Shown piece after piece: positions 1 to 37,962 of a stretch of 37,962 nucleotides of DNA; the first letter of the stretch is position 1, and each line of letters opens with the position of its first letter. The DNA lies in assembly GCA_021780035.1 (NCBI GenBank), contig JAJXZO010000109.1, positions 1-37,962 of the forward strand. Direction: 5' to 3'. The translations under genes were made by a program, and so were the position numbers. The notes under the pieces were generated by a model. The model searched no databases and was not told the origin of the DNA. It saw only the letters and a program-made list of their open reading frames with translations. This DNA is from Pseudomonadota bacterium. GTDB lineage: Bacteria > Pseudomonadota > Alphaproteobacteria > Acetobacterales > Acetobacteraceae.

Positions 1-1
1 C

Positions 2-1201
2 GCCAAGAACGCGGCGCTCGCGCTGCTCGCCGCCGGGCTGCTCACCGACGAGACGCTGGAACTCGCCAACGTCCCGGCGCTCACCGACATCCGCACCATG
101 GCCACGCTGCTCGCCCAGCACGGGCTTGCCGTGGACTGGCGGGCGAGCGAGCACATCGTCCGCCTCGGCGGGCCGATCACCAGCACCGAGGCTCCGTACG
201 AGATCGTGCGCGAGATGCGCGCCTCGGTCCTCGTGCTCGGGCCGCTGGTGGCCCGAGCCGGCGAGGCGCGGGTGTCGCTGCCGGGCGGCTGCGCCATCGG
301 CACCCGCCCGATCGACCTGCACCTGCGCGGCCTCGAGCAGATGGGCGCCTCCATCCATCTCGACGGCGGCTACGTCACCGCGCGCGCGCCCAAGGGCCTG
401 CATGGCGCCACCATCGTCTTTCCCACCCCGAGCGTCGGCGCCACCGAGAACCTGATGATGGCCGCCTCCCTCGCCGAGGGCCGCACCGTGCTCGCCAACG
501 CCGCGCGCGAGCCCGAGATCGGCGATCTCGCCGAGTGCCTGGTAGCGATGGGCGCCAGCATCGAGGGCATCGGCACCGACAGGCTTACCATCGACGGCAC
601 CCGCCGCCTGCACGCGGCACGGCACGCCACCATTGCCGACCGCATCGAGACCGGCACCTTCGCCTGCGCCGCCGCCATCGCCGGCGGCGAACTTCGCCTC
701 AAGGGCGCGCGCATCGACCACCAGGAGGCGCTCGCCCGCGCGCTGTCGGAAGCGGGCGTGGAGGTGATTGCCGAGACGGACGGCATCCTGGTGCGCCGCC
801 GCAACGGGCTCCACGGCGTGGACGTGATGACCGAGCCCTACCCCGGCTTCCCCACCGACATGCAGGCGCAGTTCATGGCGCTGATGTGCGTGGCCGAGGG
901 CGCGGCGATGATCACCGAGACGATCTTCGAGAACCGCTACATGCACGTTCCCGAACTGAACCGCATGGGTGCGCGCATCAACGTCCACGGCACGTCGGCG
1001 ATCGTCCGCGGCGTGCCGGCGCTGTCCGGCGCCCCGGTGATGGCCACCGATCTGCGCGCCTCGGTCAGCCTGGTGGTCGCGGGGCTCGCGGCACGCGGCG
1101 AGACCTTCGTCGACCGCGTCTATCACCTCGACCGCGGCTACGAGGCGCTCGAACAGAAACTCGCCGGCTGCGGCGCCGATATCGAGCGCGTGCGCGGCTG
1201 A
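2..1201 (+). CDS. murA: UDP-N-acetylglucosamine 1-carboxyvinyltransferase (MurA), 5' truncated by window edge
   Basis: Frame open from base 2 ([17 protein letters not shown]...); [23 protein letters not shown] active-site Cys loop; [17 protein letters not shown] motif. The ATG at 98 in the ORF track is internal. Confidence 0.97.
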
Positions 1202-1247
1202 ACCGGCCGGCGCGGCTTCCCCGCCGCGGCGGAGAGGCGTATCTGCC

Positions 1248-2807
1248 TTGGCCAAAGCCGCCAGGAAGGAGACCGCCGTGACCCGCTACCCCGCTGACAC
1301 CATGCACGCCCTGCTCGCCGCGGGCGAAGCCCAGTCCCGCGCCATCGGCACGCCGGAGCGTCCATGGCTCACCCACAGCGGGCTCAGGGATCTCGCGGGG
1401 CGCACGCTGGCGGCGCTGAACGCCGTGGGGATCGGCAGGGGCGACCGGGTGGCGATCGTGCTGCCGAACGGCCCGGAAATGGCCACTGCCTTCCTCGCCA
1501 TCGCCTGCGGGGCCACCACCGCGCCGCTGAACCCCGCCTACCGCGCCGAGGAATTCGAGTTCTACCTCTCCGACCTCCACGCCAAGGCGGTGGTAGTCGC
1601 ACGCGGTGTCGATGGCCCGGTGCGCACGGTGGCCGCCGCGCTCTCCATTCCGCTGATCGAACTTTCCCCGGGCGAGACGGCCGGCGCCTTCACGCTCGAC
1701 ACCTCGGCACTGCCGGCCGCCGCCCCCGCGAAGCCAGGCCTCGCCGAGCCCGACGACATCGCGCTGGTGCTGCACACCTCGGGCACCACGTCGCGGCCGA
1801 AGATCGTGCCGCTCAGCCACCGCAACGTCACCGCCTCGGCCTACCACATCCGCGAGACGCTGAAGCTCGAACCCGCCGACATGTGCCTCAACATCATGCC
1901 GCTGTTCCACATCCACGGGCTGATCGCGGCGGTGCTCTGCTCGGTGGCGGCCGGCGCCTCGGTGTGCTGCACGCCGGGCTTCAACGCTTTCCGCTTCTTC
2001 TCCTGGCTCGATTCCATCCGCCCCACCTGGTACAGCGCCGTTCCCACCATGCACCAGGCGATCCTGCCGCTGGCCGAGCGCAACCGCGACATCCTCTCCC
2101 GCGTGCAGCTGCGCCTGATCCGCTCCTCCTCCTCGTCGCTGCCGCCGCAGGTGATGATGGCGCTGGAGGAAACCTTCCACGCCCCGGTGCTCGAGGCCTA
2201 CGGCATGACCGAGGCGGCGCACCAGATGTGTTCCAACCCGCTGCCGCCGAAGCCGCACTATGCCGGCTCGGTGGGGCCCTCGGGCGGACCCGATGTGGCG
2301 ATCATGGACGAGGCCGGCACGCTGCTGGCGGCCGGCGCCACCGGCGAGGTGGTGATCCGCGGCCGCAACGTCTTCTCCGGCTACGAGAACAACCCGAAGG
2401 CCAACGCCGAGGCGTTCGTCAACGGCTGGTTCCGCACCGGCGACCAGGGCGTGCTCGACGAACAGGGCTATCTCCGCCTCACTGGGCGGCTGAAGGAGAT
2501 CATCAACCGCGGCGGCGAGAAGGTTTCGCCGCTGGAAGTGGACGCGGTGCTGATGGACCACCCCTCGGTGCAGCAGGTGGTCACCTTCGCCATGCCGCAC
2601 GCCAAGCTTGGCGAGGAAGTCGCCGCCGCGGTTGTGCTGCGGGAGGGCCGAAGCCTCGACGAGGCAGGGCTGCGGGAGTTCGCCAGCGCGCGCCTCGCCG
2701 CCTTCAAGGTACCGCGCAAAGTGGTGTTCCTGAAGGAAATTCCCAAGGGAGCCACCGGCAAGCTGCAACGCATCGGCCTGGCCGCGAAGCTCGGGCTTGG
2801 CGCATGA
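1248..2807 (+). CDS. AMP-dependent acyl-CoA synthetase/ligase, oxalyl-CoA synthetase (AAE3/Pcs60)-like
   Basis: 519 aa; LVLHTSGTTSRPKIVPLSHRN, EAYGMTEAAHQM, GWFRTGDQG, GRLKEIINRGGEKVSP, PKGATGKLQR motifs of the ANL superfamily. Confidence 0.9.
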   Translation: MAKAARKETAVTRYPADTMHALLAAGEAQSRAIGTPERPWLTHSGLRDLAGRTLAALNAVGIGRGDRVAIVLPNGPEMATAFLAIACGATTAPLNPAYRAEEFEFYLSDLHAKAVVVARGVDGPVRTVAAALSIPLIELSPGETAGAFTLDTSALPAAAPAKPGLAEPDDIALVLHTSGTTSRPKIVPLSHRNVTASAYHIRETLKLEPADMCLNIMPLFHIHGLIAAVLCSVAAGASVCCTPGFNAFRFFSWLDSIRPTWYSAVPTMHQAILPLAERNRDILSRVQLRLIRSSSSSLPPQVMMALEETFHAPVLEAYGMTEAAHQMCSNPLPPKPHYAGSVGPSGGPDVAIMDEAGTLLAAGATGEVVIRGRNVFSGYENNPKANAEAFVNGWFRTGDQGVLDEQGYLRLTGRLKEIINRGGEKVSPLEVDAVLMDHPSVQQVVTFAMPHAKLGEEVAAAVVLREGRSLDEAGLREFASARLAAFKVPRKVVFLKEIPKGATGKLQRIGLAAKLGLGA

Positions 2808-3790
2808 GGGTTGGCGTCTTCGGTGGCGGGGCGATCGGCGGGCTGCTCGGCGCCCGCCTGGCCGCCGCCGGCACCGATGTGACCATCGTCGCCCGCGGCC
2901 CGCATCTCGCGGCGATGCAGGCGCGCGGCCTCGAAGTGCGGAGCGACGGGGAAAGCCTCGTCGTGCATCCGCGCTGCGTCGGGTCCGCCGCCGAGGCGGG
3001 CATGCAGGATGCGGTGATCGTCACGCTGAAGGCGCACGCGCTCCCCGCCGCCGCGCCCGACATCGCCCGCATGACGGGCGGGGACGGCACGCTGCTCTAC
3101 GGCGTGAACGGCATTCCCTACTGGTATTTCCACGGCCTCGACGGCCCGTTCCGCGACCGGCGCATCGAATCGGTCGATCCCGGCGGCGTGTTGTGGCGCA
3201 CGCTGCCGCCCGAACGCGTAGTCGGCTGCGTGGTGTATCCAGCGGCCGAGGTGGTGGAACCCGGGGTGATCGCCCATGTCTGGGGCGACCGCTTCAGCCT
3301 GGGCGAGCCCGACGGCAGCCAGAGCGAACGGGTGCTGGCCCTGTCGCGCCTGTTCATCGCCGCCGGCCTGAAGGCGCCGGTGCGCCCGCGCATCCGCGAT
3401 GAGCTATGGGTGAAGCTGTGGGGCAACCTCTGCTTCAACCCGATCTCGGCGCTCACCGGCTCCACGCTCGACCGCATCACGGGCCGCGCGGACCTGCGCA
3501 CCGTCGCCCGCGGCATGATGGTGGAAGCCGAGGCGGTGGCGCGCGCCCTCGGCGTGCGTTTCGCCATCGACGTGGACCGAAGGCTGAACGGCGCCGCCGA
3601 AGTGGGTGTGCACAAGACCTCGATGCTGCAGGACCTGGAGCGCGGACGGCCACTCGAGATCGACGCGCTCCTCGGCGCGGTAGTGGAACTTGGCGACATG
3701 ACAGGCCAGCCGATGCCGCTTTCTTCCGCCGTGCTCGCCCTGGTGCGCGAGCGCGCCCGCCTCGCCGGCTGCTATCCCGAGTCGGGCTAG
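2804..3790 (+). CDS. panE: 2-dehydropantoate 2-reductase (PanE/ApbA family)
   Basis: MRVGVFGGGAIGGLLGARLAAAGTDVTIVARG Rossmann start; ELWVKLWGNLCFNPISALTG motif; ATGA overlap with preceding stop. The 808-aa ORF 1364..3790 is an out-of-frame extension. Confidence 0.9.
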   Translation: MRVGVFGGGAIGGLLGARLAAAGTDVTIVARGPHLAAMQARGLEVRSDGESLVVHPRCVGSAAEAGMQDAVIVTLKAHALPAAAPDIARMTGGDGTLLYGVNGIPYWYFHGLDGPFRDRRIESVDPGGVLWRTLPPERVVGCVVYPAAEVVEPGVIAHVWGDRFSLGEPDGSQSERVLALSRLFIAAGLKAPVRPRIRDELWVKLWGNLCFNPISALTGSTLDRITGRADLRTVARGMMVEAEAVARALGVRFAIDVDRRLNGAAEVGVHKTSMLQDLERGRPLEIDALLGAVVELGDMTGQPMPLSSAVLALVRERARLAGCYPESG

Positions 3791-4260
3791 TCTGCCGCCC
3801 GCAGATAGTCGAGCGGCACGGCGGTGGTGAACTTCATCTCCTCCATCGCCACCGAGGCGCTGATGTCGCTGAACTCCAGTTCGGCGATCAGCCTCTGGTA
3901 GACCTGGTCGTACACCTCGACTGAAGGCAGCACGAGGCGGAGCAGGTAGTCGGTATCTCCCGCCAGCCGATACGCCTCGACGATCTCCGGAAACGCGCCG
4001 ATCGCCTTGCGGAATGCCTCCGACCACTCGGCCGAGTGCCTGGGCGCGCGCACCGAGACGAAGATGGTCATCGGCACGTTGGCGAGCTTGCGATCGACAA
4101 GCGCGACGCGGCGGGTGATCAGCCCCGCCTCCTCCATGCGGCGGATGCGCCGCCAGCAGGGCGACAGCGACAGCCCCACCCGCTCGGCGATGGCGGCGAC
4201 CGGCGTATCGGCCGCGTGCTGCAGGATGTCGAGAATGCGCCGGTCGGTGTGGTCGAGCAT
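3787..4260 (-). CDS. Lrp/AsnC family transcriptional regulator
   Basis: 157 aa; LDHTDRRILDILQHAADTPVAAIAERVGLSLSPCWRRIRRMEEAGLI HTH and C-terminal RAM domain. Stop codons overlap panE tail-to-tail at CTAG. Confidence 0.94.
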   Translation of the reverse strand: MLDHTDRRILDILQHAADTPVAAIAERVGLSLSPCWRRIRRMEEAGLITRRVALVDRKLANVPMTIFVSVRAPRHSAEWSEAFRKAIGAFPEIVEAYRLAGDTDYLLRLVLPSVEVYDQVYQRLIAELEFSDISASVAMEEMKFTTAVPLDYLRAAD

Positions 4261-4426
4261 CGGTGGATCCCAGGCTGCACCGGAGAGAGCAAATTCCTAC
4301 CACGAACCCGCCAGGGACAGACAAGAAATTCCCCGTTCCGGCCCGGTCGCGGCAAACCTTTGGCAGCAACTTGCCCAGGCTCCCCGCTAGGCTGCCCGCA
4401 GCCTTCACGCGCGCTTGGAAACGTCC

Positions 4427-5152
4427 ATGAAGATCATCGGCCTGATCGGCGGCATGAGCTGGGAAAGCACCGCCACCTACTATAACCACTTGAACCAGGA
4501 GATGCGGCACCGGCGCGGCGGCCTCGCCTCGGCGGAAATTCTGCTGCGTTCGGTCGATTTCTCCCGCATCGCCGCCATGCAGAGCCGGGCCGACTGGGCG
4601 GAGGCCGAAGCCGAGATGGTGCGCCTGGCCCGCTCGCTCGAGCGCGGCGGCGCCGACATGGTGCTGATCTGCACCAACACCATGCACAAGCTGGCCGAAG
4701 CGGTGGAGCGCTCCATCTCCATCCCGCTCGTGCACATCGTCGATACGGTGGCCGCGGCCCTGAAGGCAACCGGGTGCGGGCGTCCGCTGCTGCTCGCCAC
4801 CCGCTACACCATGGAGCAGGATTTCTATACCGGCCGCATGCGCGCGCTGCACGGGCTGGCGCCGATGGTCCCCGAGGCGGAGGCCGACCGCGCGCTGGTG
4901 CACGGCGTGATCTTCGACGAGCTTTGCCGCGGCACGGTGAGGCCCGAATCGCGCCAGGCCTTCCGCGATATCATCGCCAAGGGGGCGAAGGCCGGCGCCG
5001 ACAGCCTGATCCTCGGCTGCACCGAGATAGGGCTGTTGATCGGCCAGGAGGACAGCGCCCTGCCGCTGTTCGATTCGACGCTTCTGCACGCCGACGCCGC
5101 GCTCGACCTTGCCCTGACCGACGACGCTCCCTGCCTGTTGCGGGCAAGCTGA
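4427..5152 (+). CDS. Aspartate/glutamate racemase family protein (amino-acid racemase, YgeA-like)
   Basis: MKIIGLIGGMSWESTATYYNHLN; LICTNTMHK and LILGCTEIGLLI catalytic Cys motifs. ATG 4427 preferred to TTG 4415. Confidence 0.92.
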   Translation: MKIIGLIGGMSWESTATYYNHLNQEMRHRRGGLASAEILLRSVDFSRIAAMQSRADWAEAEAEMVRLARSLERGGADMVLICTNTMHKLAEAVERSISIPLVHIVDTVAAALKATGCGRPLLLATRYTMEQDFYTGRMRALHGLAPMVPEAEADRALVHGVIFDELCRGTVRPESRQAFRDIIAKGAKAGADSLILGCTEIGLLIGQEDSALPLFDSTLLHADAALDLALTDDAPCLLRAS

Positions 5153-5173
5153 AGCACCAAGCGCATTGGCTTA

Positions 5174-5193
5174 CGGGGCGGCTGGCTGCCCCG
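5174..5193. terminator. Hairpin in convergent gap between racemase and CyuA-like genes
   Basis: CGGGGCGGCTGGCTGCCCCG: 6-bp perfect stem extendable by a G-T wobble and G-C; no clear U-tract. Confidence 0.4.
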
Positions 5194-5194
5194 C

Positions 5195-6517
5195 CTAGTC
5201 TCCCCGGCTTCTGCCCCGGTCCGCCGCTAGCGGCAGCACCTGCTTTTCCGCCATGATGCGGATGATCTCGCGGTCGGTCTCCGCCATGCCATCACGGCCG
5301 AGCCTGCCCAGGTTGGCGATCGTCGCATCGGCCGAGCCCGCCACGATCCCCTCGTTCGCGCTCACCCGGACGCCACTCCGGGCCAGCAGCGCGGCCTTCA
5401 CCGCGACCGCCGCGGCGGTCGATACCTTCATCGAGCAGGCGTTCTTCGCGCCGTCGCAGATGATGCCGGAAGCGTCCCCGGCCATGTTCTGCACAGCGGC
5501 CGCGATGCATTTCCTGTCGCCGCCGAGCAGCCAGGCGATGGCGGCGCCCGCCCCCATTGCGGCGGTGTTCGCCGCGCACAGCGCGGAAAGCGAACGCTGG
5601 TGCGACTTGATGTAGATCGCGACGATATGGCTCAGCGTGACCGCCCTGAGCAGTTGCTCCTCGGTGGCGCCGACCGTCCTTGCCGCGGCAACCACCGGCA
5701 TGGTCGCCGCGATGCCCTGGTTGCCGCTGCCCGAATTCGCCATCGCCGGCAGCATCGCCCCGTCCATCCGCGCATCCGACGCACCGGCCGCGAGCCGCAT
5801 GGCGAGAGTGAGCAGGTCGTCGGCCAGCAGGCCGCGCCCCACCTGTTCCTGTAGCGTCGCTCCGATTTTCAGGCCGTAGACGCCGTTCCGCCCCTCCTCG
5901 GACAGCGCCGAATTGAGACGGACCGCCTCGCGCATGAAGGAGATTTCGTCGAGAGGAACGGCGGCGGCGAACTCAATCAGGCCGTCCAGCGTCATTACCG
6001 GCATTTTCACCGGCTTGCCCGTGTCGGCCGGAAGGCTGCCGATGGCCCGATAGAGGCGCGCGCCGTCGCGTTCCTTCAGCACCACGCTCGTGTGCCCGCC
6101 CGAGATCACCACGCGGGCGGAGTTCGCCCCCGCTTCGGCCCGGACTTCCGCGTAAATCGGGTCGTCGGCGTCCGTGACCGCGACGTCCACCGCGTGCAGT
6201 AGAGCGCGTGCGGCCTCGACGTCGCCCGGCCGGAGGTTCTTCAGCACCTCCAGGCCGGCGTCCGCGTCGCCGGCGACGGCGCCGACCGCGGCGGCGATGG
6301 GCAGGCCCACCATGCCGGTTCCCGGCACCCCGACCCCCATGCCGTTCTTGTAGATGTTGCCGCTGACCCGCACGGCGAGGCGCTGCGGCACGTGGCCGAG
6401 CAGTTCGCGGCAGTGCGCGGCGGCGAGTGCCACCGCCACCGGCTCGGTGCAGCCGAGCGCGGGCACCACCTCGCGGCGCAACAGCGAGACGTATTCCTGC
6501 CAAAGTTCGTTCGCCAC
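5195..6517 (-). CDS. cyuA: L-cysteine desulfidase / UPF0597 (CyuA/YhaM) family protein
   Basis: GTG start giving VANELWQEYVSLLRREVVPALGCTEPVAVALAAA; conserved GCTEP, NIYKNGMGVGVPGTG, NSGSGNQGIAATMPV, CDGAKNACSMKVSTA. Confidence 0.85.
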   Translation of the reverse strand: MANELWQEYVSLLRREVVPALGCTEPVAVALAAAHCRELLGHVPQRLAVRVSGNIYKNGMGVGVPGTGMVGLPIAAAVGAVAGDADAGLEVLKNLRPGDVEAARALLHAVDVAVTDADDPIYAEVRAEAGANSARVVISGGHTSVVLKERDGARLYRAIGSLPADTGKPVKMPVMTLDGLIEFAAAVPLDEISFMREAVRLNSALSEEGRNGVYGLKIGATLQEQVGRGLLADDLLTLAMRLAAGASDARMDGAMLPAMANSGSGNQGIAATMPVVAAARTVGATEEQLLRAVTLSHIVAIYIKSHQRSLSALCAANTAAMGAGAAIAWLLGGDRKCIAAAVQNMAGDASGIICDGAKNACSMKVSTAAAVAVKAALLARSGVRVSANEGIVAGSADATIANLGRLGRDGMAETDREIIRIMAEKQVLPLAADRGRSRGD

Positions 6518-6789
6518 CGGACCTGCCCCATCGGTTCCCGCCCGGGCCGCCGGCAAACCCTCCCGGCCCGAACCTGGGCGAAGGCAAGGATAGTGGCAAA
6601 GCGGCGCCAATTTATGCCTTCTCTTCGACGACTTGGCCGGGTTTATGGAATTCCGTGCCCCGTTTACACGGAAAAGGGGAAAAATTTGCGCAAGCCAGCG
6701 GCACCGGGCGGAAAGCGCCCCATGCCTCGCCGTCGCGGGTCCGGCCCGTAGCCGCTGTTTCCTCGCCGCTTCCCGGTCGGCGGATTCGC

Positions 6790-7230
6790 CTATCTTCGCC
6801 CGGCGAAGAAATCCCGCAGCAAGTCGGCGGCTTCCGTTTCCCGCACGCCACCCACCACCTCGGGCTGGTGCAGGCAGCCGGGGGCGGCGAAAACGCGCGG
6901 GCCGTGCTCCACCCCGCCGCCCTTCGGGTCGTAGGCGCCGAACACCACCTTCCGCACACGGAACAGCGCCGCGGCGGCGGCGCACAAGGGGCAGGGTTCC
7001 AGCGTCACCACCAGGGTGCAGTCGGGCAGCCGCGGCTCGCCGCGCGCTGCGGCTGCCTCGCGCAGCGCCAGAAGCTCGGCGTGCGCGGCGGCGTCCGCCA
7101 GTTCCTCCACGCGGTTGCCGGCGCGGGCAAGCACCCTGCCGGCGGCGTCCACCACCACCGCGCCCACCGGCACCTCACCGCGGGCAGCGGCGGCGCGTGC
7201 CTCCGCGAAGGCGATCTCCATCGGCTCCAT
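6790..7230 (-). CDS. tadA: tRNA-specific adenosine deaminase (TadA family)
   Basis: MEPMEIAFAEARAAAARGEVPVGAVVVD; zinc motifs AHAE and EPCPLC; C-terminal GGGVEHG...DLLRDFFAGRR. Confidence 0.92.
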   Translation of the reverse strand: MEPMEIAFAEARAAAARGEVPVGAVVVDAAGRVLARAGNRVEELADAAAHAELLALREAAAARGEPRLPDCTLVVTLEPCPLCAAAAALFRVRKVVFGAYDPKGGGVEHGPRVFAAPGCLHQPEVVGGVRETEAADLLRDFFAGRR

Positions 7231-7275
7231 GCTCTCTTCTTGCCCCCATCGGCACCCGGGCGCTAGCAAGGACGC

Positions 7276-7989
7276 ATGGATGCTCCTCTTATTGGCCTCA
7301 CCCTCGACGCCGAACCGGCCGGCGGCTGGTCGCGCTACCCATGGTACGCGCTCCGGCGCAACTACTGCGAGGCGGTGGCGGCGGCCGGCGGCCTGCCCGT
7401 GGCGCTGCCGGCATTGCCGGAGATTGCCGCCGCCATGGTGAAACGACTCGACGGGCTGATCGTCACCGGCGGCGCCTTCGACGTCGATCCCACGCTCTAC
7501 GGCGAGGCCGGACGCCACGCCACGGTGGCGCTGAAAGAGGACCGCACCGCGACCGAGCTTGCCCTGGTGCGGGCGGCGCTCGAACGCGACATCCCCGTGC
7601 TCGGCATCTGTGGCGGTGAGCAACTGCTGGCGGTCGCGGCGGGGGGAACGCTGATCCAGCACATCCCCGATTCGATGCCGGACGCGCTTGCCCACGAGCA
7701 GCCGAACCCGCGGCACGAGCCGGGGCATGCGGTCGCCGTCACGCCGGGCACGCTGCTCTCCCGCGTCACCGGGGCCGTGGAACTGCCGGTGAACTCCGCC
7801 CACCACCAGGCGGTGCGCGAAGCGGGGCCGAACGCGGTGGTGAACGCCCGCGCGCCGGACGGCGTCATCGAGGGTATCGAGTTGCCCGCCCGGAAGTTCT
7901 GCATCGGCGTGCAGTGGCACCCGGAGTTCGGCATCAGCGAGGGTGACCGCCGGCTGTTCGCCGCGTTCGTGGAGGCCGCGCGCCGATGA
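7276..7989 (+). CDS. Class I glutamine amidotransferase, gamma-glutamyl-GABA hydrolase (PuuD)-like
   Basis: DGLIVTGGAFDVDPTLYGE; nucleophile motif VLGICGGEQLLAV; VNSAHHQAV; GVQWHPEF. Confidence 0.88.
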   Translation: MDAPLIGLTLDAEPAGGWSRYPWYALRRNYCEAVAAAGGLPVALPALPEIAAAMVKRLDGLIVTGGAFDVDPTLYGEAGRHATVALKEDRTATELALVRAALERDIPVLGICGGEQLLAVAAGGTLIQHIPDSMPDALAHEQPNPRHEPGHAVAVTPGTLLSRVTGAVELPVNSAHHQAVREAGPNAVVNARAPDGVIEGIELPARKFCIGVQWHPEFGISEGDRRLFAAFVEAARR

Positions 7990-8723
7990 CCGAGGAAAAC
8001 CCCAAGGGCGAGCGCATCGCCAAGTTCCTTGCCCGCGCGGGCGTGGCCAGCCGCCGCGACATCGAACGCATGATCGCCGCCGGGCGCGTGGTGATGAACA
8101 ACGAACCCGTCACCCACCCCGCCACCTTCGTCGCCGCGGGCGATCTCGTAGTGGTGGACGGCAGGCCGGTGAACGCCGTCGAGCGCACGCGGCTCTGGCG
8201 CTACCACAAGCCCGAGGGGCTGATGACCACGCATCACGACCCCGAAGGCCGGCCCACGGTGTTCGAACGCCTGCCGCCGCACATGCCGCGCGTGATCTCC
8301 GTCGGCCGGCTCGACCTCAACAGCGAGGGACTGCTGCTGCTTACCAACGACGGCGCCCTGGCGCGCCGCCTGGAATTGCCCTCCACCGGCTGGATACGCC
8401 GCTACCGGGTGCGCGCCTTCGGCGTGGTCGATCCGGAGAAGCTCGCCGCGCTTTCCCGCGGCATCACGCTCGATGGCGTGCGCTACGGCCCGGTGGAGGC
8501 CGGGCTCGACAGCCGCAAGGGCAACAACTGCTGGCTCACCGTGGGGCTGCGCGAGGGGCGCAACCGCGAAGTGCGCAAGCTGCTCGCACACCTCGGCCTC
8601 AATGTCTCGCGGCTGATCCGCGTCAGCTACGGGCCGTTCCAGCTCGGCAATCTCGCCCGCAGAGAGGTGGCCGAGGTGCCCGCCAAGGTGCTGCGCGAGC
8701 AGCTGCCGCCGGCCGAGGGCTGA
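7986..8723 (+). CDS. 23S/16S rRNA pseudouridine synthase, RsuA/RluB/RluE family
   Basis: S4 domain GERIAKFLARAGVASRRDIERMI; catalytic VGRLDLNSEGLLLLTNDG; GRNREVRKLLAHLGL; 4-nt overlap with preceding gene. Confidence 0.93.
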   Translation: MTEENPKGERIAKFLARAGVASRRDIERMIAAGRVVMNNEPVTHPATFVAAGDLVVVDGRPVNAVERTRLWRYHKPEGLMTTHHDPEGRPTVFERLPPHMPRVISVGRLDLNSEGLLLLTNDGALARRLELPSTGWIRRYRVRAFGVVDPEKLAALSRGITLDGVRYGPVEAGLDSRKGNNCWLTVGLREGRNREVRKLLAHLGLNVSRLIRVSYGPFQLGNLARREVAEVPAKVLREQLPPAEG

Positions 8724-8726
8724 AGC

Positions 8727-9281
8727 GTGCGCATCGTCGGCGGGCGCTGGCGCGGGCGGCGGCTTCTGGCGCCGCCGGGTACCGCCACCCGCCCCACGGC
8801 GGAACGCCTGCGCCAGACGTTGTTCGACATGCTGCTGCACGCGAAATGGAGCGGCGGCGACGCGGTCCAGGGCGCCCGCGTGCTCGACGCCTTCGCCGGC
8901 ACCGGCGCACTCGGCCTCGAAGCGCTTTCCCGCGGCGCCGCCGCCGCACGCTTCTTCGAATGCGATCAGGCGGCGCTGGCCGCGCTTCGCGCCAACATCG
9001 CCCATTGCAACGCCGAAGACGTCGCCCTGGTCGCCGGCGGCGATGCCACCCGCCCGCCGCGCGGCGAGCCCTGCTCGCTCGTGTTCCTCGACCCGCCCTA
9101 CCGCCAGAGCCTGGCCGAGGCGGCGCTGGCGGCGCTGCGGCGCGCCGGCTGGGTCGCCCCGGGCGCGCTGGTGGTCTGCGAATCCGCCCGCGACGAGACG
9201 CCGGAGTTCCCCGGCGCCACCCTGCTCGCCGAGCGGCACACCGCCGCCGCGCTGCTGTCGGTGTGGCGCCTGCCCGGCTGA
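8727..9281 (+). CDS. rsmD: 16S rRNA (guanine(966)-N(2))-methyltransferase RsmD
   Basis: GTG start; RIVGGRWRGRRLLAPPGTATRPTAERLRQTLFDML; LDAFAGTGALGLEALSRGA; VFLDPPY. Confidence 0.94.
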   Translation: MRIVGGRWRGRRLLAPPGTATRPTAERLRQTLFDMLLHAKWSGGDAVQGARVLDAFAGTGALGLEALSRGAAAARFFECDQAALAALRANIAHCNAEDVALVAGGDATRPPRGEPCSLVFLDPPYRQSLAEAALAALRRAGWVAPGALVVCESARDETPEFPGATLLAERHTAAALLSVWRLPG

Positions 9282-9300
9282 GCGGGCCTCAGCGGCCCGC
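9282..9300. terminator. Perfect 7-bp stem/5-nt loop hairpin spanning rsmD/OMF convergent 3' ends
   Basis: GCGGGCC-TCAGC-GGCCCGC directly after the rsmD TGA and overlapping the OMF stop codon; no U-tract. Confidence 0.4.
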
Positions 9301-10713
9301 CTCCACCGCCGCCTTGTCCGGCAGGTCCGCGGCGCTCCAGCCGCCGCCGAGCGCCGAGACCAGCGCCACGCTCGCCACCATCCGGCTCTGCTGCACGGAA
9401 AGCGCCGACTGCCGGTCCGACTGCAACTGCAACTCGGCGGTGATGACGCTGGTGTACGGCACGGTGCCGGCGCGGTAGGCGTTCGTCGCCACGGCGAGCG
9501 CATCCTCGGCGGCGCGCACGGCCACCGCCTCGGCGGCGGCCTGCTGCCCGAGGATGCGCAGGTTGGAAAGCGCATCCTCCACCTGCTGGAAGGCGGAAAG
9601 CACGCTCTGACGGTAGTTCGCCACCGTCTGCTCGTAGCTCGCCCGTGCCGCCGCCACCGCCGCGCGGCGGGCGCCGCCGGCGAACACCGTCTCGCTGCCG
9701 CTGGCGGCAAGCTGCCACACCGCATTGCCGAGAGTGAACAACTGCCCGAGCGGGTCACCGGCGAAGCCGCCCGTGGCGGAAAGAGAAAGGCTCGGGTAGA
9801 AGGCGGCCGTCTGCACGCCGATATTCGCGTTGGCCGCCGCCATCGCCCGCTCGGCGGCCGCCACGTCGGGCCGGCGCTGCAGCAGCGCCGAAGGCAGCCC
9901 GGGCGGCACCACCGGAACAACCGGGGAAAGTGAAGCTGGCGGAACGGTCAGTGCGGCCGGCGGCTGGCCGGTCAGCACGGCGATGGCGTGTTCGTACTGC
10001 TGGCGGCCCGCCCCCACGCCGGCGCGCTGTGCCTCGGCCGCGCGCAGCAGCGCCTCGGCATTGGCCACGTCGGCGCGGGAGACGATGCCGGCGCGGTACT
10101 GGTTCTGCGCGATCGCGAGCGAGCGGCGGTAATCGGCCACGGTCGTTCGCAGCAGATCCGCCAGCGCGTCGGCGCCGCGCATCTCGAAATAGTCGGTGGC
10201 CAACGCCACTTGCGCCGAAAGCGTGGCGTTCGCCAGATCGGCCGCGCTAACCTGCGCATTCGCCACCTGCCCTTCCACCTGCCGCCGGATCTTGCCCCAG
10301 AGATCTGGTTCCCAGCTCGCGCTGCCGTTGCCCCCGTATTGCGTGCGCGTGACGCTGCGCCGGCTGAGCGTGGAACTGGCGAGGCTCCGTGTGTCGCTTG
10401 CGCCAAGGCCCAGCGTGGGGAAGAAGCCGGCGCGCGCCCCGGCCACCAGCGCCAGGGCGTTGTGATATTGCGCCGTGTAGGCGGCGACGTTCTGGTTGGA
10501 CACCGCCACCCGTTGCTCCAGGGCATCGAGTTCGGGATCGCGGTAGATGCTCCACCACACGCCCTTCGCCAGCGAGTCCTGAGGCGCGGCGGGCTGCCAC
10601 CCCTGCAACTCCTTGAACGCCGCCGCGGTGGGCGCCGCCGGACGCCGATAGTCCGGCCCCACGGTGCAGCCACCCAGAAGCAGGAGCGCTGCGAGAACGA
10701 TGCGGGCTTTCAT
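9289..10713 (-). CDS. RND efflux outer-membrane factor, NodT/OprM-type lipoprotein
   Basis: 474 aa; [25 protein letters not shown] lipobox and start; duplicated OEP domain; last gene of RND operon. Confidence 0.94.
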   Translation of the reverse strand: MKARIVLAALLLLGGCTVGPDYRRPAAPTAAAFKELQGWQPAAPQDSLAKGVWWSIYRDPELDALEQRVAVSNQNVAAYTAQYHNALALVAGARAGFFPTLGLGASDTRSLASSTLSRRSVTRTQYGGNGSASWEPDLWGKIRRQVEGQVANAQVSAADLANATLSAQVALATDYFEMRGADALADLLRTTVADYRRSLAIAQNQYRAGIVSRADVANAEALLRAAEAQRAGVGAGRQQYEHAIAVLTGQPPAALTVPPASLSPVVPVVPPGLPSALLQRRPDVAAAERAMAAANANIGVQTAAFYPSLSLSATGGFAGDPLGQLFTLGNAVWQLAASGSETVFAGGARRAAVAAARASYEQTVANYRQSVLSAFQQVEDALSNLRILGQQAAAEAVAVRAAEDALAVATNAYRAGTVPYTSVITAELQLQSDRQSALSVQQSRMVASVALVSALGGGWSAADLPDKAAVEAGR

Positions 10714-13700
10714 CTGCCGCTCTCCCGGTCGATGGCGAACCGCGGGAACAGCCGCCGCCAGCCGCGATGGGCGCCGAGCCGGAAGCGGTCGAGATAGAGG
10801 TAGAGCACCGGCGTGGTGTAGAGCGTCAGCACCTGGCTCACCGCCAGCCCGCCGATGATGGCAATGCCGAGCGGCCGGCGCAGTTCTCCGAGTTCGCCGA
10901 AGTTCACCACCAGCGGCACCGCGCCCAGCATCGCCGCTCCGGTGGTCATCAGGATCGGCCGGAAACGCAGCCGGCAGGCGGCGAAAATCGCATCCCTTGG
11001 CGAAAGCCCGCGGCTCCGCTCCGCGTCGAGCGCGAAGTCAATCATCATGATGGCGTTCTTCTTGACGATGCCGATCAGCAGGAACACGCCGATCATGGAG
11101 ATGATGGAGAACTCGGTGCCGGAAAGCAGCATCGCCAGCACCGCGCCCACGCCGGCGGAAGGCAGGGTGGAGAGGATGGTGATCGGGTGCACGTAACTTT
11201 CGTAGAGCACGCCTAGCACGATATAGACGGCGACCAGCGCCGCGAGAATCAGGTAGGGTTCGCTCGACAGCGATTCGACGAACGTCCGCGCGGTGCCCTG
11301 GAAACTGCCGCGGATGGAGGCCGGCATGCCGATGTCGCGGCTGGCCTGGGCGATGGCGGCGGTGGCGTCGCTCAGCGACTTGCCGGGAGCGAGATTGAAG
11401 GAAATCGTGCTGGCGACGAACAGCCCCTGGTGGTTCACCGCCAGCGGCGTGTTCCCCGGCTGCCATTTCGCGAGCGCGGCGAGAGGCACCATCGTCTCCT
11501 TGCTGGTGCTGACCGCCGACCCCGCCGAGGCGCTGCCTTTGCCGGTGTTGGCCAGGGCGTTGGTCGCGGCGTTGCGCGCCGAACTCAGCGCCCTGGAACT
11601 GGCGAGGGCGGCGCCGGACGTGGAAGTTCCGGTAACCGTTCCCACCACCGCGTTGGTTTTCTCCGTGCCGCTCGCCGCCCCGCCGGCGGTGCTGACGTAA
11701 ATCTCCTTCAGCGTCTCGGGGGATTGCCAGTACTGCGGCGCCACTTCCATCACCACGTGGTACTGGTTCTGCGCGCGGTAGATGGTGGAAACCTGCCGCT
11801 GGCCGAAGGCATCGTAGAGCGTGTTGTCGATCTGGCCCATGTTCACGCCGAGCCGGCTTGCCGCCGCGCGGTCGATCGTGAGATCGGTTTCCAGACCGTG
11901 CTGCTCCTGGTCGGAGTTGACGTCGCGCAGCACCGGGCTTCGCGCCATCGCCGCCTCGAGCTTCGGCGCCCACTCGTAGAGCAGCTTGGCGCTGTCCGAT
12001 TGCAGCGTGTACTGCCAGGCGGCGTTGCTCGGCCGGCCGCCGGCGCGGATGGCCTGGATCGGCACCAGGAACAGCCGCCCGCCCGGCACCGCCGAAAGCG
12101 CGCGCCTGAGCCGCGACATCACCGTGTCGATGCCCGCCCGCTCGCCCAGCGGCTTCAGCGCCACGAACACCGTGCCGCTGTTCCCCTGCCCGCCCGGCCC
12201 GCCGCCCTGGCCGGTGAAGCCCACCACCTCCTGCACGGCCGGGTCGCGCTGCACGATCGCCATCATCTCGGCGAGCTTCCCGCTCATCGCCTGGAAGGAG
12301 ATGTTCTGGTCCGCCTGCAGGCCGCCGATCAGCCGGCCCATGTCCATCTGCGGAATGAATCCCTTCGGCACCACGATGTAGAGCGCGACGTTGAGACCGA
12401 CGGTGGCCAGCAGCACCAGCATCACCAGTCGGCCGTGGTGCAGTGCCCAGGTGAGGCTTCGTTCGTAGAAGCCGAGAGTGAAGCGGAACAGCCGCCCGCG
12501 CTTCCTCCTCTCCTCCGCCTGCCGCGTCTTCAGCAGCAGCGCGCACATCATCGGCGTGGTGGTGAGCGAGACGACGAGCGACACCAGGATCGCCACCGAC
12601 AGCGTCACCGCGAACTCGCGGAACAATCGCCCGACGATGCCGCCCATCAACAAAATCGGCAGAAACACCGCGATCAGCGAGAGGCTGATGGTGGTGACGG
12701 TGAATCCCACTTCGCGTGCGCCGAGCAGCGCCGCCTGCAGCCGCCCCATCCCCGCCTCCAGGTGGCGGGAGATGTTCTCCAGCACGACGATGGCGTCGTC
12801 CACCACGAAGCCGGTGGAGATGGTCAGGGCCATCAGCGACAGCGTGTCGAGGCTGTAGCCGAGCATGTACATGACGGCGAAGGTGCCGATGATGGAGACC
12901 GGCACCACCACCGCCGGAATTGCCGTTGCCCGGAAACTGCGCAGGAACAGGAACACCACCAGTGTCACCAGCACCACCGCCGCGAACAGCGTCGCCTCGG
13001 TATCGAACAGCCCCGAGCGGATGGCGGTCGAACTGTCGTTGGCGATCACCAGGTTCACGTCGCGCGGCATGGCCGCCATCAGCTGCGGCAGCGCCGCTTT
13101 CACCGAATCGATCACCGAGATGATGTTCGCGCCGGGCTGGCGGAACACGATCAGCAGCACCGCGGGCTTGCCGTTGGCGAAACCGGCGTTGCGCAGGTTC
13201 TCCACGGAATCGTTCACCTGCGCCACGTCGGAAAGGCGCACCGCCGCGCCGTTGCGCCACGCCACCACCAGGTCGCGGTAGGCGGACGCCTGCGACGACT
13301 GGTCGTTGGTGTAGAGCTGGTAGTGCTGGCCTCCGTCCTCGATCGCGCCTTTCGGGCTGTTGGCGTTCGCGGCGGCCAGCGCGGCACGCACGTCCTCGAG
13401 CCCGATGCCGTAGTGGAACAGCGCATGCGGATCGAGTTCGACGCGCACCGCCGGCAGGGCGGCGCCGCCGATCAGCACCTGCCCGACACCGTCGATCTGC
13501 GCCAGCCGCTGCGCCAGGATGGTGGAGGCCGCGTCGTAGACCTGCCCGCGCGTCAGCGTATTGGAGGTCAGCGCCAGGATCAGGATCGGCGCATCCGCGG
13601 GGTTCATCTTGCGATACGTCGGATTGCTGCGGAGTGCCGCCGGCAGGTCGGCGTGGGCGGCGTTGATGGCCGCCTGCACGTCGCGCGCCGCGCCGTTGAT

Positions 13701-14000
13701 GTCGCGGCTCAGCCCGAACTGCAGCACGATGCGCGTCTGCCCGACCGTGCTGGTCGAGGTCATCTCGGTGACGTCGGCGATCTGCCCGAGATGCTTTTCC
13801 AGCGGGCCGGCCACCGTCGCCGCCACCGTCTGCGGGCTGGCGCCGGGAAGCTGCGCCGTCACCGCGATGGTGGGGAAGTCCACCTGCGGCAAGGGCGCGA
13901 CGGGCAGCTTGAAGAAGGCGAACAGCCCGGCGAGGGCGATGCCGATGGTCAGCAGCGTGGTGGCGACGGGCCTCGCAATGAAGGGGGCGGAGAAGTTCAT
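10710..14000 (-). CDS. mdtC: RND multidrug efflux permease, MdtC-like
   Basis: 1096 aa from [70 protein letters not shown] motifs. ORF track 10710..15647 is over-extended. Confidence 0.95.
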
Positions 14001-17000
14001 GGCTCCGCCTTGCCGGAGGCGAGCCCGCGTCCCGCCAGCTTCCAGGCGAGGCGGTCGAACATCAGGTAGATCACCGGCGTGGTGAACAGGGTCAGCGCCT
14101 GGCTCACCAGAAGCCCGCCGACGATCGCCATGCCGAGCGGCCGGCGCAACTCGGAGCCTGTGCCGGTGCCCAGCATCAGCGGCAGGGCGCTGAGCAGCGC
14201 CGCCATGGTGGTCATCAGAATCGGCCTGAAGCGCAGCAGGCACGCCTCGCGGATGGCCTCGACCGGCGAGCGGCCTTCGCGGCGTTCGGCATCGAGCGCG
14301 AAGTCGATCATCATGATGGCGTTCTTCTTGACGATGCCGATGAGAAGAATGATGCCGATGATGGAGATGACGTCGATCTCGTAGCCGCCGAGCAGCAGCG
14401 CCACCAGCGCGCCCACGCCGGCCGAAGGCAGCGTGGAGAGAATCGTCACCGGGTGGACGAAGCTCTCGTAGAGCACCCCGAGCACGATATAGACGGTGAC
14501 GATCGCCGCCAGCACCAGGAACAGCTCGTTGGTGAGGGACGTCTGCAGCGCCGCCGCCGCCCCCTGGTAGGCGGTGACGAAACTCTGCGGCAGGCCGATC
14601 GCCTTCTCCGCCTGCCCCACCGCCGCCACCGCCGCGCCGAGCGAAGACCCGGATGCGACGTCGAACGAGATGGTGGCCGCCGGCATCTGCCCAAGGTGGC
14701 TGATCTGCAAAGGCACTGCCTTCTGTTCCGCATGCACGATGGCCGAAAGCGGCACCTGCCCGGAGGCGGACAGCGAGGAAGGCAGCCACACGCTGCCCAG
14801 CGAGGCGAGCGAAGCCTGCACCGCCGGCGCCGCCTGCAGGACCACCCGGTACTGGTTCGACTGCGAATAGATGGTGGATATGATCCGGCTTCCGAACAGG
14901 TCGTAGAGCGCGTTGTCCACGGTGGCGGCGGTGATGCCGAAGCGCGCCGCCGCCGAGCGGTCGATCACCAGGTCCAGGCCGAGGCCGGAATCGAGCAGGT
15001 CGCTCTCCACCGTGGAGAACGGCGCCATTTCGCGCATCTGCGCGAGCAGCTTCGGAACCCAGGTGTTCAGCAGCGCGATGTTCGGGTTCTCCAGCACGAA
15101 CTGGTACTGCGTGCGGCTCACCGCGGTATCGACGGTGAGGTCCTGCACCGGCTGCAGGTAGAGCGAAATCCCGGGCACGTCCGCCACTTCCCGCTCGATG
15201 CGCTGGGCGATCGCGGCTGCGTCGTGCCGCCTCTGCGCCTTCGGCTTCAGGGTAACGAGGAAGCGGCCGGTGTTCAGCGTCATGTTGGTGCCGTCGACGC
15301 CGATGAAGGAACTCAGGTTCTCCACCGCCCGGTCCTTCAGGATCGCCTTCGCCAGCGCTTCCTGGTGCTCGGCCATCGCAGCATACGAGATGGTCTGCCG
15401 CGCCACGGAAACCCCCTGCAGCGCGCCGGTGTCCTGCACCGGGAAGAAGCCTTTCGGCACCGCGACGTAAAGCCCCACGGTAAGAACCAGGGTGAGCAGC
15501 GCCACCAGCAGCGTGATCCCCTGGTGGCGCAGCACCACGTCGAGCGCGCGCTCGTAGCCGCCGATCAGCCAGCGGAAGGCATGATCGAGGGCGAGATCGA
15601 CGCGGCCGCGCTCGGCGTCCTCGCGGTGGCGGACGAGCCGCGCGCACATCATCGGCACCACGGTGAGCGAAACGAGAGCGGATATGCCGATGGCCAGCGC
15701 CAGCGTGATGGCGAACTCGTGGAACAGTCGGCCGATGACGTCGCCCATGAACAACAGCGGGATCAGCACCGCGATCAGGGAGACGGTGAGCGAGATGATG
15801 GTGAAGCCGATCTGCTCGCTGCCTTTGAGCGCCGCCGCCAGCGGCGACTCCCCCGCCTCCACGTAGCGGGAGATGTTCTCGATCATGACGATGGCGTCGT
15901 CCACCACGAAGCCCGAGGCGATGGTCAGCGCCATCAGCGACAAGTTATCGAGCGAGAAGCCGAACAGATACATGATCGCCAGCGTGCCGACGAGCGACAG
16001 CGGTACGGAGAGGCTCGGAATCACGGTAGCCGGCAGATTGCGCAGGAACAGGAACATCACCATCACCACCAGGGCGACGGCGAGCACCAGTTCGAACTCG
16101 ACGTCGGACACGGAGGCGCGGATGGTGACGGTGCGGTCGGAGAGCACGCCCACCGAAATCGCGGCCGGCAGCGTCGCCTGCAACTCGGGCAACAGCGATT
16201 TGATGCGGTCCACCACGGCGATGACGTTGGCGCCGGGCTGGCGCTGGATGTTCAGGATCACCGCGGGCGTGGTGTTCGCCCACGCGCCGAGCCGGCTGTT
16301 CTCCGGCCCGCTCACCACCTTCGCCACGTCGGACAGGCGCACCGGCGCGCCGTTCCTCCAGGCGATGATGAGGTCCCTGTACTGCTCCGGGCTGGAGATC
16401 TGGTCGTTGGCGTTGACCGTGGAGGCGAGCCTCGGCCCGTCGAAACTTCCCTTCGGCATGTTGACGTTGGCGTTGCCGAGCGTGGTGCGCAGATCGTCGA
16501 TGGAAAGCCCGTGCGCGGCGAGCGCGCGGGGGTCCACCTCGATGCGCACCGCCGGCCGCTGCCCGCCGCTGATGCTGACCAGCCCCACGCCCGGCTGCTG
16601 CGAAATCTTCTGCGCCAGCCTCGTATCGCCGAGATCCTCGAGCGTGGTCAGCGGCAGCGTCTTCGAAGTGAGCGCGAGCGTGAGGATCGGCGCGTCGGCG
16701 GGGTTCACCTTGGCGTAGATGGGCGGCGCCGGCAGGTCGGAGGGCAGCAGATTGCTCGCCGCGTTGATCGCCGCCTGCACCTCCTGCTCGGCCACGTCGA
16801 GACTGACGCCCAGGCTGAACTGCAGCGTGATCACCGAGGCGCCGGCCGAACTGTTGGAAAACATCTGGTCCAGCCCCGGCATCTGCCCGAACTGCACCTC
16901 GAGTGGCGAAGTGATGGCCGAGGTCATCACCTCGGGGCTGGCGCCCGGATAGAAAGTCTGCACCTCGATGGTGGGGTAGGCGACGTCGGGCAGCGCCGAG

Positions 17001-17101
17001 ATCGGCAGGAAGCGGTAGGCGACGGCGCCGAGCAGCAGCACCGCGGCCATCAGCAGAGTGGTCGCCACCGGCCGCAGGATGAACGGGCGGGAGGGGTTCA
17101 C
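13997..17101 (-). CDS. mdtB: RND multidrug efflux permease, MdtB-like
   Basis: 1034 aa; [73 protein letters not shown]. Confidence 0.95.
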
Positions 17102-18342
17102 GGCTGCGGCCGGCGCCCTTGCGGGTTCTGGCCTTGCGCGGCATTCGCCGCGGCGGCCGGCGCCCTACCCGCGGCGGGCGGTGGCACCGTCACCAGCGAT
17201 CCCTCGCGCAGGCGGTCGGTGCCGTCGGTCACCACCTCCTCGCCGGGAGCAAGGCCGGAGAGCACCGCCTGCCAGTCGCCGTCCACCGGGCCAAGCTTCA
17301 CCACGCGCACGGCAACCTTGTGGTCGGCGCCGATCACGTAAACGAACGTTCCGGGAGCGCCGCGCTGCACCGCCGCCAGCGCCACGCGCACCACGTCGGC
17401 GAGCGTATCCAGCAGCAGATGCACGTTGACGAACTGGTTCGGGTAGAGCCGCACTCCATTGTTCGGAAACACCGCGCGCAGCTTCAGCGTTCCCGTGGTG
17501 GTGTCGATCTGGTTGTCGAGGCTCGCCACCTGCCCCTGCGCCAGTTCCGTGGTGTCGGCCTGGTCGAACGCCTGCACCGACAGTTTCGCCCCGGCATGCA
17601 GCCTGGCCAGGAGCTGGGGCACCACCGCCTGCGGCACGGCGAACAGCGCGGAGATCGGCTGCATCTGGGTTATCACGGCGATGCCGCTCGTGTCGGAGAT
17701 CTGCACGTAGTTGCCGGGATCGACGAGGCGCAGCCCCACTGTGCCGTCGATCGGCGAGACGATGCGGCAATAGGAAAGGTTCAGCTTCGCGCTGTCCACC
17801 TGTGCCTGGTCGGCCTGCACCGACCCGGTGTCCTGTCCCACCAGGAAGCGTTGGTCCTGCACCTGCTGCTGCGAGATCGAATCCTGCCGCGCCAGGGTCT
17901 CGTAGCGCACGAGATCGGCCTTCGCCTGGCCGAGCAGGCTGGTATCGCGCTGAAGCTGCCCTTGCGCCTGCTCCAGCGCAACCTGATAGGGCCTCGGGTC
18001 GATCTGGGCGAGGAAGTCGCCCTTCTTCACCTTCTCGCCCTCGGTGAATCCGACCGTCATCAGCCTGCCGTTGATTTGCGTGCGCACGGTGACGGTGGCG
18101 AGCGGCGTCACCGTGCCAAGCTCGTCGAGCACCACGCGCACCGGGCCGCGTTCGGCCTTCGCGGCCCCCACCGGCTGCGGCGGCATCCCTCCCGCGGCGA
18201 AGGGCGCGCGCTGCGGCGTCACCACCGGGCGCGGCCACCAGTGCCAGGCGGCCGCGGCGGCCGCCACCACCAGCACCAACAGCACGAGGTTGCGAACGCC
18301 GTGACGCGGCGGCTCGCCGCCCGGCATCGGTGCGTCAGCCAC
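17098..18342 (-). CDS. mdtA: RND efflux periplasmic adaptor (membrane fusion protein), MdtA-like
   Basis: HlyD-like lipoyl/hairpin domain ([36 protein letters not shown]); TM anchor [20 protein letters not shown]. Start uncertain (GTG 18342, ATG 18327 or ATG 18408). Confidence 0.9.
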
Positions 18343-18592
18343 GTTGGCGCCCCCCCTGCCGCGAGCAATGTGGCACCAGAGGGAAGACGCGCGGCAACGC
18401 ATGGGCATTCATCGGCGGAACCTCACCCGGGACAGCCCCGCCGTTGCAAACGCTATGCCGCATTCCTGCCGCGCGCTTCCGCCCGCGGCGGGAACCGGCG
18501 GGTAGGCGTCACTGTCCTGGATGGGGACGGTTGCGTCAAGAAATCGGACGTCGCCTTGCACCATGCCGCCGGCGACGCGCAGAATGCCGAGC

Positions 18593-18823
18593 ATGAGCGA
18601 GACCCTCCTCGACCTCAAGGACCTCACCTGCCCCCTGCCGGTGCTGCGTGCCAACAAGGCGCTGCGGTCGCTGCCGGAGGGCGCGCGGCTGCGCGTGCTC
18701 GCCACCGATCCTGCCGCCGTCGGCGATTTCCAGGCCTTCTGCCGGCAGACCGGCCACGATCTGATCGCCTGGAGCGAGGAGGCCGGCGTGTTCAGCCTGG
18801 TCATCCGCAAGCGCGGCGCATGA
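18593..18823 (+). CDS. tusA: TusA/SirA family sulfurtransferase-like protein
   Basis: MSETLLDLKDLTCPLPVLRANKALRSLPEGARLRVLATDPAAVGDFQAFC; CPxP motif. ATG 18593 preferred to 18521. Confidence 0.88.
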   Translation: MSETLLDLKDLTCPLPVLRANKALRSLPEGARLRVLATDPAAVGDFQAFCRQTGHDLIAWSEEAGVFSLVIRKRGA

Positions 18824-19770
18824 CCGCCGGCCAGCCGGGAACGGTCGCCCTCGTCACCCATCCCGCCTGCCTCGGCCATCGCCCGCACGCGGGCCACGCC
18901 GAACGCCCGGAACGCCTCGCCCGCGTGCTCGCCGCGCTCGAAGCGGACCGTTTCCGTGCCCTCGCCCGCCTCGAGGCTCCCGCCGCGACGGAAGCGGAGC
19001 TTTGCCGCGTGCACGAGGAGGCCTACGTGCGCGGCGTTCTCACGCGCGAGGTGCCGGAGGGCGAGGTGGTGGCGCTCGATGTCGACACCGACCAGTCTTC
19101 GGGCAGCGCCGAGGCGGCGCTGCGTGCCGCTGGCGGCGCCATTCTCGGCGTCGATCTGGTGCTGGGCGGCGGGGCGAAGCGGGTTTTCGTCGCCACCCGC
19201 CCGCCGGGGCACCACGCCGTGCGGGCGGGGGCGATGGGCTTCTGCATCTTCTCCAACGCCGCCGTCGCCGCGCTCCATGCCCGTGCCCGCTGGGGAGTGC
19301 GGCGCGTGGCGGTGGTGGATTTTGACGTCCACCACGGCAACGGCACGGCGGAGGCATTCGCCCCGGACGCTGACCTGTTCTACGCCTCCAGCCATCAGAT
19401 GCCCCTCTACCCCGGCACCGGCAAAGCCTCCGAGCGCGGCGTGGCCGGCAACGTCGTCAACGCGCCCCTCGCCCCGGGCGGCGGCGGGGGGGAATTCCGC
19501 GCCGCCTGGAGCGAAACCCTCCTGCCCGCGCTCGTCGCCTTTGCCCCGGAACTCCTGATCGTCTCCGCCGGCTTCGATGCCCACCGCGCCGACCCGCTGG
19601 CGCAACTCGAACTCGAGACGGACGACTTCACCTGGATCAGCGAACGCCTGCTGGAGGCGGCCGGGCAGTGCTGCGGCGGGCGGCTCGTATCGCTGCTGGA
19701 AGGCGGCTACGACCTTGATGCGCTGGCGGCCGCCGCCGCCGCCCACGTCGCCGCGCTCCTCGACGCCTGA
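18820..19770 (+). CDS. Histone deacetylase superfamily protein (acetylpolyamine/acetoin-utilization-type deacetylase)
   Basis: ATRPPGHHAVRAGAMGFCIFSNAAVAA; VVDFDVHHGNGTAEAF; SAGFDAHRADPL; LEGGYDLDAL. ATGA overlap with tusA. Confidence 0.93.
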   Translation: MTAGQPGTVALVTHPACLGHRPHAGHAERPERLARVLAALEADRFRALARLEAPAATEAELCRVHEEAYVRGVLTREVPEGEVVALDVDTDQSSGSAEAALRAAGGAILGVDLVLGGGAKRVFVATRPPGHHAVRAGAMGFCIFSNAAVAALHARARWGVRRVAVVDFDVHHGNGTAEAFAPDADLFYASSHQMPLYPGTGKASERGVAGNVVNAPLAPGGGGGEFRAAWSETLLPALVAFAPELLIVSAGFDAHRADPLAQLELETDDFTWISERLLEAAGQCCGGRLVSLLEGGYDLDALAAAAAAHVAALLDA

Positions 19771-19850
19771 GCCCGGGGGTTGGCGCCGCCCCTCCGGCGG
19801 GCTACCAGAAGACCGGAACGATCCTTCAGGCGGCGGCGAGGACCCACACC

Positions 19851-20120
19851 ATGCCCACGAGTACCGAGACAGCGAAGCCGGCATCCTCCGCGCAGCCCGA
19901 CGTAAGCGCGCTTTCCTTCGAGGAGGCGCTGGCGGAACTGGAAAAGATCGTCCGCGGCCTGGAAGCGGGGCAGCAGAAGCTGGAGGACGCGCTGGCCGCC
20001 TACGAGCGCGGCACGCTGCTTCGCGCCCATTGCGAGGCCAAGCTCGCCGACGCCGAGGCGCGGGTGCAGGCGATCGTCGCCGCCACCGACGGCTCCCTCT
20101 CGCTGCGTCCCTCCAAGTGA
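19851..20120 (+). CDS. xseB: Exodeoxyribonuclease VII small subunit
   Basis: SFEEALAELEKIVRGLEAGQQKLEDALAAYERGTLLRAHCEAKLADAEARV. Confidence 0.95.
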   Translation: MPTSTETAKPASSAQPDVSALSFEEALAELEKIVRGLEAGQQKLEDALAAYERGTLLRAHCEAKLADAEARVQAIVAATDGSLSLRPSK

Positions 20121-20140
20121 ACTTACAGGAACCCGCCCCG

Positions 20141-21040
20141 ATGCCGGATGCCGCCCCTTCGCTTCGCGCCGCCCTCGCCCAGGTCGCTTCCGAAGTCGAG
20201 GCCGCGCTCGACGATCTGCTGCCGCCGCTGGAAGGCGCCGAGGCACGGCTGATGGAGGCCATGCGCTATTCCACGCTGGGCGGCGGCAAGCGGCTGCGCG
20301 CCTTCCTCGCCGTGGAAAGCGCGGCGCTGTTCGGCGTGGACCGCCGCTGCGCGGCCCGCGTCGGCGCCGCCATCGAGATGCTGCACGCCTATTCGCTGAT
20401 CCACGACGATCTGCCGGCGATGGACAACGACGACCTCCGCCGCGGCAAGCCCTCGTGCCACCGCGCCTTCGACGAGGCCACCGCCATCCTCGCCGGCGAC
20501 GCGCTGCAGACCCGCGCCTTCGAGGTGCTGGCCGAGCCGGACACCCACTCCAACCCCGACGCGCGCTGCGAACTGGTGCTGGCGCTGGCGCAGGCCGCCG
20601 GCATGCGCGGCATGGTCGGCGGGCAGATGATCGACATGGTCGCGGAAGGCCAGACCCTCGCCGCCAACGAGATCACCCGCCTGCAGGCGCTGAAGACCGG
20701 GCGACTGATCCAGTTCAGCGCCGAGGCGGGCGCCATCCTCGGTCGCGCGGGCCCGGTGCAGCGCCACCTGCTCGCCGCCTACGGCCGCGACCTCGGCGCC
20801 GCCTTCCAGATCGCCGACGACGTGCTGGATGCCGTCGGCACCGCCGACGAAATCGGCAAGACCGCCGGCAAGGACGCCGCCTCGGGCAAGGCCACCCTGC
20901 TCGCCGCCCTCGGGCTCGAACGCGCCCGCGAACAGGCGCGCGCGCTTGCCGCCCAGGCCGCGTCCTGTCTCGACAGTTTCGGCCCCAAGGCCGATCTGCT
21001 GCGCGCGCTGGCCGCCTACGTGGTCGATCGCCGGCACTGA
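20141..21040 (+). CDS. ispA: Polyprenyl synthetase (farnesyl/geranylgeranyl diphosphate synthase)
   Basis: GGGKRLRAFL; first DDxxD motif LIHDDLPAMDNDDLRRGKPS; second motif QIADDVLD. GTG 20117 is an alternative start. Confidence 0.94.
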   Translation: MPDAAPSLRAALAQVASEVEAALDDLLPPLEGAEARLMEAMRYSTLGGGKRLRAFLAVESAALFGVDRRCAARVGAAIEMLHAYSLIHDDLPAMDNDDLRRGKPSCHRAFDEATAILAGDALQTRAFEVLAEPDTHSNPDARCELVLALAQAAGMRGMVGGQMIDMVAEGQTLAANEITRLQALKTGRLIQFSAEAGAILGRAGPVQRHLLAAYGRDLGAAFQIADDVLDAVGTADEIGKTAGKDAASGKATLLAALGLERAREQARALAAQAASCLDSFGPKADLLRALAAYVVDRRH

Positions 21041-21057
21041 GCACGAAGGATTTTGCG

Positions 21058-21828
21058 ATGGCGGCGCCCGGCCGCGTCCGCGCCGACCAGTTGCTCACCG
21101 AACGCGGCCTTGCCCCCTCGCGCAGCCGCGCCCAGTCGCTCCTGCTGGCGGGGCGCGTGTTCAGCGGCGAGAAGCGCATCGACAAGCCGGGGCAGATTCT
21201 GGCCGCGGATGCGCCGCTCGCCTTGCGTGGCGAGGACCACCCCTGGGTGTCGCGCGGGGGGCTGAAGCTCGCTCACGCGCTTGCCCATTTCGGCCTCGAC
21301 GCCACGGGCCGCGTCTGCCTCGACGTCGGCGCCTCCACCGGCGGCTTCACCGACGTGCTGCTGGCGCACGGCGCCGCCCGCGTGCATGCCGTCGATGTCG
21401 GCTCCGGCCAGCTCGCCTGGAAGCTCCGCACCGATGCGCGCGTGGTGGTGCACGAACGCACCAACGCCCGTCACCTGACGCGGGAGGCGATCGGCGAAAG
21501 CGTCGGGGTTCTCGTGTGCGACGCGAGCTTCATCGGGCTGGCGACGCTGCTGCCGGCGCCGCTCGCCCTCTGCGCGCCGGGCGCCTGGGCGGTGGCGCTG
21601 ATCAAGCCGCAGTTCGAGGCCGGCCGCGCGCTGGTGGGCAAGCACGGCGTGGTGCGCGACCCCGCGGTGCACGAGGCGGTGTGCGCGCGGGTGCGCGCCT
21701 GGTGGGAGGCGCTGCCCGGCTGGCGGGTGCTCGGCATCACCGAAAGCCCGATCACCGGGCCGGAAGGCAACCGCGAGTTCCTCATCGCCGTCGTCCGCGA
21801 TACACTCGCGGCAGGGAGCAAGCGATGA
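21058..21828 (+). CDS. tlyA: TlyA family rRNA (cytidine-2'-O)-methyltransferase / hemolysin A-like
   Basis: S4 domain RADQLLTERGLAPSRSRAQSLLLAGRV; HPWVSRGGLKLAHAL; CLDVGASTGGFTDVLL. Confidence 0.94.
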   Translation: MAAPGRVRADQLLTERGLAPSRSRAQSLLLAGRVFSGEKRIDKPGQILAADAPLALRGEDHPWVSRGGLKLAHALAHFGLDATGRVCLDVGASTGGFTDVLLAHGAARVHAVDVGSGQLAWKLRTDARVVVHERTNARHLTREAIGESVGVLVCDASFIGLATLLPAPLALCAPGAWAVALIKPQFEAGRALVGKHGVVRDPAVHEAVCARVRAWWEALPGWRVLGITESPITGPEGNREFLIAVVRDTLAAGSKR

Positions 21829-22040
21829 AATACGTGATCTCCGAATTCGGCGAGGTAGCGGTGGACGGCCCGTTCCACGCGCAGATGGCGCGCACGCTGC
21901 AAGGCCGGGTGGCGGCGGCGGGGCACTACCGCATCAGCGCCGACGGTACGCGCGTCGAGGTCTACGGCCACAGCCGCGGCCTGCACATCCAGGCCAAGCC
22001 CGAGGACGCCATCCTCATCGCCCGCCACCTCGGCCTCTGA
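21825..22040 (+). CDS. Small uncharacterised protein (71 aa), translationally coupled to tlyA
   Basis: ATGA overlap with tlyA stop; MKYVISEFGEVAVDGPFHAQMARTLQGRVAAAGHYRISADGTRVEVYGHSRGLHIQAKPEDAILIARHLGL; codon usage consistent with the window. Confidence 0.75.
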   Translation: MKYVISEFGEVAVDGPFHAQMARTLQGRVAAAGHYRISADGTRVEVYGHSRGLHIQAKPEDAILIARHLGL

Positions 22041-22050
22041 CACCCGCGCC

Positions 22051-22896
22051 TCAGCGGTCGTAGAGCACCTTCAGCACCACGAACCACGGATAGCGGAAAT
22101 CGACCACCTCGCCGTCGGGCTGCGCGAGCCTGCCGTCGGCGGTGACCGGCACGTGCGTCAGCGTCACCGCGTCGTCCACGTTGCCGCCGATGATCGAAAG
22201 CGGCGGGCCGGCATCGACGACGATGGCGCAATGCGCGGTGAAGGTGTCCGCCGTCGGCAGATCGGCGAATTTCATTCCCGCCGTGCCGCCGCGCCCGGCG
22301 CAGATCAGGTCGCCGGGACGGGGCGCGTAGGCTTCCGGCGCCTCGGCCGCAAGCGCCCAGCCGGCGGTGCGGCCGAGGTCCTGCTCACGCGCGAGGTTGA
22401 TGTAGGTGTTGTGCGCGGCGGCGTAGGGAAAGCGGTCGCCCGCTCCGGCGATGCGCATGACATAGGAAACGAACGCCGCCGACCACGCGTAGTCGCCGTC
22501 CTCGCGCGCCGGGAACACCTTGCCGTTCTCGTCGTGCGTGCCGGTCCAGGCGGCTTCCGTCGCCCCGGTGCGCTGGCCGGTCCACCAGTATTCCCCCACC
22601 CTCTGCCACAGCCCCGGCTGGCGCTCCGGCTTGTCCTCGGGCAGCGGCGGCGGGCGGTTGCCGGGAGGGTCGTCGTCCACCTTCTGGCCCCACAGCCGCC
22701 ATTCGCGCAGCGCGATGGCGACGGCGTCGGCGCGGCTGAACGGCTCGTAGGGGATGCGCGCGAAGGGCGGCACGTGATCGGTGCCGCTGGCGATCCCCGG
22801 CGCCCGTCGCGAAGGTGCCCGCGGCAGCGCGGCGCAGCCGGCGGCGAGTGCGGCAAGCGCGAAGGCGAAGGCGGAGAGGCGGACAGAGGCTGTCAT
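22051..22896 (-). CDS. DUF2272 domain-containing putative lipoprotein
   Basis: MTASVRLSAFAFALAALAAGCAALP lipobox; FSRADAVAIALREWRLWGQKVDD, WSAAFVSYVMRIAGAGDRFPYAAAHNTYI, RPGDLICAGR, HCAIVVDAGPPLSIIGGNVDDAVTL. Confidence 0.85.
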   Translation of the reverse strand: MTASVRLSAFAFALAALAAGCAALPRAPSRRAPGIASGTDHVPPFARIPYEPFSRADAVAIALREWRLWGQKVDDDPPGNRPPPLPEDKPERQPGLWQRVGEYWWTGQRTGATEAAWTGTHDENGKVFPAREDGDYAWSAAFVSYVMRIAGAGDRFPYAAAHNTYINLAREQDLGRTAGWALAAEAPEAYAPRPGDLICAGRGGTAGMKFADLPTADTFTAHCAIVVDAGPPLSIIGGNVDDAVTLTHVPVTADGRLAQPDGEVVDFRYPWFVVLKVLYDR

Positions 22897-23069
22897 CGCC
22901 GCGCCGGCACGCTCACCGGCGCGCAGTCGCGGCCGCCGCGAAGCAGGCAGTCCTCCACCGCAGAACTGCGGCGCAGCACGCGCACCAGCCACCAGCCGCC
23001 GAGGAGAAGCACGACGATCAGCAGCAGGGAGAGCATGGCACGACGGTGCGGAACGGGATCTTCATCCAT
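22893..23069 (-). CDS. Small single-TM protein upstream of DUF2272 gene
   Basis: 58 aa MDEDPVPHRRAMLSLLLIVVLLLGGWWLVRVLRRSSAVEDCLLRGGRDCAPVSVPARR; 4-nt overlap with the DUF2272 start. Confidence 0.65.
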   Translation of the reverse strand: MDEDPVPHRRAMLSLLLIVVLLLGGWWLVRVLRRSSAVEDCLLRGGRDCAPVSVPARR

Positions 23070-23112
23070 GGCGGCATTGACAGCATAGCCCCGCCGCCGC
23101 TCTGTAGCGAGC

Positions 23113-23976
23113 ATGCGCCGCCTCCCCACCCTGCCGCTGCTGCTGCTTGCCTGCCTGCTCGCCGCGCCCGGAGCGCAGGCCGCGGGCCGCATCACCAGCC
23201 ATTATTTCCGCACCAGCGACGGCGTGCGCCTGCACTACCTGGAAGCCGGCAGCGGCCCGCACACCATCGTCATGGTGCCGGGCTGGACCATGCCCGCCTG
23301 GATCTTCGACCGGCAGATCCGCGCCTTCTCCCGCCGCTGGCGGGTGGTGGCGCTCGATCCGCGCGGCCAGGGTGCCAGCGCCATTCCGCCCCGCGGCTAC
23401 ACCGCACCACGCCGCGGCCAGGACATCGCCGAACTGATCGACCGCCTCGGCCCGCGTCCCGTGGTGCTGCTGGGATGGTCGCTCGGCGTGCTCGACAGCC
23501 TCGCCTACGTGCACGCCCACGGCGATCGCCGCCTCGCCGGCCTGGTGCTGGTGGACAATTCGGTCGGCGAGGAACCGCCGCCCGCGCCGCCGCCGTACTC
23601 CCGCCCCGAACCGCGGCTGCCGCGGGCGCAGAAAATGGGCCTGTTCGTGCGCGGCATGTTCGACCGGCCGCAGCCGCGCCCGTGGCTCAACCGTCTCACC
23701 GAGGCGGCGCTGCGCACGCCGCCCGCCGCCGCCCGGGCCCTGCTCTCCTATGACGAGCCACGCAGCTACTGGCGGGACGCGGTGTACGGCGCGGCGCGGC
23801 CGCTGCTCTACGTGGTACGGCCGCGCTGGGAGGCACAGGCGGCGAACCTCCGGGCGAAGCGGCCCGATACCGAGACCATCGTCATGCGCGGCGTCGGCCA
23901 CGCGCTGTTCGTCGATGCCGCGTCCCGCTTCGACGCCAGCGTGGAAAGCTTCCTCAGGAGCCGCGTCTGGCCGTGA
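23113..23976 (+). CDS. Exported alpha/beta hydrolase
   Basis: Signal peptide MRRLPTLPLLLLACLLAAPGAQA; GWSLGVLDS nucleophile elbow; C-terminal GVGHALFVD catalytic His. Confidence 0.9.
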   Translation: MRRLPTLPLLLLACLLAAPGAQAAGRITSHYFRTSDGVRLHYLEAGSGPHTIVMVPGWTMPAWIFDRQIRAFSRRWRVVALDPRGQGASAIPPRGYTAPRRGQDIAELIDRLGPRPVVLLGWSLGVLDSLAYVHAHGDRRLAGLVLVDNSVGEEPPPAPPPYSRPEPRLPRAQKMGLFVRGMFDRPQPRPWLNRLTEAALRTPPAAARALLSYDEPRSYWRDAVYGAARPLLYVVRPRWEAQAANLRAKRPDTETIVMRGVGHALFVDAASRFDASVESFLRSRVWP

Positions 23977-26408
23977 GCCGCCGCGCGCCCTTCGCCAGCC
24001 TGGCACCGGTGTTCCTGGTGTCGATGGGCTCGGTCGGCTTCGAGATCGCGCTCACCCGCTATTTCGCCGTCTCCAAATGGTCGGAATACGGCTATTGGGT
24101 CATCTCGATCGTCCTCGCCGGCTTCGCCGCCAGCGGCGTGGCGATGGCGCTGGCCCGCACCGTCTGCATCCGTCACCGGGACGCGCTGCTGCAATTCCTG
24201 CCGGCCACCCTGGTCGTTGCCGCCGCCGCAGGCTTCCATCTCGCGGCCATCAATCCGTTCAACCCGCTGGAATTGCAGAATCCTGTCACCTTCGGCGGGC
24301 AGTTGTGGCTGATCGGCGGCTACTACGCGGAGCTGATCCCGTTCTTCTTCCTCGCCGGGCTGTACATCAGCCTCGCCTTCGTCCTGAACGAAGGCGACAT
24401 CGGCCGCGTCTACGGTTCCGACCTCACCGGCGCGGGCCTCGGCGCGCTCGCCGTGCTCGGACTGATGTTTCTCGTCCACCCGTTCCTGCTGGTGCCGTGG
24501 CTCTTGCCGCCCCTCGCTCTCGTGGCCGCCTTCGCCCCGGTCCGCCGGCCGCGCGCGCTGGCGCTGGCCGCGCTCGCGCTCGTCGCCGGCGAGGCTCTGC
24601 TGCTCACCGGCAAGGGGCCGCAAATCAACGATTTCAAGGCGATCTATGCGCCTCTGCACGTGCCGGGCAGCCGCAGCCTCGCCTCCCTGGACTCCCCCCG
24701 CGGCTACTACCAATTGCTCGACGATTTCACCGAGCGGGTGAACACCGACATCTCCAACGATGCCGGCATGCTGAACCTGCCCGACCCGCCGCGCACCTAC
24801 GGCCTCTACCGTGACGGCGACCGCCTTGCGTCGATGCCGAAGGCGGCGCCGGTGGCGGGCTACGCGCCGGCGGCGCTTTCCGCGTTGCCGTACCGGCTGA
24901 TCCCCAATGCCCGCGTGCTGCTCGCCGGCGCCTCCGGCGGCTGGCGCATCGCCGAGGCGCGCGCCCTGGGCGCGGCGCACCTCACCGTGCTGGAGCCGGA
25001 ACCCGTTCTGCTTTCGGCGCTTCGCCACGGCTTCGCCGCCGCGCCCGCCTATCCGCCCACGCCAGGAATGCGGCTTTCCGGCGAAGGGCCGATCGCCGCC
25101 ACCGAGGCCGGCGGAAAATGGGACATCATCGACCTCGCCTCGGACTTCCTCAACGCGGCGCCAGCCAACACCTCGGCCTTCGCGGCGGAGGCGATCGGGG
25201 GCTACCTGCGCGCCCTCGCCCCGCATGGCATCGTCTCCATCCCGGTCTCCATCCGCGAGTTCCCCGCCTACGCGGTGCGCATGCTCGCCACCGCGCGCGC
25301 GGGTCTGCACGCGGCGGGCGTGCGGGACGTGCCGGCGCACGTGCTGGTGATCCGCTCGGCCTGGAACGTGCGCATCCTGCTGTCGCCCCAACCGTTCGGC
25401 GCCGCCGAGATCGCCGCGGCACAGAAGTTCTGCGACGATCTTTCCTTCGATATCAGCTACTACCCTGGCATTGATGTGGAGAAGGCGCGGGCCGGCATCT
25501 ACAACGACCTCCCCGCCGTCTCCTTCACCACCGGGCGCATCCTGCCGCACTCCGGACCCGACGACGCCATCGCCGATGAAGCGCTGGCGGTGCTCGAGGG
25601 AAAGCCGACCGCCTCGGGCGAAGCCTTCGACCTCACCCCCATCACCTTCAACCGCCCAGCCTTCTACGCGGTGCTGCGGCTTTCGCAGCTTGGCAGCATC
25701 CTGAAGCGCATCGAGATCCTGCCGCAGGCGGAACTCGGACCGCTGGTGACGCTGGCGGTGCTCGCCCAGGCGGTGGTGGTGGCGCTGCTGGTGCTGGCCC
25801 TGCCCCTTCTCGGCGGCGCGCGCTTCACCGCGGGAGACGTGCCCCGCGCGCGCACGGGGGGCTATTTCGCCGCCCTCGGCCTCGGCTTTTTCGCCATCGA
25901 GATCGTGCTGATCGAACGCGCGAGCTTCCTGCTCGACGACCGCACCACCGGCTTCGCCCTGGTGATTTCCGGCATGCTGGTGTGCTCGGGTCTCGGCAGC
26001 ATGCTGGCGGACCGCTTCGAGGGCCGCGAGCGGCGCGGCATGCTGATCGCCGCGGCGGTGATCCTCGCGTGGTGCGCGCTGATGCTCGTCTTCCTGCAAC
26101 CCCTGCTGCTCGCAGCTCTCGCCCTGCCGTTCTGGGCGCGCGCGGGGCTGCTGCTCATGCTTCTCGCCCCGGTCTCCGTGGCGCTCGGCCTGCCCTTCCC
26201 CCTGGGGTTGTCACGCCTGCGCGGCGGGTCCTTCCTGCCCTGGGCCTGGGGGCTGAATGGCGCGTTCAGCGTGGTGGCGACGCCGCTCGCCACGCTGATC
26301 GCCACCGAAGTCGGCTACGATCAGGTTCTCCTGCTGGCGTTCGTGCTGTATGCCTGTGCTACCGTGTTGTTTCCCTCGCCTCGGAGAGGCCTTCGTGACC
26401 GCACCTGA
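23973..26408 (+). CDS. Polytopic membrane protein with embedded spermidine-synthase-like (SAM methyltransferase fold) domain
   Basis: GTG start; N-terminal TM block (VSMGSVGFEIALTRYFAVSKWSEYGYWVISIVLAGF), central VLLAGASGGWRIAEARALGAAHLTVLEPEP nucleotide-binding-like segment, C-terminal TM block (FFAIEIVLIERASFLLDDRTTGFALVISGMLV). Confidence 0.8.
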   Translation: MSRRAPFASLAPVFLVSMGSVGFEIALTRYFAVSKWSEYGYWVISIVLAGFAASGVAMALARTVCIRHRDALLQFLPATLVVAAAAGFHLAAINPFNPLELQNPVTFGGQLWLIGGYYAELIPFFFLAGLYISLAFVLNEGDIGRVYGSDLTGAGLGALAVLGLMFLVHPFLLVPWLLPPLALVAAFAPVRRPRALALAALALVAGEALLLTGKGPQINDFKAIYAPLHVPGSRSLASLDSPRGYYQLLDDFTERVNTDISNDAGMLNLPDPPRTYGLYRDGDRLASMPKAAPVAGYAPAALSALPYRLIPNARVLLAGASGGWRIAEARALGAAHLTVLEPEPVLLSALRHGFAAAPAYPPTPGMRLSGEGPIAATEAGGKWDIIDLASDFLNAAPANTSAFAAEAIGGYLRALAPHGIVSIPVSIREFPAYAVRMLATARAGLHAAGVRDVPAHVLVIRSAWNVRILLSPQPFGAAEIAAAQKFCDDLSFDISYYPGIDVEKARAGIYNDLPAVSFTTGRILPHSGPDDAIADEALAVLEGKPTASGEAFDLTPITFNRPAFYAVLRLSQLGSILKRIEILPQAELGPLVTLAVLAQAVVVALLVLALPLLGGARFTAGDVPRARTGGYFAALGLGFFAIEIVLIERASFLLDDRTTGFALVISGMLVCSGLGSMLADRFEGRERRGMLIAAAVILAWCALMLVFLQPLLLAALALPFWARAGLLLMLLAPVSVALGLPFPLGLSRLRGGSFLPWAWGLNGAFSVVATPLATLIATEVGYDQVLLLAFVLYACATVLFPSPRRGLRDRT

Positions 26409-27267
26409 CCTCCTGCTCGACCGCCGCCGCTTCCTCGCCGCCGCCGCCCTGCTGGCAACGCCGGCCGCCGCGGCCGCCACCCCCATCCCGTCCACCACCT
26501 GGACGCGCGCCGACTATTTGCGGGCGATGGCCGCCTCCGGACGGGCAACGGATATCAGCCCCGCGGCGTTCGCCGCCATCCAGGCGCGCAAGCCCGCCGC
26601 CATGGCGCGCATCGCCGCCTACCTCAAGGAACACCTGGGCCACGCCGACCCCACGGTGCTGGCCGCCTTCGAGGCGGTGCCGCGCGACTATTTCCACTAC
26701 ATGTACGAAGGCCACTACGCCGTTCCGTCGGAGGCCTACGAGACCAACCCGAAGCCCTGGGCAATCGGTTTCGGCTCGGCGCTGTCCGACTACCTCGGCC
26801 AGGCCTACATGACGCAGCTGGCGAAACCGAAGCCCGGCGAAGTGACGCTCGAGATCGGCACCGGCAGCGGCTTCCAGAGCGCGTTGCTGTCGCGCATCGT
26901 CTCCCAGGCCTACACCATCGAGATCATCAAGCCGCTGGGCGAGGCGGTGAGCCACATCTTCGCCCCGCTCGGCTACGACAACGTCCACACCAGGGTAGGT
27001 GACGGCTACTACGGCTGGCCTGACGTGGCGGGCGGCTTCGACATCATCATGGTGACCTGCGCCGCGGAATACGCGCCGCCCGATCTGTTCAAGCAGATGA
27101 AGCCGGGCGGACGGATGATCATCCCCATCGGCCAACCGTTCAAGCGCGGGCAGGTTCTCTACGTCTACTGGAAGGACGACAAGGGCAAGATCCACTCCCG
27201 GCGCGACGTCGGCGTGTATTTCATCCCGATGACCGGCGCCATCATGAAGCACCCGCGCCAGACGTAG
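26395..27267 (+). CDS. Protein-L-isoaspartate O-methyltransferase-like protein with Tat-type signal sequence
   Basis: GTG start overlapping the previous CDS by 14 nt; LLDRRRFLAAAALLATPAAAA; LEIGTGSGFQSALLSRIV SAM motif; KPGGRMIIPIGQ. Confidence 0.8.
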   Translation: MTAPDLLLDRRRFLAAAALLATPAAAAATPIPSTTWTRADYLRAMAASGRATDISPAAFAAIQARKPAAMARIAAYLKEHLGHADPTVLAAFEAVPRDYFHYMYEGHYAVPSEAYETNPKPWAIGFGSALSDYLGQAYMTQLAKPKPGEVTLEIGTGSGFQSALLSRIVSQAYTIEIIKPLGEAVSHIFAPLGYDNVHTRVGDGYYGWPDVAGGFDIIMVTCAAEYAPPDLFKQMKPGGRMIIPIGQPFKRGQVLYVYWKDDKGKIHSRRDVGVYFIPMTGAIMKHPRQT

Positions 27268-27301
27268 CCACGCCGCGCCTCGCACGGCCGGTTGCCGAAT
27301 T

Positions 27302-27338
27302 CGGAAGCGTCGTATAGTTTGGCTATATGACGCTTCCG
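27302..27338. promoter_or_regulatory. Candidate ModE (Mo-box) operator overlapping modE start codon
   Basis: CGGAAGCGTCGTATAG-TTTGG-CTATATGACGCTTCCG: 16-bp inverted arms with one mismatch; CG..TATA..TATA..CG core resembles ModE sites; contains TATAGT (27313-27318). Confidence 0.65.
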
Positions 27339-28136
27339 GCCAATGCCCCCAGCCCCGCCTCCGCCCTGCTCGCCTTCCGCGGGCCGGGCGCGTTGCACGT
27401 CGGCGCCGAGCGCATCGCCATGCTGGAGGCGGTGGCCGCGCACGGCAGCATCACCGCCGCGGCGAAGGCGCTCGGCACCAGCTACAAGACGGTCTGGGAC
27501 GGGGTGAACGCCATCAACAATCTGTTGCCCGCCCCGGCGCTGCACACGCAGGCCGGCGGGCGCGGCGGCGGCGGCGCCACGCTGACCGCCAGCGGCGAGC
27601 GCCTGATCGCCGCCTTCCACCGCCTGCAGGCAAAGCTCGACGCGATCACCGCCAGCCTTGGCCGCGACGAGGCCGAAGCGCCGCTCGATCTTTTGTTCTG
27701 GAACAACGCGATGAAAACCTCCGCCCGCAACGCCCTGCTCTGCCAGGTGCTCGCCGTCGCGCGGGCCACCGTGAATGCCGAGGTGACGCTGCAAGTGGCG
27801 CCCGGCCGCAACATCGTCGCCGTGGTCACCGCGCGCAGCGCCGGCGAACTCGGCCTCGCGCCGGGCCAGAACGTCCTCGCCCTGATCAAGGCGCCGTTCG
27901 TGATGCTGGCGCCCCGCGACGGCGTTCCGAGGCTTTCGGTCGCCAACCGCATCGACGGCCATGTCGTCTCGCGCCTCGACGACGGCGTGAACAGCGAAGT
28001 CACCGTCGCCATCGGCGAAGGCAAGACGCTCACCGCCGTCATCACCCGCAACAGCGCCGACGCTCTCGCCATCACCGAGGGAGCGGCCGTGAGCGCGCTG
28101 TTCGACGCCGCCCATGTCATTCTCGCAGTAGGGTAA
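27327..28136 (+). CDS. modE: Molybdate-dependent transcriptional regulator ModE (LysR-type N-terminal HTH plus tandem TOBE/Mop domains)
   Basis: IAMLEAVAAHGSITAAAKALGTSYKTVWDGVNAINNLLPAPALHTQAGGRGGGGATLTASGERLI, then two Mop-like repeats; precedes modABC. Confidence 0.93.
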   Translation: MTLPANAPSPASALLAFRGPGALHVGAERIAMLEAVAAHGSITAAAKALGTSYKTVWDGVNAINNLLPAPALHTQAGGRGGGGATLTASGERLIAAFHRLQAKLDAITASLGRDEAEAPLDLLFWNNAMKTSARNALLCQVLAVARATVNAEVTLQVAPGRNIVAVVTARSAGELGLAPGQNVLALIKAPFVMLAPRDGVPRLSVANRIDGHVVSRLDDGVNSEVTVAIGEGKTLTAVITRNSADALAITEGAAVSALFDAAHVILAVG

Positions 28137-28140
28137 CGAT

Positions 28141-28920
28141 ATGTCTTTCAAGGTTTTCTTCCGGCGCGGGCTGTTGCTCGCCGTCCTTGCTCTCGCACCG
28201 GCGGCGGCGCAGGCGCAGACGCAGCCTCTGACGATCTTCGCCGCCGCCAGCCTGACCAACGCGCTCAGGGACGTGAACGCGGCCTGGCAGAAGCAGGGGC
28301 ATCCGGCGTTCCGGGCGGTGCTCGGCTCCAGTTCCACGCTGGCGCGGCAGATCGAGGAGGGGGCGCCGGCCAACCTGTTCGCCTCCGCCGACCTCAAGTG
28401 GATGGACTACCTCGCCGCCCGCAAGCTGATCGTGCCGGAAACCCGCCGCTCGCTGCTCGGCAACACGCTGGTGCTGATCGTGCCGGCCGACAACAAGGTG
28501 ACCGTCACCATCCGCCCCGGCTTCGACCTGATGAAGCTGCTCGGCAAGGATGGGCGGATCGCCACCGGCGACCCGGCGCACGTGCCGGTGGGCATCTATG
28601 CCGAGCAGGCGCTGAAGAAGCTCGGCCTGTGGCAGCAGGCGAAGCCGCGCATCGCCGCCGCCGAGGACGTGCGCGGCGCGCTCCTGCTGGTGGAGCGGGC
28701 CGAGGCGCCGGTCGGCATCGTCTACAGCACCGACGCCGCGGTCAGCCGCCAGGTGCGCATCGCCGGCACCTTCCCCGCCGATTCGCACCCGCCGATCGTC
28801 TATCCGTTCGCGGTGGTGAAGGGCGGCGACAGCCCGGCGGCGCGGCAACTGATGCAGTTCCTCGCAGGCCCCGAGGCAAGCGCCATCTTCGCCCGGTGCG
28901 GCTTCAAGGTGGGAGGCTAG
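28141..28920 (+). CDS. modA: Molybdate ABC transporter substrate-binding protein ModA
   Basis: Signal peptide; LTIFAAASLTNALRDVNAAWQKQ; GSSSTLARQIEEGAPANLFASADLKWMDYL; ends at TAG 28918-28920. Confidence 0.94.
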   Translation: MSFKVFFRRGLLLAVLALAPAAAQAQTQPLTIFAAASLTNALRDVNAAWQKQGHPAFRAVLGSSSTLARQIEEGAPANLFASADLKWMDYLAARKLIVPETRRSLLGNTLVLIVPADNKVTVTIRPGFDLMKLLGKDGRIATGDPAHVPVGIYAEQALKKLGLWQQAKPRIAAAEDVRGALLLVERAEAPVGIVYSTDAAVSRQVRIAGTFPADSHPPIVYPFAVVKGGDSPAARQLMQFLAGPEASAIFARCGFKVGG

Positions 28921-28923
28921 GCG

Positions 28924-29610
28924 ATTCTCACCGACGGCGAATGGCAGGCGGTCTGGCTGTCGTTCCGGGTGGCGCTGGAAGCGGTGGGCTTCGGCCTGCC
29001 GCTTGCGGTGCTGACCGCCTGGGTGCTGGTGCGCTGCCGCTTTCCCGGCCGCGCCTTGCTCAACGCCTTCGTACACCTCCCCCTGGTGCTGCCGCCGGTG
29101 GTGGTGGGATGGCTGCTCCTGATCCTGTTCGGCGTGCGCGGGCCGATCGGCTCGCTGCTGCTCTCCTGGTTCGGCATCCGCCTCGCCTTCACCACCGCCG
29201 CCGCCACGCTCGCCAGCGCGGTGATGGTGTTTCCGATCATGGTTCGCTCGATGCGCCTCGCGCTCGAGGCCGCGGACCTTGGCCTGGAGCAGGCGGCGCG
29301 CACGCTCGGCGCCGGCAGGCTCGACCGCTTCTTCACCATCACCCTGCCGCTCGCCTCGCCCGGCGTGCTGGTGGGCGCCATCGTCGCCTACGCCACCTGC
29401 CTCGGCCAGTTCGGCGCCGTCATCACCTTCGCCGCCAACATCCCCGGCGCCACGCAGACGCTGCCGCTCGCCATCTACGCGGCGCTGCAGCAGCCGGGGG
29501 GAGAGAGCCGCGCCGCCGAACTTTCCCTTATCGCGGTGGTGCTCGCGCTCGCTGGCCTCCTCGCCTCCGAGTGGGCGAACCGCCGGCTCAATTCGATGCT
29601 CGGCCGATGA
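28924..29610 (+). CDS. modB: Molybdate ABC transporter permease ModB; proposed ATT start
   Basis: ILTDGEWQAVWLSFRVALEAVGFGLPLAVLTAWVLVRCRFPGRALL resembles the ModB N-terminus (E. coli MILTDPEWQAVLLSLKV, from memory); no ATG/GTG/TTG between the TAG and GTG 28969; SD GGGAGG at 28911-28916. Gene call strong, start codon uncertain. Confidence 0.88.
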   Translation: MLTDGEWQAVWLSFRVALEAVGFGLPLAVLTAWVLVRCRFPGRALLNAFVHLPLVLPPVVVGWLLLILFGVRGPIGSLLLSWFGIRLAFTTAAATLASAVMVFPIMVRSMRLALEAADLGLEQAARTLGAGRLDRFFTITLPLASPGVLVGAIVAYATCLGQFGAVITFAANIPGATQTLPLAIYAALQQPGGESRAAELSLIAVVLALAGLLASEWANRRLNSMLGR

Positions 29611-30746
29611 GCCTCGACGTTTCCATCGGCCACCGCTTCCCTTCCTTCGAGATCGCGGTGGCCTTCAGCGCCCCCGCCCCCGGCATCACCGTGCTGTTCG
29701 GCGCCTCGGGCGCCGGCAAATCCACCGTCATCACCGCCGTCGCCGGGCTGCTGCGGCCGCAGCACTGCCGCGTGCGCATCGGCCCCGAGGTTCTGGCCGA
29801 CACCAACAACGGCACCTGGACGGCACCCGAGAACCGGCGCGTCGGCATGGTATTCCAGGACGCGCGGCTGTTCCCGCATCTCTCCGTCGCCGACAACCTG
29901 CGTTACGGCCTGAGGCGGGCAAAGGTGCGGGGGCGGATCGACTTTGCCGAGGTCGTGGATCTTCTCGGCATCGAGCCCCTGCTCGGCCGACGCACGCACG
30001 CGCTCTCGGGCGGCGAACGGCAGCGAGTGGCGATCGGCCGCGCCTTGCTCGCGCAGCCCAGGCTGCTGCTGATGGACGAGCCGCTGGCCAGCCTCGACGC
30101 CCCGCGCAAGGCCGAGATCCTGCCTTATCTGATCCGCCTGAAGGCACGGCTCGATCTGCCGGTGCTCTACGTCACGCACGCCCTCGACGAACTGGTGCAA
30201 CTCGCCGATTACGCGGTGCTGCTGGCAGAGGGCCGGGTGCAGGCCGCCGGCCCGGTGGAGGAAATCGCCGCCCGCGCCGACCTGCCGCTGGCCGGCCGTG
30301 CCGACGCCGCCGCCGTGCTCGCCTGCACCATCGCCGGCCATGAGCCAGAGCGCCAACTCACGCGCCTCGCCTGGGGCGACGCCGTGCTGTGGGTGGTGCA
30401 GATCGACCGCCCGGTGGGAGCGAAGGTGCGGCTCCGCATCCCCGCCCGCGAGGTGATTCTCGCCCGCGCCGGCCTGCCGCTCGCCGACAGCCTCAGTGTG
30501 CACAACGTCGTCTCCGGCGTCGTGCGGGCGGTGGCGCCCCGCCCGCCACGCCACACCGCGATGGTGGAAGTGACGGCAGGCGGCGGCAGCCTGCTCGCCC
30601 ACGTCACCCCGGATGCGGTGCAACGCCTCGGCCTCGCCCCCAACGTTCCCGTGGCGGCGCTGATCAAGTCGATGGCGATCGAGGTGATCGGCGACACGGA
30701 CGACACGGACGACACGGAAGCGCCGCCCGCCTACCCGGAACGCTGA
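29607..30746 (+). CDS. modC: Molybdate ABC transporter ATP-binding protein ModC
   Basis: GASGAGKSTVI Walker A; LSGGERQRVAIGRALLAQPRLLLMDEPLASLD; C-terminal TOBE domains; ATGA overlap with modB. Confidence 0.95.
   Translation: MSLDVSIGHRFPSFEIAVAFSAPAPGITVLFGASGAGKSTVITAVAGLLRPQHCRVRIGPEVLADTNNGTWTAPENRRVGMVFQDARLFPHLSVADNLRYGLRRAKVRGRIDFAEVVDLLGIEPLLGRRTHALSGGERQRVAIGRALLAQPRLLLMDEPLASLDAPRKAEILPYLIRLKARLDLPVLYVTHALDELVQLADYAVLLAEGRVQAAGPVEEIAARADLPLAGRADAAAVLACTIAGHEPERQLTRLAWGDAVLWVVQIDRPVGAKVRLRIPAREVILARAGLPLADSLSVHNVVSGVVRAVAPRPPRHTAMVEVTAGGGSLLAHVTPDAVQRLGLAPNVPVAALIKSMAIEVIGDTDDTDDTEAPPAYPER
30693..30719 (+). repeat. Three tandem 9-bp repeats (GACACGGAC x2, GACACGGAA) near modC 3' end
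   Basis: Encodes DTD-DTD-DTE in the ModC C-terminal tail. Confidence 0.85.
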
Positions 30747-30783
30747 AGCGGGACTACGCTCGCCGCGGAAAGGATTCCCGCCG

Positions 30784-31842
30784 ATGCCGCTCCGCCTGCG
30801 CGAGCGTTCCCTCGCCTTCCGCGCTTCTTCGGACACCTTCGCTTCCTGCCACGCCGCCACCCTTCTCGCCCTGCCGGAAGGAAGGCTGCTCCTCGCCTGC
30901 TTCGCCGGCAGCGGCGAAGGCAAGGACGATTCCGCCATCTGGCTCGCCCTGCGCGGCCCGGGCGGATGGGAAACGCCGCGCCGGCTGTTCGCGGAAGCGG
31001 GGCTGCCGCACTGGAACCCGGTGCTGCACGCCGACGGTGTGCGCCTGCTGCTGTTCTACAAGGTCGGTGCGGACGTGCAGCGCTGGACCACCCGCGTCTC
31101 CGAGTCCCAGGACGGCGGGGAAAGCTGGTCGGCGCCCCGGCCGCTCGTTGCCGGAGATGCCCGCCCGCGCGGGCCGGTGAAGAACAAGCTCCTGGCGCTG
31201 GAAAACGGCGACTGGCTCGCCCCCAATTCAGTGGAGGCCGCCACCGCCTGGGACGCGAGCGTGGACATCTCCACCGATCGCGGAGCGCACTGGCAACTGG
31301 CGCCGGTGCCGCTCGCGCATCCCGCCGCCACGGCCCCGCCCGCCGATACCGCCTCCCGCTGGCCGGGCCTCGCCGCGCAGCAGTTGTGGGAGAACGACCC
31401 CGCCCGCGTCTTCTCCTGGGACGGGGTGATCCAGCCCAGCCTGTGGCAGTCCGGCCCGGAGCGGGTGCACATGCTGCTGCGCAGCACCAGGGGCACCATC
31501 TACCGCAGCGACTCCGCCGACGCCGGTCGGCACTGGTGCGCCGCCTACGCCACGGACCTTCCCAACAACAACAGCGGCCTCGACCTCGTGCGCGCGGACG
31601 GTGCGCTGGTGCTCGCCTGCAATCCGGTGCGCGGCAACTGGGGAAGGCGCACGCCGCTCGCGCTGCTCGCCTCGGCCGACAACGGCGCAAGTTGGCCGGA
31701 ACGCTTCGTCGTCAAGGACGGCGAGGGCGAGTTCTCGTATCCGGCGATCGTCACCGATGGCACTTCGCTTCATCTCGCCTACACCATCGACCGCCGCGCC
31801 ATCGCCTATGCCCACTTCGAACTGGCGCCCTGGGCGCCCTGA
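30784..31842 (+). CDS. Sialidase/BNR-repeat family protein without signal peptide
   Basis: Asp-box-like motifs SQDGGESW, STDRGAHW, SADAGRHW, SADNGASW; no N-terminal hydrophobic leader. Confidence 0.85.
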   Translation: MPLRLRERSLAFRASSDTFASCHAATLLALPEGRLLLACFAGSGEGKDDSAIWLALRGPGGWETPRRLFAEAGLPHWNPVLHADGVRLLLFYKVGADVQRWTTRVSESQDGGESWSAPRPLVAGDARPRGPVKNKLLALENGDWLAPNSVEAATAWDASVDISTDRGAHWQLAPVPLAHPAATAPPADTASRWPGLAAQQLWENDPARVFSWDGVIQPSLWQSGPERVHMLLRSTRGTIYRSDSADAGRHWCAAYATDLPNNNSGLDLVRADGALVLACNPVRGNWGRRTPLALLASADNGASWPERFVVKDGEGEFSYPAIVTDGTSLHLAYTIDRRAIAYAHFELAPWAP

Positions 31843-31869
31843 TCGCAAGCGGTTGATTGGCGGCGCGTC

Positions 31870-31890
31870 CGGTAGCGGGGTAACGCTGGC
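31870..31890 (+). promoter_or_regulatory. Possible LacI-family operator upstream of sugar ABC operon
   Basis: CGGTAGCGGGGTAACGCTGGC shares CGGTAGCGGG with the minus-strand palindrome upstream of the lacI-type gene. Confidence 0.3.
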
Positions 31891-31947
31891 GGTCCACCCG
31901 CGCCGCGCCCCGATCGCTGCGGCAGGCCGCGGGCATATCGGGAGGAT

Positions 31948-33264
31948 ATGGCAATGAAACTGAAAACTGCTCTGCTTTCCGCCGGCGCCGTCCTGCTGCT
32001 CGCCGCGCCCGCCGCCGTACCGGCGGCAAAGGCGGCCGGACCGGTGACGGTGACCGTGTGGTCGTGGACGCCGGTGACGCCCACGATGAACGCCGAGATC
32101 GCCGCCATCGAGAAGGCGCACCCCAACATCGTGGTGAAGGCCACCATCCAGCCGCACCCGGTGTATTCGGTGTCGCTGCAGGCCGCTGCCGGTTCCGGCA
32201 ACCTGCCCGACATCGTCGGCCTTTCGCCCGGCGCGGAAACGCAGGCCTACAGGCCGCACCTGATCAACCTGACCCCAGTGGCGGAATCGCTGTGGGGGAA
32301 GAACTGGCAAAGCCACTACTCGGACGCGCTGCTCACCGAGGCGCGCTTCGGCAACCCCGCCGGCGACAGCAATTTCTATGCCTTGCCGCAAGAGGCGCAG
32401 CTCAACAACCTCTGGTACAACATCCCCGCCTTCAAGAAAGCCGGCATCAAGGCGCCACCGCGCACGCTCGCGGAAATGGAGGCCGACGCCGCGAAGCTGC
32501 GCAAGGCGGGCTACATGCCCTTCTACCAGGGCGCGGCCACCGGCGTGTTCGACGTCTGGACGTTCCTGATGATCGCGCTGCAGACGGCGCCGAACGCCGT
32601 GCTGCCGGCCGAGCAGGGCCAGGCCGTATGGGACCAGCCGGGCATGACGGAAGCCGCCCGCGTGTGGCAGGAGCTGTTCACCAAGCAGGTGGTGCAGCCG
32701 GGCGCCTTGAGCGCGCTGCAGTATCCCACGGGCGCCAATCTGTTCGCCGCCGGCCGCGTCGGCATGATCGGCCTCGGCTCGTGGTGGTTGCAGGAAACCG
32801 GTCTCTCGCAGGTGCCGGGCCTGAAGACGATGTCCGACTACGGCACCTTCAGCTTCCCGGCGGTGAAGGCCGGCGGCAAGCCCACCCCGCCCTTTGGCGG
32901 TGTCGACTTCGGCTGGGGGATCACCGACAAGGCGGCCGCCTCGCCCGACGTGCTGGCGGCGTCGAAGATCGTGCTGAAGGAGTTCATCAGCGGCGTGGGC
33001 GAGCAGGTGGCGCTGAACCAGCTGAACGACCTGCCGGCCTTCGGCGGCATGAAGCCAACCGTGCCGATGAGCGCGCATCTCACCGCAGTGTACGAAAACT
33101 ACATCAAGGAACTGCCGCTCGCGCATCCGCACGTCATCGGCAATCCGGTGATCAACCAGAGCCTGATCAGCGGGCTGCAGGCGATCGGCGCCGGCAAGAT
33201 GACGCCGGAAGCGGCGATGGCTGAAGTGCAGAAGACGGCTCTCGCCCAGCAGAAGGCGCACTGA
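31948..33264 (+). CDS. Carbohydrate ABC transporter substrate-binding protein (family 1 solute-binding)
   Basis: Strong SD GGGAGGATATGGCA before ATG; signal peptide; VTVTVWSWTPVTPTMNAEIAAIEKAHPNIVVK; followed by two permeases. Confidence 0.92.
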   Translation: MAMKLKTALLSAGAVLLLAAPAAVPAAKAAGPVTVTVWSWTPVTPTMNAEIAAIEKAHPNIVVKATIQPHPVYSVSLQAAAGSGNLPDIVGLSPGAETQAYRPHLINLTPVAESLWGKNWQSHYSDALLTEARFGNPAGDSNFYALPQEAQLNNLWYNIPAFKKAGIKAPPRTLAEMEADAAKLRKAGYMPFYQGAATGVFDVWTFLMIALQTAPNAVLPAEQGQAVWDQPGMTEAARVWQELFTKQVVQPGALSALQYPTGANLFAAGRVGMIGLGSWWLQETGLSQVPGLKTMSDYGTFSFPAVKAGGKPTPPFGGVDFGWGITDKAAASPDVLAASKIVLKEFISGVGEQVALNQLNDLPAFGGMKPTVPMSAHLTAVYENYIKELPLAHPHVIGNPVINQSLISGLQAIGAGKMTPEAAMAEVQKTALAQQKAH

Positions 33265-33266
33265 CC

Positions 33267-34175
33267 GTGTCCACCGGCGTGCCACGGCGCGTAGCGAAGA
33301 GGCGCATGGCACGCCGCAGGCGCCCCTGGGAGCCGTGGCTCTACGTGCTGCCGGGGCTGCTGGTGTTCGCCATCTTCATCGCCTACCCGATCCTGGCCAA
33401 CATCGTGGGCAGCCTCGTCGGCACGCATGGCGAGCTCAGCCTCGCCAACTACCGGCAGGCTGCCTCCGATGCGGTGTTCTGGACCGCGGTCCGCAACTCC
33501 GGCATCTGGGTGGTGGCGTGCGTGCTCGCCGAGGGCGCCATCGGCTTCACCCTTGCGCTCGCCATCGAGCTTTACGTGCCCATCGGCAAGGTGGCGTTCC
33601 GCACGCTGCTTTTCCTGCCGATGGTGGTGACGCCCTCGGTGATCGCGCTCGTGTTCTCCACCATCTACGCGCCAGGCTATGGGCTCCTGTTCGGCCTGTT
33701 CGATTACTTCGGCCTCGCCGGCAGCTTCCCCGCGATTCTTGGCGATCCGTCCACGGCCACGCTCGGCGTCATCGCCGTCAACGTCTGGCAGTGGTGCGGC
33801 TTCTTCGTGCTGATGTACTGCGTCGGCCTCGCGCAGATCGACCGCGAACTGCTGGCCGCGGCGGCGATCGACGGCGCCGCCGGCCTCGCCCGCGTCCGCT
33901 ACGTCATCTGGCCGCTGTTGTGGCCCACTACCACCTCGCTCGTCGTGCTCGGCACCATCGAGGCGCTGCAGCAGTTCCCGCTCATCTTTCTGATGACCGA
34001 AGGCGGGCCAGCCGATTCGACGCAGACGCTCGCCACGTACATTTTCCAGACGGCGTTCGTGCTGAACGAGACGCACTACGCCTCGGCCGTGGCGGTGGTG
34101 CTGTTCGTGCTCGCGCTCGTCCTCATCGTGCTGCAGTACCGGCTCGGCCGGGCGGAGCAGGCGGCCCATGCGTAA
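33267..34175 (+). CDS. Carbohydrate ABC transporter permease (MalF/UgpA type)
   Basis: GTG start; EAA loop LLAAAAIDGAAGLARVRYVIWPLLWPTT; about 6 TM segments. Confidence 0.93.
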   Translation: MSTGVPRRVAKRRMARRRRPWEPWLYVLPGLLVFAIFIAYPILANIVGSLVGTHGELSLANYRQAASDAVFWTAVRNSGIWVVACVLAEGAIGFTLALAIELYVPIGKVAFRTLLFLPMVVTPSVIALVFSTIYAPGYGLLFGLFDYFGLAGSFPAILGDPSTATLGVIAVNVWQWCGFFVLMYCVGLAQIDRELLAAAAIDGAAGLARVRYVIWPLLWPTTTSLVVLGTIEALQQFPLIFLMTEGGPADSTQTLATYIFQTAFVLNETHYASAVAVVLFVLALVLIVLQYRLGRAEQAAHA

Positions 34176-34995
34176 ACCCCTCACCCGCTCCGGGCTCTTT
34201 GCCGGAGCGCTGCTGCTCGCCGCCACCGCCGTCAGTCTGGTGCCGAGCATCTACATGTTCGACATCTCTCTCCGCAACGCCACCGACAGCTTCTCTCCGG
34301 CGCTGATCGCCTCCCATGTCACCTTCGCCAACTGGCAGGCGATTCTTCTGCACGGCGACCTCGCCCGCTTCTTCCTGAACAGCGCGCTGGTGAGTGTCGC
34401 CACCGTGGCGCTCACCCTCGTCTGCGTCATCGGTCTTTCGTATGCGATCTCGCGGCTGCGCATCAAAGGCGGGCACATCCTGCTTCTGCTGGTGGTCTCG
34501 GCGCTGCTGCTGCCGCTCGCCTCGCTGCTCGTGCCCATCGCCAAGCTCCTGGAGATGCTCGGCATGACCAACAGCTACTTCGGGCTGATCGGCCCGGAAA
34601 CGGCGATCGGAATTCCTTTCGGCACCGTTATCGTCAAGGCGGCGATGGACGAAATCCCTGTGGCGCTCGAGGAGGCCGCGCGCATCGACGGCGCCGGTTC
34701 CTTCGCCGTGCTGCTCCGCGTGGTGGTGCCGCTGGTGCAGCCGTCGCTTATCGTCGTCGCCATCTGGCAGTTCCTTTATTCGTGGAACGAGTTCTTCCTC
34801 GCGCTGGTCATCATGACGCGCGACGCGATGAAGCCGCTGCCGCTGGCGCCGCTCTACTACCAGGGGCCGTTCATGACCGACCCGGGCAAACTGTTCGCCA
34901 TCCTCACGCTGATCGCGGTGGTGCCGATGCTCGCGTACATCGTGCTGCAGCGGTGGTTCGTCGCCGGGCTGATGGAGGGCGGCGTCAAGGGCTGA
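34168..34995 (+). CDS. Carbohydrate ABC transporter permease (MalG/UgpE type)
   Basis: EAA loop ALEEAARIDGAGSFAVLLRVVVPLVQPSL; overlaps upstream permease by 8 nt. Confidence 0.94.
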   Translation: MRKPLTRSGLFAGALLLAATAVSLVPSIYMFDISLRNATDSFSPALIASHVTFANWQAILLHGDLARFFLNSALVSVATVALTLVCVIGLSYAISRLRIKGGHILLLLVVSALLLPLASLLVPIAKLLEMLGMTNSYFGLIGPETAIGIPFGTVIVKAAMDEIPVALEEAARIDGAGSFAVLLRVVVPLVQPSLIVVAIWQFLYSWNEFFLALVIMTRDAMKPLPLAPLYYQGPFMTDPGKLFAILTLIAVVPMLAYIVLQRWFVAGLMEGGVKG

Positions 34996-34999
34996 CGCC
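34981..34999. terminator. Perfect 7-bp stem/5-nt loop hairpin over permease stop codon at convergent junction
   Basis: GGCGTCA-AGGGC-TGACGCC spans TGA 34993-34995; no U-tract. Confidence 0.4.
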
Positions 35000-35005
35000 C
35001 CGGCT

Positions 35006-36016
35006 TCAGGTGGTGGCGCGCGGCACGATGCGAAACGGCATCAGCACGCGCGCGGGCGCGGACTCGCCGGCGATGCGGGCCAACAGGTTTCTCGCCGCCA
35101 TCCGGCCCATCTCGGCGCTGTCCACCGTGACGCTGGTGATCGCCGGCTCGCTTTCCCGGCACACCTCGAGGTCGCCGAAGCCGCAGATGGCCAGTTGCTC
35201 CGGAACGGCGAGGCCGCGCACCCGCGCCTCGGTAAGCATGCCGAGCGCCGTCATGTCGGAACCGCACATCACCGCCGTTGCGGGAGCGAGATCGGGAGCC
35301 AGGCGACGCATGGCATCGCGGCCGTCGGCGATACCGCTCGGCGCGGAATAGATCCATTCGCCCACCAGCGTGCCGCCAAGTTCCCGCACCGTGGCGGCGA
35401 ATCCCGCGCCGCGCTCCACCGCGCGGGCATCGTTGCCGCGCGCCACGGCGAACCGTTTGTGCCCGCGCCCGGCGAAGAAGCGCGCCACCTCCACCCCCAC
35501 CTCGCGGTGGTCGAAGCCCACCAGCATGTCGATCGGGTTCGGGGTGAAGTCGAACATCTCCACCACCGGCACCGCCGCCTCGCGCAGCAGCGCCGCAACC
35601 GCGGGCGGATGGTGGCTGCCGACCAGCAGCAGCCCGTCGGGCCTCCGCCCCAGCACGGCGCGGATCAGCCCCGGCATGTCGAGGTCCTCCTGGTAGCCGG
35701 AAAGCCCCAGCAGCACGTGGTAGCCGGCCTGGCTCATCGCGTCGGTGAACGCCGACACCGGAGCGGCGAACAGCGGGTGGGCGATGGTGGGCACGATGGC
35801 GGCGATCATGCGGCTGCGGCGGCTGGAAAGCCCGCCGGCGATCAGGTTCGGCACATAGCCGAGCTTGTCGATCGCCTCGCGCACGCGCGCCGCTGTGGCG
35901 GGGGACACCCGATCCGGCGCGTTCAGCACGCGGGAGACGGTCATCGGCGCCACATTGGCCGCGGCGGCAACATCGACGATCTTCACTGCGGCGGAAGTTC
36001 CGCGCTTTCGGGCCAT
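35006..36016 (-). CDS. LacI/GntR-type transcriptional regulator
   Basis: VKIVDVAAAANVAPMTVSRVLNAPDRVSPATAARVREAIDKLGYVPNLIAGGLSSRRS; periplasmic-binding-like ligand domain. Confidence 0.95.
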   Translation of the reverse strand: MARKRGTSAAVKIVDVAAAANVAPMTVSRVLNAPDRVSPATAARVREAIDKLGYVPNLIAGGLSSRRSRMIAAIVPTIAHPLFAAPVSAFTDAMSQAGYHVLLGLSGYQEDLDMPGLIRAVLGRRPDGLLLVGSHHPPAVAALLREAAVPVVEMFDFTPNPIDMLVGFDHREVGVEVARFFAGRGHKRFAVARGNDARAVERGAGFAATVRELGGTLVGEWIYSAPSGIADGRDAMRRLAPDLAPATAVMCGSDMTALGMLTEARVRGLAVPEQLAICGFGDLEVCRESEPAITSVTVDSAEMGRMAARNLLARIAGESAPARVLMPFRIVPRATT

Positions 36017-36053
36017 TGTTTTCTCTCCCGCTCGCGATTTCGAGCGAGCAACC

Positions 36054-37583
<1,530 letters not shown>

Positions 37584-37602
37584 GATGTTTCCTCCCTGAC
37601 GG

Positions 37603-37614
37603 GCGAAGCTTCGC
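37603..37614. promoter_or_regulatory. Perfect 12-bp palindrome GCGAAGCTTCGC upstream of glpK start
   Basis: Ungapped palindrome 20 bp 5' of the glpK ATG (minus strand); size and symmetry are LacI-operator-like. Confidence 0.35.
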
Positions 37615-37732
37615 TTTTGCGCCGCCGGCCCGCAAGCGCCCGCCTGCGGCTCCGCCGCCCGAACAGCGGGCTCGGGTCCACTTTGCACTTGGCAGGCGGG
37701 GCGGGTTTGTCTATCCACGGCGGCGCCGCCAC

Positions 37733-37807
37733 GACCCCTTCGTCTAGTGGTTAGGACACCAGCCTTTCACGCTGGTAACACGGGTTCGAGCCCCGTAGGG
37801 GTCGCCA
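37733..37807 (+). tRNA. tRNA-Glu (anticodon TTC)
   Basis: Acceptor GACCCCT/AGGGGTC, anticodon arm CCAGC-CTTTCAC-GCTGG, T arm CGGG-TTCGAGC-CCCG, encoded GCCA 3' end. Confidence 0.97.
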
Positions 37808-37841
37808 AGCGATTTCAAAGAGTTAGACGGTATCTCGGTAG

Positions 37842-37858
37842 CCGGGGCAAAACCCCGG
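37842..37858 (+). terminator. Hairpin downstream of tRNA-Glu
   Basis: CCGGGG-CAAAA-CCCCGG; weak T-rich stretch GTTTT several bases downstream. Confidence 0.3.
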
Positions 37859-37913
37859 GTGGCGGGTGTTTTCCAGCTTGCGGCGACGCGGCCGGGTACG
37901 ATTCGCTTGGGTT

Positions 37914-37962
37914 ATGTCGCCGCCCACCGACCCTTCCGATCTGCCGCGCGCCGAGCTGGAAG
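37914..37962 (+). CDS. Possible 5' end of IS66-like transposase (truncated by window edge)
   Basis: ATG then SPPTDPSDLPRAELE, resembling N-termini of IS66 TnpC proteins from memory; only 16 codons visible. Confidence 0.4.
   Translation, partial: MSPPTDPSDLPRAELE

Follow-up and report, generated by a model that had tools for sequence, protein, structure and literature searches.

Results

An inverted repeat spans the start of modE

In the window (the whole 37,962-nucleotide stretch of DNA analysed here) the start codon of modE lies within an inverted repeat, which raises the question of whether this short palindrome is at once a repressor site, part of a promoter and the beginning of the gene. 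The gene itself (27327-28136, + strand) codes for 269 amino acids comprising a winged helix-turn-helix (HTH) and two TOBE/Mop domains. Its N-terminal HTH matches PF00126 (HTH_1) above the cut-off (E 7e-9), the ModE profile TIGR00637 falls slightly below its own (E 2e-26, 91.9 bits against 98.5), and PF03459 and TIGR00638 each match two stretches, corresponding to the two C-terminal TOBE/Mop domains. Among solved structures, the closest are those of E. coli ModE, 1b9m (the top structural match) and 1o7l; the SYKxxWDxxNxxN, SARN and KAP stretches of the protein align with 1b9m. Judged by its sequence, 27327-28136 encodes ModE at the head of modABC. The genes that follow are modA for the molybdate-binding protein (28141-28920; PRK10677 and TIGR01256 above cut-off), modB for the permease (28969-29610, with the start taken from the ORF listing; PRK09421 and TIGR02141 above cut-off) and modC for the ATPase (29607-30746; TIGR02142 above cut-off), all four genes being tightly spaced on the + strand. 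Upstream, and co-directional with modE, lies a protein-L-isoaspartate methyltransferase-like gene (26350-27267).

As originally predicted, the repeat at the modE start is near-perfect, its 16-bp arms (27302-27317 and 27323-27338) matching in 15 of 16 pairs around a 5-nt spacer. The 27302-27338 repeat is the sole such site in the 2.67-Mb genome, and a script search for further inverted repeats with 16-bp arms, at most one mismatch and a spacer of 0 to 12 nt found none elsewhere in the window. The core pattern GCGTCRTATAG-N5-CTATAYGACGC, with up to three mismatches, matched once in the window and never in 100 window shuffles. A slightly shorter form of it occurs at one site in the whole genome. 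A chance origin of the repeat was ruled out by these shuffles together with the conservation described below.

The conserved part of the repeat is its inner 25 bp. At the outer ends of the arms, the six bases CGGAAG (27302-27307) and CTTCCG (27333-27338) pair with each other in the window and in none of the five relatives, and this symmetry may be due to chance. Because this symmetry is confined to the window, the extra length of the palindrome is not a family feature: the earlier reading of a palindrome longer than a typical Mo-box is not supported as a feature of the site, since no relative shares that length, and we rejected the outer arms as an extension of the ModE site for want of conservation.

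The inner repeat matches the Mo-box

Scanning with CGTYATATA-N-TATATRACG gave a match at 27308-27332, CGTCGTATAGTTTGGCTATATGACG, whose half-sites agree with CGTYATATA/TATATRACG at 17 of 18 positions. Applied to E. coli, the scan recovered CGTTATATTGTCGCCTACATAACG, which lies 43 nt ahead of the modA ATG and agrees at 16 of 18; this served as positive control. By this comparison the inner 25 bp of the repeat, CGTCGTATA-N7-TATATGACG, is a Mo-box and a candidate ModE operator. It is unique in the genome and lies directly at modEABC; other Mo-box-like sites of the genus are found at mop-like genes and at ABC binding-protein or ABC-transporter genes. With a more degenerate pattern, one additional poor site emerged in the genome, with three mismatches (G000:C46:9563-9587, L076). 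This GTCCATATAACGGACATATATAACG palindrome, which matches the Mo-box weakly and may be a TGTCCATATAACGGACA dyad of another type of regulator, was set aside.

Each of the six genus genomes that encode a full-length ModE (G000, G076, G143, G190, G227 and G259) has the same layout at modE, the right half-site being degraded in G190 (two mismatches). Several genomes in the comparison are metagenome assemblies. A seventh genome, G286, has neither a full-length ModE nor the box. When 398 genomes of the family were searched for CGYYATATA-N7-TATATGACG with at most one mismatch, six contained it, all with a full-length ModE; these six hold seven sites, six of them at the modE start.

Two further observations concern boxes away from this position. 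In G143 a perfect CGTCATATA-N7-TATATGACG box (G143:C1:346300-346324; L077 1501-1525), without clear use as a start codon, lies 87 nt after a gene that, judged by eye, resembles molybdenum-cluster proteins (DUF2478/DUF364-like). In G190 and G227 (L081, L083, L086, L088), Mo-box-like sites have as neighbours a small ModE-like gene with an HTH alone, several mop-like genes and a gene for an ABC binding protein; where the leaders can be read, they are ordinary.

Promoter-like elements are fixed relative to the start codon

The original prediction placed a -10-like TATAGT in the left arm and spacer of the repeat and a possible weak -35 at TTGCCG with short spacing, and both placements are supported by the relatives. 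TATAGT (27313-27318, + strand) covers part of the left half-site and the beginning of the spacer; TATA is kept in 6/6 genus modE promoters, the hexamer reading TATAGT, TATACA, TATAAT (in two relatives), TATAGG or TATAGA. TTGCCG (27292-27297, + strand) stands 15 nt before it and has its TTGC in all six, as TTGCCG, TTGCCA or TTGCGG, at the same 15 nt from the -10 (16 in G143). Exactly 8 nt separate the -10 hexamer from the ATG in each of the six modE genes. Mean pairwise identity among these promoters reaches 84% in the -35 hexamer and 77% in the box. It is far lower around them: 29% over the 20 nt preceding the hexamer, 39% in the stretch that separates hexamer and box, and 40% over the 30 nt that follow the box.

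Taken together, a fixed box, a TTGC -35, a TATA -10 and an 8-nt gap in 6/6 genomes with diverged flanks support autoregulation and a leaderless mRNA, in line with the original proposal of a ModE site lying over the core promoter and the start codon. From the position of the -10 and a discriminator of 6-8 nt, transcription is predicted to start at 27325-27327 on the + strand, either at the A of the ATG or up to 2 nt ahead of it; an 8-nt discriminator would allow a start 1-2 nt ahead of the ATG instead of at its first base. The 15-nt spacing is on the short side, and a simple sigma-70 scan called no promoter at modE. In the alphaproteobacterium Zymomonas mobilis the promoter elements are reported as TTGNNN and TANNNN, and the last T of the -10 is unconserved both there and in Caulobacter (PMC7566282), for which 375 leaderless mRNAs have been reported (PMC4117421).

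The absence of a good Shine-Dalgarno sequence before modE, also foreseen, was confirmed: 19 nt separate GGAAG (27303-27307) from the ATG, this element precedes the predicted transcription start, and the anti-Shine-Dalgarno energy at the gene is -1.5 kcal/mol. As modC is equally weak in the same operon, this alone is not decisive for a leaderless modE. Across genomes, embedded starts range from +1.2 to -4.0 kcal/mol versus -1.5 to -10.1 for leadered homologues, most of which are at -5.7 kcal/mol or lower.

A model for the control of modEABC

We consider it probable that the 27308-27332 region is an autoregulatory operator-promoter of modEABC, repressed by ModE-molybdate and giving a leaderless mRNA. 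Directly observed are the site, the promoter-like elements, the placement of the start codon, the conservation of these, the lack of alternative starts and the identity of ModE; we infer ModE binding, its dependence on molybdate, the transcription start and leaderless translation. Mechanistically, the left half-site of the Mo-box would double as the -10, with TTGCCG as the -35, and transcription would begin in the right half-site, no more than about 2 nt from the A of the modE ATG. A molybdate-bound ModE dimer would then cover the -10, the transcription start and the start codon, excluding RNA polymerase. At low molybdate ModE would depart and allow a leaderless modEABC mRNA to be made, on which modE would be translated by the leaderless route and modABC would be read from internal sites.

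The Mo-box could instead control modEABC while the main transcript starts upstream, at a distal promoter or by read-through from the methyltransferase gene; modE would then have a leader and a non-Shine-Dalgarno start, and ModE would act as a roadblock or block only a minor promoter. The methyltransferase gene ends 59 nt before modE and no terminator-like site lies between them, so that read-through leadered transcripts are possible, and in Z. mobilis an additional upstream promoter serves about half of the leaderless transcription units (PMC7566282). We nevertheless regard this arrangement as unlikely, given that the -35 and -10 keep a fixed distance to the ATG in six diverged genomes, that a GC-rich hairpin with a T-run, resembling a terminator, precedes the promoter in G227 and G076, and that the upstream gene is divergent in G259. 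Moreover, a leadered RNA in the window would fold its AUG into a hairpin of -28 kcal/mol.

That same fold (-28.4 kcal/mol, z = -8.1, with the AUG covered) would be the basis for a reading in which the repeat acts in the RNA, as a hairpin hiding the modE start codon; this would be translational control, and not a DNA operator. However, four relatives have a weaker hairpin, at -11 to -15, and in G190 it is nearly gone; what is conserved is the sequence and not pairing alone, and it matches Mo-boxes located away from start codons in other genomes. Nor could an mRNA starting at the ATG form the structure. Being weak in the relatives and unable to form in a leaderless RNA, this very improbable reading was rejected.

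The start codon lies in the right half-site

The ATG (27327-27329) is read from the sequence within the right half-site TATATGACG, in the right arm as had been noted, and in 6/6 full-length genus modE genes it starts at base 20 of the box (box +19). The N-terminal peptide predicted from this embedded ATG is TLPANAPSPASALLAFR. An in-frame TAG at 27315-27317 excludes upstream modE starts in the window; in-frame stops inside the box bar them in five of the six genus members, the frame of G259 being open farther upstream.

If the start were misassigned, the repeat would be an ordinary upstream Mo-box and translation would begin downstream. In most leadered homologues 15-20 residues precede the conserved HTH region, against 24 in the window, and the Beijerinckiaceae genome L022 offers another potential start 24 nt farther downstream. 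Yet in G076, G143 and G227 the stretch from the box to the conserved HTH region has no in-frame ATG, GTG or TTG, and the sole candidate in the window before that region, TTG 27393, would cut into the domain; with no usable start in any of these four genomes, we find a misassigned start highly implausible. An intrinsic terminator was rejected because no T-run follows the repeat, the only terminator-like match lying inside the gene upstream of modE.

The embedded start apparently arose more than once

Most other relatives with a recognisable box start modE 32-62 nt after the beginning of the box, usually with a clear Shine-Dalgarno sequence. The embedded layout is also found in G018, from another genus of the same family, and in two Beijerinckiaceae metagenome-assembled genomes, L009 and L022. 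In the ModE tree the genus is placed beside leadered Rhodospirillaceae, and G018, L009 and L022 fall among leadered Rhizobiales; three changes of layout are needed, two of them forced by well-supported branches. On this tree, the embedded layout apparently arose at least twice.

In all six genus members the left half-site has C at its mirror position, which pairs with the G of the embedded ATG. G018, L009 and L022 retain T at this position, and the mirror change is thus not obligatory. We tentatively suggest, as a possibility less probable than not, that a ModE operator half-site has been taken over more than once as the start codon of its own gene: the 5' UTR would have been lost and TATATAACG changed to TATATGACG, leaving codons 1-2 (ATG ACG, Met-Thr) held by DNA recognition and not by protein function. 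The longer palindrome of the window might additionally hide the AUG of read-through transcripts, so that the ModE-controlled leaderless mRNA alone would be translated.

Two other arrangements were seen among the relatives. In L093 (G018:C70), one Mo-box lies between a divergent leadered mop-like gene and a modE with an embedded ATG, and may control both directions. Pleomorphomonas-type modE genes (L018, L020, L021, L023, L024, L026, L033, L034, L039, L042) have no recognisable Mo-box near their start (at least six mismatches), and autoregulation may have been lost in them.

Discussion

If the proposed operator-promoter is correct, a single 25-bp stretch, conserved across the genus, would act as -10, transcription start, repressor site and start codon together. 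It would offer a compact test of how the symmetry of an operator is traded against promoter function and coding constraint, as well as a naturally leaderless promoter under metal control, while the picture of ModE biology would be unchanged. The literature searched, which covered a minor part of that on ModE, showed no start-codon-in-operator layout for this regulator, which is weak evidence.

The E. coli modABCD operator is likewise a palindrome upstream of a molybdate transporter operon (CGTTATATT-N6-TACATAACG, 24 bp compared with 25 bp in the window), and E. coli ModE shares the domain plan of the window protein. There, however, modE is a separate gene on the opposite strand, whereas here it heads the modABC operon, and the box begins 43 nt ahead of the modA ATG, with a leader containing AAGGGG in between, whereas the window box contains the modE start codon. 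Closest in gene order and ligand is mopA-modABC of Rhodobacter capsulatus, in which a gene for a ModE-like regulator heads modABC and molybdate represses through a Mo-box (PMC6925177); it differs in having two regulators (MopA and MopB) and NtrC activation.

Outside the ModE family, acuR-acuI-dddL of Rhodobacter sphaeroides is an autorepressed operon led by its repressor gene, with an operator inverted repeat that overlaps the promoter and an mRNA 5' end exactly at the AUG (PMC3017554). Its repressor belongs to the TetR family and responds to acrylate, and the operator, as described, lies upstream of the ATG without including it. The nreAXY operon of Mesorhizobium is metal-responsive, autorepressed and transcribed as a leaderless mRNA (PMC12724321), but its repressor is of the CsoR/RcnR family and its operator sits in the spacer between -35 and -10, off the start codon. 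Autorepressed leaderless operons are therefore already known in alphaproteobacteria from acuR and nreA, and the proposed modEABC switch differs from them in having the start codon inside the operator.
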